A stretch of DNA of 64,000 nucleotides, taken from contig NZ_VMOA01000001.1 in NCBI RefSeq assembly GCF_020662345.1, forward strand, positions 124,001 to 188,000. The letters run 5' to 3'. Under the pieces are notes generated by a model. That model saw only the letters and a program-made list of their open reading frames with translations, was not told where the DNA came from and ran no database searches. Below are positions 1 to 64,000 of this stretch, piece after piece. Positions within the stretch are counted from its first letter, which is position 1. Each line of letters begins with the position of its first letter. The DNA is from Methylobacterium sp. W2 (GTDB taxonomy: Bacteria; Pseudomonadota; Alphaproteobacteria; Rhizobiales; Beijerinckiaceae). The position numbers and the translations under genes were made by a program.

Positions 1-720
1 TGAAGCACCGGGATGGAGGAGGGAAGCCGCTACGATCAGCCCCGCCGAGAGCCGCGAGGCCGGGAGGTTGACGAGATCGTCGAGGCGGGCCGAGGCCCAG
101 CCATAGGCCTCGTGTCGGGGCGTGCGATGGCCAATCATGCTGTCGGCGGTGTTGATCGCCTTGTAGAGCGCACCTCCCGGCAGGCCGCCGATCCCGATCC
201 AGAACGCGGGCGCCACGATCCCGTCGGAGAAGTTTTCGGACAGGCTCTCGATGGCGGCGCGGCAGATGCCGGCTTCGTCGAGGCTTTCCGGGTTGCGCCC
301 GACGATCATCGCGACCTCGCGTCGTCCTCCCGCCAGCCCCTCGTCGCGGAGGCCCATGGCGACGCGAGCCACATGGTCGTGGAGGCTGCGCTGCGCCGGC
401 AGGCTTGCGCAGGCGAAGCCGAGGAGCAGCAGGGCGGGGAGATAGCCTGTGGCGGCGGCGAGCGCCGTCCCGGCGACGGACATGGCTCCGACCGTCCCCA
501 GAAGGATGAGGAGGCCGAGGATCCCGGCCGCGCGCCGCCGTCTCGCGCTGCCCGCATTGAGGGTCCGGTCGAGCCCGCCGATCAGGCTGCCGATCCAGGT
601 GACAGGATGGCCCAGCGCCCTGTAGAGCCGATCCGGATAGCCCGCCGCCGCCTCGATGGCGAGGGCGAGGCCCAGCACCACGAGCGTGTCCGGCGGATGG
701 GCGAGGGCGGTCCAGGTCAT
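1..720 (-). CDS. cobD: Adenosylcobinamide-phosphate synthase CobD/CbiB (partial, C-terminus outside window)
   Basis: The first 240 residues of a CobD/CbiB family integral membrane protein are present, and the reading frame is still open at base 1. CobD attaches the aminopropanol arm to adenosylcobyric acid in cobalamin synthesis. Visible family features are a hydrophobic N-terminus, the YPDRLYRALGHPVTWIG segment near residues 28-44, and the hallmark ESLSENFSDGIVAP at about residues 158-171. A late GHRTPRHEAYGWASARLDD segment is also present. The ATG lies 44 bp from the divergent cobC start, and the pairing of the two agrees with a shared role in making and attaching the (R)-1-amino-2-propanol phosphate arm. 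The family is clear. What cannot be seen is the last quarter of the protein. Confidence 0.93.
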   Translation of the reverse strand, partial: MTWTALAHPPDTLVVLGLALAIEAAAGYPDRLYRALGHPVTWIGSLIGGLDRTLNAGSARRRRAAGILGLLILLGTVGAMSVAGTALAAATGYLPALLLLGFACASLPAQRSLHDHVARVAMGLRDEGLAGGRREVAMIVGRNPESLDEAGICRAAIESLSENFSDGIVAPAFWIGIGGLPGGALYKAINTADSMIGHRTPRHEAYGWASARLDDLVNLPASRLSAGLIVAASLLHPGAS

Positions 721-764
721 CTGTTCGGGAATGGGGTTCGGTGCGGGAGAGTGATGGGAACGCG

Positions 765-1784
765 ATGAGCGGGACGGAGGAGGCGAGCGAGCGGGAACGG
801 CCCATCGCCCATGGGGGCGATCTCGATGCCGCCCAGGCGCTGTTCCCGCACGCCGAGCTGCCCTGGATCGACCTTTCCACCGGGATCAATCCGGTCCCGT
901 ATCCCTGTCCGCCGCTGGAGGCCAGCGCGTTCCGGCGACTTCCCTCCCGCGCCGACCTGAACGCCCTGTGCGCCGCCGCTGCCCATGCCTATGGCGTCGC
1001 CGATCCGGCCCGGATCGCGGCGGCGCCCGGCACGCAGATCCTCATCGAGACGCTGCCGCGCCAGAGGTCGCATTCGCGCGTGGCCGTGATCGGCCCCACC
1101 TATGGCGAGCACGAGGCGGCCTGGCTCCGGGGCGGCCATGCCGTGACGGTAGTGCCCGATCCGGCGCAGGCCGAGGGGGCGGACGTCGTCGTCGTCGTCA
1201 ACCCGAACAATCCCGATGGCCGGACCTGGGAGGCCTCCACGCTTCTCGACCTCGCGGGACGACTCGCCCAGCGCGGAGGCTGGCTCGTCGTGGACGAGGC
1301 CTTCATCGACCTCGAGTCGGTCGAATCCCTCGCGCCGCGAGCGAGTCCCGGTCTGGTGGTGCTGCGCTCCTTCGGCAAGACTTATGGGCTGGCCGGCATC
1401 CGCCTCGGCTTCGCTCTCACGGAATCGGCGCTCGCCCGGCGGATCGCGCAAGCGCTGGGACCCTGGGCGGTGCCGGGACCGGCGCTCGCCATCGGCCGGG
1501 CGGCGTTGTCCGATGGGGCCTGGCTGCGGGGGGCGGCCATCGCCCGTCACGCCGATGCGCTGCGCCTCGATCGGTTGCTCGCCTGCCGGGGAGGGCGCAT
1601 CGTCGGCGGCACCTGCCTGTTCCGCACGGCCGCGTTCTACGATGCGCCGGGCTTGTTTCTGCGCCTCGGCGAGGCCGGCATCTATGTCCGCCGATTCGAG
1701 GCCAACCCGCACTGGCTGCGCTTCGGCCTGCCGGCGGACAAGGGCGAATGGTGCCGCCTGTCCCGTGTCCTCAAACCCGCCTGA
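765..1784 (+). CDS. cobC: L-threonine-O-3-phosphate decarboxylase (PLP-dependent)
   Basis: This 339-aa fold-type I PLP enzyme resembles histidinol-phosphate aminotransferase and the cobalamin decarboxylase called CobC in rhizobia and CobD in Salmonella. It would make (R)-1-amino-2-propanol O-2-phosphate for the arm of cobalamin. The order LSTGINPVPYP, VNPNNPDG (about residue 145), VVDEAF and SFGKTYGLAG with the probable PLP lysine K205 supports this. The ATG at 765 is preferred over an in-frame GTG at 741 because family members start just before the HGGDL segment. The gene diverges from cobD, which supports the cobalamin role over histidine synthesis. Its stop codon is directly next to that of the convergent MFS gene. 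Confidence 0.9.
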   Translation: MSGTEEASERERPIAHGGDLDAAQALFPHAELPWIDLSTGINPVPYPCPPLEASAFRRLPSRADLNALCAAAAHAYGVADPARIAAAPGTQILIETLPRQRSHSRVAVIGPTYGEHEAAWLRGGHAVTVVPDPAQAEGADVVVVVNPNNPDGRTWEASTLLDLAGRLAQRGGWLVVDEAFIDLESVESLAPRASPGLVVLRSFGKTYGLAGIRLGFALTESALARRIAQALGPWAVPGPALAIGRAALSDGAWLRGAAIARHADALRLDRLLACRGGRIVGGTCLFRTAAFYDAPGLFLRLGEAGIYVRRFEANPHWLRFGLPADKGEWCRLSRVLKPA

Positions 1785-1793
1785 TCAGGCGGG
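1776..1793. terminator. Palindrome over two back-to-back stop codons, likely bidirectional terminator
   Basis: CCCGCCTGATCAGGCGGG is a perfect 18-bp palindrome flanked by AAA on the left and CTT on the right. It contains the TGA of cobC (1782-1784) and, directly adjacent, the TGA of the minus-strand MFS gene (1785-1787). Its position between convergent genes fits a shared terminator. It has no long T tract, and its only loop would be the central bases, so its strength is uncertain. Confidence 0.5.
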
Positions 1794-2972
1794 CTTCGTC
1801 CGCGACCGGTCGAAGATCGCCACGAGGAGGCCACCGCCCGAGAGCAGGGCGCCGACCGCGCAGACGCCGGGCCACCCCGCTATCAGGAAAGCCTGCGAGC
1901 CGGCGAAGGCCCCCAGCGCCCCGAACACGAACATCACCGTGAACAGCACGGTGTTGACCCGGCCCCTGGCGCCGGGAACGAGGGCGTAGGCTCGGGTCTG
2001 GTTGGCGATGAGCGCGCCGTTGAGGCCGATATCGATGAGAAGCACCCCGATGGCCACCGCCACCAGCGAGACCTCGCCCCCGAGCCAAAGCACGAGGAAC
2101 GAGACGAGGACGAGGGCACCGCCGGTGACGACCACCGGCCGGGCGCCCTTCCTGTCGGTGTAGCGCCCGGAGAGCGGGGCGACGAAGGCGCCGCAGACCC
2201 CGATCACCCCGAACAGGCCGGCGCCGGCGGCGGTGAGATCGAAGGGCGGGGCTTCCACTAGCAGGGCCAGGGTCACCCAGAACGCGTTGAAGCTCGCGAA
2301 CAGCAAGCCCTGCGAGAGGCTGGCGTTGCGCAGGATGGGCTGCGTCTTCACGAGATGCAGGATCGACAGCATCAGCGCGCGGTAGCGCAACGGCTTGGTC
2401 TGCTTCGTCTTCGGCAGGGTCGCGGCCGCCACGGCGGCGATGACCAGGGCCACGACAGCGGCGGCGAAGAACACCGCGCGCCAGCCGAAATGCGCGCCCA
2501 CGAAGCCGCTCACCGTCCGGGCGAGGAGGATGCCGGTGAGGAGGCCCGTCATCACCTGCCCGACCATCCGGCCGCGGCTCTCATCCGGAGCGAGTTCGGC
2601 GGCGAAGGGGACCGCCTGCTGTGCGGCCGAGGAGAGGAACCCGATGAGGAGGCAGGCGATCGTCAGGAAGGCGAGGGTCGGCGCCAGGGCGGCACCGAGG
2701 AGCGCTACGCTCAAGCCCAGCAATTGCGCCACGATGAGCGTCCGCCGCGGCCAGGCATCGCCCAGGGGCACAAGGCCGAGGATGCCGAGGCCGTAGCCCA
2801 CGAGGCATGCGGTGGGAACGAGGAGCGCGGCGCGCTCGCCGAACTCGCTCACCAGAACCGCGAGAAGGGGCTGGTTGTAGTAGATGTTGGCGACGGCGCC
2901 CCCGGCGATCAGGGTCAGGCCGAAGCGCGCCCTGGCGGTGAATCCGTGGCCGGAACCGGTATCGGGTTGCAT
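1785..2972 (-). CDS. Major facilitator superfamily (MFS) transporter
   Basis: This 395-aa inner-membrane protein has about twelve hydrophobic segments in two halves, the layout of a proton-coupled MFS exporter. The loop PLGDAWPRRTLI after the second helix matches MFS motif A, and ESRGRMVGQVMTGLL resembles the segments of YnfM/AraJ-type drug or sugar efflux proteins. ATG at 2972 was chosen. A GTG two codons upstream (2978) is equally in frame, and neither has a strong ribosome site. The substrate cannot be read from sequence. It is convergent with cobC and has no obvious partner, so a cobalamin link is not implied. Confidence 0.85.
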   Translation of the reverse strand: MQPDTGSGHGFTARARFGLTLIAGGAVANIYYNQPLLAVLVSEFGERAALLVPTACLVGYGLGILGLVPLGDAWPRRTLIVAQLLGLSVALLGAALAPTLAFLTIACLLIGFLSSAAQQAVPFAAELAPDESRGRMVGQVMTGLLTGILLARTVSGFVGAHFGWRAVFFAAAVVALVIAAVAAATLPKTKQTKPLRYRALMLSILHLVKTQPILRNASLSQGLLFASFNAFWVTLALLVEAPPFDLTAAGAGLFGVIGVCGAFVAPLSGRYTDRKGARPVVVTGGALVLVSFLVLWLGGEVSLVAVAIGVLLIDIGLNGALIANQTRAYALVPGARGRVNTVLFTVMFVFGALGAFAGSQAFLIAGWPGVCAVGALLSGGGLLVAIFDRSRTKPA

Positions 2973-3347
2973 GGTCACGCTCGCACCGGAAGGGTGCCGC
3001 CCGTCGCGCCAAGCCGATGAAGAAGCAATGGACTATTCCTCATCCGATGGGGCGGGTCCGTGGGCGACTGGATGGCCGTGCCCCCGGTTAGGGGCGGCAG
3101 CGCGCGGGAGCAACCCGCAGGCGCGCGAAATGGTCCCAGGTCGGAGAGCGGGTCGCGATGGACGGCAGCCTTCCATCGGATGCGTCGGTCCCCATATACG
3201 AATCGTTACCGGATAAAGACTTGGCGCGTCTCTGTGACGAAGTCCCACTTGGCAGGAGCCAAGTCGTTCTGCCACACTCTCGACTGTCGAGACGAGTCGA
3301 TCTTCAAATCCCGGGGACAACATCGCGTATCGACAACGGAGTTTGGA
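2973..3347. other. Intergenic region with two short hairpins
   Basis: This is the 375-bp space between the divergent MFS gene and a small conserved-looking gene. The left part is GC-rich and shows nothing. The right part is less GC-rich and holds two compact inverted repeats: ACTTGGC-AGGA-GCCAAGT at 3247-3264 and TCTCGAC-T-GTCGAGA at 3278-3292. They lie 50-100 bp upstream of the small gene at 3348 and could be 5' leader structure, an operator or a small RNA. No sigma-70 boxes stand out. Confidence 0.4.
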
Positions 3348-3542
3348 ATGCCGAATTACCGAGTCAGCTTCGCCAAGCAAATCCTCGGCGTGCCGTTCAC
3401 GATCGGATGCGTCGAGATTTCACGGGCGCGTGATCCTCGCCGGGCTCAGCGCGCGGCGGAACTTCGTTTCGCGCGCCAGCATGGGGTTGAGGATTGGCGT
3501 GAGCGGGCCGATCGTGTTGCCATTGAGGCCGCTCAAGGCTGA
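3348..3542 (+). CDS. Small hypothetical protein, 64 aa
   Basis: The 64-aa product starts MPNYRVSFAKQILG and ends RVAIEAAQG. A GGAG at about 3338-3341 sits seven bases before the ATG, a good ribosome site. The layout is a hydrophobic or beta-forming N-terminus, a charged RARDPRRAQRAAELRFAR helix, then a short WRERADRVAIE strand. From memory this resembles short rhizobial proteins of the form 'YRV-F ... A-RRFAR-HG---W---AD-VEV'. The match is a recollection, not a search. No function is known or proposed. The gene stands alone, about 220 bp before matA. Confidence 0.6.
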   Translation: MPNYRVSFAKQILGVPFTIGCVEISRARDPRRAQRAAELRFARQHGVEDWRERADRVAIEAAQG

Positions 3543-3766
3543 GATATCGGGTTATGGCCTCCGTAAGTGGGGGGGCGGACTTGGGAAAAGACGGGTTTTT
3601 AGTTCTCGCCCCGTCGACCCGTTCGTCGCGGCTGCGGCATGGTTCCACGGGTAAGGCCCTGGCTCTCGGACGCCCCCCGTCATAGACTGCAGCGCGCACG
3701 CGTTGCGTTCCGCCGGATCGGCATCTTGCGGAACCTGTGACAGGGTCAAGGAGCAGGCGGCGAGCC

Positions 3767-5173
3767 ATGGCGGCGATCTCGTTTTTCGGCGACCTGCTTC
3801 AGACTATCAGCGACCGTGGTCGCGATCTCATCGGGATCGGCCGCGGTGACCTCGCCTCGAAGGCCAATGCGCAGGAGCTCATCAAGCTCTGCGAGGATCT
3901 GATCTCCCGGCGCGGCGAGGCGTCGGGCGTGGCGCTCGCCCGCCTCATCCTGGAGCGCTACGCCAGCCTCGCGCGGGCCGAACGGCTGGTCTTCCTGCAA
4001 GGTGTCGCCATCGTCTTCGGTGCCGATCACGAGTCGGTGGACGAGGCCATCGCCGCCTACCGCCGGGACCCGAGCCGTGCCGCCCTCGGCGTGCTGCACG
4101 AGGCGGCGGAGCCGCGCAGCCAGGAGCTCATCCGTCGGCTCAACCTCGCCCGCAACGGCACCCTCGCTTTGGTGCGGATGCGGGAGGACCTCTTCGTCCT
4201 GCGCAAGGACCTGCGCGGGAACGAGGCCGACCCCGACCTCGTCGATGCCGTCGACAGCCTCGACAGCGATTTCGAGCACCTGTTCGCGTCGTGGTTCAAC
4301 CGGGGGTTCCTGGTGCTGCGCCACATCGACTGGACCACCCCGGCCCATATCCTCGAGAAGATCATTCGCTACGAGGCGGTGCACGAGATCGCGGGCTGGG
4401 ACGAGTTGCGCCGGCGTATCGAACCCACCGACCGGCGCTGCTTCGCCTTCTTCCATCCCGCTTTGCAGGACGAGCCGCTGATCTTCGTCGAGGTGGCGCT
4501 TACGGGCGGCATCGCGCCGGCCATCGCGCCGATCCTGGCGCATGGGCGCGAGCCCCTGCCCACCCAAGCCGCCACCACCGCGATTTTCTACTCGATCTCG
4601 AACTGCCAGAAGGGTCTTGCCGGCGTCACCTTCGGTAATTTCCTGATCAAGCAGGTGGTGGAGGATCTCGCCCGCGAGATCCCGAGCCTCAAGACCTTCG
4701 TCACGCTCTCGCCGGTGCCCGGCTTCTCCACCTGGCTCGACCGCGAGCGCCGCTCGGATTCCCCGCAGGGCCTGACCCGTGACGATATCGAGGCTCTGCG
4801 GGCCATCGACGAGCCGGGCTGGCACGCCGACAAGGCCAAGGCCGATGCGGTGAAGAAGGCGATGATCCCCGCCGCCGCCGCCTATTTCCTGCGGGCCAAG
4901 AACGAGCGCGGCAAGCCCCTCGACCCGGTAGCGCGGTTCCACCTTGGCAATGGCGCGCGGCTTGAGCGGCTGAACTTCCTCGGTGACGTCTCGCCCAAGG
5001 GGCTCGGCCAGTCACGCGGGCTGATGGTCAATTACCTCTATGATCTTTCTGCCATCGAGAAGAACCACGAGACCTATGCCAATCTCGGCACCGTGGCGGC
5101 ATCGAGCAGCGTGAGCCGAGAACTCAGGACCAACCTGCCGCCGATTCGCGCCGTGGCGCTGGCCGAGGCTTGA
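3767..5173 (+). CDS. matA: Malonyl-CoA decarboxylase
   Basis: The 468-aa protein belongs to the malonyl-CoA decarboxylase family, which converts malonyl-CoA to acetyl-CoA and CO2. An N-terminal helical domain (to about residue 190) is followed by the GNAT-like catalytic domain. Recognisable segments are FLVLRHIDWTTPA, the HPALQDEPLIFVEVAL stretch, FYSISNCQKGLAGVTFGNFLIK and TFVTLSPVPGFSTWL. The usual C-terminal GNGARLERLNFLGD and LMVNYLYDL are also present. AGGAG upstream supports the ATG at 3767 over a GTG at 3737. matB follows 54 bp later on the same strand, which makes this a malonate catabolic pair. Confidence 0.95.
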   Translation: MAAISFFGDLLQTISDRGRDLIGIGRGDLASKANAQELIKLCEDLISRRGEASGVALARLILERYASLARAERLVFLQGVAIVFGADHESVDEAIAAYRRDPSRAALGVLHEAAEPRSQELIRRLNLARNGTLALVRMREDLFVLRKDLRGNEADPDLVDAVDSLDSDFEHLFASWFNRGFLVLRHIDWTTPAHILEKIIRYEAVHEIAGWDELRRRIEPTDRRCFAFFHPALQDEPLIFVEVALTGGIAPAIAPILAHGREPLPTQAATTAIFYSISNCQKGLAGVTFGNFLIKQVVEDLAREIPSLKTFVTLSPVPGFSTWLDRERRSDSPQGLTRDDIEALRAIDEPGWHADKAKADAVKKAMIPAAAAYFLRAKNERGKPLDPVARFHLGNGARLERLNFLGDVSPKGLGQSRGLMVNYLYDLSAIEKNHETYANLGTVAASSSVSRELRTNLPPIRAVALAEA

Positions 5174-5181
5174 TTTCGCGG

Positions 5182-5225
5182 CGTCGTCCGGCCACGGCTG
5201 TCCGTTCGATCACGGCTGGACGACG
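5182..5225 (+). promoter_or_regulatory. Inverted repeat between matA and matB
   Basis: CGTCGTCC (5182-5189) pairs with GGACGACG (5218-5225), two bases before the matB ATG at 5228. The loop holds a direct repeat, CACGGCTG-TCCGTTCGAT-CACGGCTG. The right arm includes the only purine-rich stretch that could act as the matB ribosome site. Folding could therefore limit matB translation or couple it to matA, but this is inference. Confidence 0.3.
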
Positions 5226-5227
5226 TC

Positions 5228-6748
5228 ATGCGTAACCATCTCTTCGACCTCATCCGGGCGAGCCTGCCCGCCGATCCCGCCTCCCGGACCTTCCTCGAGA
5301 CCTGCGACGGCGCACGGATCAGCTATGCTGACATGCTCGACCGCTCGGCCGCCTATGCCTCCGCCCTGACTGCGCTCGGGGTCAAGACGGGCGATCGCGT
5401 CGCCGTCCAGGTCGAGAAGAGCGCCGAGGTGGTGTTCCTCTATCTTGGCGCCGTTCGCGCCGGCGCGGTCTTCCTGCCGCTCAACACCGCCTACACGGCC
5501 CCGGAGATCGCGTATTTCCTCTCGGATGCCGAGCCGACCCTGTTCGTTTGCGATCCCGCCCGGCTCGCCGCGCTTGAAGCGGTCGCCGTCGAAGCGAAGG
5601 TGCCCGCCCTGCGTACCCTCGATGCGGCGGGGCGCGGCAGCATGGCCGAGGCGGCGGACATGGCCGGCATCGCTTTCACGGATGTGGAGCGCGGCCCCGA
5701 CGATCTCGCGGCGATCCTCTACACGTCGGGCACCACCGGGCGCTCCAAGGGCGCCATGCTCAGCCACGACAACCTCGCCTCCAACGCTGTGACGCTGGTG
5801 AAGGCCTGGCGCTTCACCGCCGACGACGTGCTGATCCACGCCCTGCCGGTGTTTCACACCCATGGGCTGTTCGTGGCCACCAACATCGTGCTGCTCGCCG
5901 GCGCCACCGCGATCTTCCTGCCGAAATTCGATCCGAAGCAGGTCTTGCCGCTGCTGGCGCGGGCCACCGCGATGATGGGTGTTCCGACCTTCTACACCCG
6001 CCTTCTCAGGGAGCCCGGTCTGAACCCGGAGGCGGTGGCGACGATCCGCCTGTTCGTCTCCGGCTCCGCGCCGCTTCTCGCCGAGACACACCGGGAGTGG
6101 CAGGCCCGCACCGGTCACGCCATCCTCGAACGCTACGGCATGACCGAGACCAACATGAACACCTCCAACCCCTATGACGGCGAGCGCATCGCCGGCACGG
6201 TGGGTATGCCGCTTCCGGGGGTGTCGCTCAGGGTGGTCGATCCCGAGACCGGCCGGGCGTTGCCCACCGATGCGGTGGGGATGATCGAGGTGAAGGGGCC
6301 GAACGTGTTCCAGGGCTATTGGCGCATGCCCGAGAAGACGGCGGCCGAATTCAAGGCGGACGGATTCTTCATCACCGGCGATCTCGGCAAAGTCGACGAG
6401 CGCGGCTACGTCCACATCGTCGGGCGCGGCAAGGATCTCATCATCACCGGCGGCTACAACGTCTACCCGAAGGAAGTGGAGAACGAGATCGACGCGCTGC
6501 CGGGTGTGGTCGAATCCGCCGTGATCGGCCTGGCCCATGCGGATTTCGGCGAGGGCGTCACGGCCATCGTGGTCGCCCGCCCGGATGCGCCGGGAGAGCG
6601 GGAGATCCTGCAGATTCTCGAAGGGCGGCTCGCCCGCTTCAAGTGCTCCAAGCGCGTCCTCTTCGCCGACGAGTTGCCGCGCAACGCCATGGGCAAGGTG
6701 CAGAAGAACCTCCTGCGCGAGGAGCATGCCGGCCTCTACGGGGCCTGA
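5228..6748 (+). CDS. matB: Malonyl-CoA synthetase
   Basis: The 506-aa enzyme is of the acyl-CoA synthetase (ANL) superfamily. It activates malonate with ATP and CoA to malonyl-CoA, the substrate of the upstream decarboxylase. Motifs in order are the P-loop YTSGTTGRSKGAM near residue 165, ERYGMTETNMNTSNPY, TGDLGKVDERGYVHIVGR, the hinge GRGKDLIITGGYNVYP, and the C-terminal lysine in NAMGKVQKN at about residue 488. ERYGMTETNMNTSNPYDGER is typical of MatB rather than of acetyl- or long-chain enzymes. A dedicated malonate importer is not seen nearby. Confidence 0.93.
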   Translation: MRNHLFDLIRASLPADPASRTFLETCDGARISYADMLDRSAAYASALTALGVKTGDRVAVQVEKSAEVVFLYLGAVRAGAVFLPLNTAYTAPEIAYFLSDAEPTLFVCDPARLAALEAVAVEAKVPALRTLDAAGRGSMAEAADMAGIAFTDVERGPDDLAAILYTSGTTGRSKGAMLSHDNLASNAVTLVKAWRFTADDVLIHALPVFHTHGLFVATNIVLLAGATAIFLPKFDPKQVLPLLARATAMMGVPTFYTRLLREPGLNPEAVATIRLFVSGSAPLLAETHREWQARTGHAILERYGMTETNMNTSNPYDGERIAGTVGMPLPGVSLRVVDPETGRALPTDAVGMIEVKGPNVFQGYWRMPEKTAAEFKADGFFITGDLGKVDERGYVHIVGRGKDLIITGGYNVYPKEVENEIDALPGVVESAVIGLAHADFGEGVTAIVVARPDAPGEREILQILEGRLARFKCSKRVLFADELPRNAMGKVQKNLLREEHAGLYGA

Positions 6749-6835
6749 GGGCCGGGGCGACGGAACGCTTTAGCGGGACGACGGTTCTCGTCATCGAACG
6801 GCCAAGCTCGCGCCGTCTCCCTCCCGGTTGCCGTC

Positions 6836-7990
6836 ATGTCTTCGTCTCAACCTCACCAACCCGAGCCCACGGGGTCGGGCTCTGCCCAGTCCCTGGCCTG
6901 GACCCTGGCCATGGGGGCGGCCCTCGTCGCCCTGTCGCTGGCGCCCCGGTCGCGCCGCCGACCGCAGGACGAGGGCAAGCCCGTGCCGCGCCGCGACGAG
7001 GGCGCCCGCTCGCATAGTGGGCGCAGCGCCGAATGGGTGGCGGCCACGCAGGTCCATCGCGGCCGGGCGGCGGGCAGCCCCACCGAGATCACACGTGCCG
7101 GGTGGAAGGACATCGCCGTCCGCGTCTACCTGGAATTCAACAAGGACCGCGTGCTCGCTGTCGCCGCCGGGGTCACGTTCTTCACCCTGCTGTCTCTGTT
7201 TCCGGCCATCGCCGCCCTGGTCTCCTGCTACGGTCTCGTCGCCGATGTGGGCGCCATCAACGAGCACCTCTCCAGCATGCGGGGCGTACTGCCCTCCAGC
7301 GCCATCGACATCATCGGCGAGCAGGTGAAGCGGATCGCCGCCAAGGATAACGGCACCCTGGGCCTGACCTTCTTCTCCAGCCTCGTCCTCTCGCTGTGGA
7401 GCGCCAACGCCGCCATGAAGGCGATGTTCGATGCGCTCAACGTCGTCTACGAGGAGGAGGAAAAGCGCTCCTTCGTGATGCTGAACCTGCGCTCCCTGAC
7501 TTTCACCGTCGGGGCGCTGCTCTTCACCATTCTGGCGCTCACCAGCATCGTCGTGCTGCCGGTCATCTTCAATTTCTTCGGGTTCGGGCAGGGGGCGAGG
7601 CTCATCGCCCTGCTGCGCTGGCCCTTCCTCCTCGTCGTCCTGCTCGGGGGGCTCTCGCTGCTCTACCGCTATGGCCCGAGCCGGGAGCGGCCGCGCTGGC
7701 GCTGGGTCGGCACGGGCGGCGCCGTCGCCGGCCTGCTCTGGCTCGCCGCCTCGATCCTGTTCTCCTGGTACGTCGCCAGCTTCGGCAATTACAACGAGAC
7801 CTACGGCTCGCTCGGCGCGGCCATCGGCTTCATGACCTGGATCTGGATCTCCACCACGATTGTGCTCCTCGGCGCCGAGATCAACGCCGAGATGGAGCAC
7901 CAGACCGCCCGCGACACCACCACCGGCCCGGAAAAGCCCATGGGCGAGCGCGAGGCGCGGATGGCCGATACGATCGGCGCGGCGGCGTGA
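6836..7990 (+). CDS. YihY/BrkB family membrane protein
   Basis: This 384-aa protein has a charged, proline-rich N-terminus of about 85 residues followed by a YihY/BrkB domain with six hydrophobic segments. The KDRVLAVAAGVTFFTLLSLF segment and the late YNETYGSLGAAIGFMTWIWIS segment are the family signatures. The family was once annotated as ribonuclease BN, which is wrong for these membrane proteins, and the function remains unsettled. A hydrophobic stretch near residues 20-37 may be an extra membrane helix. The ribosome site before the ATG is weak. The downstream msrB is 64 bp away on the same strand. Confidence 0.88.
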   Translation: MSSSQPHQPEPTGSGSAQSLAWTLAMGAALVALSLAPRSRRRPQDEGKPVPRRDEGARSHSGRSAEWVAATQVHRGRAAGSPTEITRAGWKDIAVRVYLEFNKDRVLAVAAGVTFFTLLSLFPAIAALVSCYGLVADVGAINEHLSSMRGVLPSSAIDIIGEQVKRIAAKDNGTLGLTFFSSLVLSLWSANAAMKAMFDALNVVYEEEEKRSFVMLNLRSLTFTVGALLFTILALTSIVVLPVIFNFFGFGQGARLIALLRWPFLLVVLLGGLSLLYRYGPSRERPRWRWVGTGGAVAGLLWLAASILFSWYVASFGNYNETYGSLGAAIGFMTWIWISTTIVLLGAEINAEMEHQTARDTTTGPEKPMGEREARMADTIGAAA

Positions 7991-8054
7991 CAGGGTGCCG
8001 GATTGCCTGCGAATGCCTATCTCTCCGGAATATTCCGCAGAAACGGAGGCGATC

Positions 8055-8462
8055 ATGAGCGAGACCGAGGCAGACATTGGCCAGCGCACCGAAGCCGAGT
8101 GGCGCGAGATCCTGACGCCGGACCAGTACCGGGTCCTGCGCGAGCACGGCACGGAGCGGGCCGGGACGAGCTGCCTTAACGCCGAGAAGAGGCCCGGTAC
8201 GTTCCACTGCGCGGGCTGCGATGCGCCGCTGTTCGAGAACGCCACCAAGTTTGAATCCGGCACCGGCTGGCCGAGCTTCTTCGATCCCCTCGACGGCGCG
8301 GTGGAGACGAAGTCCGACCGCAGTCACTGGATGGTGCGGACCGAAGTGCATTGTGCCCGCTGCAAAGGTCATCTCGGCCATGTCTTCGACGATGGTCCGG
8401 CGCCGACGGGGCTGCGCTATTGCATGAACGGCATTTCACTGCGTTTTGAGCCGAATACCTGA
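8055..8462 (+). CDS. msrB: Peptide methionine-R-sulfoxide reductase MsrB
   Basis: The 135-aa cytoplasmic enzyme reduces methionine-R-sulfoxide in proteins. The full domain is present: two CxxC zinc pairs (C52/C55 and C100/C103), GTGWPSFFDP, GHLGHVFDDGP, and the catalytic cysteine C123 in GLRYCMNGISLRF. The usual consensus at the active site is RYCINSASL, so MNGI is a mild variant. The resolving cysteine found in GCGWPSF-type enzymes is absent, but an extra C40 in TSCLNAEKR could serve instead (inference). GGAGG eight bases upstream fixes the ATG at 8055. Confidence 0.95.
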   Translation: MSETEADIGQRTEAEWREILTPDQYRVLREHGTERAGTSCLNAEKRPGTFHCAGCDAPLFENATKFESGTGWPSFFDPLDGAVETKSDRSHWMVRTEVHCARCKGHLGHVFDDGPAPTGLRYCMNGISLRFEPNT

Positions 8463-8495
8463 GCCCATTGGTATGAAAGGCAAAAAATCGCGAGG

Positions 8496-8513
8496 GGCCA
8501 TACGCGTATGGCC
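8496..8513. terminator. Perfect 18-bp palindrome after msrB
   Basis: GGCCATACGCGTATGGCC starts 33 bp after the msrB stop and is followed by TTGATTT. It could be a weak intrinsic terminator or a protein-binding site. The remaining part of the 294-bp gap to the next gene shows no gene. It contains a heptamer CCCATTG on each side of the palindrome (at 8464 and about 8523). Confidence 0.4.
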
Positions 8514-8756
8514 TTGATTTAGTCCCATTGTTTCTTAGTCGAAAGACCGTGGCCTTCTGCCTTGCGCGCCCTCGGGCTCGCCAGGTGTAAGGTTGGCTTC
8601 ATTGGTACGGTCCGTGCCGCCCGGTTTCCACAGGTCGGGCGTTCCGTCGCCGCCGAAACAGGGTATGGCTACGAGTAGGGCTAGAGACTGCGCCCACGGC
8701 ACGATGCTCCCGAGGGACTGCAGCCGTGACGAGCCGATCCGGGGGGAGAAGAGTAC

Positions 8757-9650
8757 ATGAGTGTCGTTCGTCGGTTTCTGGTTGCGCCCTCCCTCGTCCG
8801 CCTGATCCGCAAGGAACGCGGCAGCTCAAAGATCACCGAGGGCTATTTCGCTCCCCAGGCCGGTCGCACGTCCTATGTCCGCGTCGATGGCCAGAATTGT
8901 CATCTCGTCCTCGTCACCACGGCGCCGGACGGATCGTCGAGCGAGGAGCGGACCGACGTTCCGCGCGCCCATGGCGACGCGCTCCTCGATGTATGCTCCG
9001 GCAAGGCGATCTATGATCGTGCTGTCATGGCCCTCGGCAACGGCCGCGAGGCATTTGTTGACCGCTACGCGACGCCGGGGGCCCTCGACCTGCTCAGCGT
9101 TGTGTTCGACGAGCCCGGTCAGGCCGCTGCTTTCGTACCCCCGGCCTGGTTCGGCGAGGACGTCTCCGAGAATACCGCCTATGACCGGCATGCCGTGGCG
9201 ATCCAGGGCGTACCTCAGACCGGCGAGGTCGCTCTTAGCAATGCCGCCCTCGAGGCGATCCTCGATCTGCTCGAGCCTCGCTTCGGCTTCGGCCGCTTCA
9301 ATGCTCCGCCGCCGAAGGCCGTCGAGGACGAGGCGGCCCTACGGGCGAATCGCCGTGCCACAGCTCAGGCAGCCAAGGCCGCCGCACCCGCTGCCGTCCC
9401 GGTGGAAGAGCCCGCACCGCAGCCCGTCGCCGAAGAGCGCAGCGAGGAACGACGGGAAGAGCCAGCCACCGAGGAAACGCCCACCGCCGAGGCTCCGATC
9501 CGGACAGACGCCCGCATCGACGACGTGATCGAGAGCCTGTCCCAGGCCCTCGGAGCGTCGCAGCCGTCCCGCGCTGCAGGCCGCAACGACGATCCGGCCG
9601 CCGAATTCGAGCGCTGGACCGTGCGTCCCCGCCGCACTCCCCAGACCTGA
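8757..9650 (+). CDS. CYTH-like domain protein with disordered C-terminal tail
   Basis: The 297-aa protein is not recognised by name. Residues 1-160 read like a degenerate CYTH (triphosphate tunnel) domain. MSVVRRFLV sits where EIERKFLV is expected, KITEGYFAPQ where IRQGYL is expected, then TSYVRVDGQNCHLVLV. Near the end, FVPPAWFGEDVSENTAYDRH resembles the CYTH ending 'F--P-WLG-EVT-D--Y-N'. The ExExK triphosphate motif is missing. Residues 200-297 are rich in Ala, Pro and Glu and probably disordered, ending in an acidic then basic stretch. The ATG follows GGGGGAGAAG. It stands alone between msrB and dctA. The fold assignment is mine and needs a structure check. Confidence 0.6.
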   Translation: MSVVRRFLVAPSLVRLIRKERGSSKITEGYFAPQAGRTSYVRVDGQNCHLVLVTTAPDGSSSEERTDVPRAHGDALLDVCSGKAIYDRAVMALGNGREAFVDRYATPGALDLLSVVFDEPGQAAAFVPPAWFGEDVSENTAYDRHAVAIQGVPQTGEVALSNAALEAILDLLEPRFGFGRFNAPPPKAVEDEAALRANRRATAQAAKAAAPAAVPVEEPAPQPVAEERSEERREEPATEETPTAEAPIRTDARIDDVIESLSQALGASQPSRAAGRNDDPAAEFERWTVRPRRTPQT

Positions 9651-9660
9651 ATGATCGAAA

Positions 9661-9687
9661 CCGGAGATGGGGCAGGCTCATCTCCGG
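9661..9687 (+). terminator. Stem-loop terminator candidate
   Basis: CCGGAGATG pairs perfectly with CATCTCCGG around a nine-base loop, 10 bp after the stop of the CYTH-like gene. No U tract follows, so it may be a factor-dependent terminator or RNA-end stabiliser. The rest of the gap to dctA is relatively AT-rich and may carry the dctA promoter. Confidence 0.55.
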
Positions 9688-9917
9688 GCTGCTTGGAACG
9701 CACCAGCGGCGCCGGGGATATTCGGCAAAGTCGGCGCACGACAATGGTATGCAATAACGCGGTATAGCCTCATCGCGTTACAGAAGCGGCTCATCCTCAC
9801 GGTTTCGGCGAGAAATAAAGATTATCGCTCATAGCCTCGTTGAGGCGAGGGATTAAACTCGCTAGCGTCTCGGAAAGACAGACGAGCGTGCGCCCGAAGA
9901 GGCGACTGTGAGGGAAC

Positions 9918-11309
9918 ATGGCCCAGACCACCGTTCATGCCGGAGGCAGCGCGCCGGCAGTACCGACACCTCACGAACCTTGGTACAAGGTCCTCTACAT
10001 TCAAGTGCTGATCGCCATCGCGCTCGGCATCCTGCTCGGATATCTGCATCCCGAATGGGGCAAGTCCGTCAAGTGGCTGGGCGACGCCTTCATCGCACTG
10101 ATCAAGATGATGATCGCGCCGATCATTTTCTGTACCATCGTGCACGGCATCGCCTCTATCGGCGACTTGAAGAAGGTCGGTCGCGTAGGGTTAAAGGCGC
10201 TGGTCTATTTCGAGGTTGTCTCCACGATTGCGCTTCTCATTGGCATCCTTGTCGGCGAGGTGGTGAAGCCGGGAGCCGGTTTCAATGCCGATGTGACCAA
10301 GCTCGACGGTAAATCGGTGGAGAAATACGCCAAGATCGCGGCCGACGATTCCGTCACCGGCCACATTATGGCGCTGATCCCGAAGAGCTTCTTCGATGCC
10401 TTCGCCACGGGCGACCTGCTGCAGGTCCTACTGATCTCGATCCTCACCGGTGTCGTCGTCACCGGCATGGGCAAGCGCGGCGAGGCGATCACCCACGCCA
10501 TCGACACCGCGGGCCAGGTCTTCTTCCGCATCATCGGCCTTGTGGTGAAGCTCGCGCCCATCGGTGCCTTTGGCGCCATGGCTTTCACCATTGGTCAGTA
10601 CGGCATCGGCAAGGTGATCGATCTCGCCTGGCTCGTGGGCACCTTCTACGTCACGGCCTTCCTATTCGTGGTCCTGGTTCTGGGCGGCATCGCCCGCGTG
10701 GCCGGCTTCTCGATCTTCAAGTTCCTGGCCTATATTAAAGATGAGCTTCTCATCGTGCTCGGCACCTCGTCCTCCGAGACGGTGCTGCCGCACATGATGA
10801 CGAAGATGCGTCGCCTTGGTGCCTCGGATTCCGTCGTGGGCCTCGTGATCCCCACCGGCTACTCGTTCAATCTCGACGGCACCAACATCTACATGACCCT
10901 GGCGACGCTGTTCCTGGCCCAGGCCGTGGGCGCTGACCTGTCCTTTGCCCAGTACGCCACCATCATCCTCGTGGCGATGTTGACCTCGAAGGGGGCTTCG
11001 GGCGTCACCGGCGCCGGCTTCATCACCCTTGCGGCCACGCTCAGTGCCATCCCCAACAACCCGGTGCCGGTGGCCGCTATGACCCTGATCCTGGGTGTCG
11101 ACAAGTTTATGTCGGAGTGCAGGGCCATCACCAACCTGATCGGCAACGGCGTCGCCACGGTGGTCGTCAGCCGCTGGGAGGGGGAACTCGACCAGGAAAA
11201 ACTGAACCAGGTCATGGCGCATCCCTTCTCCATCGGCACCGACATCTCGGACCACGCACCGAACATGGACCAGGAGCCCGCTCCCCGTCCGGCCGTCGCC
11301 GCGCAGTAG
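9918..11309 (+). CDS. dctA: C4-dicarboxylate transport protein DctA
   Basis: This 463-aa inner-membrane symporter of the DAACS family takes up succinate, fumarate and malate. Signature segments are [20 protein letters not shown], the serine-rich hairpin [34 protein letters not shown], and the final [28 protein letters not shown] lies just before the ATG. No dctBD pair is adjacent, and no clear sigma-54 site was found upstream. Its downstream neighbour is a ROK kinase after 9 bp, so the two may be co-transcribed although a functional link is not obvious. Confidence 0.96.
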
Positions 11310-11318
11310 AGCCGCATC

Positions 11319-12239
11319 GTGGACCCGGCGCGCCTGCGCATCGGGATCGACCTCGGCGGCACCAAGATCGCCGGCATCGCCCTCGATGCCGGCGGAGCCG
11401 TTCGTGCCGAGGCGCGGATCCCGACCCCGCGAAACGATTACGCCGCCACCCTCGACGCGATCGTCGCTCTCGTCCTGCGCCTGGAGCGTGACGCCGGCGG
11501 CGTCGGCAGCATAGGCATCGGCATGCCGGGCGCGATCACGCCCGGCAGCGGCCTCGTGAAGAACGCCAACTCGGTCTGGCTGAACGGCAGGCCCTTCGTC
11601 ATCGATCTCGAGGCACGGCTCGGCCGACCGGTCCGCGCCGAGAACGATGCCAATTGCCTCGCCGTTTCCGAGGCGGTGGACGGGGCGGGCGCGGGCGCGC
11701 GGGTCGTCTGGGCCATCATCCTCGGGACCGGCGTCGGTTCCGGCATCGCCATCGACGGGGTCGCCCTGTCGGGTGCCAACCGCATCGCCGGCGAATGGGG
11801 CCACAATCCGCTTCCCGCCCCCCGCGACGATGAGCGGCCCGGCCCAGCCTGCTATTGCGGCCGGCATGGCTGTATCGAGACATGGCTGTCCGGCCCCGGC
11901 CTCGCCGCCGATCATGCATGGCGGACCGGCGCAGTCGCTTCGACCGGCGAGTCCGTCATCGCCGCCGCGCGCGCCGGTGATGCCGCCGCATGTGAGAGCA
12001 TCGGCCGCTATCGGGAGCGGCTCGCGCGTGCGATGGCGGGCGTGATCAACATCTTCGACCCCGACGTGGTGGTCCTCGGCGGCGGATTGTCGACGGTGCC
12101 GGAACTGACCGCCGATCTGGCTGCAGCGATCCTTCCGCACGTCTTCTCCGGGGAATGCGGGACGCCGATCCGAATGAGCCGCCACGGCGACGCATCCGGT
12201 GTGCGGGGTGCAGCCTGGTTATGGGGCATCCCCGCCTGA
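11319..12239 (+). CDS. ROK family sugar kinase (fructokinase/Mak-like)
   Basis: The 306-aa kinase has the ROK order: LRIGIDLGGTKIAG at the N-terminus (ATP phosphate loop), GIGMPGAI, NDANCLA with the catalytic aspartate, ILGTGVGSGI, then the zinc motif GHNPLP...CYCGRHGCIETWLSGPG. The VVLGGGLS near the C-terminus completes it. This zinc motif and length fit bacterial fructokinase (Mak) or N-acetylglucosamine kinase, and sequence alone does not decide. The start is GTG, 9 bp after dctA. It provides a useful contrast with the permuted relative at 38400-39479. Confidence 0.9.
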   Translation: MDPARLRIGIDLGGTKIAGIALDAGGAVRAEARIPTPRNDYAATLDAIVALVLRLERDAGGVGSIGIGMPGAITPGSGLVKNANSVWLNGRPFVIDLEARLGRPVRAENDANCLAVSEAVDGAGAGARVVWAIILGTGVGSGIAIDGVALSGANRIAGEWGHNPLPAPRDDERPGPACYCGRHGCIETWLSGPGLAADHAWRTGAVASTGESVIAAARAGDAAACESIGRYRERLARAMAGVINIFDPDVVVLGGGLSTVPELTADLAAAILPHVFSGECGTPIRMSRHGDASGVRGAAWLWGIPA

Positions 12240-12308
12240 ACCTCTCCCCATCGCGCCCCGTAGCCGGTATGGACGGGGACAATCACACAACGACGTGAGC
12301 GTAACCCC

Positions 12309-13586
12309 ATGACGACCCTGGCTTCCCTCGATCCCGCCGCCCGCGACGCGCTTCACGCGAAGACTCGCGAGGCTTACGAGGCCTTCAAAAGCCGCAGCCT
12401 CAAGCTCGACATGACCCGTGGCAAGCCGGCGCCGGAGCAACTCGACCTGTCGAGCGCGATGATGGCGCTGCCCGGCAACGGCGATCATTTCGCCGAGGCG
12501 GGTGACGATGCGCGCAACTATGGCGGCCTCCAGGGATTGCCGGAGGCGCGCGCTCTCTTCGCGCCGATGGTGCAGGCGCCGGCGGCCCAGATCGTCATCG
12601 GTGACAATTCGAGCCTCGCGCTCATGCACGATTGCATTGCCTGGGCCCTGCTGAAGGGCGTCCCCGGCTCGGTGCAGCCCTGGTCGAAGGAAGAGGAGCC
12701 GGTCTTCCTCTGTCCCGTCCCAGGCTACGACCGTCACTTCGCGATCTGCGAGGCCCTGGGCATCCGCATGTTGCCCGTCCCCCTGACCGGTCAGGGACCG
12801 GACATGGACGTCGTCGAGAAGCTGGCCGCAGATCCGGCCGTGAAGGGCATGTGGTGCGTGCCGAAATACGCCAATCCGAGCGGCGAGACTTATTCCGACG
12901 AGACCGTCCGGCGTCTGGCCTCGATGAAAACGGGCGCTCCCGACTTCCGTCTATTCTGGGACAACGCCTACACCGTCCACCACCTCACCGCCACGCGCCA
13001 CCCCCTCGCCGACATCCTCGCCCTCTGTGAGGAGGCCGGCCATCCCGACCGGCCCTTCATCTTCGCCTCGACCTCCAAGGTCACCTTGGCGGGAGCGGGC
13101 ATCGCCGTGTTCGCCTCCTCCCCGGAGAACGTGCGCTGGTTCCTCGGCCGCTCCTTCTTTCGCACCATCGGGCCGGACAAGCTGAACCAACTGCGCCACG
13201 TCCGCTTCCTGAAGGACATGGCCGGCATCGAGGCGCATATGGACAAGCAGCGCGCTCTGATCGCACCGAAATTCCAGGCCGTCCTCGACGCTTTGGAGGC
13301 CCGGCTCGGGGGAACCGGCGCAGCGACCTGGACGACGCCCGAAGGCGGTTACTTCATCACCGTCGATACGGTGGACGGAGCGGCCCAGCGCACCGTGGCG
13401 CTGGCCAAGGAGGCCGGCATCGCCCTGACGCCCGCCGGTGCGACCTCGCCCTACGGGCGCGACCCGCACGATCGTACCCTGCGTCTTGCGCCGACCTTCC
13501 CCTCGCTCTCGGACGTGAAGGCGGCGGCGGAGGGGATCGCGCTCTGCATCCTCCTCGCCGGACTCGAGACTCAAAAGGCGGCCTGA
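12309..13586 (+). CDS. Class I aminotransferase (aspartate aminotransferase Ic-like)
   Basis: The 425-aa fold-type I PLP enzyme has LDMTRGKPAPEQLDLS at the N-terminus, NYGGLQGLPEAR, NSSLALMHD, YANPSGETYSD, WDNAYTVHHL, and the probable Schiff-base lysine K257 in FASTSKVTLAGAG. The RGKP start and STSK active site fit the group annotated as MocR-like or subgroup Ic aspartate aminotransferases rather than classic AspC. The role is probably aspartate/2-oxoglutarate transamination, but the amino-acid specificity is inferred. It ends 275 bp before the convergent gcrA. Confidence 0.85.
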   Translation: MTTLASLDPAARDALHAKTREAYEAFKSRSLKLDMTRGKPAPEQLDLSSAMMALPGNGDHFAEAGDDARNYGGLQGLPEARALFAPMVQAPAAQIVIGDNSSLALMHDCIAWALLKGVPGSVQPWSKEEEPVFLCPVPGYDRHFAICEALGIRMLPVPLTGQGPDMDVVEKLAADPAVKGMWCVPKYANPSGETYSDETVRRLASMKTGAPDFRLFWDNAYTVHHLTATRHPLADILALCEEAGHPDRPFIFASTSKVTLAGAGIAVFASSPENVRWFLGRSFFRTIGPDKLNQLRHVRFLKDMAGIEAHMDKQRALIAPKFQAVLDALEARLGGTGAATWTTPEGGYFITVDTVDGAAQRTVALAKEAGIALTPAGATSPYGRDPHDRTLRLAPTFPSLSDVKAAAEGIALCILLAGLETQKAA

Positions 13587-13861
13587 CGCGAGCTGCGATT
13601 CCCGACATATCCCCTCGTCCTGCCTGGGCGGGGGCTCTTCCGGGAAAGCGCGTCGAGGCGTCGACTGAAGGGCGGACAAGCCTCCCGGAGCCCCCCTCAC
13701 TCTCGCTGATCGGCAATGACGTTGCGATCCTCCGCCACGCATTGGCGCGCGGATTCCAAGTTCGTGGGATCAGGTGGTAAAGCGCGGTCGCTCGGCCTGC
13801 GACAAGGGCCGGATACGTCGCCGCCCGAGGGGCGGCGACAATCAAGCTGGACTCTATGGCC

Positions 13862-14386
13862 TCAGCGGAAGCCGCCGACCCGGCGGTCGCGCTTGCGCTC
13901 GGCGGCGGGCTGATACGCGATCTCGGCGTGATGGGTGCAATAGGGCAGGCCGGTGATCGAGCGATCGCCGCAATAGTGGAATTCCGGCGAGGTCGGATCG
14001 CCGAGGGGCCAGCGACACATGGATTCGCGCAGATCCATGATGGTTACACGCTTGGACACGGCAAGCGGCGTGCTTAGGGCGGCGACCACCGTATTCGTCT
14101 CGGGAAACAGCGGGCTCGGTGCCGAGACGGGATCGGCCACGGTCGCGAGCTCTACGACGTTGTCGGCCTCGGCTTCACGAACAGCGGGCTTTTTCCGGCC
14201 ATTGCCGGGCGAATCCGCCGCCTTCACGCGGCCCGACAGACCCAGCCGGTGGACCTTGCCGATGACGGCGTTACGGGTGACGCCGCCGAGTTGCGCGGCG
14301 ATCTGGCTCGCGCTCAGTCCCTCGTCCCAGAGACGCCGCAGCACGTCGACACGCTCGTCCGTCCAGCCAGCACCGGTTTCCGTCAT
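13862..14386 (-). CDS. gcrA: Cell cycle regulator GcrA
   Basis: The 174-aa protein has the GcrA N-terminal helix-turn-helix: GWTDERVDVLRRLWDEGLSA, then SQIAAQLGGVTRNAVIGKVH. A variable linker leads to the C-terminal sigma-factor-binding region MCRWPLGDPTSPEFHYCGD with paired cysteines and YCTHHAEIAYQP. In Caulobacter GcrA acts with sigma-70 at promoters carrying CcrM-methylated GANTC sites. GGAGGGGGCG directly before the ATG fixes the start. A GATTC lies at 14408-14412, about 20 bp upstream of the start, as would suit methylation-timed control, though one site can occur by chance. Confidence 0.95.
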   Translation of the reverse strand: MTETGAGWTDERVDVLRRLWDEGLSASQIAAQLGGVTRNAVIGKVHRLGLSGRVKAADSPGNGRKKPAVREAEADNVVELATVADPVSAPSPLFPETNTVVAALSTPLAVSKRVTIMDLRESMCRWPLGDPTSPEFHYCGDRSITGLPYCTHHAEIAYQPAAERKRDRRVGGFR

Positions 14387-14769
14387 CGCCCCCTCCGACA
14401 TCCGCTCGATTCCCCCGACCGACACGGGACGATCCTTGCGACGCCTCGCATGGCCACTCCGCCCGCTGCCATACAGATGGTGGTCGCGCAGGGCATCCTT
14501 ACGACGACGATCGGAACCGTACAGGACGGCTCGACACGGATGCAAGAGCGCCTGGAAGGAGGGGGGGACTTTCCACCGGCAAACCGTCGGAGGCGTTCCG
14601 CATGTACCCCGAAAGAGCCGGCCGAGACGCGGCTCCGCCATGAGTGCGACGGCGCAACCCTCGCCAGCATCGGACCGATCCTCCTACCGGCCCAGCTTCC
14701 CCTTGACCTGCCGCGGGATCGGGCGAGAAGCGCGTGTTTCACCACGAGCCGAGAAGTGAGAGGCAGGTC

Positions 14770-15849
14770 ATGGCCGCGACCGATCCGACCGAGGGACGCC
14801 GCCCCGGCGAGGTGCCGCCGCGCCTCGAGACACGCGGGCTCAGCGTCGATTTCGGCCGCAAGCACGCCCTCGACGACGTCTCCCTCGCGGTCCGGGCGGG
14901 AGAGATCATCGCGCTTCTCGGTGATTCCGGTTGCGGCAAGAGCACCCTGCTGCGGGCGGTGGCGGGGCTCGAACAGCCGAGCGGCGGGCTCGTCCTTCTC
15001 GATGGACAGGCGATGAGCGCCCGGGTGCCTCCGGAGGAGCGCGGCGTCGGTCTGATGTTCCAGGATTACGCCCTGTTCCCCCATCTCACTGTCATGCAGA
15101 ATGTCCGCTTCGGTCTCCACCGGCTGCGCGCTGCCGAGGCCGATGCCGTCGCAAAGGCGCGGCTGGAACAGGTCGGCCTCGCCGACCGGGCCTCGAGCTA
15201 TCCCGGCTCGCTGTCGGGCGGCGAGAGCCAGCGTGTGGCGCTCGCCCGCGCCCTGGCGCCGGGGCCGCGCGTGCTGCTCCTCGACGAGCCGTTCTCCAAT
15301 CTCGACCGGCGCAACCGCGATCGGGTCCGGGCCGACACGATCTCGGTCTTGCGCGCCACCGGCGCCACCGCGCTCCTGGTGACCCACGACCCGGAGGAGG
15401 CCCTGCTGGTGAGCGACCGGATCGTCCTGATGCGGGACGGGCGCATCGTCCAGATCGGCACCGGCGCGGATCTCTACCAGCGCCCCGTCTCGCGTTTCGC
15501 GGCGAATTTCTTCGGCGATCTCATCACCTTTCCCTCCCGCTGCACGAACCGCGCTGCGGCTACGCCACTTGGTGTGTTTCCGGCGCCGGGCATCGCTAGC
15601 GGTGTAAGGGTGGCTGCCTGCGTCAGGCCCGAGGCGATCTTGCTCTCCGACGCCGAGGCCGGCCATCCGGCGCGGGTGATCCGGCGGCGTTTCCTCGGAC
15701 CCGTTGCGGAACTAACCCTGGTGGCAGATGGCTTTACCGAACCTTTCCGCCTCACGGTCTCCGAAGAAACAGCAGTAGAGGAGGGCGATCGTGTCGGCCT
15801 GACCCTCGCTAAGGGGGCGGTATTGGTTTTTCCCGTCGAATTGGATTAA
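14770..15849 (+). CDS. fbpC: Ferric iron ABC transporter, ATP-binding protein
   Basis: The 359-aa ATPase has Walker A GDSGCGKST, the Q-loop FQDYALFPHLTVMQNV, signature SLSGGESQRVALARAL, Walker B LLLDEPFSNLD and the switch histidine VTHDPEEALL. The C-terminal 120 residues form the extra regulatory domain found in FbpC/PotA-type subunits. The assignment to iron comes from the next two genes, which encode an FbpA-like binding protein and a fused double permease. ATG at 14770 follows GAGAGGCAGG. It is divergent from gcrA with about 380 bp between the starts, where I see no gene. Confidence 0.88.
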   Translation: MAATDPTEGRRPGEVPPRLETRGLSVDFGRKHALDDVSLAVRAGEIIALLGDSGCGKSTLLRAVAGLEQPSGGLVLLDGQAMSARVPPEERGVGLMFQDYALFPHLTVMQNVRFGLHRLRAAEADAVAKARLEQVGLADRASSYPGSLSGGESQRVALARALAPGPRVLLLDEPFSNLDRRNRDRVRADTISVLRATGATALLVTHDPEEALLVSDRIVLMRDGRIVQIGTGADLYQRPVSRFAANFFGDLITFPSRCTNRAAATPLGVFPAPGIASGVRVAACVRPEAILLSDAEAGHPARVIRRRFLGPVAELTLVADGFTEPFRLTVSEETAVEEGDRVGLTLAKGAVLVFPVELD

Positions 15850-15974
15850 CCAAGCCTGGCTGTTCGTGTTTGGCAATATTCAGAAGCATAGTTTTTAACG
15901 ATAATAAACTGAAGACATAAGTCTTGCTTTTCTCGTGAGGATGCGGCCCAGAACCGTTCGCCACGGGAAAAGGG
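15850..15974 (+). promoter_or_regulatory. AT-rich gap before fbpA
   Basis: Bases 15850 to about 15945 are strikingly AT-rich compared with the neighbouring genes and include TTTTTAACGATAATAAACTG. This suggests a promoter for fbpA separate from fbpC, perhaps iron-controlled. No convincing Irr, RirA or Fur box could be read, so the regulator is unknown. Confidence 0.35.
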
Positions 15975-17003
15975 ATGGACGTCATGGTCGGTTGGGTCTC
16001 GAAATGTCTGGTCGGCAGCGCGACGGTTTTGGCCTGGATCGCCGGAGCGACGGCTGCCGAGGTCAACATCTACACCACCCGCGAGCCCGGTCTGATCAAG
16101 CCCCTGCTCGATGCCTACACCGCCAAGAGCGGCGTCACCGTCAACACCGTCTTCGTCGAGAAGGGTCTCGCCGAGCGCGTGGCCTCCGAGGGCGAGCGTT
16201 CCAAGGCCGACGTACTGATGACCGTCGATATCGGCAATCTCATCGAGCTCGTGGATCGCGGCCTCGCCCAGCCGGTCCGCACGGAGACCCTGGAAGCCGC
16301 CGTTCCGGCGCCCCTGCGCGATGCCGGCGGCCTCTGGTACGCCCTGTCCATGCGCGCCCGCGTCGCCTATGCCGACAAGGATCTCGCGGAGAAGGCCCTG
16401 ACCTACGAGGATCTCGCGGACCCGAAATGGAAGGGCAAGCTTTGCCTGCGCTCGGGCCAGCATCCCTACAACACAGCGCTCATCGCCCATTATATCGTCA
16501 AGCACGGGCCGGATAAGGCGAAGGACTGGCTGACGGGGGTGAAGGCCAACCTCGCCCGCAAGCCGGCCGGCGGCGACCGCGACGTCGCCCGCGACATCCT
16601 GGCTGGAACCTGCATCATCGGGCTCGGCAACTCCTACTATGTCGGGCTGATGCGCTCGGGCAAGGGTGGCCCGGACCAGCAGAAATGGGGAGACGGGATC
16701 AAGGTCGTGCTGCCCGTCTTCACGAGCGGCGGCACCCATGTGAACGTCTCCGGTGCCGTGGTCGCCAAGAGCGCGCCGAACCGCGACGAGGCGGTCAAGC
16801 TTCTCGAATATCTCGTCTCCGACGAAGGCCAAGGCCTCTATGCGAAGGCCAATTTCGAGTATCCGGTGAAGGCGGGCGCGCCGATCGACCCCCAACTCAC
16901 GGCGCTCGGCCCGCTGACCATCGATACCGTGCCGCTCGCCGAGATCGCCCGGAACCGCAAGGCGGCGAGTCTGCTGGTGGATACGGTGGGCTTCGACAAC
17001 TAA
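15975..17003 (+). CDS. fbpA: Ferric iron ABC transporter, periplasmic binding protein
   Basis: The 342-aa protein starts with a signal peptide of about 28 residues ending ATAAE. It then follows the FbpA/FutA ferric-binding pattern: VNIYTTREPGLIKPLL, ADVLMTVDIGNL, LWYALSMRARVAYADKDL, and the tandem tyrosines of GNSYYVGLM that bind iron in this family. SGGTHVNVSGAVVAKSAPN and SDEGQGLYAKANFEYPV complete the match. It would capture Fe(III) for the permease 11 bp downstream. AAAAGGG precedes the ATG. A second ATG at codon 4 (15984) is possible. Confidence 0.92.
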   Translation: MDVMVGWVSKCLVGSATVLAWIAGATAAEVNIYTTREPGLIKPLLDAYTAKSGVTVNTVFVEKGLAERVASEGERSKADVLMTVDIGNLIELVDRGLAQPVRTETLEAAVPAPLRDAGGLWYALSMRARVAYADKDLAEKALTYEDLADPKWKGKLCLRSGQHPYNTALIAHYIVKHGPDKAKDWLTGVKANLARKPAGGDRDVARDILAGTCIIGLGNSYYVGLMRSGKGGPDQQKWGDGIKVVLPVFTSGGTHVNVSGAVVAKSAPNRDEAVKLLEYLVSDEGQGLYAKANFEYPVKAGAPIDPQLTALGPLTIDTVPLAEIARNRKAASLLVDTVGFDN

Positions 17004-17014
17004 AGCCCCGGCCG

Positions 17015-18736
17015 ATGACCGCTGCCGTCGAACTGGCCCGATCGCAGACTGCGATCGGATCCGAGGCCGCTCCGAGGGCGGCGCCGCGCCTGCGCGCCGC
17101 CCCCGTGGCCTGGACGGCGGGAGCTCTGGCCCTCGCTGCCCTGATCCTCAGCCCGGTGGTGTCCCTGGCGCTGACGGCGGCGGATGGGACGAGCGAGGTC
17201 TGGCCGCATCTCCTGGCGCATGTCCTGCCGCAGGCAATGGTCACCACGGCATTGCTCGTCAGCGGCGTCGGCCTCCTCGTCGTCATGCTCGGGGTCGGCT
17301 CGGCCTGGCTCGTCTCGGCCTACGCGTTCAAGGGGCGCCGCCTCTTGGAAATCGGGCTGCTGCTGCCCCTGGCGGTGCCGACCTACATCGTCGCTTTCGC
17401 CTATCTCGACCTGCTTCACCCGATCGGCCCGATCCAGAGCACCCTGCGCGAGCTTCTCGGCGTGGCGCGGCCGAAGGATCTGCTGCTCCCGGAGATCCGG
17501 TCCCTGCCGGGTTGCATCCTGCTCCTCGGCTTCGTGCTCTACCCGTATGTCTATCTGCCGACGCGTGCGCTGTTCCTGATGCAGGCGGGAACCCTCATTG
17601 AGGCGGCGCGCATCCTCGCACGGTCGCCGACGGCGGTTTTTTTCCACGTCGCCCTGCCGCTGGCACGCCCCGCCATCGCCCTCGGCACCAGCCTCGCCCT
17701 GATGGAGACGCTCAACGATATCGGCGCCGCCGAGTTCCTGGGCGTGCGGACGCTCACGGTCCAAGTCTACGCCACCTGGATCAATCGGTCCGACCTGCCA
17801 GGCGCGGCGCAGATCGCCCTGGTCATGCTGGCGATGGTGCTCCTGCTGCTGGCGGCCGAGCGCTGGGGACGACGCGGGCGCGGCTATGCCGGAACGGCGC
17901 AGCGCCAGCGCGGCATGGCCCGCCATCGTCTGTCCGGTGCTTCGGCCATGGCCGCCTTGTGCCTCGGCCTCGTCCCCATCGCCATCGGCTTCCTGATCCC
18001 CGCGGCCTATCTCGTCCATTCCGCCATCGCCCGCGTCACCCGGCTCGGATTTCCCCGGGGCGTCATCGCCGAGGCGGGCAACACCTTGCTCTATGCCGGC
18101 CTCGCCACCCTGCTCGCGGCCGCCTGCGGGTTCCTCGTCGCCGCCGGCCCCCGCCTCGTGGCGCGGCGTTTCGGGCAGGGGCTGGTCCGCATCGCCGCCC
18201 TCGGCTACGCGCTCCCCGGGGCGATCCTGGCGATCGGGCTGCTAGGCCCGCTGGCGCTTGCCGATGCCTCCCTGTCCCGCATCACGACGGCGCTCTTCGG
18301 CGTCGCTCCGGCGATCATCGGCGTCGGCGCGGGCGGTGCCCTCGTCATCGCCTATCTCGTGCGCTTCCTCGCGGTCGGTGTCGGGGCCTGCGAGGCGGGC
18401 CTGGCGAAGGTGCCGGGCTCCCTCGGGGAGGCCGGGCGCATGCTCGGCCGTGGCCCCGTCGGCACGCTGATGCGCGTGCACCTGCCGATGACATGGCCGG
18501 CTCTGCTCAGCGGTGCGCTCCTCGTCTTCGTTGATTGCGTCAAGGAACTGCCGGCGACCCTGCTCTTGCGCCCGCTCAACGTGGAGACCCTGGCGACGCA
18601 CCTTTATGGCGAGGCGCTGCGCGGCACCTACGAGGACGGCGCGGTCGCCGGCCTCCTCATTGTCGCGGTCGGTCTGATCCCGGTGGCGCTGCTCATGCGC
18701 CTTGGCGCGGCGGAGCGCGGCCCAAGGGGCGGGTAA
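17015..18736 (+). CDS. fbpB: Ferric iron ABC transporter, fused permease
   Basis: The 573-aa inner-membrane protein has two binding-protein-dependent permease domains in tandem. The first carries the EAA loop near EAARILARSPTAVFFHVALPLARPA region, and the second near EAGRMLGRGPVGTLMRVHLP, with about twelve membrane segments in all. Fused double permeases of this size are normal for FbpB-type iron uptake. The ATG at 17015 lies 11 bp after the fbpA stop, so fbpA-fbpB must be one transcript. The order fbpC-fbpA-fbpB differs from the common A-B-C. Confidence 0.88.
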   Translation: MTAAVELARSQTAIGSEAAPRAAPRLRAAPVAWTAGALALAALILSPVVSLALTAADGTSEVWPHLLAHVLPQAMVTTALLVSGVGLLVVMLGVGSAWLVSAYAFKGRRLLEIGLLLPLAVPTYIVAFAYLDLLHPIGPIQSTLRELLGVARPKDLLLPEIRSLPGCILLLGFVLYPYVYLPTRALFLMQAGTLIEAARILARSPTAVFFHVALPLARPAIALGTSLALMETLNDIGAAEFLGVRTLTVQVYATWINRSDLPGAAQIALVMLAMVLLLLAAERWGRRGRGYAGTAQRQRGMARHRLSGASAMAALCLGLVPIAIGFLIPAAYLVHSAIARVTRLGFPRGVIAEAGNTLLYAGLATLLAAACGFLVAAGPRLVARRFGQGLVRIAALGYALPGAILAIGLLGPLALADASLSRITTALFGVAPAIIGVGAGGALVIAYLVRFLAVGVGACEAGLAKVPGSLGEAGRMLGRGPVGTLMRVHLPMTWPALLSGALLVFVDCVKELPATLLLRPLNVETLATHLYGEALRGTYEDGAVAGLLIVAVGLIPVALLMRLGAAERGPRGG

Positions 18737-18840
18737 CCTCCCTATCCGCATTCGGATGGCCGAAGGGTGAGGACCGATTCCGGCGGCCTGGCCGCTGAAC
18801 CTTCTCTGATGCCGGCTTAATAAGAAGGCGACAGAGGCCC

Positions 18841-18870
18841 TTGACGGGCGCGTGGGCCTCGCCCTAGAAG
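18841..18870 (+). promoter_or_regulatory. Sigma-70 promoter for tRNA-Val
   Basis: TTGACG at 18841-18846 and TAGAAG at 18865-18870 are 18 bp apart. The expected transcript start is a few bases before the tRNA at 18882. This is the clearest housekeeping promoter in the window. Confidence 0.65.
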
Positions 18871-18881
18871 GCCCTCGGTCC

Positions 18882-18956
18882 GGGTGCGTAGCTCAGCGGG
18901 AGAGCATTCGCTTCACACGCGAAGGGTCACAGGTTCGATCCCTGTCGCGCCCACCA
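18882..18956 (+). tRNA. tRNA-Val (anticodon CAC)
   Basis: The 75-base gene folds as a full cloverleaf. Acceptor GGGTGCG pairs with CGCGCCC (one G-U), followed by A and an encoded CCA. The D arm is GCTCAGCGGGAGAGC. The anticodon stem TTCGC/GCGAA encloses TTCACAC with anticodon CAC, and the T arm is ACAGG-TTCGATC-CCTGT. It reads the valine codon GUG. It ends six bases from the stop of the convergent gph gene, and no integrase or repeated 3' end was seen, so it does not look like a used attachment site. Confidence 0.97.
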
Positions 18957-18962
18957 TTCCCC

Positions 18963-19652
18963 TCAAGCCACGGCAGAAGCCGGGACGAGGGCATCGACCG
19001 CTCCCACCAACTCATCGAAATGCTGGATCACCCGCGTCGGGCCGAGCTGCTCCACTGGCAGGTCGGTATAGCCGAACGGCACCGCGATGACCGGGATTCC
19101 CGCTGCCTTGGCCGCGTCGATATCGGCACGGGAATCTCCCACCATGACGGCACGCGAGACATCGCCCTGCGCCTGCTCCACCGTGAGGGTGATGTGGGCC
19201 GGGTTCGGCTTGTAGACCGGGAACGTGTCGCGACCGCAGATGGCGGCGAAGCGTCCGGCGACGCCGAGTTCCTCCAGCAGCTGCTTGGCATGGGCCTCGA
19301 CCTTGTTGGTGCAGACCGCGAGGAGGAAGCCACGCGCGCTCAGAGCGTCGAGGGCCGTCTCGACGCCGGGGAACAGGTAGGAATGCTCGCTGAGGTGTCG
19401 GCCGTAATGGTCGAGGAAGTCGACGAAGAGCATCTGCAGGCGGGCGTCGTCGATGGGCTCGCCCGCGGCCTCGAAGCCGCGCTGGATCAACGCCTTCGCC
19501 CCGGCACCGATCATGTCGCGGGCCCGGTCGAGGGTAAGAGTGGGCAGGCCCTCGCGGGCGAGGATCGCGTTGAGGGTGCCGACGAGGTCGCCCGCGGTCT
19601 CGGCGAGGGTTCCGTCGAGGTCGAACACGACGATGGGCGGCAGGCTTGGCAT
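18963..19652 (-). CDS. gph: Phosphoglycolate phosphatase (HAD family)
   Basis: The 229-aa HAD hydrolase has motif I VVFDLDGTLAET with the nucleophile aspartate, motif II VCTNKVEAHAK, the lysine in YKPNPAHI and motif IV VGDSRADIDAAKAAG. The helical cap and GAGAKALIQRGFEAAG match Gph, which removes 2-phosphoglycolate formed by DNA repair or Rubisco oxygenation. The ATG at 19652 puts motif I at the normal distance from the N-terminus. A longer in-frame start at 19712 would add 20 residues unlike the family. Other small phosphate esters cannot be excluded as substrates. Confidence 0.88.
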   Translation of the reverse strand: MPSLPPIVVFDLDGTLAETAGDLVGTLNAILAREGLPTLTLDRARDMIGAGAKALIQRGFEAAGEPIDDARLQMLFVDFLDHYGRHLSEHSYLFPGVETALDALSARGFLLAVCTNKVEAHAKQLLEELGVAGRFAAICGRDTFPVYKPNPAHITLTVEQAQGDVSRAVMVGDSRADIDAAKAAGIPVIAVPFGYTDLPVEQLGPTRVIQHFDELVGAVDALVPASAVA

Positions 19653-20014
19653 GATGGCTCGCTGGGTTCGTGAAATGGCGACGGGTGATCTCGGGCTGGA
19701 TGACGACGTCACGGCGGTCTGTAGAGCGGACGCTGCGTGTCGGAAAAATCCGTTGCGCCTGCAAAGGCTTAACGCACCGATCGGGCTTTTTTCCCTGGCA
19801 TGATGCTGTAGAATCCGGTCACGATGCGATCAAGGCCGCCGCGAGCGGGTCACGGTTGCGCCGCAAGGCCGCTATAGGGGAGCAACCACGAGAGTTCCCT
19901 GCGAGATTTCCCTGGCTGCATCAGGACATGAAGGCGACCATGCGTTCGACACCGCCGACCGACCGTGCGTTCATATCCACCGTCCCCGCCGCATCCGCCC
20001 GTTCGGGGAGAGCC
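19653..20014. other. Intergenic region, no gene seen
   Basis: This 362-bp stretch separates divergent gph and the secreted-protein gene. A reading frame continuous with the downstream gene crosses it, but it lacks a ribosome site and family-like sequence. CCGATCGG followed by GCTTTTTT at about 19778-19792 resembles a very small terminator on the plus strand with no gene before it. Confidence 0.4.
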
Positions 20015-20482
20015 ATGAGATGCCGGGCCGGGATCGCGCTGTCTCTTCTCGCCTGCACGGCCGGGGCCGCCGGCGCCGCCTCCTTCGAGTTTGTCCCTGC
20101 GCCGCAGATCGACCTCAACCGGGTCTACCGCGTCGATAAGGTGACGGGTGAGGTCACCTCCTGCCAGTACGGCCTGCGCGAAGGCGCGGTGGGCAGCGTC
20201 GGCCTCACCGTCTGCTACGGCTCCGGCGAGGGTGCCAGCGCACAGGCTCCGTCCGAATACGGCCTCGTCGCCTCCCGCCACACCCGCGAGGCCGGGGTGT
20301 TCCGCGTGAACTACCGCACCGGCGAGATGAGCATCTGCTACGTCCAGCTCCAGAAGGAAGCGGTGGTGTGTACGGCCCAGGCGAACCCGGCGGCCAGCGG
20401 CCCCGAGGAAGCCGTGGCCACGGGGCAGGCGCCCGGACGGGCGGGGCCGAGTGCCACGCCGCCCCAGAACACCCGCCCCTGA
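20015..20482 (+). CDS. Secreted hypothetical protein with two TGE repeats, 155 aa
   Basis: The start [21 protein letters not shown] is a clean signal peptide, probably cut before SFEFVP, and GGGGAG precedes this ATG. An in-frame ATG at 19928 would bury the signal. The mature part holds two similar units: [18 protein letters not shown] and [18 protein letters not shown], sharing the pattern RV--xTGE(V/M)-xC. A Pro/Ala-rich tail follows. The cysteine in each unit could form a disulfide in the periplasm. I do not recognise the family. It is followed 148 bp later by rpiA. Confidence 0.6.
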
Positions 20483-20630
20483 GGGCAATCCGTGCGGATG
20501 TTCGGCAACAGCCGCGTTGGACGACGTTGCCAGCCGTGTTAGGGCCACCAGACTTTCAGCGGCCCAGCCCGTAGCCCGAGAGCCCGCCTATGCACCTCGC
20601 CCCCTCCCTCTCGATGAATGGGGCTTCATC

Positions 20631-21341
20631 GTGAGCGGTCCCGACCTGCGTCGCGCCGCCGCCGCCCGCGCTCTCGATCTCGTGGAAGACGGGATGCGGC
20701 TCGGCATCGGGACCGGCAGCACCGCCAACGTGTTCGTGGAGCTTCTCGGCGCGCGGGTGCGCGACGGGCTCAAGGTCACGGGCGTTCCGACCTCAGAGGC
20801 GACGCGCATCGCTGCCGAGCGCGTCGGCATTCCCCTCGCTACTCTCGAAGATCTGCCCGAACTCGACCTCACCATCGACGGTGCCGACGAGATCGACGCG
20901 CGGATGCGTCTGGTGAAGGGCGGCGGCGGTGCGCTCCTGCGCGAGAAGATCGTGGCTTTCGCCAGCCGCCGCATGGTGGTGATCGCCGACGCGGCGAAAT
21001 CCGTGACGACCCTCGGCGCGTTTCCTCTGCCGGTGGAGGTCAACCCGTTCGGCCTCGGCGCCACCCGCATCGCCGTGGGGCGCGCCATCGCGAGCGCCGG
21101 CTGCGCGGGCGACCTCGTCCTACGCTCCGGCCCCGGAGGTACGCCCTTCCTGACCGATGGCGGCCATCTCATCCTCGACGCTCATCTGAAGGCGATCGCC
21201 GATCCGGAACGCCTGTCCGCCGCGCTCTGGGCGGTGCCCGGCGTGGTCGAGCACGGTCTGTTCCTCGGCCTCGCCACCGGCGCGATCCTCGCGGAGGCGC
21301 GGGACGGGCAGGCGCACGTCACCTGTCTCGGCGCGGTCTGA
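20631..21341 (+). CDS. rpiA: Ribose-5-phosphate isomerase A
   Basis: The 236-aa enzyme interconverts ribose-5-phosphate and ribulose-5-phosphate in the pentose phosphate pathway. Diagnostic segments are [41 protein letters not shown] (catalytic region), [16 protein letters not shown] and LPVEVNPFG. The GTG at 20631 gives the usual length, and the in-frame upstream extension to 20451 has no family similarity. GGGG ten bases upstream may be the ribosome site. A DUF2059 gene follows on the same strand, and the two could share a transcript. Confidence 0.94.
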
Positions 21342-21415
21342 CGCGCCTCCACTCTCATTCGATGTCTTGCCTCATTCCGATGTCTTGACCGACACGCCTT
21401 TCCGGAGCGTTCGCC

Positions 21416-22006
21416 ATGTCCCGCCGCCTCTCTACTGTCCTGATCGGCTCCGTCCTCGCCGCCGTCCTCGCCGTTTCGGTTCCGACCATCGGGCACGCCC
21501 AGGCCCAGAAACCCGCCGCGCCGGCCAAGCCCGGAGCCAAGCCCGCCGCGCCGGCGCCCGCCACGCCCGCCGCCCAGCAGCCGACCTTCACCCCGAACCA
21601 TCTGGCGCTGGCGCGGGAGGTCACCCTCAGCTCCGGCATCGCCCGCTCGTTCGATTCGATCCTTCCGGCCTTCGGCCAACAGATCAAGCAGGCGGCCATC
21701 ACCCGCCCGGACCTGACCAAAGATCTCGACGAGGTTCTCACCTCCCTGGCGCCGGAGATGGAACTGCAGAAGCAGATGATGATCGAGACGGCGGCCAAGA
21801 TCTACGCGAGCCGCCTGTCCGAGGCCGAACTCACCGAGATCGTCGCCTTCTTCCATTCGGCAGCGGGCAAGCGCTACGTCGAGACCCAGCCGCAGGTGCT
21901 CGACGAGATCGTCCAGGCCATGCAGAACTGGACCCAGGGCGTGTCCGAATACATGATGGTCCGCGTGCGTGCCGAGATGGGCAAGCGCGGCCACGAGCTC
22001 CAGTAG
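21416..22006 (+). CDS. Secreted DUF2059 domain protein
   Basis: The 196-aa protein has a signal peptide (MSRRLSTVLIGSVLAAVLAV to about GHAQA), a Pro/Ala-rich linker to residue 57, and a helical DUF2059 domain. The domain is recognisable from ILPAFGQQIKQAA, EMELQKQMMIETAAKIYASR, and LSEAELTEIVAFFHSAAGKR. The family is periplasmic and of unknown function. It lies between rpiA and an O-antigen-ligase-like gene that starts 17 bp after its stop, so it may be co-expressed with either. Confidence 0.85.
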   Translation: MSRRLSTVLIGSVLAAVLAVSVPTIGHAQAQKPAAPAKPGAKPAAPAPATPAAQQPTFTPNHLALAREVTLSSGIARSFDSILPAFGQQIKQAAITRPDLTKDLDEVLTSLAPEMELQKQMMIETAAKIYASRLSEAELTEIVAFFHSAAGKRYVETQPQVLDEIVQAMQNWTQGVSEYMMVRVRAEMGKRGHELQ

Positions 22007-22023
22007 CCGCCCGACCCTCTCCG

Positions 22024-23298
22024 ATGTCAGGTCTCCCTCCTCGATCGGAGACGGTCGCGCGTCTGCGTGCCGCCGGTGCCGTTACGCTCGCTATCCTTCC
22101 GGTGGCCATGGCGCTCGCCAACCGGTCGAGCCCGACCGTCGTCGGCCTCGCTGCCCTGTTCTTCCTTGTGGCGGGGCTGATCGAGGACGTTCGCGGTACG
22201 ATGCGATTCGTCGGGAAGCCCCTCACTACGCCGATCGGCCTCACCGCCCTGGGCTTCGTCGTCTGGTCGCTGGCCAGCATCACCTGGAGTCCGGTGGAGG
22301 ATCTGTCCTGGCGCAGTCTTGAGGAGTTCCTGCCGACCGTTACGGGGGCCTATCTCCTTGCCCGCCTCGCGCCCGGGAACATGCCGGCCTTCACGCCCCG
22401 GCTCGCTGCATGGTCCATCACGGTCGCCGGCCTCTACATCGTCGTGGCCCTGGCCACTCACCTTCCCCTCCATCGGGCGATGGGGTCGCGAGTGGCGCTG
22501 TTCGTCTTCAACCGTCCCGCCCTGACGATCCTGCCCGTCATGGGTCCCCTGGCCTATCTGCTCTACCGGCGCGGGCACGGAATCGCGGCGCTCCTCGTGC
22601 TCGTGATAAGTACCGGGGCGATCCTGCGATCGATCAGCGGCGCCGCCGCCATGGGGCTCGCAGCCGGCGCCGTTACGGCCTTCATCGCCGTCCTGACCCC
22701 GCGCCGGGTCGGGCAGGCCATCGTGGGGGCCGTGCTGGCCCTCGCCTTCATCCTCGCACCGGTGGAAGGGGATATCCTCCAGAAGGTCATGCCCGACGCT
22801 GTCCATGAGCGGCTGGTCCAAAGCAGTTCGCGCGCACGGGTCGCCATCGCCCGCAGCTTCGGCGCGGCCGTGGCCCTCGATCCCTGGCAGGGCGCCGGGT
22901 TCGGGACCTCGGCGCGGTTCATCGAGACGCCCGTCGCCGCCCGGATCGAGCCGGGTCTGCGGCCGATGCTGGCGGTCGGCCACCCGCACAACATCTTCCT
23001 GCAGATCTGGGCCGAGCTCGGTATCGTCGGCGCAGCCCTGGCCGGCGCGATCCTGATGATGATGGTGGCGCTCATCGGGCGCTTGCCGCGTGGAGAATGT
23101 GCGGTCGCCCTCGGCCTCGTGGGGTCATGCACGGCCGTCGCCTTCGTGGAGCACGGCGCCTGGCAGGGCTGGTGGATCGCGGCCGTCGGCGCCGCCATTA
23201 CCTGGACACGCGAGGCCGGAATGGACCCCGGCCGGTCCTGCCTTCCTCAGGCGGCTTCGGCTTCGACCCGGTTGCGGCCGGAGGATTTGGCGCGGTAG
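22024..23298 (+). CDS. O-antigen ligase/polymerase-like membrane protein
   Basis: The 424-aa inner-membrane protein has about ten hydrophobic segments and the Wzy/WaaL signature. A long periplasmic loop carries SRARVAIARSFGAAVALDPWQGAGFGTSA and then VGHPHNIFLQIWAELGIVGAA. The HPHN-x-E-x-G pattern is the family hallmark. No glycosyltransferases or other polysaccharide genes are nearby, so the glycan is unknown. The gene begins 17 bp after the DUF2059 stop. Its last 52 bp overlap the 3' end of pleD on the other strand. Confidence 0.82.
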   Translation: MSGLPPRSETVARLRAAGAVTLAILPVAMALANRSSPTVVGLAALFFLVAGLIEDVRGTMRFVGKPLTTPIGLTALGFVVWSLASITWSPVEDLSWRSLEEFLPTVTGAYLLARLAPGNMPAFTPRLAAWSITVAGLYIVVALATHLPLHRAMGSRVALFVFNRPALTILPVMGPLAYLLYRRGHGIAALLVLVISTGAILRSISGAAAMGLAAGAVTAFIAVLTPRRVGQAIVGAVLALAFILAPVEGDILQKVMPDAVHERLVQSSSRARVAIARSFGAAVALDPWQGAGFGTSARFIETPVAARIEPGLRPMLAVGHPHNIFLQIWAELGIVGAALAGAILMMMVALIGRLPRGECAVALGLVGSCTAVAFVEHGAWQGWWIAAVGAAITWTREAGMDPGRSCLPQAASASTRLRPEDLAR

Positions 23299-24620
23299 AG
23301 GGCGAGATCGGCCCGTTTGAGCATGTCGGGCGGTCCCTTGTCGTCGCCATGGCGGCACGCCACCCCAATGGATACGGTGACGTGAATCTCGCGCGTCTCC
23401 TGGTCGATCAGGAACGGGACGGCTTCGATGCGCTCGCGAATACGCTCCGCGATGACATGGGCGGCCTCTGGCTCCGCGTCGGGCAGGATGATGACGACCT
23501 CTTCGCCGCCATAGCGGGCGACGATGTCGACGACGCGCGTATGAAGGCGGATACGGTCGGCGAAGGCGCGGAGCACCTCGTCGCCAGCCTCGTGACCGTG
23601 GGTGTCGTTGATCGACTTGAACCGGTCGATATCGAGCATCAGCATCGAGACGGCACGGTGGCGCAGGGCGGCGTCGTCGAACAGCACGGCGAGATGGCTG
23701 TCGAGGTAGCGTCTATTGTGGAGCCCGGTGAGCCCGTCGGTGACAGCCATCTCCATAGAGGCCTGGACGGCACCACGCAGGGTGTCCGAGAAACGGCTGC
23801 GCCGCACCTGGGTGCGCACGCGGGCCACGAGTTCGTTCCGGTCCACCGGGCGCATGAGATAGTCGTGCACGCCGAATTCGAGGCCGCGGATCACCCGTGC
23901 CTTGTCGTGCTCCTCCGCGATCATCATCACCGGCATGGTGCGGGTACGGTCGAGGGACAGGACCTGGCTGCAGAGGCGCAGGCCGTCGAAACCCTGGAGG
24001 TCGAGGCTGACGAGAGTCAGTTCGAAATCCCCCTCGGTGGCGAGGACCATCGCGTCGTGCGGGTCCGCCACGACCGTAACCCGATGGTGCTGGTTCAAGG
24101 CCGCTGAAAGCCGCTCGGCCGAGTTCTTCCGGTCCTCCACCAGCAGGATCGACGCGTTCTGGCCGTCCCCGGCGGCGGCGAGGGCCAGGGGATCGCCGAT
24201 GCCGAACTCCCGCGAGGCCAGCGCCCTGTCACGAAGCTCATCGGTGACCGCCTTCAGCCGGACGAGGTTGCGCACCCGTGCGAACAGGGCGGTGTCGTCG
24301 ATCGGCTTCGTCAGGAAGTCGTCGGCCCCGGCGTCGAGGCCGCGCAGCCGGTCCGACGGCTGGTCGAGGGCCGTCACCATCACTACCGGGAGATGGGCAG
24401 TGATCGGGTTGCGCTTGAGGCGGCGACATACCTCGAATCCGTCCATGCCGGGCATCATCACGTCGAGCAGGACGAGGTCGCACAGGCCCTTCTCGCAGAT
24501 CGAGATGGCATCCGGCCCGTTCATGGCCGCCAGAACGTCGAAATACTCGAGGGACAGCTTCGTCTCGAGCAGCTTCACGTTCGGAAAGAGATCATCGACG
24601 ATCAGGATGCGGGCCGACAT
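23247..24620 (-). CDS. pleD: PleD-type diguanylate cyclase, REC-REC-GGDEF
   Basis: The 457-aa response regulator makes cyclic di-GMP. REC1 has D53 in LLDVMMPGMDG and KPID. REC2 (about residues 150-275) is diverged, with VSLDLQGFDG two residues shorter and MRPVD in place of KP, as expected for an adaptor domain. The GGDEF domain carries RYGGEEV, a functional variant, with the inhibitory RVVD exactly five residues before it. It lies 57 bp downstream of divK, the arrangement known from Caulobacter and relatives. Its C-terminus overlaps the convergent ligase gene. Confidence 0.95.
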   Translation of the reverse strand: MSARILIVDDLFPNVKLLETKLSLEYFDVLAAMNGPDAISICEKGLCDLVLLDVMMPGMDGFEVCRRLKRNPITAHLPVVMVTALDQPSDRLRGLDAGADDFLTKPIDDTALFARVRNLVRLKAVTDELRDRALASREFGIGDPLALAAAGDGQNASILLVEDRKNSAERLSAALNQHHRVTVVADPHDAMVLATEGDFELTLVSLDLQGFDGLRLCSQVLSLDRTRTMPVMMIAEEHDKARVIRGLEFGVHDYLMRPVDRNELVARVRTQVRRSRFSDTLRGAVQASMEMAVTDGLTGLHNRRYLDSHLAVLFDDAALRHRAVSMLMLDIDRFKSINDTHGHEAGDEVLRAFADRIRLHTRVVDIVARYGGEEVVIILPDAEPEAAHVIAERIRERIEAVPFLIDQETREIHVTVSIGVACRHGDDKGPPDMLKRADLALYRAKSSGRNRVEAEAA

Positions 24621-24677
24621 CGTTCCTCGCGGATTCTAACGGGTTCGACGGATCGACCCTGTGGACGGTGGCCCTCA

Positions 24678-25055
24678 TCAACGGGCGCCGTCGCCGAGGT
24701 AGAGGCGGACGGTGGCGAGAAACTTCGCCACGGAGATCGGTTTCGAGAGATAGGCTTCGCAGCCACCTTCGCGGATGCGCTCCTCGTCACCCTTCATGGC
24801 GAAGGCCGTGATGGCGATGACGGGGATATGCTTGAGGTCGTCGTCTTCCTTCAGCCATTTGGTGACTTCGAGACCGGAGACCTCGGGAAGCTGGATGTCC
24901 ATCAGGATCAGGTCGGGCCGGTGGGCGCGGGCGAGCTCGATCGCCTCGATCCCGTTGGCGGTCTTGAGCGTCGCATAGCCATGCCCTTCCAACAGATCGT
25001 TGAAGAGCTTCATGTTGAGTTCGTTGTCCTCGACGATGAGCACGGTCTTCGGCAT
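24678..25055 (-). CDS. divK: Cell division response regulator DivK
   Basis: This 125-aa single receiver domain has the acidic pair in [11 protein letters not shown], the phosphoacceptor D53 in [13 protein letters not shown], the threonine in [12 protein letters not shown] and the lysine in [10 protein letters not shown]. The tail [10 protein letters not shown] is DivK-like. In alphaproteobacteria DivK relays PleC/DivJ signals to control CtrA and polarity. Its neighbour pleD, on the same strand 57 bp on, shares those kinases in Caulobacter. A DUF3572 gene diverges 76 bp upstream, also a usual neighbour. Confidence 0.95.
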
Positions 25056-25131
25056 GGCTCATTGTTCCCGGCAGGCTGGCGGCGCATTCTGGAAGGACCG
25101 GCGTCCCGCTCAATGAGAACCTAAGGGATAC

Positions 25132-25437
25132 ATGTTGACGAAACGCAAATCCGACCGACCCGAGGAATCCGCCGAGCACCTCGCCATCTTGGTGCTCGGA
25201 TGGCTCGCGGAGGAGGGCGACAGGCTCCTGCCCTTCATGGCCTCCTCCGGTTTGACGCCCGACACGGTACGGGAAAGCGCCACCGATCCGGCTTTCCTCT
25301 CGGCGGTCCTCGACCATGTCATGAGCAACGAGGCGGTGCTGATCGCCTGCGCCACGGCCCTCGACGTGAAGCCCGAACGGATCGCGGCTGCATGGCGCCG
25401 GCTCGGTCCGCCCGATCCCGACGCCGAATTCGGATGA
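25132..25437 (+). CDS. DUF3572 family protein
   Basis: The 101-aa protein matches the pattern of DUF3572: AEHLAILVLGWLAEEGDRLL, then FMASSGLTPDTVRE and LSAVLDHVMSNEAVL, then AAAWRRLGPP at the end. It is probably all-helical and cytoplasmic. The family is limited to alphaproteobacteria and often sits head-to-head with divK, as here. No biochemical role is known. The shared upstream region suggests cell-cycle-linked expression, which is inference. Confidence 0.85.
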   Translation: MLTKRKSDRPEESAEHLAILVLGWLAEEGDRLLPFMASSGLTPDTVRESATDPAFLSAVLDHVMSNEAVLIACATALDVKPERIAAAWRRLGPPDPDAEFG

Positions 25438-25533
25438 GCACGAAGTGCGCTGGAGGCCAACGTAAGGGTGTGCCCGAGGTCCCACGAGCGGCCTCGACCG
25501 GCCGCCCTCAAGGGCGCCGGACAGCGTGACGTG

Positions 25534-26394
25534 TCAGGGCTTGCACTCGGTCTCCGTCTTCGCGTCGGTCTTGTGGAGATCGAGGCGGCTGAGATCGCCG
25601 GCGATGGTGAAGTCGCCGTAGTTCAGACTCAGCCCGCCGCTGACGCCATTCTCGTAGAGGAGGAAGGTGAGGACGTAGACCGGGGTGCGCTCGCCCTGTC
25701 CGGGGGTGAAATAGCTCAAGGTCACCGGCCAGCGCCGCATCGCCGCCATTTCGCCTTCCCGCAGGGGCTTATCCCTGTCGGTGCCGCGATCCTTGGCAGG
25801 CTCTTCGGCCGTGATCGGTTTCCCGATGACCGCAAGCGTGTCGAAGATCTTGCGGCCATCGTCCGACCCGTCGAACACCTTGGCCGATATCGTCGTCTCG
25901 CCGGCCTGTGCCGCCTCGATCATGCGGCGCATGTGGAGGGTCGGGAACAGCACGGGGCCGGTTTCGGTGTACTGGTCGCGCTTGGGTTCCTTCAGCTTAA
26001 CCTTCAGGGCCTCGGGGCCGTTCTCTGCCGTTCCGTCCACCGACGTGGATGCGCTGCCGTTGAGCACCGTGTTGGTCTTGAAGCGGAAGCTATGCCCGTC
26101 GCCGCCCTCGAAGGTGGTGTTGCGCAGATCGGAAAGGCGCTTGCCGGTCTCGCCGCTATCGAGCTCCGTCACCTGCCGGGTCTGCATCGTGTAGCCCTTG
26201 CAGGCATCGCCGCTGAAATCGAGGACGATGCGGCCCCGCGCGCTCTCCACCGCTCGCGCGCCCCGGCTCTCGGCGAGCGACAGGTCGTAGACCGCGCGGT
26301 GGCCGGCCAATCGCATCGGCGCGGCCTCGGCAAAGGCCGTGGAAGCGGAGAGGGCGCCGAACGCGATGGCGAGGGTGGAGCTTGGCAACCGCAT
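25534..26394 (-). CDS. eipB: Cell envelope integrity protein EipB (DUF1849)
   Basis: The 286-aa protein has a signal peptide (MRLPSSTLAIAFGALSASTA to about AFAEA) and the DUF1849 beta-rich domain, starting MRLAGHRAVYDLSLAES. Cysteines C65 in GDACKGY and C284 in ECKP lie at the two ends of the mature chain. They match the single disulfide that closes the beta-spiral of Brucella EipB, a periplasmic protein needed for envelope integrity. GGGAG before the ATG at 26394 supports this start over one at 26502. It is transcribed alone and is convergent with the DUF3572 gene. Confidence 0.9.
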   Translation of the reverse strand: MRLPSSTLAIAFGALSASTAFAEAAPMRLAGHRAVYDLSLAESRGARAVESARGRIVLDFSGDACKGYTMQTRQVTELDSGETGKRLSDLRNTTFEGGDGHSFRFKTNTVLNGSASTSVDGTAENGPEALKVKLKEPKRDQYTETGPVLFPTLHMRRMIEAAQAGETTISAKVFDGSDDGRKIFDTLAVIGKPITAEEPAKDRGTDRDKPLREGEMAAMRRWPVTLSYFTPGQGERTPVYVLTFLLYENGVSGGLSLNYGDFTIAGDLSRLDLHKTDAKTETECKP

Positions 26395-26529
26395 GAGGTC
26401 TCCCGATGGCCACGCCGGTCGAAGCGAGCGGCGTGCCGATGCGCCGTCACAGATAGGGGGCCGATGCCAGAGCGGCAACGGCCTGCCCCTGGTCCTCTCC
26501 ATGGTCCCGGCCTACGCCTTCGCGACGCC

Positions 26530-27294
26530 TCACCGGGCCGTCGCGGCACCCTGCGCCGCTTCCTCGACGCCGGTGGCGCCTCGGAAGCGGCCGTGCCGGA
26601 TGAAGCGCAGGGAGGCGCTGATCGCGGCACGGTTCAGGAGCATCAGGTCGTGGGTGGTGTGGAGCGTGAGATGGTCGGCCATGCCGGAGACCCGCGTCCG
26701 CGCCACGCTCACGCGCCCGTCATTGGGGCGGGGCAGGATCAGAAAGGATTCGATCAGCCAGATTGAGCGGTCCGCCGCGATGACCCCCAAGGGAAAATCG
26801 ACCTCGCCGAGGAGCGCGCTGAGGGCCGGCGAGCGGTGGGTGGTGAGTTGCGCGCCCGCCGGCCCGAAGAACATCCGGTAGGGCCTCATCCAATGGAGAA
26901 AGTCCGCGAGTTCGCTGCCGCCGTTCGGCGGTCCCAGCATCACCACGCGGCCGAGATTGGCCGGGCGATGCCGGGTGATGATTCCCCGCGCCACGAGTCC
27001 GCCCATGGAATGGGTGACGAAATGCAGGCGGCGCAGGCCGGACGCGAATGCCGCCACCTCTGGCGCGGCGCCCTCGACGATCGTCTGGATCGTGGCCTTT
27101 CGCCCGGGGTAGTCGAGGTTGAGTGTCCGGTACCCCTCGGCGCGAAAAGCGCGCTCCATCCGCCCGAGGGAGGCTGAGCGGCGCGCGATGCCGTGAAGCA
27201 GCACGACGCCCTCCGCACCGTCCGTCTCCCTCACGTCCGCACTCCTTGCGTGGAGGCCGATCCGTCCGTGGAGGTCGAGTGACGAAGCCGTCAT
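26530..27294 (-). CDS. Alpha/beta hydrolase, lipase-like
   Basis: The 254-aa protein is a small alpha/beta hydrolase of the PGAP1/triacylglycerol lipase type. VVLLHGIARRSASLG supplies the oxyanion region, LNLDYPGRK the second strand, and HFVTHSMGGLVARG the nucleophile elbow with the serine. VVMLGPPNGGSELAD follows, and the histidine is probably in LHTTHDLMLLN near the C-terminus. There is no signal peptide. The ATG at 27294 is preferred over an upstream frame that adds a basic stretch. The substrate is unknown. It is divergent from priA. Confidence 0.8.
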   Translation of the reverse strand: MTASSLDLHGRIGLHARSADVRETDGAEGVVLLHGIARRSASLGRMERAFRAEGYRTLNLDYPGRKATIQTIVEGAAPEVAAFASGLRRLHFVTHSMGGLVARGIITRHRPANLGRVVMLGPPNGGSELADFLHWMRPYRMFFGPAGAQLTTHRSPALSALLGEVDFPLGVIAADRSIWLIESFLILPRPNDGRVSVARTRVSGMADHLTLHTTHDLMLLNRAAISASLRFIRHGRFRGATGVEEAAQGAATAR

Positions 27295-27644
27295 CGGGTT
27301 GCTCCCCGCAGCGCACCGTCCGACATCCGCGGGGCGGCGGTCGAGGTAGTGCCGGCGACAGCCATGACGCAAGGGGTGAAACGCACGATGCCGGCCACAC
27401 TCGCGTGAGCGACCGGACCGACGACCGCCGGATGCTGGCCTGCCCGACGGTGATCAGCCGCTGCATGTCGCCGAACCTCACCGCCCCTGCGCTGATGCTC
27501 AACGGTCCTCCAGGTCTCGGCCTGTCCTCGGCACTGTTTTACCCTCGCCGCCTTGCCGGTGGCGATCGGTCTGGCGCGCGGCGATCGTTCGCGATCCGGC
27601 GAGAGAGTACGTACATAGAACATGGTCCCCATGCAGAAGAGCCC
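27295..27644. other. Divergent intergenic region between lipase and priA
   Basis: This 350-bp region must hold the promoters for both genes. A frame open from 27123 runs through it into priA, but the encoded sequence is Arg/Ser/Pro-rich and unlike PriA. GTACGTAC at about 27607-27614 is the only small palindrome noted. No RNA gene or repeat is visible. Confidence 0.4.
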
Positions 27645-29831
27645 ATGCCCAGCGTCGCCGACATCCTGATCCCGCTCGCGCTCGACAACGCCTACAGCTA
27701 CGCCGTGCCCGCCGGGCTGGTCCTGGCGCCCGGTGACGTGGTGCAGGTGCCGCTCGGGCCACGCGAGACGGTGGGGGTGGTCTGGCAGGTGTCGGAAAGC
27801 CCCGGTGGCTCGAACCTGAGGCTCGTGACGGGCCGGATCGAAGCGCCCCCTCTTTCCGACCCATTGCGCGAACTCGTTGATTGGCTTGCCCGCTACACTC
27901 TGGCTCCGAAGGGCTCGGCGCTAGCTATGGCCCTGCGCCTGCCCGACGAGGCCGCCCGCAGCGAGACCTCGCGCATCGGCGTGCGGGAAACGGGCAAGCC
28001 GCCCGCCCGGCCGACGCCGGCGCGACTGAAGGTTCTCGCAGTGGCCGGGGACGGGGCGATGCGCGGCAAGAGCGCGCTCGCCAAGGAGGCCGGCGTCTCG
28101 CTCAGCGTGGTCGATGGCCTCATTGATGATGGCGCCCTCGAGGCCGTGGCCCTGGCGCCGGAGCCGGTGGCGCTACCGCCCAACCCAGACCACGAGCGCG
28201 TTCCCCTGTCGGAGGTGCAAGACCAGGCGGCCCGCGACCTCATCGGCCTGACCTATCCCACGTCCGAGGATGGGACCACGCGGAAAGCGCCCACGATCCT
28301 CCTCGAAGGCGTCACCGGTTCGGGCAAGACGGAGGTCTATTTCGAGGCCGTAGCGGAAGCCGTCCGGCGCGGGCAACAGGCTCTCATCCTGATGCCGGAG
28401 ATCGCGCTCACGGCGCAGTTCCTCGACCGGTTCGCCGAGCGCTTCGGCGTCCGGCCAGCGACCTGGCATTCGGGCATCGGGTCGAAGCGTCGCGAGCGCC
28501 TGCGCGCCGGTGTGGCGGCGGGCGAGGTCGCGGTGGTGGTCGGCGCCCGTTCGGCCCTGTTTCTGCCTTTCAGCGATCTCGGCCTCATCGTCGTCGACGA
28601 GGAGCACGAGGCCGCCTACAAGCAGGAGGACGGGGTCCATTACCACGCCCGCGACATGGCGGTGGTGCGCGGCCGCCTCGAGAACTGCCCGGTGGTCCTC
28701 GCCTCGGCGACCCCCTCCATCGAGACCAAGGTCAATGCCGAGAAGGGGCGCTACGCCCATATCGTCCTGCCCGAGCGGTTCGGCGGGCGGCGGCTGCCGG
28801 ACATCCATGCCATCGACATGCGCCTCGATAAGCCGGAGAAGGGCCGCTTCCTTGCCCCTCCCCTGGTCAACGCCGTGCGCGCCACCATCGAGGCCGGCGA
28901 TCAGGCGCTGCTGTTTCTCAACCGGCGGGGCTATGCGCCGCTCACCCTGTGCCGGGCCTGCGGACACCGCTACCAGTGCCGCAACTGCTCGACCTGGCTG
29001 GTGGAGCATCGCTTCCGCCGGGCACTGGTCTGCCACCAATGCGGCTATGCCGAACGCCGGCCCGACGCCTGCACCGAATGCGGCACCTTCGACAATCTCA
29101 CCCCTTGTGGGCCTGGGGTGGAGCGCATTGCCGAGGAGGTGACGGAGCTGTTTCCCGACAAGCGCATCATCGTGCTCTCCTCCGACTTTCCCGGCGGGGC
29201 CGAGCGCCTACGCGCCGAATTGCAGAGCGTGGCCGACGGGGAATGCGACATCGTCATCGGCACCCAGCTCGTCGCCAAGGGCCACAATTTTCCGCATCTG
29301 ACCCTAGTCGGCGTGCTCGACGCCGATATCGGCCTGACCTCCGGCGATCCGCGTGCAGCGGAGCGGACCTTCCAGCTGCTCCAGCAGGTGACGGGCCGTG
29401 CCGGACGCGGCGACAAACCGGGCCGCGCCCTGGTCCAGACCTACCAGCCGGATCATCCAGTGATCGCGGCTCTGCTTTCGGGCGACGCTACCCGATTTTA
29501 CGAGGAGGAGATCGCCTCGCGCGAGGCCGCCGGCCTGCCGCCGTTCGGGCGGCTCGCCGCCCTCATCGTCTCGGCCAACGAGCGCGAGGTGGCGGAGGCG
29601 CATGGGCAGGCCCTGGCGCGGGCCGCCGAACCGCCGGAGGGCATCATGGTGCTGGGGCCGGCCGAGGCACCCCTCGCGCTGATCCGAGGACGCTACCGGT
29701 TCCGGCTGCTGGTGAAGACCGAGCGGGCCGTCGATCTCCAGGGCTACCTGCGCGATTGGCTCGGGCGCGGGCCGAAGGTTCGCGGCAACGTGAAGGTCGC
29801 CATCGACGTGGACCCTCAGAGTTTCCTATAA
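27645..29831 (+). CDS. priA: Primosomal protein N' (replication restart helicase PriA)
   Basis: The 728-aa superfamily 2 helicase restarts stalled replication forks. The N-terminal 3'-DNA-binding domain begins VADILIPLALDNAYSYAVP. The helicase core shows Walker A GVTGSGKTEVYFEA, LMPEIALTAQF, the Walker B box VDEEHEAAYKQED and SATPSIET. A cysteine-rich zinc region inserts next, LCRACGHRYQCRNC then VCHQCGY and ACTECG. IGTQLVAKGHNFPHLTLVGV and QVTGRAGRGDKPG finish the second motor lobe. The ATG at 27645 gives normal family length. Confidence 0.96.
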   Translation: MPSVADILIPLALDNAYSYAVPAGLVLAPGDVVQVPLGPRETVGVVWQVSESPGGSNLRLVTGRIEAPPLSDPLRELVDWLARYTLAPKGSALAMALRLPDEAARSETSRIGVRETGKPPARPTPARLKVLAVAGDGAMRGKSALAKEAGVSLSVVDGLIDDGALEAVALAPEPVALPPNPDHERVPLSEVQDQAARDLIGLTYPTSEDGTTRKAPTILLEGVTGSGKTEVYFEAVAEAVRRGQQALILMPEIALTAQFLDRFAERFGVRPATWHSGIGSKRRERLRAGVAAGEVAVVVGARSALFLPFSDLGLIVVDEEHEAAYKQEDGVHYHARDMAVVRGRLENCPVVLASATPSIETKVNAEKGRYAHIVLPERFGGRRLPDIHAIDMRLDKPEKGRFLAPPLVNAVRATIEAGDQALLFLNRRGYAPLTLCRACGHRYQCRNCSTWLVEHRFRRALVCHQCGYAERRPDACTECGTFDNLTPCGPGVERIAEEVTELFPDKRIIVLSSDFPGGAERLRAELQSVADGECDIVIGTQLVAKGHNFPHLTLVGVLDADIGLTSGDPRAAERTFQLLQQVTGRAGRGDKPGRALVQTYQPDHPVIAALLSGDATRFYEEEIASREAAGLPPFGRLAALIVSANEREVAEAHGQALARAAEPPEGIMVLGPAEAPLALIRGRYRFRLLVKTERAVDLQGYLRDWLGRGPKVRGNVKVAIDVDPQSFL

Positions 29832-29882
29832 GTCTGGTCCAACGTTCGCATGGTGCGTTCGACCCGACCAGGAGTGCTGCAC

Positions 29883-30242
29883 GTGCTGACCTACACCAAG
29901 ACACCGGACTCGAACGTCGCCGAGATCGTCGTCGACGGCCAGATCACCGATCAGGACATGAACACCGTCATCACCGCGATGCAGGCCGATCTCGACAAGG
30001 GCGGCAAGCTCAAGCTGCTGGAGGACGTACGCGAGTTCAAGGGCATGGAGCCGGCGGCCTTCTTCAAGGACGTGCGCTTCGGTCTCGCCATGATGAAGGG
30101 CGTCAGTCACGTCGCCCTGGTCACGGACGCGTCCTGGCTGCGCATGGTCGCCGACACGTTCGGCAAGGTGTCCCCGGCCCAGATCAAGACCTTCGACCGC
30201 GCCCATATCGACGAGGCACGGAGCTGGCTCGCTGCCGCTTAA
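29883..30242 (+). CDS. SpoIIAA-like (STAS/CRAL-TRIO type) protein
   Basis: The 119-aa protein resembles the SpoIIAA-like family (PF11964): alternating strands and helices with VAEIVVDGQITDQDM, KLLEDVREFKGMEPAAFFKD, a conserved VALVTDASWLRM, and a closing FDRAHIDEARSWL. AGGAG eight bases before the GTG at 29883 decides this start over an ATG at 29850. The family has no settled function and is thought to bind lipids or act in signalling. It lies 51 bp after priA and may be co-transcribed. Confidence 0.75.
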   Translation: MLTYTKTPDSNVAEIVVDGQITDQDMNTVITAMQADLDKGGKLKLLEDVREFKGMEPAAFFKDVRFGLAMMKGVSHVALVTDASWLRMVADTFGKVSPAQIKTFDRAHIDEARSWLAAA

Positions 30243-30248
30243 CGAACC

Positions 30249-30641
30249 CTATTCGGCCTGGGCGGTGCGCGTGGTCTGACGCCGCGCCGTCCAGCGCCCC
30301 GAGCAGAGGGGCGAAACTTTCCAGGTGCCGCTTCCCGAGCGGGCCTCGAGCCGACCGGAAGCCGCGCCGCTGGCGCTGCCATTCGAGACGTTGAGCCCCA
30401 CCGTTCCATCGGTGCCGACGCGGCCGGTCATCGTGGCCCGGTCTGCCGAGGAGACGAGCCGGACCTGACCGTCCTGGACCGAGACCGAGTAGCTGTAACG
30501 GCTGTCACAGATGCCGCTCTCGGTCACGAGTTCCACGGACCATGCGCCATTGAAGTTGCCGGCCTCGCGGCTGACGGCCGGTTGAAGATGAGCCGATGAG
30601 AGTCCGGCTCCGAGTGCCAGCACAGCCACGAGTTTCGACAT
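30249..30641 (-). CDS. Secreted hypothetical protein, 130 aa
   Basis: A signal peptide, MSKLVAVLALGAGLSSAHL, is followed by a beta-rich domain. GNFNGAWSVELVTESGICDS comes first, then a GRV-DGTVGLNVS unit, SGRLEARSGSGTWKVS and LCSGRWTARRQ. The two cysteines (ICDS and LCSG) could form a disulfide linking the ends. From memory, the W-VE--T--G-CD...CSG-W-A-R pattern recurs in many alphaproteobacterial secreted proteins of unknown function. AGGGGG before the ATG at 30641 supports the start. It ends 6 bp from the convergent SpoIIAA-like gene, so the two must share termination signals. Confidence 0.65.
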   Translation of the reverse strand: MSKLVAVLALGAGLSSAHLQPAVSREAGNFNGAWSVELVTESGICDSRYSYSVSVQDGQVRLVSSADRATMTGRVGTDGTVGLNVSNGSASGAASGRLEARSGSGTWKVSPLCSGRWTARRQTTRTAQAE

Positions 30642-30954
30642 GTTTCCCCCTGCGTTGAGATAGATCACAGCGTCCCGTAGGCAGCCCTTCGGCGCCCTTG
30701 AGAGAAGTCATGCGATCAACGGATTGTTGGATTGTATAGATTCAGGATGCTCAGGGCAAGTTTATGGCGTCCGCTAAGGTAAGCTTCGCCGTTGCAATGA
30801 GGAGGCAGTGGCGAATTCTGGAGCGGAATACCGAGTGGTAGCGCGTAAATTAGGCACGGCCCAACCGGAAGCTCAACCTATAGCCAAGCCTGTGCCGCTT
30901 CGAGGTGAACAATGCTGCGTCACCGAGCGATGGCACTCGGGATCAACGATCAAC
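30642..30954. other. Intergenic region, no gene seen
   Basis: This 313-bp gap lies upstream of a secreted-protein gene and downstream of the asparaginase gene, both on the minus strand. It is less GC-rich than its surroundings, with TTGTTGGATTGTATAGATTC-type sequence at about 30723-30745, and probably holds the promoter of the secreted protein. GATCAACGATCAACTTAATG at about 30940-30959 has a repeated GATCAA. I see no terminator of standard form. Confidence 0.4.
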
Positions 30955-31944
30955 TTAATGATCGAAATGGGCCTGCAACGCGTCGCGGTCCCGCGTGATC
31001 GCGAGTGCGACGAGAGCCAGGACGCGGGCCTTGTCCGGCGACAGGTCGTCGGCGAAGACGGCGCCCTCCGCCTTCAGGGTACTGCCGCCGCCGGGGAATC
31101 CGTAGACGGGCAGGGCGCGGCCGTTCTCCAGTTTCGTGGCGATGATGATGCCGACACCCTTGGCGATGGCGCTCCTGATCGCGTCGAGGAATGCGGCATT
31201 GACGTTACCCATGCCGAGGGCGGCCACCACGATCCCCTCCGCGCCGCTCTCGACGGCATGGCGGATTTGGCTGCCATCGGCACCGGCATACATCGCGACG
31301 ATGACGATTCTGGCGAGCCGCTCGGGCAGCGGCAGGGTCTGCCGCCGCAGGGGCGCCCGGCGAATCACCACGCGATCCTCATCGATGGTGCCGAGGTAGC
31401 CGGTCTCGCCCGAATGGAAGGTCTCCACATTGTGGGTGTGGGTCTTCCTCACGTCACGCGCCGCATTGATCGCATGGTTGAGCGTCACCGTCACACCAAG
31501 GGACGCGGCGGCGGGCGAGAGGATCTGACGCACCGCATTGAGGAGGTTGCGGGCGCCGTCGCTGTCGAGATCGGACGCGTTGCGCTGCGCGCCGATGACC
31601 ACGACCGGCTTGTCAATGCGCAGCGTCAGGTCGAGGAAATAGGCGCTGGTGTCGAGGGTATCGGTCCCGTGCAGGACCACGACGCCGGCGATGTCGGGAT
31701 CGGCGAGCAACCCCTCGACGGTCCGTGTCAGCGAGGGCCACAGGTCCGGCCCCATCTCCGCGCTCGGGATGTTGGAGAACTCGGTCACGGCGATCCGCGC
31801 CAGCTTTTCCAGGCCCGGCACGGCGGCCACGAGGTCGGCTCCCGACAAGGCCGGTACCGGTGCATGGGTCACCGGGTCGATTTTCATCGCGATGGTGCCG
31901 CCGGTGGCGACGATTGCGACGGTGGGGAGAACGACGTCCGTCAC
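30955..31944 (-). CDS. L-asparaginase
   Basis: The 329-aa enzyme has both catalytic threonine motifs of the bacterial asparaginase family: VAIVATGGTIAMK near the N-terminus and VVVLHGTDTLDTSAYFLDLT at about residue 90. Other family segments are VVIGAQRNASDLDSDG, FHSGETGYLG and GMGNVNAAFLDA. There is no signal peptide, so it is likely the cytoplasmic form, converting asparagine to aspartate and ammonia. The GTG at 31944 is 8 bp after the stop of the Trm112-like gene, so it is the last gene of a four-gene minus-strand run. Confidence 0.9.
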   Translation of the reverse strand: MTDVVLPTVAIVATGGTIAMKIDPVTHAPVPALSGADLVAAVPGLEKLARIAVTEFSNIPSAEMGPDLWPSLTRTVEGLLADPDIAGVVVLHGTDTLDTSAYFLDLTLRIDKPVVVIGAQRNASDLDSDGARNLLNAVRQILSPAAASLGVTVTLNHAINAARDVRKTHTHNVETFHSGETGYLGTIDEDRVVIRRAPLRRQTLPLPERLARIVIVAMYAGADGSQIRHAVESGAEGIVVAALGMGNVNAAFLDAIRSAIAKGVGIIIATKLENGRALPVYGFPGGGSTLKAEGAVFADDLSPDKARVLALVALAITRDRDALQAHFDH

Positions 31945-31952
31945 CGATCGGC

Positions 31953-32159
31953 TCAATCGTTCAGGGCACGCGCCTCTTCGGGCAGCATGATCGGAATGCC
32001 GTCGCGGATCGGGTAGGCGAGCTTGGCCGAACGGCTCACCAGTTCCTGGCGGACGGAATCGTATTCCAGCGTCTGCTTGGTCAGAGGGCAGACCAGAAGT
32101 TCGAGGAGCTTCGGGTCGACGCGCGTGGCTTCCACGGCGGTGGGGATTTCGTCGGTCAT
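31953..32159 (-). CDS. Trm112 family / UPF0434 protein without zinc cysteines
   Basis: The 68-aa protein matches the UPF0434/Trm112 family in [18 protein letters not shown] and [20 protein letters not shown]. Many relatives have CPxC and another cysteine pair that bind zinc. Only one cysteine remains here, so zinc binding is probably lost, as in other alphaproteobacterial versions. Trm112 proteins activate methyltransferases in eukaryotes and archaea, and the bacterial role is unclear. It sits 24 bp after the LON-domain gene and 8 bp before asparaginase. A GTG at 32165 is an alternative start. Confidence 0.85.
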
Positions 32160-32183
32160 CGTCACTGTCCTCGCGTCGCGGCT

Positions 32184-32852
32184 TCACTGCAGGGTCGGTT
32201 CAGACCCCGATCCGCGCACCAACTCCATCTCGGTCACCGCAATCAAGACCTCCGCGCGGGTCTTGAGGTCGGCCGCCTCCAGCATCGCCTGTTTTTCGCG
32301 TGAGCCAAACGGGCTCATCATACAGAGCGCGTTGACGAGGGCCTCGTTCGGCGCCTCGTCGATACCGGCCCAATCGACCTTGAGGTCGTTCACCTCGACG
32401 AAGTCCTTAAGCGCCTTCAGGACCCCCTCGCGGTCCACTGCATCCTCACCGGCTCGCGGCTCGAAATCGCTGATGAAGTCGTCGTAGGAGACTTGGCAGC
32501 GCCGATAGCGGGTTGTGGTCGCGAGTTCGCTCTCGACGCGGAACCGCGCGATGCCGGTGAGCGAGATGAGGTAGCGCCCGTCGCCGGTCTCGGCGAACTG
32601 GGTGATCCGGCCGATGCAGCCGACACGGAAGAGCTTGGGCGTCATCGGCGACGAACCGCTCTCCACGTCGGGCTGGATCATGCCGATGACGCGATCGGTC
32701 CTTAGGGCGTCGTCCACCATAGCGAGGTAGCGCGGCTCGAAGATGTTGAGCGGCATCTGCCCACGGGGCAGGAGCAAAGCGCCGGGCAGGGGGAAGACGG
32801 GGATGACACCGGGGCAGTCGCCCGGCCCCTTGTAGCCCGCATGGGTGCTCAT
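32184..32852 (-). CDS. LON N-terminal (substrate-binding) domain protein
   Basis: The 222-aa protein is a stand-alone LON N-terminal domain with no ATPase or protease part. VIPVFPLPGALLLPRGQMPL and NIFEPRYLAMVDDAL open the domain, IGMIQPD and GRITQFAETGDGRYLISLTG follow, and RFRVE closes the beta barrel. A helical bundle ends the chain. Such proteins occur across alphaproteobacteria and are annotated as peptidase S16, although they lack the active site. The ATG at 32852 lies 28 bp after the cnoX stop. Co-expression with a chaperedoxin suggests a role in protein quality control (inference). Confidence 0.9.
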   Translation of the reverse strand: MSTHAGYKGPGDCPGVIPVFPLPGALLLPRGQMPLNIFEPRYLAMVDDALRTDRVIGMIQPDVESGSSPMTPKLFRVGCIGRITQFAETGDGRYLISLTGIARFRVESELATTTRYRRCQVSYDDFISDFEPRAGEDAVDREGVLKALKDFVEVNDLKVDWAGIDEAPNEALVNALCMMSPFGSREKQAMLEAADLKTRAEVLIAVTEMELVRGSGSEPTLQ

Positions 32853-32880
32853 CGCGTCTCTCCGCCCCGGCGTTGATGCG

Positions 32881-33810
32881 TCATGCGAAGACCAGCGTCG
32901 ACAGTCGTCGCCGGCCACGGATCGAAGCCTTGTCCATGAGGCCCCAGGCCTCGAAGAAAGTGAGGAGCTGCTTGCGGGCCGCCCCGTCGTTCCAGGTCTT
33001 GTCCTGCCGCTCGATCTCGATCAGCTCGTCCACCGCCTCGTCCCGCTTGCCGAGGCCGTTGAGACCGAGAGCGAAGTCGAACCGGGCCTGGAAATCGGCG
33101 GGATCGGCGGCGATGCGCTTCTGAAACACGCCGAGATCGCCGAGGGAGGCCGCCTGCTCGGCGAGCTCCACCGCCGCGCGGATGCTGGCCAAGGCCGGGT
33201 CGCCGGCCTTTTCGGGGGGCGCCATATCGAGGATCTGGCGCGCATTGGCGACCTCGCTGGAGTCGAGCTGGATCTTCGCGAGGGCCGCGAGTGCCACCAG
33301 GTTTCCGGGCTCCTCGCCGAGTACCGCGGCATAGAGTTCGGAGGCTCCGGCAAGATCGCCCTCGCCGAGAGCGACCTCCGCCTCGGTCATCATCGCCTCC
33401 ACCGGCGTCGGGCCGGCGGGACCGGCGAGCCGGGCAATGAACTCCTTGATCTCGCTTTCCGGCAGCGCGCCGACGAAGCCGTCCACGGGACGGCCCTTGT
33501 CGATGGCGATGACGGCGGGGATCGATTGCAGCCCGAGTTGCTGGCTGATCTGCGACCAGATCGCCGGATTCTCGTCGATGTTCACTTTGGCGAGGATGAC
33601 AGCGCCCTTGGCGGCGGTCACGGCCTTCTCCAGCAGGGGCGTCAGCTGCTTGCAGGGGCCGCACCACGTCGCCCAGAAATCCACCAGCACCGGCTGCTCC
33701 AGGGAGGCGGTGATGACCTCGTCGCGAAACGTCGCGGTGGTGACGTCCTTGATGAGGTTCGCGGGACCGCCGGCAGGGCTCGCCCCGGCGGTGGAAACGT
33801 CGTTCAGCAT
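32881..33810 (-). CDS. cnoX: Thioredoxin-TPR chaperedoxin (CnoX/YbbN-like)
   Basis: The 309-aa cytoplasmic protein joins a thioredoxin domain (residues 1-130) to a helical TPR region. The active site is VLVDFWATWCGPCKQLTPLL, with a full redox CGPC. E. coli CnoX has SxxC and lacks reductase activity, whereas this version, like Caulobacter CnoX, should be active. IPAVIAIDKGRPVDGFVGA carries the cis-proline. The TPR part shows ASELYAAVLGEEPGNLVALAA and LGVFQKRIAADPADFQARFD. It leads the run cnoX, LON protein, Trm112-like, asparaginase. Confidence 0.9.
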   Translation of the reverse strand: MLNDVSTAGASPAGGPANLIKDVTTATFRDEVITASLEQPVLVDFWATWCGPCKQLTPLLEKAVTAAKGAVILAKVNIDENPAIWSQISQQLGLQSIPAVIAIDKGRPVDGFVGALPESEIKEFIARLAGPAGPTPVEAMMTEAEVALGEGDLAGASELYAAVLGEEPGNLVALAALAKIQLDSSEVANARQILDMAPPEKAGDPALASIRAAVELAEQAASLGDLGVFQKRIAADPADFQARFDFALGLNGLGKRDEAVDELIEIERQDKTWNDGAARKQLLTFFEAWGLMDKASIRGRRRLSTLVFA

Positions 33811-33986
33811 GCCGTCCTCAACTCTCGCACTCGGATCGACGGCACGGGTGCCGCCGGTAGCCGATCAGATTCGTCCTTGCCCTAGATGGGCGCCCCGGCT
33901 CAACTGGACCAGAGCGATACTCGGGCTATTCACACCATCCCGGCATGCACGCCTCGGCCGCTCGGCCGTGGCGCGGAAGCACCGCC

Positions 33987-34463
33987 TCAGGGCTTCGGCG
34001 CGCCGGGGGGAGTCTTCGAGTCCGTGACGAAACGGGCCTCGTAGCGTCCCTTGGCGGAGGTCGCCTCGCAGGTGATCGCGGTCTTGCCCTCCTGCGGATT
34101 GCTGAAGCTGCAGGATCCGACGGCCGCGAGCGGTCCGCGAACCACGCCCTCGTCGGTCTTTTCGCCGGGGACGACGAGATTGATCGGCTGAAGCGCGTCG
34201 GTTTCCTCCGTCCGCTCCTGCTGGGCTCCGCTGCCACTGAAGCTCAGGGAGCGACCGTCCCAGGCGGAGAAGTCGAAACTCGTCCGGTTGCGGGACACGG
34301 TGTTCATCATCGTGTCCTTGCAGTTCTTAGTGATGTCCAATCCCGCCACGATCAGCTTCTCACACGAGCCTTCGAGCTTGATCGCGGTCTGGGCGCTCGC
34401 GGGACTTGCCGTGGCGACAAGTGCGACAAGGACGGGCAGGATGAGGGGAAAACGCGTCTTCAT
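33987..34463 (-). CDS. Secreted hypothetical protein, 158 aa
   Basis: A signal peptide (MKTRFPLILPVLVALVATA, cut after SAQ or ASA) precedes a mature domain with five cysteines (SCEKL, NCKDT, SCSFS, TCEAT and no others seen apart from these four clearly placed). The sequence IKLEGSCEKLIVAGLDITKN and SFDFSAWDGRSLSFSGSG suggests a beta-rich periplasmic fold. I do not recognise a named family. The ATG at 34463 is preferred since it gives the signal peptide directly. It lies 59 bp downstream of the hydroquinone reductase gene on the same strand, with no functional link apparent. Confidence 0.6.
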   Translation of the reverse strand: MKTRFPLILPVLVALVATASPASAQTAIKLEGSCEKLIVAGLDITKNCKDTMMNTVSRNRTSFDFSAWDGRSLSFSGSGAQQERTEETDALQPINLVVPGEKTDEGVVRGPLAAVGSCSFSNPQEGKTAITCEATSAKGRYEARFVTDSKTPPGAPKP

Positions 34464-34522
34464 GGCGCTGATGTATGTCCGTCGTCGCATCTGTCGAGGG
34501 CAATGTCGCGAAGGTCGCGGCG

Positions 34523-35500
34523 TCATGGTCCAAACCGTAACGCCCTGTCGTTGGGAGCGTCGAGATCAAGCTCGGGACCTCTCGGCACGATCCCCGTCGG
34601 ATTCAGGGTCGGATGGCTCCCGTAATAGTGCCGCTTGATGTGGTCGAGGTTCACCGTGCCGGCGATACCGGGCAGGGCATAGAGGTCGCGCAGGTAGTGC
34701 GAGAGGTTCGGATAGTCGGCGATTCGGCGCAGGTTGCATTTGAAGTGCCCGACATAGACCGGATCGAACCGCACCAGCGTGGTGAACAGGCGGATGTCGG
34801 CCTCGGTCAGCGCCGCGCCGCACAGGTACCGGGCCTTGCCCAGCCGCTCGTCGAGGGAATCGAGTTCGGCGAACAGGGCGTCGAAGGCTTCCTCGTAGGC
34901 GTCCCGTGTCGTCGCGAAGCCGGCCTTGTAGACCCCGTTGTTGACGGAATCGTAGATGCGGGCGTTCACCGCATTGATCTCGCCGCGCAGGGCTTCCGGA
35001 TAGAGGTCGGGACCGGTGCCGCCGAACGCGTCGTTCAGCATGCGGATGATCTCGGACGATTCGTTGGAGACGATGGTCCGCCGCTGCTTGTCCCACAGGA
35101 CGGGAACGGTGACGCGGCCGGTGAAGTCCGGCACTGCCTTGAGATAGACCTCGTAGAGGCGGTTCGCGCCGTTCACCGAGTCGGGTGTGGCGCCCGGTGA
35201 ACCGCCGAAGACCCAGCCTTCCGATCCCATATGCGGATCGACCACCGAGACCGTGATCGCCTCCTCCAGCCCCTTCAGGGCACGCACGATGAGGGTGCGG
35301 TGCGCCCAGGGGCAGGAGAGCGAGACGTAGAGGTGATAGCGGCCGGCTTCCCCCCGGAATCCGCCCTCGTCGGACGGGCCGGGTTCGCCGTCGGCGGTAA
35401 CCCAGTTGCGGAACTTGGCGTCCGTTCGCTTGAACCGGCCGCCGGTGTCCTTCGTGTCGTACCAAGTATCCTGCCAGGTGCCGTCGACCAGCAATCCCAT
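34523..35500 (-). CDS. yqjG: Glutathionyl-hydroquinone reductase (YqjG/PcpF family)
   Basis: The 325-aa Xi-class glutathione transferase has the catalytic cysteine C63 in YVSLSCPWAHRTLIVRAL. This CPWA motif defines the glutathionyl-hydroquinone reductases, which remove glutathione from quinone adducts. GRVTVPVLWDKQRRTIVSNE and SSEIIRMLND complete the thioredoxin-like domain. The C-terminal helical domain includes GVYKAGFATTRDAYEEA, LTEADIRLFTTLVRFDPVY and CNLRRIADYPNL. The ATG at 35500 begins MGLLVDGTWQDTWYD, a typical start. The symbol follows E. coli. Confidence 0.93.
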   Translation of the reverse strand: MGLLVDGTWQDTWYDTKDTGGRFKRTDAKFRNWVTADGEPGPSDEGGFRGEAGRYHLYVSLSCPWAHRTLIVRALKGLEEAITVSVVDPHMGSEGWVFGGSPGATPDSVNGANRLYEVYLKAVPDFTGRVTVPVLWDKQRRTIVSNESSEIIRMLNDAFGGTGPDLYPEALRGEINAVNARIYDSVNNGVYKAGFATTRDAYEEAFDALFAELDSLDERLGKARYLCGAALTEADIRLFTTLVRFDPVYVGHFKCNLRRIADYPNLSHYLRDLYALPGIAGTVNLDHIKRHYYGSHPTLNPTGIVPRGPELDLDAPNDRALRFGP

Positions 35501-35605
35501 CCGTCGTCTCCCACCAGCTTCGCCGTTAGCGAGATGAGCCATGCGCAGCCTCTCGGAAAGAGCAAAATGGCGGGAACAGGTCTGCATCCGCACGGTTAGC
35601 CGGCG

Positions 35606-36142
35606 ATGAGCACCTTGCCCGACGCGCCCACGGCCGATCCGCTGATCCTGACCCTGGAGATGGACCCGGAGACCTTCGCGCATTTCGACGGGCTGAGACG
35701 GCGGCATTTCCCGCAGAAGCTCAATGTCATCCCGGCCCATGCCACCCTGTTCCACCACCTGCCGGGCCTGGAGGAGGAGGGGATCGCCGCGACCCTTTCC
35801 GAACTCACGGCGGAGCGGGAATCGGCGGAGGTCGCCGTCACCGACCTTCGCTTCATGGGCCGCGGCGTCGCCTTCGCCCTCGCCTCCGACGCCCTGTCCC
35901 GGCTTCGGGACGAGATCGCTCGGCGCTACGTGGACGTTCTGACCGCACAGGACCGGCAGGGATGGCGGCCCCACGTCACCGTCCAGAACAAGGTCGCGCC
36001 GGATGTCGCCCGCACCCTGCATCACACGCTGGAGCGCGATTTCGAACCATTTCGCTTCACGTCGCCGGGGCTGATCCTCTGGCGTTACCTCGGTGGCCCG
36101 TGGCAACAGCGGGGACGCTTCGCCTTCGGGCGGCATCGATGA
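35606..36142 (+). CDS. 2H phosphoesterase (2'-5' RNA ligase-like)
   Basis: The 178-aa protein has the two HxT motifs of the 2H phosphoesterase superfamily: PAHATLFHHLPG at about residue 44 and GWRPHVTVQNKV at about residue 124. They are in the usual two-lobed arrangement. Enzymes of this group hydrolyse or form 2'-5' or 2',3'-cyclic phosphate bonds in RNA or small molecules. The substrate is unknown. Its TGA overlaps the ATG of the PAP2 gene (ATGA), so the two are translationally coupled. Confidence 0.85.
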   Translation: MSTLPDAPTADPLILTLEMDPETFAHFDGLRRRHFPQKLNVIPAHATLFHHLPGLEEEGIAATLSELTAERESAEVAVTDLRFMGRGVAFALASDALSRLRDEIARRYVDVLTAQDRQGWRPHVTVQNKVAPDVARTLHHTLERDFEPFRFTSPGLILWRYLGGPWQQRGRFAFGRHR

Positions 36143-36936
36143 GCGAGGGACGACGAACCGATGACGAAGGCCGCAGCATGAAGGCGCCGCTCCCGACCTA
36201 TCTCCAGCATCCGCTGTTCAGCCATGCCACGGCCCTGTGGCTGCGCCTGCGCCTCAACGAGGTCGGCCCCCTCGTGGCGCTGCTGGGCGTGAGCTTTCTT
36301 GGCTACGCCTTCTTCTTTCTCGCCGACGAGGTCGGGGAGGGCTCCACCGAGGCGCTCGACCGCAAGATCCTGCTCGCCCTGCGCAACCCGGCCGACCTTT
36401 CGGACCCGATCGGGCCTCGCTGGCTCGAGGAGACGATGCGCGACATTACGGGACTCGGCAGCGTCTTCACCATCACCTTCGTCACCCTGAGCGCGGTCGC
36501 CTATCTGGCGCTCACCCGGCGCCACCGCATCGCCGCCTTCGTGCTCGGTGCCATCGGCGGGGGATTGCTCGTCTCGACGGTACTGAAGATGTTCTACCAC
36601 CGGCCGCGGCCGGATCTCGTCCCCCACGGCATGGACGTGTTCACCGCGAGTTTCCCCAGCGGCCACGCGATGATGTCGGCCATCGCCTACCTCACCCTGG
36701 CGACGCTGCTGGCCCGCGTGGACCAGAACCGTGCGGTGAAGGTCCTGATCCTCCTTCTCGGTGTCGGGATGACGCTCATCGTGGGGGTGAGCCGGATCTA
36801 TCTCGGCGTGCACTGGCCGAGCGATGTGCTCGCCGGCTGGTGCATCGGCGCAGCCTGGGCCTCCCTGTGCTGGTTCGTGGCCCTGATCCTTCAGCGAAGG
36901 GGCGAGGTCGAGTCCCCCGATCCTCCGCCGGGTTGA
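36139..36936 (+). CDS. PAP2 family lipid phosphatase
   Basis: The 265-aa membrane protein has the three-part phosphatase signature: KMFYHRPRPDL, FPSGHAMMSA, and SRIYLGVHWPSDVLAGW, with the catalytic histidines in the last two. About six hydrophobic segments surround them. The family dephosphorylates undecaprenyl diphosphate, phosphatidate or lipid A in the outer leaflet. The first ATG overlaps the 2H phosphoesterase stop, and another at 36178 starts MKAPLPTYLQ and is also plausible. The substrate cannot be chosen from sequence. Confidence 0.9.
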   Translation: MSEGRRTDDEGRSMKAPLPTYLQHPLFSHATALWLRLRLNEVGPLVALLGVSFLGYAFFFLADEVGEGSTEALDRKILLALRNPADLSDPIGPRWLEETMRDITGLGSVFTITFVTLSAVAYLALTRRHRIAAFVLGAIGGGLLVSTVLKMFYHRPRPDLVPHGMDVFTASFPSGHAMMSAIAYLTLATLLARVDQNRAVKVLILLLGVGMTLIVGVSRIYLGVHWPSDVLAGWCIGAAWASLCWFVALILQRRGEVESPDPPPG

Positions 36937-37041
36937 CCCGTGACCGGGGTTTCGCTGGCAGGCGCTTTCGTGCGATCGGCTCGTATGAACCGCCCCTTGC
37001 CGCATTGCGGGTCATCGCTGCCCTGACCTATGGTCCCGCCG

Positions 37042-37602
37042 ATGAAGCCCACCGTCCCCGAACCCGACCTGCCGTACCGGCCCTGCGTCGGAATCATGCT
37101 GATTGCCTCCCAGGGGCACGTGTTCATCGGCCGTCGCCGTCAGGAGGCCGGGCCGGAGCATGTGCAGGGCGACCGGGCCTGGCAGATGCCGCAGGGTGGA
37201 ATCGATGAGGGCGAGGCTCCTCTCGCAGCGGCCCTGCGCGAACTGCACGAGGAGACCAACGTCTCGGCCGGGTCGGTCGTGCTCCTCGGGGAGACGCCCG
37301 GCTGGCTCGCCTACGATTTGCCGCCCGCCGTACTGAAACAGGCCTGGAAGGGTCGTTATCGCGGGCAGACGCAAAAGTGGTTCGCCTTCGGTCTCATCGG
37401 CGACGAGGCCGAGATCGATGTGCTTTCACCCGGCGGCGGCCTTCACAAATCCGAGTTCGATGCCTGGCGTTGGGAGCCCATGGACGGATTGGCCGATCTC
37501 ATCGTGCCGTTCAAGCGGCCTGTCTACGAGGCGGTGATCACGGAGTTCGCGGGCCTCGCCGGGTGGAGCGAGCTGGCGCAGAGGGCTGCCCCGTCGCGAT
37601 GA
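37042..37602 (+). CDS. rppH: RNA 5'-pyrophosphohydrolase RppH
   Basis: The 186-aa Nudix hydrolase starts mRNA decay by removing pyrophosphate from the 5' end. The Nudix box is complete in [20 protein letters not shown] followed by TNV, preceded by the RppH-type [12 protein letters not shown] and [20 protein letters not shown] and [12 protein letters not shown] near the C-terminus are also family-typical. An in-frame ATG at 37030 adds four residues. The TGA overlaps the start of the DUF2939 gene (ATGA). Confidence 0.93.
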
Positions 37603-38273
37603 TGCGATTGTGGTGGATCCCGATTTCCCTGCTTCTGACGTGGTTCGTCTTTACGTTGACGCCGTTCTGGATGCTCTATGACCTCGCCTCGGCGGTGCAG
37701 GCGCGGGACGTCGGCTATGTCGAGCGGCACGTCAACTTCCGCATCCTGCGCCAATCCATGATCCGGCAGATCTCGGCCGCCGCCTCTCAGCCGAGGGGGG
37801 AGCCCGGTGCCGAGGTCGAGCTTTCGCGGGATCGGCAAAGGTTGATCGAGGCCGCAGCGGCCCTGGCCGAACCCCTGACCGAATCCCTGGTGACGGCCCA
37901 GTCGGTCATCGATCTCCTCGATGACGGCATTCCACAATCCCTCGATCTCGGCCTCCGCGGCGGCGACGCCGCAGGTTCCGATGTCGAGCACAGGAGCGGT
38001 ATCCCCGCCGGATTGAGGATCGACACGATCTCACGGCTGATTCCGTACTACCTGTCCTCGGAGATGCGGGGATTTCGCACCCTCGTCATCGCCGTGCCTC
38101 CCGAAGCGTCCCGGTCACAGCGGTTCCGCCTCCGTCTGCGCCTACGGGGGTGGTCGTGGCGCCTGGTGGAGATTGAACTACCGAGTGACCTGCGTAACCG
38201 CATTGCCAGCAAGGTCGCCCGCGTCCGCACCCATCCGGACCAGGATGCGGTACCGCCGCCCACCCAGCGCTAA
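37599..38273 (+). CDS. DUF2939 family protein
   Basis: The 224-aa protein begins with a single membrane anchor, [20 protein letters not shown], followed by [20 protein letters not shown] and [12 protein letters not shown]. This combination is the signature of DUF2939, whose members are thought to be anchored in the inner membrane and exposed to the periplasm. The middle ([18 protein letters not shown]) is helical. The C-terminus is a basic beta-rich unit ([20 protein letters not shown]). The function is unknown. It overlaps the rppH stop by four bases and converges on the permuted ROK gene. Confidence 0.82.
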
Positions 38274-38368
38274 GCGGTCTGGCGCCAGACGAACTGCGAC
38301 ACTTCAAGGCCCTAGGGAGAAAAATCATTGGGCTCACCGATGCTCGGGAGATCCTCCAAACCGCAGAC

Positions 38369-38392
38369 ACCGCGCGCCTAAGGTCGCGCGGT
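38369..38392. terminator. Hairpin between convergent genes
   Basis: ACCGCGCG (38369-38376) pairs perfectly with CGCGCGGT (38385-38392) around the loop CCTAAGGT. It lies 7 bp from the stop of the minus-strand ROK-like gene and about 95 bp from the DUF2939 stop, which suits a terminator for the minus-strand gene or for both. No T tract is seen. Confidence 0.5.
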
Positions 38393-38399
38393 CAGACCC

Positions 38400-39479
38400 T
38401 CAATGCACCGTGTCGGGTAGCCGCCGGTTGGTGAAGCGGGCATTGCCGAGGCCGGTGCCGATGGTGAGTACGCCCCATCGCGCGACGCCCGTCATGTCCG
38501 ACATGGCCGAGAGGCCCTGCACCACGGCGTCGTTGTGCATCAGCACCATGGTATCGTGATCCCCGATGGTGGGAATGGCTTCCACCAGCCGTTCGGTAAG
38601 GTTGAAACGGCTGCTCTCCCAATCGCCGGGCAGGTTCTGTCCACCCCGCTCGATGGTCCCATCGGCGGCGATGACGCCGGGGCACCCGACCCCGATGAAG
38701 GGCGCGAGTTTTAGGCGCGAGCGCTCCGCCCGCGAGATCAGGTCGTTCAGCATCGCGATCAGGCGGTCGACCGCCTCGTCGCGGCTCGGGGCCGGATCCT
38801 CGTCGCGGTGGCGCCAGAGCTCCGAACGCCAGATCTCGGCGCGCGACAGGTCGGAGGCTTTCTTCAGGTTCGTGGTGACGACTCCCGCCCGGATGTTGCT
38901 GCCCCCGATATCGACGGCGAGCAGACTGTCGTAGCCGGAAAAGATCCAGGACGGCGCGAGGTGGACGGCCCCGATCAGCCCGGCCTCGTCCGGGTGATGA
39001 CGGATCGGCTCGAGGTTCAGGTTGAGACCGCCGGCACGGAGGATCACGCTGGCCCGGTCGATGGCGAGTCGTCCGGCGAGGCTGTCGCTGAAACCGCCGC
39101 CGACGACGATGCTTTGGGTATCGCGCCACCCCTTCTGACGCAGGAAGCGCCGCACCACGGTGGCGAGTTCCTGGGCAAATTCCTCGATCGCGCCGAACAC
39201 CACGCCGGCGGCAAGCGGCGGACCCTCGATCAACAGATCGTCGAGGCGCCGCTTGCTGAAATCCTGGCTTGCCTTCGCGCCCAGGGGATCGGGGCCGAGC
39301 TTGCGCAGCTTCTCGCGCCAATCCTCCACGAGGTCGCGGAAAGCTTTCTTCGATACGCGGTCGCCGACGAAGCCCTCGCCATTCTTCAACTCGATGTTGT
39401 AATCGTCGAGGATGACCGAGGGCAGGTCGCTCGGCGCGTGGGAGAGGCTCGATCCACGCGTTACCGTATCCGTGCCCAT
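38400..39479 (-). CDS. ROK-family protein with circularly permuted motif order
   Basis: In this 359-aa protein the ROK motifs come in the wrong order. Residues 90-175 carry what is normally the C-terminal end: FAQELATVVRRFLRQKGW, SIVVGGGFSDSLAGRL (GGG at 127-129), HHPDEAGLIGAVHLAP. Only then comes the usual N-terminal phosphate loop LLAVDIGGSNIRAGVV (187-201), GVGCPGVIAADGTIERGG (263-280), the catalytic HND (315-317) and GTGLGNARF (341-349). The protein ends there. The zinc motif is absent. All catalytic signatures are kept, so ATP-dependent phosphorylation is possible, but the substrate is unknown. Contrast the normal ROK enzyme at 11319-12239. Confidence 0.8.
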   Translation of the reverse strand: MGTDTVTRGSSLSHAPSDLPSVILDDYNIELKNGEGFVGDRVSKKAFRDLVEDWREKLRKLGPDPLGAKASQDFSKRRLDDLLIEGPPLAAGVVFGAIEEFAQELATVVRRFLRQKGWRDTQSIVVGGGFSDSLAGRLAIDRASVILRAGGLNLNLEPIRHHPDEAGLIGAVHLAPSWIFSGYDSLLAVDIGGSNIRAGVVTTNLKKASDLSRAEIWRSELWRHRDEDPAPSRDEAVDRLIAMLNDLISRAERSRLKLAPFIGVGCPGVIAADGTIERGGQNLPGDWESSRFNLTERLVEAIPTIGDHDTMVLMHNDAVVQGLSAMSDMTGVARWGVLTIGTGLGNARFTNRRLPDTVH

Positions 39480-39611
39480 GCCCGATCGATCCTTTCAGAA
39501 AGAGAGAAATGCCGGCCGTCGAGGTCTGGCCGCACTGACCCGCCGAGAGGATTCGGCATGGCCAGCGGTGCAAGCGTTCTTGTCGCGCGAGTGTTCCCTC
39601 CGCGACGCGTT

Positions 39612-39629
39612 CCCCTCTCGCGAGAGGGG
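39612..39629. terminator. Perfect palindrome abutting a stop codon
   Basis: CCCCTCTCGCGAGAGGGG is an exact 18-bp inverted repeat directly after the TAA (39630-39632) of the minus-strand secreted-protein gene. It lies about 130 bp before the start of the next minus-strand gene. A terminator or RNA-stabilising hairpin is the likely role. Confidence 0.5.
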
Positions 39630-40010
39630 TTACTTCGCTTTGGGGGCGGCCTCGCCGGGGGGCGCCTTCGGCTGGCGGGCCTCCATCAGATCCTCCGCCT
39701 TTTCTTCGTCGGTATCGCCGCTCTGCTCGATCGCCTTCTCGGGGTTGGTGGCCAGCGCTTTGATGATCGCGACAAGGCGATCGCATTCGCCCTCGTACTT
39801 GTACGTCTCCAGGATGATCGCGGCGTCACGCAGGGTGCGGAGGTCGCGTACCGCCTGCTTGTTGGCGGTCTCGCGAAGCTCGGACTTTCCGGCGATGGCC
39901 TCTTCGAGCTTCGCTCCCTTCACATCACACGCAGCCTTGGCGTTTCCTGTCGTGTAGGCGCTGAGCGTCGTGGCGAAGAGGACGAGAGCGGTGGCGAGCA
40001 GGGTACGCAT
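39630..40010 (-). CDS. Secreted hypothetical protein, 126 aa
   Basis: A signal peptide, MRTLLATALVLFATTLSAYT to about NAKA, precedes a small helical domain. It has two cysteines (ACDVKG at the start, GECDRLVAIIKAL in the middle) that could pair in the periplasm. The tail is charged and Pro/Ala-rich (EARQPKAPPGEAAPKAK). I do not recognise a family. It lies downstream of a receiver-domain gene with 39 bp between, so the two may be co-transcribed. A large perfect palindrome follows the stop. Confidence 0.6.
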   Translation of the reverse strand: MRTLLATALVLFATTLSAYTTGNAKAACDVKGAKLEEAIAGKSELRETANKQAVRDLRTLRDAAIILETYKYEGECDRLVAIIKALATNPEKAIEQSGDTDEEKAEDLMEARQPKAPPGEAAPKAK

Positions 40011-40049
40011 GGGGGATGGGGCTCCGGGAGGGATGGGGCGCGGTTGCGC

Positions 40050-40478
40050 TCAGGCGTAGTGGGGGAAACGGCGCAAGAGGCCGTTGGCGAGGGCGATGAG
40101 TTGGCTCGGGCGGTAGGGCTTCGGCACGAAGATTGACTCCGCTACCGCATCCGCCTGCGAGAGGCTTCCGCGTCCGCCCGACGTGTAGATGACCGGGAGG
40201 TTCGGGCGCAGGCGCCGCGCCCGGCGGGCGAGGGAGAGGCCATTGGTGTTGCGGGCCAAATCGATATCGGTGAAGAGCAGGTCGACGCGTTCCCGCGCCA
40301 GGATGTCTTCGGCCTTCTCGGCATCGGCGGCGCTGAGAACGCGATAGCCTTCGTCCATGAGGGCTTCGACGGCCAGTTCGCACACCATGGCTTCATCCTC
40401 CACCACCAGGACGGTTTCGGATCCGCGGACGGAGCCGAAATTCGGCAGCGCGAAGGCAGCGTAAGCGACAGGGATCAT
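40050..40478 (-). CDS. Single-domain response regulator
   Basis: The 142-aa protein is one receiver domain: TVLVVEDEAMVCELAVEAL, the phosphoacceptor aspartate in LLFTDIDLARNTNG, the switch residues in VIYTSGGRG and the lysine in FVPKPYRPSQL. No output domain follows. The DLARNTNGL-LAR loop is typical of the CheY-like proteins that accompany HWE/HisKA_2 kinases in alphaproteobacteria. No kinase is next to it, so its partner is elsewhere. The ATG at 40478 is preferred. Confidence 0.88.
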   Translation of the reverse strand: MIPVAYAAFALPNFGSVRGSETVLVVEDEAMVCELAVEALMDEGYRVLSAADAEKAEDILARERVDLLFTDIDLARNTNGLSLARRARRLRPNLPVIYTSGGRGSLSQADAVAESIFVPKPYRPSQLIALANGLLRRFPHYA

Positions 40479-40687
40479 GACGCAACTCCAACTCACCCGG
40501 GGCAGGACGAGAAGCCCGACGCCGGATCGTCACACCAACGGGAGTGGCGGCCGCGATGTTCGGTCCCGTTCATTCGAATTGCGCGGACTTGGTAAGCAAT
40601 GCCTTAACCCTACCGGATCGGCCTCGGTCGTCCCGGGACGGAACGGGGCAACGGGACGGCGCGCGCTGCCATGAGCCGGACCTTGTC

Positions 40688-41359
40688 ATGAGCCGGACCT
40701 GGCATCTCGGCTTCGGCCTCGTCCTCACGGCGCTGGCCGGCTACGTGGATGCCCTCGGGTTCATCCGACTGGGCGGCCTGTACACCTCGTTCATGAGTGG
40801 CAACACGACCCAGTTCGCCGTGGCGATGGGGCACGACACGCCCCACTTGGCGATCCTGCCGGCCCTTCTCATCTTCGCCTTTTTCCTCGGAAGCCTGTGC
40901 GGGGGAGGGCTCTCGGCCCTGACCCCGGCCCGGTGGAGCACCCCGGTGCTCCTCGGCTTCGAGACCGTTCTGGTATCCGGCGCCTATCTCACGGCGGTGG
41001 AGGACCCGAGCCCCGGCCATGCCTCGCTGCTTCTCGCCCTGGCCATGGGCGCGCAGAACGCCGCTCTCGCCCATGTCCAGGGGTTCCGGGCCGGCACCAC
41101 CTTCGTCACGGGGGCGCTGTTCAGCACCGGCCAGAAGCTCGCTTCGTCGCTCGCGGGCCGCGGACCCCGCTTCGGCTGGGTCGGCGACGGCCTCGTCTGG
41201 CTCTCGCTGCTTTGCGGTTCCCTGCTCGGGGCGGTCGCCTATGGCCGCTTCGCGTTGTATGCCCTCGCCATTCCCGCCGGCATTGCCGGTTGTCTCACCC
41301 TGGTCGCGACGGTGATGACGGTGCTGAAATCGGCGCCGGATTCCGCATCCGCGTCCTGA
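40688..41359 (+). CDS. DUF1275 (YoaK-like) membrane protein
   Basis: The 223-aa protein has about six hydrophobic segments with the DUF1275 hallmarks: GYVDALGFIRLGGLYTSFMS followed by GNTTQ, then MGAQNAALAHVQGFRAGTTF and VTGALFSTGQ. The family is predicted to be membrane-bound and is of unknown function. The gene start is duplicated: ATGAGCCGGACCTTGTC at 40671-40687 is followed by ATGAGCCGGACCTGGC at 40688. Only the second ATG is in frame. A WD40 gene follows after 14 bp. Confidence 0.88.
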   Translation: MSRTWHLGFGLVLTALAGYVDALGFIRLGGLYTSFMSGNTTQFAVAMGHDTPHLAILPALLIFAFFLGSLCGGGLSALTPARWSTPVLLGFETVLVSGAYLTAVEDPSPGHASLLLALAMGAQNAALAHVQGFRAGTTFVTGALFSTGQKLASSLAGRGPRFGWVGDGLVWLSLLCGSLLGAVAYGRFALYALAIPAGIAGCLTLVATVMTVLKSAPDSASAS

Positions 41360-41373
41360 GAGGTTCTTAGCCG

Positions 41374-42381
41374 ATGAGCGCCAGCGCTCCCTCACTCGTC
41401 GATCACGTCGTTCCGCTGGAGGCTGGCGCCCATGTCTCCGGGGCCGTCTGGCTGAAGGACGTCCTTGCCCTGGCCCTGGGCGATGGCGCCGTGATGCTGG
41501 TCGGCCCCCACGAGACGCGGCGCGTGGAGGCTCATCCGGATGCCGGCATCCTGGTGGCGTCGGGCGACGGCCGGCGGATCGTGACGGGCGGCGACGACGG
41601 TCGCATCGTGGCCGTCGCGGCCGATGGCGGCATGACCGAAGTGGCCGTCGCCAAGGGCGGGGCCTGGATCGACGCCTTGGCGCTCCATTCCGATGGCGCC
41701 ATCGCCTATGCCGCCGGCCGCAACGTCGTCGCCCGCGACGCCAAGGGCCGGGAGAAAGTCTTCGCCGCACCCACTACGGCGCGGGGGCTGGCTTTTGCGC
41801 CCAAGGGCTACCGCCTCGCCGTGGCGCATTACAATGGCGCTACCCTCTGGTACCCGAATCTCGAGACCGCCCCCGATTTCGTGGAATGGAAGGGCTCGCA
41901 TCTCGACGTGACCTGGTCGCCGGACGGCCGTTTCGTCGTGACGACGATGCAGGAGAACTCCCTCCACGGCTGGCGCCTGCAGCCCGACCGCGGCCACATG
42001 CGGATGTCGGGCTATCCCGGCAAGGTCCGCTCGGTGAGCTGGTCGGGGGACGGTAACTGGCTCGCCACCAGCGGCGCGGAAGCCGCCATCATCTGGCCGT
42101 TCGATTCGAAGGAAGGCCCCACCGGCAAGGCACCGCGCGAATGCGGCATCCGCCCGGCCCGCGTCACGCGGGTGGCGTTCCATCCCAAGGCCCTGGTCCT
42201 CGCCATCGGCTACGAGGACGGCTGCATCCTGCTCGTGCGCTTCGCCGATGCCTCGGAACTGCTGGTCCGGCCCGCCACCAAGGGCGGAGCGGTCTCGGCC
42301 CTGGCCTGGGACGGGCGCGGCGGCCGCCTCGCCTTCGGCTGCGCCGGCGGCATGGCCGGCATCTTGACGCTGCCGGGTTGA
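41374..42381 (+). CDS. WD40-repeat protein
   Basis: The 335-aa protein consists of about seven WD40-like blades. Repeats with GH/xD ends can be read in VASGDGRRIVTGGDDGRIVA, FAPKGYRLAVAHYNGATLWY, DVTWSPDGRFVVTTMQENSL, SVSWSGDGNWLATSGAEAAI and ALAWDGRGGRLAFGCAGGMA. There is no signal peptide, so it is a cytoplasmic beta-propeller, probably a scaffold. The next gene, a short CPDPxCPG protein, starts 7 bp after its stop. The two therefore form an operon and likely act together. Confidence 0.9.
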   Translation: MSASAPSLVDHVVPLEAGAHVSGAVWLKDVLALALGDGAVMLVGPHETRRVEAHPDAGILVASGDGRRIVTGGDDGRIVAVAADGGMTEVAVAKGGAWIDALALHSDGAIAYAAGRNVVARDAKGREKVFAAPTTARGLAFAPKGYRLAVAHYNGATLWYPNLETAPDFVEWKGSHLDVTWSPDGRFVVTTMQENSLHGWRLQPDRGHMRMSGYPGKVRSVSWSGDGNWLATSGAEAAIIWPFDSKEGPTGKAPRECGIRPARVTRVAFHPKALVLAIGYEDGCILLVRFADASELLVRPATKGGAVSALAWDGRGGRLAFGCAGGMAGILTLPG

Positions 42382-42388
42382 GGCGGCG

Positions 42389-42655
42389 ATGGCGCTCCTC
42401 GGCTTCGGACGCCGGCGCGAACCGGCCGACGATACCGCGCGCCGCCGGGTCGAGGCGTGGATCCGCGCCCTCGTCGAGCCCGAGACCGTGGTGAAGGTCA
42501 ACGAGATCCTATGCCCGGACCCCTCCTGTCCCGGCCTGGAAACGATCATCCTGGTCATGCGGCCGGGGCGGAAGACGCAGGCCGCGAAGGTGGCCAAACC
42601 CCTGGCCGAGGTGACGCAGGCGGAGGTGGAAGCCGCTTTGGCGGACCTCCCCTGA
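42389..42655 (+). CDS. Short conserved protein with CPDPSCPG motif, 88 aa
   Basis: The 88-aa cytoplasmic protein has VVKVNEILCPDPSCPGLET in the middle, a CxxxxCP pair that could bind metal or be redox active. TIILVMRPGRKTQAAKVAKP and LAEVTQAEVEAAL follow. I recall similar alphaproteobacterial proteins with C-DP-CPG-ET, sometimes labelled as nitrate-reductase associated without evidence. Its coupling to the WD40 gene (7 bp) is the best clue to its role. The tandem repeat array begins straight after its stop. Confidence 0.75.
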   Translation: MALLGFGRRREPADDTARRRVEAWIRALVEPETVVKVNEILCPDPSCPGLETIILVMRPGRKTQAAKVAKPLAEVTQAEVEAALADLP

Positions 42656-42860
42656 CCCATCGGGAACCGCCACGAGGCCGCCCCTTCATGCGCCATCCGC
42701 CCCGTTCGGGAACCGCCACGCGGCCGCCCCTTCCTGCGCCATCCGACCCGTTCGGGAACCGCCACGGAACCGGCCTTTCATGCGCCATCCGACCCATCGG
42801 GAACCGCCACGCGGCCGCCCCTTCCTGCGCCATCCGGCCGTTCGGGAACCGCCACGCGGC
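42656..42860. repeat. 45/46-bp tandem repeat, about 4.4 copies
   Basis: Units begin GGGAACCGCCAC at 42662, 42708, 42754, 42799 and 42844, giving periods of 46, 46, 45 and 45 bp. The second block is GCGGCCGCCCCTT in most copies (GGAACCGGCCTTT in the third) and the third is C(A/C)TGCGCCATCCG. A short variable end of seven or eight bases (ACCCGTTC-like) follows. The last copy is cut after about 17 bp. The array fills the gap between the CPDPSCPG protein and DUF2937. Confidence 0.85.
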
Positions 42861-42897
42861 TCGGTCTTTTGTCTGACGACGTCATGAGGGATGAATC

Positions 42898-43416
42898 GTG
42901 CTGCGTGTGATCCGGACCCTTGGCCTCGCCCTCGGCATCCTCGGCGGCATCGTCGCCGCGCAGGGGCCCGAATTCGCGCAGCAATACGCCCAGCGGCTCG
43001 GAGGCACCCTCGACGAGTTGCGGCGCTCCATCGCCGCCCTCGACGCGGATGCCGCCGCGAGCGGCACCAATCGCCAGGGGGCCGTCGACCGCCTGCGCGG
43101 CAACGGCGACGCCCTGGTGGCCCGTCGCGGCGAAGCGGCCCGCGCCGATATCGAGCGCTTGCAGCGTCTCGACGCGCAGAAACAGGCTCTCACCGAGGCG
43201 GGCGGCCCCATGGGCCGTTTCGCGGCGCTGCTGCGCGATCCCGACATGGCGCTGGCCCGCGCCACCTACCAGGATTACGTGCCCGCGGTCCCGGCGAGCG
43301 CCGACGGAATCATCGCCGGATTCCTTGGGTTCCTGGCGACCTGGGCCGGTTGGCGGGTGCTGACGGATGTCGGCCGGCGGCTGGTTCCGGGTCGGCGGCA
43401 ACCGAAGGCCGCGTGA
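42898..43416 (+). CDS. DUF2937 family membrane protein
   Basis: The 172-aa protein has a membrane segment at each end (IRTLGLALGILGGIVAAQGP and IIAGFLGFLATWAGWRVL) with a long charged helical region between. This fits DUF2937. QGPEFAQQYAQRLGGTLDEL and RRSIAALDADA are the recognisable core. The loop is probably periplasmic and coiled-coil. The start is GTG at 42898, after a GAGGGATGAATC leader. The function is unknown. It follows the tandem repeat by 37 bp. Confidence 0.8.
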   Translation: MLRVIRTLGLALGILGGIVAAQGPEFAQQYAQRLGGTLDELRRSIAALDADAAASGTNRQGAVDRLRGNGDALVARRGEAARADIERLQRLDAQKQALTEAGGPMGRFAALLRDPDMALARATYQDYVPAVPASADGIIAGFLGFLATWAGWRVLTDVGRRLVPGRRQPKAA

Positions 43417-43542
43417 ATGCACGTGGCGGAGGAAGCACGGGTGTTGCACGACATCTACAGCGCGCACCGTCTCCCTGCACTACGACTCGACCGGTAGCGC
43501 ACGGGCGGACTCGTGGCGCCGTCGAACGGCTGCAATCGCACC

Positions 43543-44814
43543 ATGGCCCGCGCGCCCACCTCACGACCCTCCATCGATCCGGCCCTCGACGCGGCGGCCC
43601 TGCTCCGGCGTGTGGGGTTCTTCGGCCTGTTCGTCCTGCTTCCCGTGGCCGCGCAGGTGGCCCGTCGCGCCACCGTGATCCTGGCGCCGATCGCCATCGC
43701 GCTCATCGTCATCGCCAGCGCCATCGACGGCAAGCAGCGGCCCATCCGGGTGACGGCAACCCGTATGCTGACGTCCACGGCCTTCCTGGCGGGGGGGCTG
43801 GTCATCCTCTGGTCGGCCCTGTCCCTGGTCTGGACGCCGTTCCTCGGACCGGCGACGGAGCGCCTGCTGAATCTCACGGCCACCATCCTGATGACCCTGG
43901 CCGCCTATCTCGCGCTGCCGGACCGGATGCGCTCGGCCAACCTCTACCTGCTGCCGCTGGGCGTCATCGCCGCGTCCATCGTCTCCATCGTGTTCGGGCT
44001 GTTCGGCGACTCGCTCCTGCGCAACATGCCCGAAGACCAGAGTTCGGTGGATCGCGGGCTGACGGTCCTCGCCCTGCTGGTCTGGCCCTCCGTGGCGTGG
44101 CTGCGCTCGCGCGGGCGTGACCTCGAGGCCCTCGGCACGGCCATCCTGGTGGCTCTGGCCCTCTCGATCTCGCCGAACGTGACGCAGATCCTGGCGCTCG
44201 CCGTGGGCGCGGTGGCCTTCGCCCTCACGACCTATCGCCCCCTCGTGGGCGTTCGCGCGGTGGCCCTGATCTGCGGCGGCCTGCTGGTGAGCGCGCCGTT
44301 CCTGCCGTTCATCGCCCGGCCCATCGGCATCGTCGCCTTCGGTCCGACCGCGCCCGGCGTCCTTACGATCAAGGCGTGGCAGAAGGTGGTGACCACCGAG
44401 CCGGTCCGGCTCGTGACCGGGCACGGCTTCGAGACCGCCTCGCGCGGCCGATTCGTGAATCTGCTGCCGAGCAATGCCCCGACCACGATGCTGTTCGAGC
44501 TCTGGTACGAGCTCGGGATCGTCGGCGCCTTCGCCGCCGCCTTCGCCCTCCACGCGGCGATCCGCCATAGCGGCCGCTCGGCCACCGCCACCACCCCCGG
44601 TGCGATCGTGCCCGGAGCGATGGCGGTCTTTGCCAGCGCCTTCACCATCGCCTGTATCGGTGTCGGCCTGACGGTGATCTGGTGGGTCACGACGCTGACC
44701 ATCACGGTGCTGGTCTTCATCGCCGTGGAGCGCGGGCAGTTCCGCACCCGTCGCCCGAAGGCCAGCCTGCTCAGACCGCGCGCCGCGAGCCCGCGCCCCG
44801 CCAACGACGATTGA
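43543..44814 (+). CDS. O-antigen ligase-like membrane protein, motif-poor
   Basis: The 423-aa protein has about ten membrane segments and the general layout of the Wzy/WaaL family. PVRLVTGHGFETASRGRFVN takes the place of the loop GxG region, and APTTMLFELWYELGIVGAFA matches the end of the loop. The HPHN of active family members is replaced by SNAPT, so the conserved histidines are missing. It differs in this from its relative at 22024-23298. A GTG at 43513 is an alternative start. It has no polysaccharide genes around it. It is convergent with a zincin gene, 26 bp away. Confidence 0.75.
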   Translation: MARAPTSRPSIDPALDAAALLRRVGFFGLFVLLPVAAQVARRATVILAPIAIALIVIASAIDGKQRPIRVTATRMLTSTAFLAGGLVILWSALSLVWTPFLGPATERLLNLTATILMTLAAYLALPDRMRSANLYLLPLGVIAASIVSIVFGLFGDSLLRNMPEDQSSVDRGLTVLALLVWPSVAWLRSRGRDLEALGTAILVALALSISPNVTQILALAVGAVAFALTTYRPLVGVRAVALICGGLLVSAPFLPFIARPIGIVAFGPTAPGVLTIKAWQKVVTTEPVRLVTGHGFETASRGRFVNLLPSNAPTTMLFELWYELGIVGAFAAAFALHAAIRHSGRSATATTPGAIVPGAMAVFASAFTIACIGVGLTVIWWVTTLTITVLVFIAVERGQFRTRRPKASLLRPRAASPRPANDD

Positions 44815-44840
44815 CCGAACCGGGCGGGCTCATCCGGACC

Positions 44841-45260
44841 TCACTCGTCCGCCGCCGCCTCGATGGCGGTCATGTCGTCGTCGGACAGGCCCATATGGTG
44901 GCCGATCTCGTGGACGAGGACATGGGTGACGAGATGGCCGAGGGTCTCCTCGTGCTCGGCCCAATAGTCGAGGAGCGGCCTGCGGTAGAGCCAGACCCGG
45001 TTGTGCAGCTGCCCGGTCGCCACCTCGCCTCCTTGAGCGAGGCCGATGCCCCGGAACAGGCCGAGCAGGTCGAACTCGCTCTCGCACTCCATCTCGCGGA
45101 GGGTGGCGTCGTCGGGAAAATCCTCCACATGGATCGTCACGCCCTCGCACAAGGCGAGGAATTCCGGCGGCAGGCGGGCGAGGGCGTCGCGCGCCAGGAT
45201 CTCCACGTCGTCGAGGGACGGTGCCTGGAGATCGGACCAGGTCCGGGCGGGCGCCGTCAT
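44841..45260 (-). CDS. Zincin-like metallopeptidase family protein
   Basis: The 139-aa cytoplasmic protein has the extended zinc motif VLVHEIGHHMGLSDDDM (HExxHxxGxxD), in which two histidines, the glutamate and the final aspartate are placed as in minimal zincins. VTIHVEDFPDDATL and LLGLFRGIGLAQ match the possible metallopeptidase family (DUF1025). RVWLYRRPLLDYWAE precedes the active site. Substrates are unknown. Its ATG overlaps the TGA of the HAD gene (ATGA), so it is translated in step with it. Confidence 0.88.
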   Translation of the reverse strand: MTAPARTWSDLQAPSLDDVEILARDALARLPPEFLALCEGVTIHVEDFPDDATLREMECESEFDLLGLFRGIGLAQGGEVATGQLHNRVWLYRRPLLDYWAEHEETLGHLVTHVLVHEIGHHMGLSDDDMTAIEAAADE

Positions 45261-46024
45261 CCGAGGACCGGGAGGACCCGCTCGCAGAGGAACGCGGCGA
45301 GATCGTTGGTGATGTGGTCGATATGCGGCTCCTTCACCGCCTCCTGCTCGAAAGCCTCGCGGAACGGATCGATGGTGCGGGGCACGACCAGAACCGTCGC
45401 CATCCCGATCTCGTGGGGCACGACGAGGTTGCGGGCGATGTCCTCGAACAGGGCCGAACGGTGCGGATCGACCTCGTGCCGGATGAGGAAGCGCTCGTAG
45501 GTGGAGCGTTCGGGCTTCGGGACGAAGTCGGCGGCGGCGATGTCGAACACATCCTCGAAATGGTCGAGGATGCCGAGCTTGGCGGCCACGTTCTCGGCAT
45601 GGCGGCGGGAGCCGTTGGTCAGGATCAGCTTGCGACCCGGAAGCCGCTCGATGGCGTCACCCAGAGCCGCATCGAGGCGGATCGTGGAATGGTCGATGTC
45701 GTGGGCGAAATCGAGGAAATGGTAGGGATCGACGTTCTCCTCCACCATCAGCGCCTTCAGGGTGGTGCCGTAGCGATGGTAGAAATGCTTCTGCAGCGCC
45801 CGCGCCGAAATCCCGTCGAGCCCGTAGAGCTGCATGACGTACAGGGTGATCCGCTCGTCGACCTGCGGCCAGACGAGGGCGTCGCTGGGGTAGAGCGTGT
45901 TGTCGAGATCGAACACCCAGGTGTCGACGCTCGAGAAGCCACGGGAGCCCGCGCTGGAGAGATGGCTTTCGCCGGGAAGGAACAAGGCGGCTGAACGGGG
46001 TTCGAGGCGGCGGGAACGGTGCAT
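45257..46024 (-). CDS. Pyrimidine 5'-nucleotidase (HAD family)
   Basis: The 255-aa HAD hydrolase has motif I TWVFDLDNTLYPSDALVWPQ, where DLDNTLY is typical of the SDT1/pyrimidine 5'-nucleotidase group. LILTNGSRRHAENVAAKLG is motif II, FVPKPERSTYERFL the lysine motif, and LFEDIARNLVVPHEIG motif IV. It would dephosphorylate UMP/CMP or similar small phosphates. The N-terminal 33 residues before motif I are unusually long and may be trimmed, but no better in-frame start was seen. It is coupled to the downstream zincin gene. Confidence 0.88.
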   Translation of the reverse strand: MHRSRRLEPRSAALFLPGESHLSSAGSRGFSSVDTWVFDLDNTLYPSDALVWPQVDERITLYVMQLYGLDGISARALQKHFYHRYGTTLKALMVEENVDPYHFLDFAHDIDHSTIRLDAALGDAIERLPGRKLILTNGSRRHAENVAAKLGILDHFEDVFDIAAADFVPKPERSTYERFLIRHEVDPHRSALFEDIARNLVVPHEIGMATVLVVPRTIDPFREAFEQEAVKEPHIDHITNDLAAFLCERVLPVLG

Positions 46025-46185
46025 GACCGGATACGGTCACCAACGGTTACGATGAAATTGCGCCCTGCGAAAGGAAGCTCGGCCATTCGATCAGGGCAAT
46101 CGCCTGAAGCGCTCGCCCTGGTTGTCTCGCCGGCCTCGGTCGCCGGCGCCCGCCGCCGCGGGCTCAGGCACTCGCTCCGCTCAAC

Positions 46186-46242
46186 GCCTGCCAGGACGTT
46201 CGTCCTGACAGGCCCGCTCCGCGCGGCGCTCTTCGCGCCGCG
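46186..46242. repeat. Two adjacent hairpins in a divergent intergenic region
   Basis: The region 46025-46411 (387 bp) separates the HAD gene from the GGDEF-EAL gene and holds no gene I can support. It contains GCCTG-C-CAGGACG-TT-CGTCCTG-A-CAGGC at 46186-46213, a stem with one mismatch. CGCGGCGC-TCTTC-GCGCCGCG follows at 46222-46242 and is perfect. Both are strong and look like members of a dispersed palindromic repeat family rather than terminators, because no gene ends nearby. Confidence 0.6.
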
Positions 46243-46411
46243 AAGCCGCCCGCACGGCTTCGAGCGATCGCCCTGGCCGTGCGATCCCTTCCGATGACGA
46301 AACCGCCGTTTCGCGTTCCCGCCCGGCATCGGCCGAATGACGGTGGCGGTTCGACAGAACGGGTAGGACTATCGCAAGGTTGATCAGCGTAACGTATACC
46401 GCGAAGCGTCC

Positions 46412-49400
46412 GTGAGGCAGCGTCGATCGACGCCATCGGCAGGGCGGATAGCGTCGGCTTACTTTCCTGGATGGTGCGACGTGCAAGATCGAGCACACGA
46501 CCGAGGCGACAGGGAAGGGAAGGGTGCCGTCGAGGCGAATTCCGCGCACCCGAGCGATTGTGATCCGGAGCCTCATCTCGACGCCGTGTGCCGCACCGCT
46601 TCGGCCCTGTTCCGCGTTCCCATCGTCCTCGTTCCCCTCGTCAATGCCGAATTTCCTGCGTTGAAGGCGGGCTCGGGCACCGGGGGAGCGGTGCCGGGTT
46701 GGTGCGATGGGTTCGTCGTGAACGCCATCACGGGCGAATCGGACGGCCCGGTGGTGATCCGCGATCTCCTCGCCGACCACAGATTTGCCGACCATCCCCT
46801 GGTGACGGGCGGGCTCAAGGCCCGCTTCTATGCGGGCGTGCCCCTCACGCTCCGTCCCGGGCACAGGACCGGCATGCTGTGCCTGATCGATACCGTCCCG
46901 CGTCCCGACTTCACCGACGAGCACCTGGACCAGCTCGAGGATCTCGCCCTCCTCGTCACCGGACACCTGCGTCTCCACCAGGCCAATGCGGAGCGCGAGG
47001 TGGAGCTGCGCGAGCGCCTGCGCGTCGCGACCATCCTCACCCGCCGCGAAGCCCATCTCGAAGCCGCCCTGGCATCTCAGCGCATGGCCGAGGAGATCGC
47101 GGGTTTCGGGCATTGGCGCATCGACGTCGCCGAACGCCGGATCGAATGGTCGGCGGGGATGGCGCGGATCCACGGCCGCGCACCCGCGGACCTCGCGCGC
47201 ATTCCCCTGGACGAGCATCTGGCCTTCTACCATCCCCAGGACCGGGAGCGTGTCCGCTGGCATCTCGACGAGGCCGTGGCGGGGTCGGGGGCCTTCGCGC
47301 GGGACGATTACGAGCATCGGTCGCGGATCGTCCGACCGGGCGGGGATTGCCGGGTGGTCGCCGAGCGCGGCATCGTCGAGCGTGGTCCGGACAGGAGCAT
47401 CCGGGCCATCTCCGGAATCTGCCTCGACGTCACGGAACTGGCCCGCTCGGACCAGCACCTGCGCGAGACGACGGACCTCCTGCGCATCACCCTCGAGAGC
47501 ATCGACGAAGGCCTCGTCATGGTCGATGCGGACGACCGTGTCAGGGTCCATAACGAGCGCCTGAACCTGCTCCTCGACCTGCCCCAGGAAATGCTCCACG
47601 ACGGAGCCCCCTTCGACGACCTCCGCCGCCACATCACCGAACGGGACGGTTCGCTGCCGGCGACCCTGGACCGGCGCGTCCGTGACGCGAAACGCGATCA
47701 CGGCGAGGCGGGTGCCAGCGGCGAGCACCTGCAACGGGACGGGACCCTCCTCGAGCTCAGCGGCGTGCCGCTGGCGGACGGCAGCACCGTCTATACCTTC
47801 GCCGATATCACCGCCCGGCACAGGGCCGAACGCTCGCTTCGCGAGAGCGAGGCGTCCTACCGCCTGCTCGCGGATTTCCTGCCCCAGATGGTCTGGATCA
47901 CGAACGACCGCGACGAGACCACCTACTGCAACCGCCATTGCGGGCACTATTACGAACGGCCCCTCGTCTCCCTGACGGAGCGGTTCGACTCGTATCACCC
48001 GGACGATCGCAGCCGCGTCCATGGCGATGTCTGCGACCGCCACAAGGCGTGGCAGGATTACGATTTCGAGGTCCGCATCCGCCGCGCCGATGGCGTCTAC
48101 CGTTGGCACAAGGTCAGCAAGCGCCCGATCCGCCTCCTCGACGGCGAGCCCGGATGGCTCGCCACGGCCCTGGATATCGATGACATCATCACCGCCAGGA
48201 TCGCGCTGGAGCGCACCGGCGACCTGCTGCGCCTCGCCCAGGACGCGGCCGAGGCGGGGGTCTGGGAGTGGGACGTCGCCTCGGACCGGATCTGGCAGTC
48301 CCAGGAAAGCGCACGGATGCAGGGTTTGCCGCTCGAGGAAGCGGATCCGGCCGCCGGCCTCGTGATGACCATGACGGAGTGGGAGCGAAACCTGCCGGCC
48401 GAGGACGTCGTTCGGGTCCGGGCGGAAGCGAACCGGGCCGTCGCGACGCGCACCAATCACAGGGTGGAGTTTCGCGTCCTGCACCCGTCGACCGGCGAAT
48501 GCCGCTGGTTCCAGGGATTCGGCCGCGCCGTCCTCGACCCGGAGACGGGCGAGGTCTGCCGCTTCGTCGGCATGAATCTCCACATCACCGCCCGCAAGGA
48601 GGTCGAAGAGGCGTTCAGGGCAAGCGACGCGCGCCGACGCGTGAGCGAGGAGCGGCTGGCCCTGGCCCTCGACAGCGGCAGGGACGGCCTGTGGGATGCC
48701 GATCTACAAACCGGCGAGGTCTGGTTCTCCGACCGGGCTCAGAGCATGCTCGGCTATGCGCCCGGCGAGTTCGGCCGGTCCTTCGACTACGTCGGTACCC
48801 TGGTCCATCCGGACGATCGGGACGGTTGCCGACGGGAGGCGGTCGCGCATTTCGAGGGACGGCAACCGGCCTTCGAGATCGAGGTCCGGGTCCGCACCAG
48901 GGCGGGGGGCTACCTCTGGCTCCTTGCCCGCGGCAAGGTCGTGACCCGCGCCCCCGACGGCACCCCGATCCGTTTCGTCGGAACCCATATCGACATCACG
49001 GCCCGCAAGGAGGCCGATCAGCGGATCGCCCATCTCGCCTGCCACGACGCCCTCACCGGGCTGCCCAACAGGGCGATGTTCCACAACCGCCTGGAACAGG
49101 CTCTCCGCTCGGTGCGGAGCGGCAATTGCGCGATGGCGGTGCTCTGTCTCGATCTCGACCGGTTCAAGGCGATCAACGACACGTTCGGACATCTGGCGGG
49201 CGACATCCTGCTGACGGTCGTCGCCGAACGCATGAGCCAGGTGCTGAGGCCGTGCGATGTCGTCTCCCGCCTCGGCGGCGATGAGTTCGGCATCATCCTC
49301 GCTGATATCCGTGGGGTCGACGAGGCGGTCGAGGTCGCCCGCAGGGTGATCGACGCCATCGCGCAGCCGGTCAAGCTGGACGGACACCTGGCCAATATCG

Positions 49401-50323
49401 GGATCAGCATCGGCGTCGCCCATGCCCCGGCGGACGGAGTCGAGGCCGATCCCCTCCTGCGGCATGCCGATCTCGCCCTGTATCGGGCGAAGGCCGCCGG
49501 GCGGAACACCGTCCGCGTCTATGAAGCCAGCATGGATGCGGCGATCGAGGAGCGGATCCAGCTCGAATTCGAGCTGCGCGAGGCCATCCTGCGCCGCGAC
49601 CTGATCCTGCACTACCAGCCGGTGGTCGACCTCGCCACCGACAGCGTGAGCGGCGTCGAAGCGCTGATGCGCTGGCCTCATCCCACCCGCGGGATGATCC
49701 CACCCGCGACCTTCGTCGAGATCGCCGAGGAAACCGGCCTGATCGTCGAACTCGGAAACTGGGCTCTGCGCGAAGCCTGCCGCGAGGCCGCGTCGTGGGC
49801 GCATTCGGCCCGCATCGCGGTCAACGTGTCGGCGGTGCAGTTTCGCGAGCCGGGCCTCGAGCAAAGCGTGATCATGGCCCTGTCGGCCTCGGGCCTCGCG
49901 GCGGACAGGCTGGAGCTGGAGATCACCGAGAGCGTCCTGATCCAGGACACCGAGGCGGTGATCGCCTGCCTGCACCGCCTGCGCTACCTCGGCGTCCGTA
50001 TCGCCCTCGACGATTTCGGGACCGGCTACTCCTCCTTGAGCTACCTGCGGCAGTTTCCGTTCGACAAGATCAAGATCGACCGCTCCTTCATCCGCGAGAT
50101 CGCCGACCCGGACACCGCCGCCATCGTGCGCGCCATCGTCGGGCTCGGCGAGAGGCGCGGAACGACGATCACGGCGGAGGGGGTGGAGACCCGGGCGCAG
50201 CGCGATCTCGTGCGGGCGGAAGGCTGCAACGAGGTCCAGGGCTTCTTGTTCAGCAAGCCGGTTCCGGCGCGGGACCTGTCCGGCGTCATCGCCCGGTTGT
50301 CGCGCGCCGAGAGGGCGGCCTGA
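46412..50323 (+). CDS. GAF-PAS(x5)-GGDEF-EAL cyclic di-GMP protein
   Basis: The 1303-aa protein has an N-terminal GAF domain (about residues 52-200) and five PAS domains (about 222-345, 353-473, 480-596, 603-730, 746-866). GGDEF (from 878, motif RLGGDEF near 954) and EAL (about 1060-1290) follow. The inhibitory RPCD lies five residues before GGDEF. The EAL domain keeps EALMRW, NVSAVQF, EITESVL, DDFGTGYSSLSYLRQFPFDKI and EGVET. Both activities may be present. No membrane segment is seen. The start is uncertain: GTG at 46412 or GTG at 46481. Confidence 0.92.
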   Translation: MRQRRSTPSAGRIASAYFPGWCDVQDRAHDRGDREGKGAVEANSAHPSDCDPEPHLDAVCRTASALFRVPIVLVPLVNAEFPALKAGSGTGGAVPGWCDGFVVNAITGESDGPVVIRDLLADHRFADHPLVTGGLKARFYAGVPLTLRPGHRTGMLCLIDTVPRPDFTDEHLDQLEDLALLVTGHLRLHQANAEREVELRERLRVATILTRREAHLEAALASQRMAEEIAGFGHWRIDVAERRIEWSAGMARIHGRAPADLARIPLDEHLAFYHPQDRERVRWHLDEAVAGSGAFARDDYEHRSRIVRPGGDCRVVAERGIVERGPDRSIRAISGICLDVTELARSDQHLRETTDLLRITLESIDEGLVMVDADDRVRVHNERLNLLLDLPQEMLHDGAPFDDLRRHITERDGSLPATLDRRVRDAKRDHGEAGASGEHLQRDGTLLELSGVPLADGSTVYTFADITARHRAERSLRESEASYRLLADFLPQMVWITNDRDETTYCNRHCGHYYERPLVSLTERFDSYHPDDRSRVHGDVCDRHKAWQDYDFEVRIRRADGVYRWHKVSKRPIRLLDGEPGWLATALDIDDIITARIALERTGDLLRLAQDAAEAGVWEWDVASDRIWQSQESARMQGLPLEEADPAAGLVMTMTEWERNLPAEDVVRVRAEANRAVATRTNHRVEFRVLHPSTGECRWFQGFGRAVLDPETGEVCRFVGMNLHITARKEVEEAFRASDARRRVSEERLALALDSGRDGLWDADLQTGEVWFSDRAQSMLGYAPGEFGRSFDYVGTLVHPDDRDGCRREAVAHFEGRQPAFEIEVRVRTRAGGYLWLLARGKVVTRAPDGTPIRFVGTHIDITARKEADQRIAHLACHDALTGLPNRAMFHNRLEQALRSVRSGNCAMAVLCLDLDRFKAINDTFGHLAGDILLTVVAERMSQVLRPCDVVSRLGGDEFGIILADIRGVDEAVEVARRVIDAIAQPVKLDGHLANIGISIGVAHAPADGVEADPLLRHADLALYRAKAAGRNTVRVYEASMDAAIEERIQLEFELREAILRRDLILHYQPVVDLATDSVSGVEALMRWPHPTRGMIPPATFVEIAEETGLIVELGNWALREACREAASWAHSARIAVNVSAVQFREPGLEQSVIMALSASGLAADRLELEITESVLIQDTEAVIACLHRLRYLGVRIALDDFGTGYSSLSYLRQFPFDKIKIDRSFIREIADPDTAAIVRAIVGLGERRGTTITAEGVETRAQRDLVRAEGCNEVQGFLFSKPVPARDLSGVIARLSRAERAA

Positions 50324-50343
50324 CGGAGCAGGACAGCGGGGAT

Positions 50344-50784
50344 TCAGCCGCCGAGGCTGTCGAGATAGCCGGGGGCGAGGCGCAGGCCGAGGGGCAGGGC
50401 CGAGACCGGAGGCGGGGTCCGGATGCATTCCTCGAGGAAGCCCATCGTGTTCCCGATGATGGCCTCGGAGAAGGGCTTGGCGATCACCGCCACCGCACCG
50501 GCGAAGTCGTCGTGGAAGCGGCTGGCATTCGCGGTCAGGAAGACCAGCATCATCGCGGGCTCGTCCGCCAGATCCTTCGCCACGTCGAGGCCGGAGGAAC
50601 CGCCCTTCAGCTGCAGGTCGATGAGGACGATGTCGGGCCGGGTCCGCCGGGCCACCGCGACGGCATCCCTCGCGGAGACGGCCGTGCCGACGACCTCGTG
50701 CCCCGCCTCTTCGAGCAGGATCTCGAGCTGCATCACGATCAGGGCTTCGTCTTCGACGACGACGATCCGGAGAGGTTCACTCAC
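50344..50784 (-). CDS. Response regulator, partner of LOV histidine kinase
   Basis: This 146-aa single receiver domain has LRIVVVEDEALIVMQLEIL, the phosphoacceptor D56 in IVLIDLQLKGGSSG, MLVFLTANASRF and the lysine in VIAKPFSEA. A short hydrophobic C-terminal tail (PPVSALPLGLRLAPGYLDSL) adds about 20 residues beyond the usual end. The GTG start at 50784 overlaps the TGA of the kinase gene (GTGA). This coupling is the best evidence that the two are cognate. It ends 20 bp from the convergent GGDEF-EAL gene. Confidence 0.92.
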   Translation of the reverse strand: MSEPLRIVVVEDEALIVMQLEILLEEAGHEVVGTAVSARDAVAVARRTRPDIVLIDLQLKGGSSGLDVAKDLADEPAMMLVFLTANASRFHDDFAGAVAVIAKPFSEAIIGNTMGFLEECIRTPPPVSALPLGLRLAPGYLDSLGG

Positions 50785-51902
50785 GTTGATTCCCTGTGGC
50801 CCGTCCCGCCGACGGGCAGGCGGATATCGATCCGCGTCCCGGGATTGGCCGGGTGCCAGGCGATGTCGGCATTCAGCTGGCGCACGAGACTTTCGATCAG
50901 GCGCTTGCCGAACGTCCGGCCGCCGGCGCCGTCCTGCGGCATGCCGATGCCGTCATCGGCGATCGTGATGCGAATTGCCTCGCCTTCGGGTTTGACCGAA
51001 ACCGAGAGCCGGCCGCCCGCGTCACGCGGAAAGGCATGCTTGAGGGCGTTGGTCAGCAGCTCGTTCATCACCAGGGCGACCGGGGGCGCCTGTTCGACGG
51101 CGACCTCCACGGGGACGAGGTCGACATCGAGCTCGATCCCCTGTCGCCCGGAGCCGCGCACCAGATCGACGGCGAGTTCCTGCGCGAAGGCGGCGACATC
51201 GAAACGCTGCACGTCGTTGGACTGGTAGAGGCGCTTATGCACCGTGCCGAGGGCCTCGACGCGGGCCAGCATGGATTTGAGCGACGCCTTCGCGTCCGGG
51301 TCGGAGATGGTCCGCGTCTGCAGGGTGAGCAGCGAGGCGATCATCTGCAGGTTGTTCTTCACCCGGTGGTCCACCTCGTGGACCAGCATGGTCTTGGCCG
51401 CCAGCGCCTCGGTGAGCTGCCGCGTGCGCTTCTCCACCTCGCGCTCGAAATGGAGCTTCTCGTTGCGCGTCTGCATGAGCGCGTCGATCCGGTCCGTGAC
51501 GTCGAGCTGCGACGCGAAGAAATACACGGTCTCGCCCTCGTCGCTGCTCACGGGGCTGACATAGAGGGCGTTCCAGAACTGGCTCCCGTCCTTGCGGTAG
51601 TTGAGGATGTCGACGGCGATATCGCGCTTGGCCGCGATCGCGTCGCGGATCTGGCCAACGGCGTCGGGATCCGTGTCTTCACCCTGGAGGAGGCGGCAGT
51701 TCCGGCCCATGACCTCGGCGCGGCTGTAGCCGGTCATCCTGAGGAAGGCGTCGTTGACGAAGACGATGGGATTGTCCGACTGACGCGGATCGGTGATCAG
51801 CATCGCCATGCGCGTCGCACGGATGGCCGCCGCGAAAGGGTCGCCCCTTCCGTGCTCGGCCCCCAATCGGTCGGTGAGGTGCCAGGCGTCGTCCGCTTCC
51901 AT
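50781..51902 (-). CDS. LOV-domain sensor histidine kinase (HisKA_2 type)
   Basis: The 373-aa cytoplasmic kinase has a LOV/PAS domain (about residues 20-140). It contains IVFVNDAFLRMTGYSRAEVM and GRNCRLLQG, where C69 is the cysteine that forms the flavin adduct in blue light. NYRKDGSQFWNALYVSPV and YFFASQLDVTDR complete the LOV pattern. A coiled linker leads to HisKA_2, MLVHEVDHRVKNNLQMIAS, with H179 as likely phosphoacceptor. The ATPase domain has NELLTNALKHAFP and ITIADDGIGMP. GGAAGGCAG before the ATG at 51902 fixes the start. Similar LOV kinases are photoreceptors in Brucella and Caulobacter. Confidence 0.93.
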   Translation of the reverse strand: MEADDAWHLTDRLGAEHGRGDPFAAAIRATRMAMLITDPRQSDNPIVFVNDAFLRMTGYSRAEVMGRNCRLLQGEDTDPDAVGQIRDAIAAKRDIAVDILNYRKDGSQFWNALYVSPVSSDEGETVYFFASQLDVTDRIDALMQTRNEKLHFEREVEKRTRQLTEALAAKTMLVHEVDHRVKNNLQMIASLLTLQTRTISDPDAKASLKSMLARVEALGTVHKRLYQSNDVQRFDVAAFAQELAVDLVRGSGRQGIELDVDLVPVEVAVEQAPPVALVMNELLTNALKHAFPRDAGGRLSVSVKPEGEAIRITIADDGIGMPQDGAGGRTFGKRLIESLVRQLNADIAWHPANPGTRIDIRLPVGGTGHREST

Positions 51903-52325
51903 TCTGCCTTCCCGTGTTGCCCGGCGCGTCTCGCGGCCAGGGCAAAGTCTTCGACAACGACGAGGCATCCCCGCTGTCGCGAGGATTCGCGCCTCGATGG
52001 CATGGCGTCGAGCCAAGCCACACGAATGACGAGCCGCGATATCGTTGTGAGTTGATCTCAACGACATAGGGGGGCTCATCCATTCGACAAGCTTTGGTGT
52101 GCCGCAGCGTTCCCGTCCTGCAAGGGTCATTGCGCGGAGCGTGTGTCCGAACACGGTCTGAAAACCGTTGCTGATCCATCACGCGGTATGCCGATCGGAC
52201 CCGCCACAACCGGTGATGATTGCCCGCCATTGCCCGAAACGGTAGAATGGCCAAGCTCGTTATCGCTGGGCTTGACGCTCCGCAGGCCGGTGGCGATGCA
52301 GGTCGAACGCCAGGATCACCCCGTC

Positions 52326-53525
52326 ATGTCGACATTTCGCCGGTTCGGATGGGTCAAGGGCGCGGCTGCTCTCGTCATGGCCGCACAGCTGGCCGCCTGC
52401 GGCTCCATCCCCCGCGTGGCCTACACCGCCGACCAGGCCTCGGCGGCGGTGCCGGCCGGCATGGATCTCACCGTCCGCGCCTATGCCGACGCGTCGGAGA
52501 GCACCTTCACCGAGATGGTGGCGCGGCCGGAACGCTCGAAGCACGGCTTCGCCTATCTCGCCCTGTCGGGCGGCGGCGGTGACGGTGCCTACGGCGCCGG
52601 TATCCTCAACGGCTGGTCTGAATCCGGCAAGCGGCCCGAATTCGCCCTCGTCTCGGGGGTGAGCACCGGCGCCCTGATCGCGCCCTTCGCCTTCCTCGGC
52701 CCGGCCTACGATTCCACCCTCACCGACATCTACACCAGCGGCGTCGCCTCGACCCTGGTGCAATCGCCGAGCGTGACCAACATCGTGTTCGGATCGGGCC
52801 TCTTCGGGGACGGACGACTCCGCGACCTCGTGCGCCGCTACGTGACGTCCGATCTCCTCGCCGCCATCGCCGAGCAGCACGCCAAGGGGCGCCGCCTCCT
52901 CGTGGTGACGACGAACCTCGATTCCCAGCGCGCGGTCATCTGGAACATGGGCGCCATCGCCACCAATGGCGGGCCCAACGCCGTCGCGCTGTTCACGGAT
53001 GTGCTGACGGCCTCCGCCAGCATCCCCGCCGTGTTCCCGCCCCAGCTCCTCGACGTGCAGGCCGAAGGCAGGGCGTTCCAGGAGATGCACGTGGACGGGT
53101 CGGTGGTGACGCCGGTCTTCACCCTGCCGCAATCGTTCCTGCTGCGGGACGGTCGCCTGCGCACGGCGGGCAAGGCCGACATCTACGTCATCATCAACGG
53201 GCGGCTCGAGCCGGAATTCGACGTGGCGCAGAACAATACCCTGTCCATCGTCGAGCGCTCGTTCACCACCGCGAGCCGGGCCCGCAGCCGCGCGACGCTG
53301 GCCGCGACCTATGCCTTCACCCGCGGCAACGGCATGGGCTTCAACCTGACCTATATCGACGAATCCGCGCCGAACACCACGACGGCGCGCGGCTTCGACA
53401 CCGGCTACATGCGCAAGCTCTACGAGAGCGGGCGGGAGACCGGCCGGGCCGGAACCTTCTGGCGCAAGAGCGTGCCCACGGCTCCCCTGGTGAAGGCCAT
53501 CGCCGCCGGCGTCGAGCGGAACTGA
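52326..53525 (+). CDS. Patatin-like phospholipase lipoprotein
   Basis: The 399-aa protein starts with a lipoprotein signal, MSTFRRFGWVKGAAALVMAA then QLAAC, with lipid-modified C25. The patatin domain has the glycine-rich oxyanion region YLALSGGGGDGAYGAGILNG, the nucleophile serine in LVSGVSTGALIAPF, and the catalytic aspartate in MHVDGSVVTPVF. It is probably tethered to the outer or inner membrane and hydrolyses phospholipids, but the substrate is unproven. The upstream in-frame extension to 52143 is not lipoprotein-like. It stands alone before an ABC-F gene. Confidence 0.9.
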   Translation: MSTFRRFGWVKGAAALVMAAQLAACGSIPRVAYTADQASAAVPAGMDLTVRAYADASESTFTEMVARPERSKHGFAYLALSGGGGDGAYGAGILNGWSESGKRPEFALVSGVSTGALIAPFAFLGPAYDSTLTDIYTSGVASTLVQSPSVTNIVFGSGLFGDGRLRDLVRRYVTSDLLAAIAEQHAKGRRLLVVTTNLDSQRAVIWNMGAIATNGGPNAVALFTDVLTASASIPAVFPPQLLDVQAEGRAFQEMHVDGSVVTPVFTLPQSFLLRDGRLRTAGKADIYVIINGRLEPEFDVAQNNTLSIVERSFTTASRARSRATLAATYAFTRGNGMGFNLTYIDESAPNTTTARGFDTGYMRKLYESGRETGRAGTFWRKSVPTAPLVKAIAAGVERN

Positions 53526-53662
53526 CGGGCAGGCGCCATCCCCCCGGCGGGGTGGTGCCCTGCGCCGCCCGCCCTCGCGCTCGTTGCTGCACTGCGATAG
53601 GAGTGGCGCCATCCCCCGTGTGGCCACCGGCCCGCATCTCCCTTGCGTATGGCCGCTGACCT

Positions 53663-55288
53663 ATGATCCAGATCGAAGACCTCACCTTCAGCGCCTGGGG
53701 CCGGCGCTTCTTCGATCGCGCCAGCGTCGCGGTCCCTCCCGGCTCGAAAGTCGGCCTCGTGGGGCGCAACGGCGTCGGCAAGTCGACCCTGTTCAAGATC
53801 ATCCTCGGCGAGTTCCAGGCCGATAGCGGCGCCATCCTGCTGCCGAAGACCGCCCGCGTCGCTTCGGTGGACCAGGAGCACCCGGCGACACCGGTGAGCC
53901 TGATCGACACGATCCTCGCCGCCGATCTCGAACGCGAGGCCCTCAACCTCGAACTCGAGACCGCCGAGCCGGAGCGCATGGGCGAGATCTACGGCCGCCT
54001 CATCGAGATCGACGCCGACCGGGCGCCGGCGCGGGCGGGCGAGATCCTGGCCGGTCTCGGCTTCTCGGTGGAGGATCTGACCCGGCCGATGTCGGAATTC
54101 TCCGGCGGCTGGCGCATGCGCGTGGCGCTCGCCGCAGCACTCTTCGCCGAGCCGGACATGCTGCTCCTCGACGAGCCCACCAACTACCTCGATCTGGAGG
54201 GCGCCCTGTGGCTGGAGGCGCGGCTCAAGCGCTATCCGCATTCGGCGCTGATCATCAGCCACGACCGCGAACTCCTGAACAACTCGGTGGACGCGATCCT
54301 GCACGTCGCCAACGGCAAGCTCGAACTCTACACCGGCGGCTACGACGATTTCGAGAAGCGCCGGGCCGAGAAGGCACGCCTCCAGGCCTCGACCAAGATG
54401 AAGCAGGACGCCGAGCGCGCCCATCTCCAGAGCTTCGTCGACCGGTTCAAGGCCTCCGCCTCCAAGGCGGCCCAGGCCCAGTCGCGCATGAAGCGTCTCG
54501 CCAAGATGGAGCCCATCGCCACCACCATCGAGGAGCATGTGGCGCCGTTCCACCTGCCCTCGCCGAAGCGTCCGCTGGCGCCGCCCCTCATGCATCTCAC
54601 CGATGCCACCATCGGCTACGGCGACGACGAGCCGGTGCTGCGCGACCTCAACCTGACCCTCGACGTCGACGACCGGATCGGACTGCTCGGCGTGAACGGC
54701 GCCGGCAAATCCACCTTCGCCAAGATGGCGGCCGGCGCCCTGAAACTGCGCGACGGACGCATGGTCCGCGAGGGCAGGGTGCAGGTCGGCTGGTTCCACC
54801 AGCACCAGATCGAAGCCCTCGACCCCAAGGACACGCCGCTGGCCATCATCCGCCGCGAGCGCCCGGACGACAGCGAATCCGGCCGCCGGGCCAAGCTCGC
54901 GAGCTTCGGCCTGAACTTCGACAAGCAGGAGACGACGGTGGACGCCCTGTCGGGTGGGGAGCGGGCGAGACTCCTGCTCAACCTCGTGGCGATGCAGGCG
55001 CCCCACCTGCTCATCCTCGACGAGCCGACGAACCATCTCGACATCGACAGCCGCCGGGCCTTGCTCGACGCGCTGAACGATTACGCCGGCGCCGTCATCC
55101 TCATCACCCACGATCGTTCGCTGATGGAACTCGTGGCCGACCGACTCTGGCTCGCTGCCGACAGGACCGTAAAGCCGTTCGCCGGCGACATGGACGATTA
55201 CGCCCGCTTCGTCCTCGACCGCTCGAAGACCGGCAAGACCGCGCCCGGTCAGGGCCGGGAGAAGAAGAACAAGCGCAAGGCGGCGTAG
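53663..55288 (+). CDS. ABC-F family ATPase (YheS/Uup-like)
   Basis: The 541-aa protein has two ABC ATPase domains and no membrane region. The first has GRNGVGKST, FSGGWRMRVALAAAL and LLLDEPTNYLDLEG. The second has GVNGAGKST, LSGGERARLLLNL and LILDEPTNHLDIDS. A charged linker between them (KMKQDAERAHLQSFVDRFKA) is the P-site tRNA interaction motif of ABC-F proteins, which act on the ribosome. The domain order and basic tail GREKKNKRKAA best fit YheS or Uup rather than EttA. Confidence 0.92.
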   Translation: MIQIEDLTFSAWGRRFFDRASVAVPPGSKVGLVGRNGVGKSTLFKIILGEFQADSGAILLPKTARVASVDQEHPATPVSLIDTILAADLEREALNLELETAEPERMGEIYGRLIEIDADRAPARAGEILAGLGFSVEDLTRPMSEFSGGWRMRVALAAALFAEPDMLLLDEPTNYLDLEGALWLEARLKRYPHSALIISHDRELLNNSVDAILHVANGKLELYTGGYDDFEKRRAEKARLQASTKMKQDAERAHLQSFVDRFKASASKAAQAQSRMKRLAKMEPIATTIEEHVAPFHLPSPKRPLAPPLMHLTDATIGYGDDEPVLRDLNLTLDVDDRIGLLGVNGAGKSTFAKMAAGALKLRDGRMVREGRVQVGWFHQHQIEALDPKDTPLAIIRRERPDDSESGRRAKLASFGLNFDKQETTVDALSGGERARLLLNLVAMQAPHLLILDEPTNHLDIDSRRALLDALNDYAGAVILITHDRSLMELVADRLWLAADRTVKPFAGDMDDYARFVLDRSKTGKTAPGQGREKKNKRKAA

Positions 55289-55306
55289 AGGGAGAGGCTC
55301 CTTCGC

Positions 55307-55855
55307 GTGGCGGCCTTTGTCGACATCCTGCGCTGTGCCGACGGCAGCTACTATGTCGGATCGACGCGCGGGGATTCTCTCGACAGGCGACTTGGCGAGC
55401 ATCACGCCGGCACGTTTCCCGGCTATGCCAGCAGCCGTCACCCCGTCGTTCTCGTCTACGCCACGCAATTCGAATGGATCACCGATGCCATTGCATTCGA
55501 GCGCAGGCTGAAAGGATGGAGCCGGGCGAAAAAGGAAGCCCTCATCGCCAGCGACTGGGAGGCCTTGCAGAGATTGGCGAAGCGTCCACTCAAGGTACGG
55601 ACTTCTAACCCGCCGACCTCGTCCTTCGAGGCCGCTCACGCGGCACCTCAGGATGAGGTTCATGGTGGGAGAGTGAGAAGTGATTCCGGGCGGGACTCCT
55701 CGTGGATCGCCCTACACCCCCGGTTGCCGCCCCGCCACAATGACAACGGGGGCGTTGCTTCCCTCGCCCCGCGTGCGGGGAGAGGGGATGTTCGTCGAGC
55801 TTACTTGCGCAGGATCTTCGTCACGAGGCGCCCGATCGGGTTGCTCGAATCGTAG
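55307..55855 (+). CDS. GIY-YIG nuclease superfamily protein with repeat-derived tail
   Basis: The 182-aa frame has a normal GIY-YIG domain in the first 100 residues: FVDILRCADGSYYVGSTRGD, RRLGEHHAGTFPGYASSRHP, and AIAFERRLKGWSRAKKEALI. The family is structure-specific or uncharacterised UPF0213-like. After residue 100 the sequence runs through a palindromic repeat at 55617-55658 and a second at 55761-55786, and it is low in similarity to any domain (SSFEAAHAAPQDEVHG). The repeats therefore seem to have extended the protein. The start is GTG, 18 bp after the ABC-F stop, after GGGAGAGG. It overlaps the small minus-strand gene by 55 bp. Confidence 0.8.
   Translation: MAAFVDILRCADGSYYVGSTRGDSLDRRLGEHHAGTFPGYASSRHPVVLVYATQFEWITDAIAFERRLKGWSRAKKEALIASDWEALQRLAKRPLKVRTSNPPTSSFEAAHAAPQDEVHGGRVRSDSGRDSSWIALHPRLPPRHNDNGGVASLAPRAGRGDVRRAYLRRIFVTRRPIGLLES
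55617..55658. repeat. 42-bp palindromic repeat inside the GIY-YIG reading frame
   Basis: The left arm CCTCGTCCTTCGAGGCCGC pairs with the right arm GCGGCACCTCAGGATGAGG around TCAC, with a few mismatches. I recall elements of the form 'CCTCATCCTGAGGTGC...GCCTCGAAGGATG' as widespread in Hyphomicrobiales genomes. Its position in the C-terminal tail of the nuclease frame suggests it inserted there. Confidence 0.7.
55761..55786. repeat. Short palindromic repeat
   Basis: CCCTCGCCCCGC and GCGGGGAGAGGG flank a GT centre with one mismatch pair in each arm. It is a familiar type of short intergenic repeat in rhizobial and Methylobacterium genomes (from memory). Here it lies 15 bp from the stop of the 42-aa gene and could act as its terminator. 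Confidence 0.6.
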
Positions 55856-55929
55856 TTGCGGTCGTCGCGGACGACGGGGCGGTTGTCGTTGCCGAGGAGC
55901 TTGGTGACGAGGCGTCCGATGAGGCTCAT
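55801..55929 (-). CDS. Small protein with duplicated IGRLVTK motif, 42 aa
   Basis: The 42-aa product is MSLIGRLVTKLLGNDNRPVV followed by RDDRNYDSSNPIGRLVTKIL and RK. The nonamer IGRLVTKLL (residues 4-12) is repeated as IGRLVTKIL (32-40) with an acidic, polar linker between. Each copy would make a short amphipathic helix. AAGGGA about eleven bases before the ATG is a good ribosome site. No known family was recognised. It is head-to-head with the nucleoside transporter gene and overlaps the tail of the GIY-YIG frame on the other strand. Confidence 0.65.
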   Translation of the reverse strand: MSLIGRLVTKLLGNDNRPVVRDDRNYDSSNPIGRLVTKILRK

Positions 55930-56099
55930 GGCTGTATCCCTTCAAAACCGGTCACGCGCCGGCATACGGCGCAGCTTGATGGTCAACACGCCGAAGGCCT
56001 CTCCCGTTCCGGAGAATCCCGTCCGCTCACCGCTTCTGCCATGGACGTGCCGAGGACGAACGGCATCGCCCTTGCTCCGAAGACCACAAAGGGGGAGCG

Positions 56100-57347
56100 A
56101 TGATCGACAGACTGTTCCATGCGGGTGCGAGCCTCGCGCTGCTTCTCGCCGTCGCGATCCTGTTATCCACCAACCGCCGGGCGATCCGGCCCCGCGTCGT
56201 GATCGCGGCCCTCGCCCTCCAGGTGGCGATCGGGGCGATCGTCCTGTTCGTGCCGCTGGGGCGGCAGGCCCTCGATGCGGCCTCCAGCCTCGTGCAGACG
56301 GTGCTCGGCTATGGCGACCGCGGCGTCCTGTTCCTCTTCGGCGGCCTCGTGGAGCCGCGCATGTTCGAGCTGTTCGGCGGCAGCGGCTTCATCCTGGCCC
56401 TGCGCGTGCTGCCGCAGATCCTCTACGTCTCCGCGCTCATCGCCATCCTGTATCATCTCAAGGTGATGCAGACCCTCGCCCGGATCATCGGCGCCGGCTT
56501 GCAGCGGGTGATCGGCACGTCGCCCATCGAGACCTTCTCGGCGGTCATCACCATCGTCATCGGCCAGAGCGAGATCGCGGTGGCCCTGCGGCCCTTCCTC
56601 ACCCTGCTGACCGGGGCCGAATTGTTCGCCGTGATGTCGAGCGGGGCCGCGTCCACCGCCGGCTCGATCCTCGCCGGCTACGCGGCTTTGGGCGTGCCGA
56701 TGGAGTATCTGCTGGCGGCCGGCGTGATGGCGATCCCCGGCGGGCTCCTCTACGCCAAGATCCTGATGCCCTCGACGGAGCCGACGCGGGTGACGACCAT
56801 GCGGGTGGAGTTCGCCGAGACGCGGGCGGTGAACCTGATCGAGGCGGCCGCCGACGGCACCCAGAAGGGCCTTGTCATCGCGGTGTCGGTGGGCGCCATG
56901 CTGATCGCCTTCACCGGGCTCATCGCGCTGCTCAACGGCGTCGCGGGATGGGGCGGCGGGCTCGTCGGCTATCCGGCCCTGAGCATCGAGGGCGTGCTCG
57001 GGCTCGCCTTCGCGCCGCTCGCCTGGCTGATGGGCGTGCCCTGGAGCGAGGCCGGTCTTGTCGGCGGCGCCATCGGGCAGAAGATCGCGTTCAACGAGTT
57101 CCTGGCCTATGCCCAGCTCTCGCCGGTGCTGAAGGGCGGCACGTTGGATGCCAGGACCACGGCGATCGTCTGCTTCGCCCTGTGCGGCTTTGCCAATCTC
57201 GCCTCCATCGCAATCCAGCTCGCGAGTCTGGCGAGCCTCGTCCCCGAGAGGAGGTCCGAGATCGCGCGCTACGGATTGCGCGCGATCCTGGCTGGTACGT
57301 TGTCGAACCTGACGAGTGCGACCATCGCCGGGCTGTTCATCGGCTGA
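56100..57347 (+). CDS. Nucleoside:proton symporter (NupC/CNT family)
   Basis: The 415-aa inner-membrane protein has about ten hydrophobic segments. The CNT signature G-K---NEF-AY is present as GAIGQKIAFNEFLAYAQLSP near residue 320. VIGQSEIAVALRPFLTLLT is the first substrate-binding loop, and MSSGAASTAGSILAGYAALG follows. The C-terminus has FANLASIAIQLASLASLVP and LSNLTSATIAGLFIG, both typical. It should import nucleosides with protons or sodium. It is convergent with minE, with 10 bp between stops. Confidence 0.92.
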   Translation: MIDRLFHAGASLALLLAVAILLSTNRRAIRPRVVIAALALQVAIGAIVLFVPLGRQALDAASSLVQTVLGYGDRGVLFLFGGLVEPRMFELFGGSGFILALRVLPQILYVSALIAILYHLKVMQTLARIIGAGLQRVIGTSPIETFSAVITIVIGQSEIAVALRPFLTLLTGAELFAVMSSGAASTAGSILAGYAALGVPMEYLLAAGVMAIPGGLLYAKILMPSTEPTRVTTMRVEFAETRAVNLIEAAADGTQKGLVIAVSVGAMLIAFTGLIALLNGVAGWGGGLVGYPALSIEGVLGLAFAPLAWLMGVPWSEAGLVGGAIGQKIAFNEFLAYAQLSPVLKGGTLDARTTAIVCFALCGFANLASIAIQLASLASLVPERRSEIARYGLRAILAGTLSNLTSATIAGLFIG

Positions 57348-57357
57348 CGGGACGCGG

Positions 57358-57663
57358 TCACGCGGCCGCGCGCTTGGCCTTGGACGCCTTGGCGGATGCC
57401 GGGGCGGCCTTGGCCGGAGCCGTCATCGGGAGTTCGATGTCGACGCCGAGGGTCGACATGTCCTGGCCCCGTTCCAGGCGGATCTGGACCTTGTCCCGTT
57501 CCACCGTGACATGCTTGGCGATGACGGCGAGGATCTCCTCCCGCAGGAGCATCACCAGATCGGAGCCGCCGGCCCCGGCCCGTTCATGGGCCAGGATCAG
57601 CTGGAGACGGTCGCGGGCCGTCGGGGCCGAAGCGCGCTTGTTGAAGAGGTTCCGCAGGCTCAT
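57358..57663 (-). CDS. minE: Cell division topological specificity factor MinE
   Basis: The 101-aa protein has the membrane-targeting start MSLRNLFNKRASAPTARDRL, the MinD-binding helix LQLILAHERAG, and the dimerising strands LREEILAVIAKHV and VQIRLERGQDMSTLGVDIEL. An Ala/Lys-rich tail of about 20 residues extends beyond the usual 85-90. MinE drives the pole-to-pole oscillation of MinD. Its ATG overlaps the minD stop (ATGA), so it is translated after minD. Confidence 0.96.
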   Translation of the reverse strand: MSLRNLFNKRASAPTARDRLQLILAHERAGAGGSDLVMLLREEILAVIAKHVTVERDKVQIRLERGQDMSTLGVDIELPMTAPAKAAPASAKASKAKRAAA

Positions 57664-58475
57664 GCCGCCCTCCGGGTGAACAGCTTGTTGAGGAGCGACT
57701 TCTTGTCGGACGGCACGGTCATCGGCACCGTATCGCCCTTCAGGCGGCGGACGGCGTCGATATAGGCCCGGGCCGGGGCGCTGAGCGGGTTGTTCATCGT
57801 CACCGGGCAGCCGACGTTGGACGCGCGCAGGACTTCGAGGCTCTCGGGGATGATGGCGAGGAGCGGGATCGAGAGGATCTCGAGCACGTCGTCGACCTTG
57901 AGCATGTCGCCGCGGTCGGCGCGGGCGGGGTCGTAGCGGGTGAGAATGAGGTGTTTCTCCATCACCTCGCCGCGCTCGGCCTTCAGCGTCTTCGAATCGA
58001 GAAGACCGATGATGCGGTCGGAATCGCGCACCGAGGAGACTTCCGGGTTCGTGACGACCACGGCGAGATCGGCGTGGCGCATGGCCAGCGTCGCTCCGCG
58101 CTCAATGCCGGCCGGGGAATCGCAGATCACCCAGTCGAACTTCTCGCGCAGCTCGTCCATCACCTTGGCGACGCCCTCGTCGGTGAGGGCATCCTTGTCG
58201 CGGGTCTGCGAGGCGGGCAGCAGCGACAGGTTCTCGAGCCGCTTGTCGCGGATCAGCGCCTGGTTGAGCTTGGCGTCGCCGTTGACCACGTTGATGAGGT
58301 CGTAGACCACGCGCCGCTCGGCGCCCATCACGAGGTCGAGGTTGCGCAGGCCGACGTCGAAATCGACCACCGCCACGCTTTGGCCGGCCTGCGCGAGCGC
58401 CGCGCCGAGAGCCGCCGTGGTGGTCGTCTTGCCGACGCCGCCCTTGCCAGATGTAACGACCAGAACCTTGGCCAT
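57660..58475 (-). CDS. minD: Septum site-determining ATPase MinD
   Basis: The 271-aa ParA/MinD ATPase has the deviant Walker A VTSGKGGVGKTTTTAALGAA, switch I-type AVVDFDVGLRNLDLVMG and Walker B WVICDSPAGIERGA. The C-terminal membrane-targeting helix is SDKKSLLNKLFTRRAA. It recruits MinC to the membrane to block FtsZ assembly away from midcell. It starts 14 bp after the stop of minC and overlaps minE. Confidence 0.97.
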   Translation of the reverse strand: MAKVLVVTSGKGGVGKTTTTAALGAALAQAGQSVAVVDFDVGLRNLDLVMGAERRVVYDLINVVNGDAKLNQALIRDKRLENLSLLPASQTRDKDALTDEGVAKVMDELREKFDWVICDSPAGIERGATLAMRHADLAVVVTNPEVSSVRDSDRIIGLLDSKTLKAERGEVMEKHLILTRYDPARADRGDMLKVDDVLEILSIPLLAIIPESLEVLRASNVGCPVTMNNPLSAPARAYIDAVRRLKGDTVPMTVPSDKKSLLNKLFTRRAA

Positions 58476-58489
58476 GTTCGTATCTCTCC

Positions 58490-59188
58490 TTAATCCAAGG
58501 TTGCCATTTTGATGGAGCCGCTATCGAGCCAGATCTGCACGGGTTTCCCGCGCAGGGTCGTGCCCATGTCCTCGGCCGTGCGGACGAGGCGATCGATCCC
58601 GAGCAGTTCGGGCTCAAACTTGCGGCAGTAGATGCGGGCGCGGGGGTTGCGGGCGGCACCGGCGATGGCCCGGCCGCGAAGCGCCCCGTAGACGTGGATC
58701 GAGCCGCCGGCGAGGATTTCGGCGCCGGACGCCACCGAACCCATGACGGTGACGTCACCGGTGGGATGCGTGATCGACTGGCCGGACCGGACCGAGCCCT
58801 CGATCATGAGAGACGTGGTTTCCGGCTCGGCATCCTTCGGGATCTCGATGCCGAGGGTGGGCCGTCCGTCCACCAGGAGCGGGGGCAGGGCGAGGCCGTC
58901 GAGCAACGTCGTTCCCGCCAGGGTCGCCGCCGCGCCCTCAATGCCGAGGATGCGGATGCGGCGGGCCCCGAGATCGGCCAGAACCTTGCCGAGCACGTCC
59001 GGGTCCGACCCGAGCGCCGCGATGTCGAGGATGAGGGGGCGTCCGTCGAGGAGGGTCGGCGAACGCTTCAGCGAGGCATCCAGATCGGCGAACCAATCGG
59101 GAAGCGGGGCTTCCGGAGCCAGGACGAGCGCCTTGAAGGCACGGCCTCGAAGCTGGACGGATCGGCGGGATGGAGGGGCGTGTGTCAC
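58490..59188 (-). CDS. minC: Septum site-determining protein MinC (copy 1, in minCDE)
   Basis: The 232-aa protein has the variable N-terminal FtsZ-binding domain (to about residue 105). The C-terminal beta-helix that binds MinD follows, seen in GSVRSGQSITHPTGDVTVMG, SVASGAEILAGGSIHVYGAL, RGRAIAG and ARIYCRKFEPELLGIDRLVR. RGRAIAG and the CRKFEPELL segment are the hallmarks. The start is GTG at 59188 (GTGACACAC), like the paralogue. It leads the operon minC-minD-minE, with 14 bp to minD. Confidence 0.95.
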   Translation of the reverse strand: MTHAPPSRRSVQLRGRAFKALVLAPEAPLPDWFADLDASLKRSPTLLDGRPLILDIAALGSDPDVLGKVLADLGARRIRILGIEGAAATLAGTTLLDGLALPPLLVDGRPTLGIEIPKDAEPETTSLMIEGSVRSGQSITHPTGDVTVMGSVASGAEILAGGSIHVYGALRGRAIAGAARNPRARIYCRKFEPELLGIDRLVRTAEDMGTTLRGKPVQIWLDSGSIKMATLD

Positions 59189-59309
59189 GGGCTCTCGCGA
59201 TTCCTTACCGAACCATTGACGTCCCTTATGGTTACCGGTTGGTTAACGAGCCGGCTTTCTGTGATCCTGTGAGCCGATAATCCTGCAATCCCGGGTTCCT
59301 GTGACGGCG

Positions 59310-60002
59310 CTACTCCAGCGCGGCGACCTTGATCGCATCGCCCTCCAGGCGGATCTGGACCGCCTGACCGTGATGGCCTGGGCCGAGATCGTCGGCGGTG
59401 CGGTAGAGACCGTCGATGGCGAGCAGTTCGGGCTCGAACTTGCGGCAGGTGATGCGGGCATCGGGATTGCCGGAGGCGCCGGCGATGGCCCGCCCGCGCA
59501 GCGCCCCGTAGATGTGGATCGAGCCGCCGGCGATCACTTCCGCGCCGGAGGCCACCGAGCCCATGATGGTGATGTCACCGTCGAGATGCAGGACCGTTTG
59601 GCCCGAGCGGACCGGCTGGTCGAGGATCAGCGAGCGGGGCGGGCGGGGTGGCTCGGCGGGGGCCGGCGCATCCGGCGTGGCGACCTCGTCCACGGGCCGT
59701 CCTCCGGCTGGGGCCGGGGGCAGCCCGTCCCCGAGGCTTCCGGATTTCGCCCCCTCGATCCCCATCACCGTGACGTCGCGCGCCTTCAGGTCGCTCACCA
59801 GCGCGGTGAGATCCCCCCGGTCGAGGCCGAGGCCGGACACGTCGAGGATGACCGGACGGCCGACGAAGAAGGCCGGGGATCGGCGGGCCAGGGCGTCGAG
59901 ATCCTCGAGCCAGTCCTGCACCGGGGCCGAGGGGGCGAGCACCAGGGCCATGAACGAGCGGCCGCGGAAACGGATCGGGGGGCGGGAATTCGGTTGTGTC
60001 AC
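59310..60002 (-). CDS. MinC paralogue (copy 2, upstream of minCDE)
   Basis: This 230-aa second MinC has the same layout as copy 1. The N-terminal part starts with PPIRFRGRSFMALVLAPSAP (copy 1 has SVQLRGRAFKALVLAPEAP). A Pro/Ala linker rich in APAEPPRPP follows, then SGQTVLHLDGDITIMGSVAS, GGSIHIYGALRGRAIAG and ARITCRKFEPELLAIDGLYR. MinD-binding residues of the RGRAIAG region are kept. A GTG start at 60002 (GTGACACAA) mirrors copy 1, and an ATG at 60032 is possible. It is 121 bp upstream of minC on the same strand. Confidence 0.93.
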   Translation of the reverse strand: MTQPNSRPPIRFRGRSFMALVLAPSAPVQDWLEDLDALARRSPAFFVGRPVILDVSGLGLDRGDLTALVSDLKARDVTVMGIEGAKSGSLGDGLPPAPAGGRPVDEVATPDAPAPAEPPRPPRSLILDQPVRSGQTVLHLDGDITIMGSVASGAEVIAGGSIHIYGALRGRAIAGASGNPDARITCRKFEPELLAIDGLYRTADDLGPGHHGQAVQIRLEGDAIKVAALE

Positions 60003-60214
60003 GCGGTGGCGTTTCTGTTGTTCCAGGATCAAAGGACGGCGTCGAGGAAGACCATATCGGCAGAAACCGCCGAACGCTCCCCTCCAAAGTCACGCCCTCG
60101 CGTCTCTCCACCGAAACGCGTCTCTCCGCCGAGAGGGATGCGTCCGCCGGGCGGGGAACGATGGCGGAGGCTTGGCCATATCCGCTCGTTTCCCCTTGCC
60201 ATGCGGCCGGATCG

Positions 60215-60236
60215 GACATAAACATATCTTTATGTC
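60215..60236. promoter_or_regulatory. Perfect operator-like palindrome over the regulator start codon
   Basis: GACATAAA and TTTATGTC form a perfect inverted repeat around CATATC. The right arm contains the ATG (60232-60234) of the ArsR-methyltransferase gene. AT-rich palindromes of this kind are typical operators of ArsR-type regulators. Binding would block transcription or translation start of the gene itself and possibly of metF/metH downstream. Confidence 0.65.
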
Positions 60237-61248
60237 TCAAGAGAGCGCCGAGGCGAAGACCGCCCTTCCTTTCGCCGACGCCCTCGGCGTGCTGCGCGCC
60301 ACCGCGGAGGAAACGCGGTTGCGCATCCTCGCGCTGCTCATGCAGGGCGAGCTTTCGGTCTCGGATCTCACCGACATCCTCGGCCAGTCGCAGCCGCGGA
60401 TCTCGCGTCATCTCAAGCTCCTCGTCGAGGCCGGCCTGGTGGAGCGGCACCGGGAGGGCGCCTGGGCGTTCTTCCGCCTCATCGAGGCGCGGGCCGGACT
60501 GGTGGAGCCCCTGGTTGGCAGCCTCGACCGCGCGAGCCCGCCCCTGTCCGAGGACCGGGCCCGCCTCGATGGCGTGCGGACCCAGCGCGCCGATGCGGCG
60601 CAGACCTTCTTCGCGCGCCTCGCTCCGAAATGGGACCAGCTTCGCTCGCTCCATGTGCCGGAGGCGATGGTGGAAGCGGCGGTGATCGACACGCTCGGGC
60701 CCCGCCCCGTGAGGAACCTCATCGATCTCGGCACCGGCACGGGACGGATGCTCGGTCTGCTGGCCCCGCGCGCCGGCCGCGCCACGGGCCTCGACTCGAA
60801 CCATGCCATGCTCTCCGTCGCCCGCGCCAATCTCGAACGGGCCGGCCTGTCCGGGGTCGACCTGCGCCAGGGCGACATCCACGCGCCGCCCTTCGGCCGG
60901 GGCGGCTTCGACCTCGTCGTGGTGCATCAGGTGCTGCATTATCTCGACGATCCGGCCCGCGCCCTGCGCGAGGCGGCACGACTCGTGGCGCCGGGCGGCC
61001 GTCTCCTCGTGGTGGATTTCGCCCCGCACGACCTCGAATTCCTGCGTGAGGACCAGGCCCATCGGCGCCTGGGCTTTGCCGCCGAGCAGGTCACGGGATG
61101 GCTCGCCGATGCCGGCCTCGGCACGGTCTCCACCCGGCATCTCTCGCCCGGTGACGAGAGCGGCGACCAGCTCACCGTCACCCTCTGGCTCGCCGCCGCC
61201 GCGGCCGAGCCGGCCCTCGATTCCGAGGTGGAGCGCGCGGTGGCCTGA
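60232..61248 (+). CDS. ArsR-family regulator fused to SAM-dependent methyltransferase
   Basis: The 338-aa protein has a winged-helix ArsR domain (about residues 10-95), with TRLRILALLMQGELSVSDLT and SQPRISRHLKLLVEAGLVER. A class I methyltransferase domain (130-300) follows, with NLIDLGTGTGRMLGLLAPRA, VDLRQGDIHAPPF and FDLVVVHQVLHYLDDPARAL. The known SahR regulators of the methionine cycle are ArsR proteins that sense S-adenosylhomocysteine. Because metF and metH follow, this protein probably controls that pathway by sensing SAM or SAH (inference). A perfect palindrome covers its start codon. Confidence 0.88.
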   Translation: MSQESAEAKTALPFADALGVLRATAEETRLRILALLMQGELSVSDLTDILGQSQPRISRHLKLLVEAGLVERHREGAWAFFRLIEARAGLVEPLVGSLDRASPPLSEDRARLDGVRTQRADAAQTFFARLAPKWDQLRSLHVPEAMVEAAVIDTLGPRPVRNLIDLGTGTGRMLGLLAPRAGRATGLDSNHAMLSVARANLERAGLSGVDLRQGDIHAPPFGRGGFDLVVVHQVLHYLDDPARALREAARLVAPGGRLLVVDFAPHDLEFLREDQAHRRLGFAAEQVTGWLADAGLGTVSTRHLSPGDESGDQLTVTLWLAAAAAEPALDSEVERAVA

Positions 61249-61312
61249 CCGGCCTTCGTCTCTCTGCCTCGACCCCGTTACGTCTGAACCGACCGATCTT
61301 GAGGACGACCCG

Positions 61313-62266
61313 ATGCCCACCGCTTCCCATCACCGCGCCAGCCGCGACGGCTACCGCCCGATCCAGGTCTCCATCGAGTTCTTCCCGCCGAAGACCGACG
61401 AGATGGAGAAGGTCCTGTGGTCGTCGATCGAGCGGCTCGCCCCGCTCCAGCCGAAATTCGTCTCGGTGACCTACGGCGCCGGCGGCTCCACCCGCGAGCG
61501 CACCCACAACACCGTGGCGCGGATGATCAAGGAGACCGGCCTCAAGCCGGCTGCCCATCTCACCTGCGTCGACGCCACCCGCGAGGAGATCGACGAGGTC
61601 GTGCAATCCTACTGGGATGCCGGGGTACGCCACATCGTGGCCCTGCGCGGCGACCCGCAGGACGGCGTCGGCACCGCCTATCGTCCGCATCCCGGCGGCT
61701 ATGCCCGGACGAGTGATCTCGTGGCCGGCATCAAGCGGATCGGCGACTTCAAGGTCTCGGTCTCGGCCTATCCGGAGAAGCATCCCGAGGCCGCCTCGCT
61801 CGATGCCGATATCGATGCCCTGAAGGCCAAGGTCGATGCGGGCGCCGATCAGGCGATCACGCAGTTCTTCTTCGAGAACGACGTCTATCTCCGCTACGTC
61901 GACAAGGTCCGCGCGGCCGGGATCGAGATCCCGATCATCCCCGGCATCCTGCCGGTGCAGAACTTCAAGCAATCGGCCAATTTCGCCCGCCGCACCGGCG
62001 CCTCGGTGCCGTATTGGCTGGCCGCCCGGTTCGAGGGGCTGGACAACGACGTCGATACCCGCCGCCTGATCGCCGCCGCCGTGGCGGCCGAGCAGGTGCT
62101 CGATCTGGTGGACGAAGGCGTCAACGACTTCCATTTCTACTCGATGAACCGCTCCGACCTCGTCTATGCGATCTGCCACCTGCTCGGCCTGCGCGCGCAG
62201 GCGCCGAAGGTGGCGGCCAAGGAGCCTGCCCAGGATTCTGCCAAGGCATCCGCAAAGGCCGCCTGA
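61313..62266 (+). CDS. metF: 5,10-methylenetetrahydrofolate reductase
   Basis: The 317-aa flavoenzyme makes 5-methyltetrahydrofolate for methionine synthase. Segments are [15 protein letters not shown] with the catalytic glutamate, [59 protein letters not shown] and [20 protein letters not shown]-type ending appears as [18 protein letters not shown] 25-residue Ala/Lys tail follows. GAGG ten bases upstream supports the ATG. It is 64 bp after the regulator and 161 bp before metH, on the same strand. Confidence 0.96.
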
Positions 62267-62274
62267 CCTATCCC

Positions 62275-62415
62275 GTCATCCCGGGGCGCCGACAGGCGAG
62301 CCCGGGATCCAGACGCACCGATCCCGTCGAGGGTGCCCCCCCGGCAACCGATAAGTCCCATCCGGAGCCCGTGCGGCAATGGATTCCGGGCTCCGCTCCG
62401 CGGCCCCGGAATGAC
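62275..62415. repeat. Composite inverted repeat between metF and metH
   Basis: GTCATCCCGGGGC (62275-62287) is the near-reverse complement of GGCCCCGGAATGAC at the right end (62402-62415). Inside, GCCCGGGATCCA and TGGATTCCGGGCT form a second inverted pair. The whole 141-bp block could fold as one long hairpin or two small ones. I recall the core 'GTCAT-CCGGGGC...GCCCGGAATCCA' as an abundant dispersed repeat in Hyphomicrobiales. It fills nearly the whole metF-metH gap. Confidence 0.7.
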
Positions 62416-62427
62416 AGCGAGACATCC

Positions 62428-64000
62428 ATGACAGACCTCCGCCCCGTTGACGGCCAAGAGATCGAAACCGCCCTGCGCCAGCGGGCAGCGGAAAAAATCC
62501 TCGTCCTCGATGGGGCGATGGGCACCGTGATCCAGCGCCTCGGCTACGGCGAGGCCGATTTTCGCGGGTCGCGCTTCATGGATCATTCCCATGACCAGAA
62601 GGGCAACAACGACCTCCTGATCCTGACCCAGCCCGACGCGATCCGGCAGATCCACCTCGATTATTTCCTGGCCGGCGCCGATCTCTGTGAGACCAACACC
62701 TTCTCGGGCACCACCATCGCCCAGGCCGATTACGGCATGGAATCGATCGTCCACGAGCTGAACGCGCAGGGCGCGCGCCTCGCCCGCGAGGCCGCGAAAC
62801 TTGCCGAGGAGCAGGATGGCCGCCGCCGTTTCGTCGCCGGCGCCATCGGCCCGACGAACCGCACCCTGTCGATCTCGCCCGACGTGAACAATCCCGGCTA
62901 CCGGGCGGTGACCTTCGATCAGGTCAAGACCGCCTACATGGAGCAGGTGCGCGGCCTCATCGACGGCGGCGCCGAACTCATCCTCATCGAGACGATCTTC
63001 GACACGCTCAACGCCAAGGCGGCGGTGGCGGCGGCCTGGGCGGTGTTCGAGGAGACCGGCATCACCCTGCCGATCATGATCTCGGGCACGATCACGGATC
63101 TCTCCGGCCGCACCCTGTCGGGCCAGACGCCGGAAGCGTTCTGGAACGCGCTGCGCCATTCCAGCCCGCTCACCATCGGCCTCAACTGTGCGCTCGGCGC
63201 CAAGGAGATGCGCGGGCATATCTCCGAACTCTCGCGCATCGCCGACACCCTGGTCTGCGCCTATCCGAATGCGGGTCTCCCCAACGAGTTCGGTCTCTAC
63301 GACGAGAGCCCGGAGGCCATGGGCAAGCTGGTGGGCGAGTTCGCCACCTCCGGCCTTGTGAACATGGTCGGCGGCTGCTGCGGCACCACGCCGGACCATA
63401 TCCGCGCCATCGCTGAAGCCGTCGCGGGTGTGAAGCCCCGCGCCATCCCCGAGGTGCCCCGTCTGATGCGCCTGTCGGGCCTCGAGCCGTTCACGCTCAC
63501 GAAGGAGATCCCCTTCGTCAATGTCGGCGAGCGCACCAACGTCACCGGCTCGGCCAAGTTCAGGAAGCTCGTCACCGCCGGCGACTACGCGGCGGCCCTC
63601 GACGTCGCCCGCGACCAGGTGGCGGCGGGCGCCAGCATCATCGACATCAACATGGACGAGGGCCTGCTCGATTCCGAGAAGGCGATGGTGGAGTTCCTCA
63701 ATCTCGTGGCCGCCGAGCCGGACATCGCCCGCGTGCCGGTGATGATCGATTCCTCGAAATTCCACGTCATCGAGGCCGGGCTCAAATGCGTCCAGGGCAA
63801 GGCCATCGTGAACTCGATCTCCATGAAGGAGGGCGTCGAGAAGTTCATCGCCGACGCCAAGGTGTGCCGTTCCTACGGCGCCGCCGTGGTGGTGATGGCC
63901 TTCGACGAGCAGGGCCAGGCCGACAGCTACGAGCGCAAGGTCGAGATCTGCACCAAGGCCTACAAGGTGCTCACCGAGGAGATCGGCTTCCCGCCGGAAG
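62428..64000 (+). CDS. metH: Cobalamin-dependent methionine synthase (partial, C-terminus outside window)
   Basis: The first 524 codons are present, and the frame is open at the right edge. The homocysteine-binding barrel begins [17 protein letters not shown]. Its zinc cysteines are in [14 protein letters not shown] and [15 protein letters not shown]. The pterin-binding domain begins about residue 350 with [20 protein letters not shown] and continues with [15 protein letters not shown]. The B12 and reactivation domains lie beyond the window. The enzyme uses the product of MetF and needs the cobalamin made by genes such as cobD/cobC. Confidence 0.97.

What the first reader, a model, noticed from the sequence alone, without database searches (positions are those of the whole stretch)
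38400..39479. ROK-family protein with circularly permuted motif order
In normal ROK kinases (for example 11319-12239 here) the order is DxGGTK, G-G-PG, ND, GTGxG, zinc motif, then IVLGGG and a GAxGLIGAA end. Here the IVVGGG (124-129) and EAGLIGAV (165-172) elements come first, followed by AVDIGG (188-193), GCPG (265-268), HND (315-317) and GTGLG (341-345) at the C-terminus. The cut point is just after the GTGxG loop. All ATP and catalytic motifs are kept but the zinc motif is gone. A permuted actin-like ATPase fold kinase would be unusual and could have a new substrate.
Basis: partly seen in the sequence, partly recalled or inferred. Interest (0 to 1): 0.8.

Follow-up and report, generated by a model that had tools for sequence, protein, structure and literature searches.

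The report
Circularly permuted ROK-type sugar kinase family
This bacterial gene makes a sugar-kinase-like protein whose two halves are in swapped order along the chain, and the swapped order is kept in many relatives, so it appears to be a real, uncharacterised natural rearrangement of a well-known enzyme family.

Summary
Window 38400-39479 (minus strand) encodes 359 aa with the ROK motifs in swapped order. The order is conserved: of 137 distinct full-length members (window's own included), 132 carry five test motifs in permuted order under strict patterns. Against ordinary ROKs a profile gives two swapped matches; against a tandem-doubled ROK profile, one continuous match (E 2.4e-13; best of 50 shuffles 0.079). 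On structure 3r8e, residues 184-352 match 0-145 and residues 20-165 match 144-289. Metal, phosphate and catalytic-base residues are nearly invariant; zinc-site cysteines are absent. I read it as a circularly permuted ROK-type small-molecule kinase.

Context is suggestive. In 11 of 125 loci otsB lies nearby, in 7 also otsA and a GH15 trehalase-like gene. OtsB occurs in 49 of 51 carrier genomes. A general-stress (EcfG) motif precedes 20 of 46 members outside the two large groups, but 0 of 25 close to the window's protein. The substrate is untested; glucose is my best guess. Five literature searches for permutation showed no permuted ROK.

The parts
38400..39479 (-). whole gene, 359 aa, circularly permuted ROK-type protein
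38952..39440 (-). aa 14-176: first half, corresponds to the C-terminal half of a normal ROK (about residues 144-300)
39360..39398 (-). aa 28-40 N-x-E...GF-x-GD, conserved loop where the zinc/sugar loop of ROK would be; candidate sugar-site residues N28, E30, D40 (inferred)
   Evidence: N28 132, E30 128, D40 136 of 137 distinct members
39093..39110 (-). aa 124-129 IVVGGG, adenosine/second-domain glycine motif
   Evidence: G127-G129 137 of 137
38964..38987 (-). aa 165-172 EAGLIGAV, old C-terminal helix motif
   Evidence: L168, G170 137 of 137; residues 163-183 are below pLDDT 50 when the second half is missing, confident in the full model
38931..38951 (-). aa 177-183 short joint between the old C-terminus and the old N-terminus
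   Evidence: position
38421..38930 (-). aa 184-353: second half, corresponds to the N-terminal half of a normal ROK (about residues 1-145)
38901..38918 (-). aa 188-193 AVDIGG, phosphate-1 motif; D190 is the metal-ligand position
   Evidence: D190, G192, G193, N195, R197 137 of 137
38676..38687 (-). aa 265-268 GCPG
   Evidence: C266-P267-G268 137 of 137
38616..38639 (-). aa 281-288 QNLPGDWE, family signature at the sugar-side loop
   Evidence: Q281, N282, L283, P284, W287 137 of 137; role inferred
38529..38537 (-). aa 315-317 HND, catalytic base D317
   Evidence: 137 of 137; by motif equals N104/D105 of NagK (PMC10031466, passages)
38445..38459 (-). aa 341-345 GTGLG, phosphate-2 motif, just before the new C-terminus
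   Evidence: 136 of 137, one gap

Best explanation
The gene encodes a naturally circularly permuted ROK-type (ASKHA fold) kinase. Shown by comparison: the chain starts where a ROK chain is in the middle (just after the GTGxG hairpin of the large domain), runs to the old C-terminal helix, crosses a joint of about 7 residues to the old N-terminal strand, and ends at GTGxG. Shown: the positions that in NagK bind the metal, bind the phosphates or act as catalytic base are conserved. Inferred: it folds as one ROK unit, closes its two domains round ATP-Mg and a small hydroxylated substrate, and D317 activates the hydroxyl for phosphoryl transfer, as in NagK. Inferred, weaker (about 0.35): the substrate is a hexose, most likely glucose, and the product glucose-6-phosphate feeds or recycles trehalose under stress. 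Origin (inferred, not tested): tandem duplication of a ROK gene followed by trimming at both ends.
For: Swapped, complementary profile matches that join into one on a doubled ROK profile. Full model pLDDT 88, pTM 0.85, with each half on the expected half of the same ROK structure. The best Foldseek hit of the whole model is a tandem hexokinase (5hfu_B), and the VIA alignment to 4foi_A runs from 258 to 687, across the joint of two kinase units (rmsd 34.3, since the units are not placed alike). Residues 10-28 and 163-183 are ordered only when the other half is present. Catalytic and phosphate residues are 135-137 of 137; in NagK, mutants of the matching D6 and D105 lost activity below detection and T10V and T132V lost activity (PMC10031466, passages). 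Order conserved in 132 of 137 distinct members by strict motif test. Neighbours: otsB in 11 of 125 loci, with otsA and GH15 in 7; 49 of 51 carrier genomes have OtsB; sugar-type ABC transporter, Dak kinase and DeoC/LacD aldolase in L200; EcfG-type promoters in 20 of 46 members outside the two big groups. Four genomes of one genus with the gene beside otsB lack PF02685 glucokinase, while in 8 of the 9 carrier genomes of the window's genus PF02685 itself sits next to otsB (coordinates).
Confidence: 0.8

Rival explanations
1. It is a permuted ROK-type kinase, but for another substrate unrelated to trehalose (another sugar, polyol or osmolyte); the trehalose neighbourhood is shared stress regulation only.
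For: Zinc loop with ROK sugar ligands replaced. Neighbours differ elsewhere: NAGGN peptidase in S. meliloti, threonate genes in Phyllobacterium, ABC transporter with Dak kinase and aldolase in L200. 36 of 51 carriers have a separate PF02685 glucokinase, and the G765/G796 trehalose cluster has its own PfkB-family kinase.
Against: Trehalose genes recur near it in three different arrangements and three separate parts of the tree.
Confidence: 0.35
2. It is a pseudokinase or sensor: it binds nucleotide and sugar or sugar phosphate but its role is regulatory, like the ROK repressors though without a helix-turn-helix.
For: Some ROK proteins are transcription repressors (PMC12696579, passages). In 114 of 125 loci I found no ots partner within the flanks. 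The family-specific QNLPG-W and H-N-D-x-V-x-Q-G-L-S signatures exceed what generic catalysis needs.
Against: Metal ligand D190, phosphate T/S194 and T342 and base D317 are kept in 135-137 of 137 members, which is not expected for a dead kinase. Pfam shows no DNA-binding domain in P0001 or in 36 members scanned.
Confidence: 0.13
3. The order is an artefact: misassembly, a frame or strand misreading, or two unrelated half-domains fused by chance.
For: None beyond the oddness of the order.
Against: 268 confirmed related stretches in genome contigs, 204 plasmid records with at least 80% of the protein covered, 137 distinct full-length proteins, one conserved frame and a complementary fold.
Confidence: 0.01

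Closest known systems
ROK family kinases (Pfam PF00480; NagK, NanK, ROK glucokinase)
   Same: Both halves homologous in sequence and predicted fold; phosphate-1, ND base, GTGxG and GGG motifs kept
   Different: Half order swapped, new termini after GTGxG, no zinc CxC...C motif, HND in place of END, family-specific QNLPG-W and GF-x-GD motifs
Polyphosphate/ATP glucomannokinase (PDB 1woq; NF045942)
   Different: Normal order and shorter chain (267 residues in the PDB entry)
Hexokinases (Pfam PF00349)
   Same: Same superfamily; tandem hexokinases are among the top Foldseek hits, matched across their unit joint; sub-threshold Pfam hits in 4 of the 6 relatives scanned
   Different: Larger chains, normal order, sequence scores below cut-off
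Group A glucokinase (Pfam PF02685, Glk)
   Same: Sits beside otsB in 8 of 9 carrier genomes of the window's genus, as the permuted gene does in other genera
   Different: Separate family, normal order; hits to the permuted protein are below cut-off, in 3 of the 6 relatives scanned

Membership tests
ROK family (PF00480) | Pfam score above gathering cut-off | tested here: met
   P0001 25.1 bits against 22.9, but only profile 2-143 of 294; 35 of 36 members of A2 match at E 0.001
ROK family (PF00480) | whole domain present in the standard N-to-C order | tested here: not met
   halves swapped
ROK family (PF00480) | phosphate-1 D-x-GG-T, N-D base, GTGxG phosphate-2 | tested here: met
   135-137 of 137 distinct members (S or T at 194 in 135; GTGLG 136 with one gap)
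ROK family (PF00480) | structural zinc site (H and CxC...C; motif letters recalled, zinc as ROK trait from PMC10031466 passages) | tested here: not met
   C266 is the only cysteine kept in all 137, outside that region; C198 in 77 of 137
ROK family (PF00480) | ROK two-domain fold | tested here: met
   predicted structure only, matched in two halves:
ROK family (PF00480) | sugar kinase or sugar-responsive repressor activity | not testable with these tools
   needs protein
General stress (EcfG/RpoE2) regulon | GGAAC-N15-19-CGTT promoter just upstream | tested here: inconclusive
   20 of 46 other members, 1 of 65 Bradyrhizobium-like, 0 of 25 Methylobacterium-like, grouped by protein identity; background 51 of 5440 random stretches, not matched by group; the window gene is among the 25 without it
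Trehalose (OtsA/OtsB) gene cluster member | near ots genes | tested here: inconclusive
   11 of 125 loci; not in the window

The most novel reading that the evidence does not exclude
A conserved natural circular permutation of a ROK sugar kinase works as the stress-response glucokinase of trehalose metabolism in many Alphaproteobacteria and some other Pseudomonadota. In at least one genus it stands in for the ordinary glucokinase beside otsB; moving the termini to the hairpin next to the phosphate-2 loop may change domain closure and substrate control.
Probability: 0.25. Interest if true: 0.8.

Novelty: new variant of a known kind. Interest (0 to 1): 0.62.

Why it matters
I found no report of a permuted ROK kinase: five full-text searches asked for permutation (listings, of which searches showed 15 of 30 and 15 of 106 papers), and five more asked for stress, trehalose or locus tags. 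If confirmed, it gives a natural experiment on how an actin-like kinase fold and its domain closure tolerate new termini. It also explains why annotation calls these genes 'ROK family protein' or 'hypothetical protein' from half a domain (names seen), and offers a testable new kinase in rhizobial and methylobacterial stress or trehalose physiology.

Tried and rejected
Rejected: misassembly or chance fusion. Rejected: a phage or defence gene (no phage record at E 0.01; no viral-contig relative; no PADLOC hit). Two short-frame ROKs (L166, L167), first suspected of being permuted too, read as normal order, polyphosphate-glucokinase-like (recalled label); their C-terminal profile matches are weak. 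Looking for a normal-order sister with a C-half profile found only the permuted family itself: 20 of 150 genomes, all 20 in open frames of 359 aa or more, weakest E 3.6e-78 at a limit of 1e-5.

Led nowhere: HMMER scores of sequences put back in ROK order barely rose. Foldseek with the N-half alone gave no hit at E 0.001 or better, the best being ROK kinases at 3.3e-3. Sequence searches of the PDB were weak. I tried to find the S. meliloti 1021 locus tag from papers; SMb20472, my guess, is arcB2, so I give no tag. Within Methylobacterium the OtsB co-occurrence test is uninformative, because all 28 non-carriers have it. A resemblance of N28-x-E30...GFxGD and GTGLGNA to hexokinase sugar-site motifs was noted from recall and not established; one search gave no hexokinase hit. 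In the tree, the 'one change' counts printed for the ots and methylo groups compare only those two groups with each other and say nothing on origins. The one paper that holds both 'circular permutation' and 'ROK family' (PMC1976428) is a clustering method; the two passages seen do not link the terms.

Full report
WHAT IS THERE. The minus strand of window 38400-39479 encodes 359 aa. The protein has one cysteine, so the ROK zinc site is absent. Pfam ROK matches only residues 187-353, to the first half of its profile; the end of a NanK model matches residues 106-175 weakly.

THE ORDER IS CONSERVED. A scan of one genome per species confirmed 268 related stretches; the best 80 were kept. In plasmids, 206 of 72,556 records match at E 1e-5, 204 of them over at least 80% of the protein, 111 from Rhizobium and 79 from Sinorhizobium, often named 'ROK family protein'. 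No phage record matches. Carriers, the window's own genome counted, make up 11 of 61 relatives, 12 of 289 genomes across the class, 22 of 398 across the phylum (five of these lie outside the class) and 20 of 150 across the order. Among all loci then held, 156 ORFs match the family profile over at least 320 positions and reduce to 137 distinct proteins, one of them the window's own; 7 ORFs are partial. 132 of 137 show five motifs in the permuted order under strict patterns. Four of the other five lack only my narrow GGG[FLW] pattern, and one lacks that and the GTGLG[NS] pattern; alignment shows G127-G129 in all 137 and GTGLG in 136.

IT IS A CIRCULAR PERMUTATION. A profile of 24 family members was compared by hhalign with a profile of 20 rows of normal-order ROK proteins (19 distinct, since the window's own ROK at 11319-12239 is in it twice). 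Those rows were picked by similarity to that NagK-like ROK; 7 of 26 candidate loci were dropped for low score or short coverage. The comparison gives two disjoint matches in swapped order: family columns 192-350 to ROK 7-141 (E 9.1e-8) and 79-182 to ROK 206-302 (E 2.9e-6). Against the same ROK profile written twice in tandem it gives one continuous match, score 105.4, E 2.4e-13. The best of 50 column-shuffled profiles scores 22.2, E 0.079; the halves alone score E 1.5e-8 and 7.5e-7, and the best of 50 shuffles of the N-half is E 0.02. With columns put back in ROK order, one match covers 287 columns at E 1.3e-11. HMMER, which sums separate domains, shows no such gain.

ACTIVE SITE. By motif position D190 corresponds to the NagK metal ligand D6, S/T194 to T10, N316-D317 to N104-D105 (D105 is the catalytic base) and T342 to T132; in NagK D6 and D105 mutants lost activity below detection and T10V and T132V lost activity (PMC10031466, passages). 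Conservation here: D190, N316, D317 137 of 137; T342 136 of 137 with one gap; T or S at 194 in 135 of 137. The NagK sugar ligands E154, H157 and D187 fall in the region replaced by a conserved H14...N28-x-E30...GF-x-GD40 segment; that N28, E30 or D40 replace them is inference. Invariant QNLP (281-284), W287 and Q321-G322-L323 mark the family. I therefore infer an active small-molecule kinase; the substrate is open.

CONTEXT. In the window the nearest genes are a DUF2939 ORF (37377-38273, +) beyond which lies a NUDIX gene, and on the other side a small protein without a Pfam hit and a receiver-domain protein. Elsewhere, 11 of 125 loci with flanks have otsB nearby and 7 of these also otsA and GH15, in three arrangements: otsB divergent with 160-390 bp between match ends (L094, L098, L101, L197; and, followed by GH15 and otsA, in the four genomes of genus g20: L194, L196, L219, L224); GH15-otsA-pfkB-otsB-permuted gene on one strand (L195, L198); and permuted gene, GH15, otsA and the start of an otsB cut by the end of the locus (L041). 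Pfam names the ones scanned GT20, Trehalose_PPase and GH15 with TREH_N. Broken copy L101 is counted among the 11. In a tree of 59 of 123 members (the rest dropped as near-copies, L094 and L194 among them; L101 left out) the ots loci lie in three separate parts. OtsB (PF02358) is present in 49 of 51 carrier genomes (missing in G762 and G774) against 25 of 61 in an even sample of the order, which itself contains six known carriers, all positive, so 19 of 55 otherwise, and 9 of 18 of those with 4 Mb or more. Caveats: kinship is not controlled, the lists do not show that all 55 were tested for the permuted gene, and within the window's genus all 28 non-carriers have OtsB too. Glucokinase PF02685 is in 36 of 51 carriers. 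It is absent from the four g20 genomes where the permuted gene is beside otsB, but present in the three other searched carriers with ots beside it, and absent from 11 of the remaining 44. In 8 of 9 carriers of the window's genus, the window's genome included, PF02685 lies next to otsB. Other neighbourhoods differ: NAGGN peptidase, threonate genes, and in L200 a DeoC/LacD aldolase, Dak kinase and ABC transporter before the gene and a HAD hydrolase after it.

REGULATION. A strict GGAAC-N15-19-CGTT motif lies upstream in 21 of 136 distinct upstreams against 51 of 5440 random stretches of the same loci. Grouped by protein identity (at least 68.5% to P0001; at least 74% to L065; the rest): 0 of 25 Methylobacterium-like, 1 of 65 Bradyrhizobium-like, 20 of 46 others. 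An earlier count was 10 of 100 against 16 of 5057. The form agrees with S. meliloti RpoE2 promoters printed in PMC6180224 (passages). So a stress link is likely for part of the family and not shown for the window gene.

WHAT IS KNOWN. Five full-text searches for permutation listed no permuted ROK, and five on stress, trehalose or locus tags named none; I saw listings, plus passages of eight papers. A 2025 review of glucose kinases (PMC12696579; term search, passages) does not use the word stem 'permut'. A 2005 kinase classification (PMC1079889, passages) groups kinases whose core may be related by circular permutation in general terms. The library holds open-licence papers only.

VERDICT. Real and conserved; permutation close to certain (about 0.97); kinase function likely (about 0.8); a glucose/trehalose role is a lead (about 0.35). 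New variant of a known kind.

Noticed in passing
window 11319-12239 (+): Normal-order ROK, NagK-like: best PDB matches 2ap1, 4db3 and 7p7i (E 5e-59 to 3e-53).
   Followed up: partly
G000:C34:15832-17649 (outside the window): In the window's genome the ordinary glucokinase (PF02685) lies directly next to otsB, the place that the permuted gene takes in other genera.
   Followed up: partly
L169:2117-2569 (-) and L168:1851-2198 (+): Short ORFs carrying only the last third of the permuted protein, in genomes that also hold a full copy (G003, G340): likely decayed second copies.
   Followed up: partly
L101:8001-9032: Broken copy of the permuted gene (three ORF pieces) beside otsB in a Rhizobium leguminosarum plasmid.
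   Followed up: no
NZ_CP102773.1:527153-527361: Bosea plasmid with a match to residues 13-83 only (44%, E 4e-3, two pieces): an N-terminal remnant or a separate small protein.
   Followed up: no
window 39630-40010 (-): 126-aa protein with a signal-like start (my reading), no Pfam hit; it and the receiver-domain gene next to it (40050-40496) have homologues in 34 loci, repeats of one genome and the window's own included, all from Methylobacterium or its genus apart from L012, a Beijerinckiaceae MAG.
   Followed up: partly
L200:338-8535: Divergent family member directly after an ABC transporter (binding protein, ATPase, permease) and Dak1/Dak2 kinase, with a DeoC/LacD aldolase on the other strand and a HAD hydrolase following: a good place to look for the substrate.
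   Followed up: partly
G523, G539: Two full-length copies per genome in two members of family f183, the one that gave Bradyrhizobium-like sequences.
   Followed up: no
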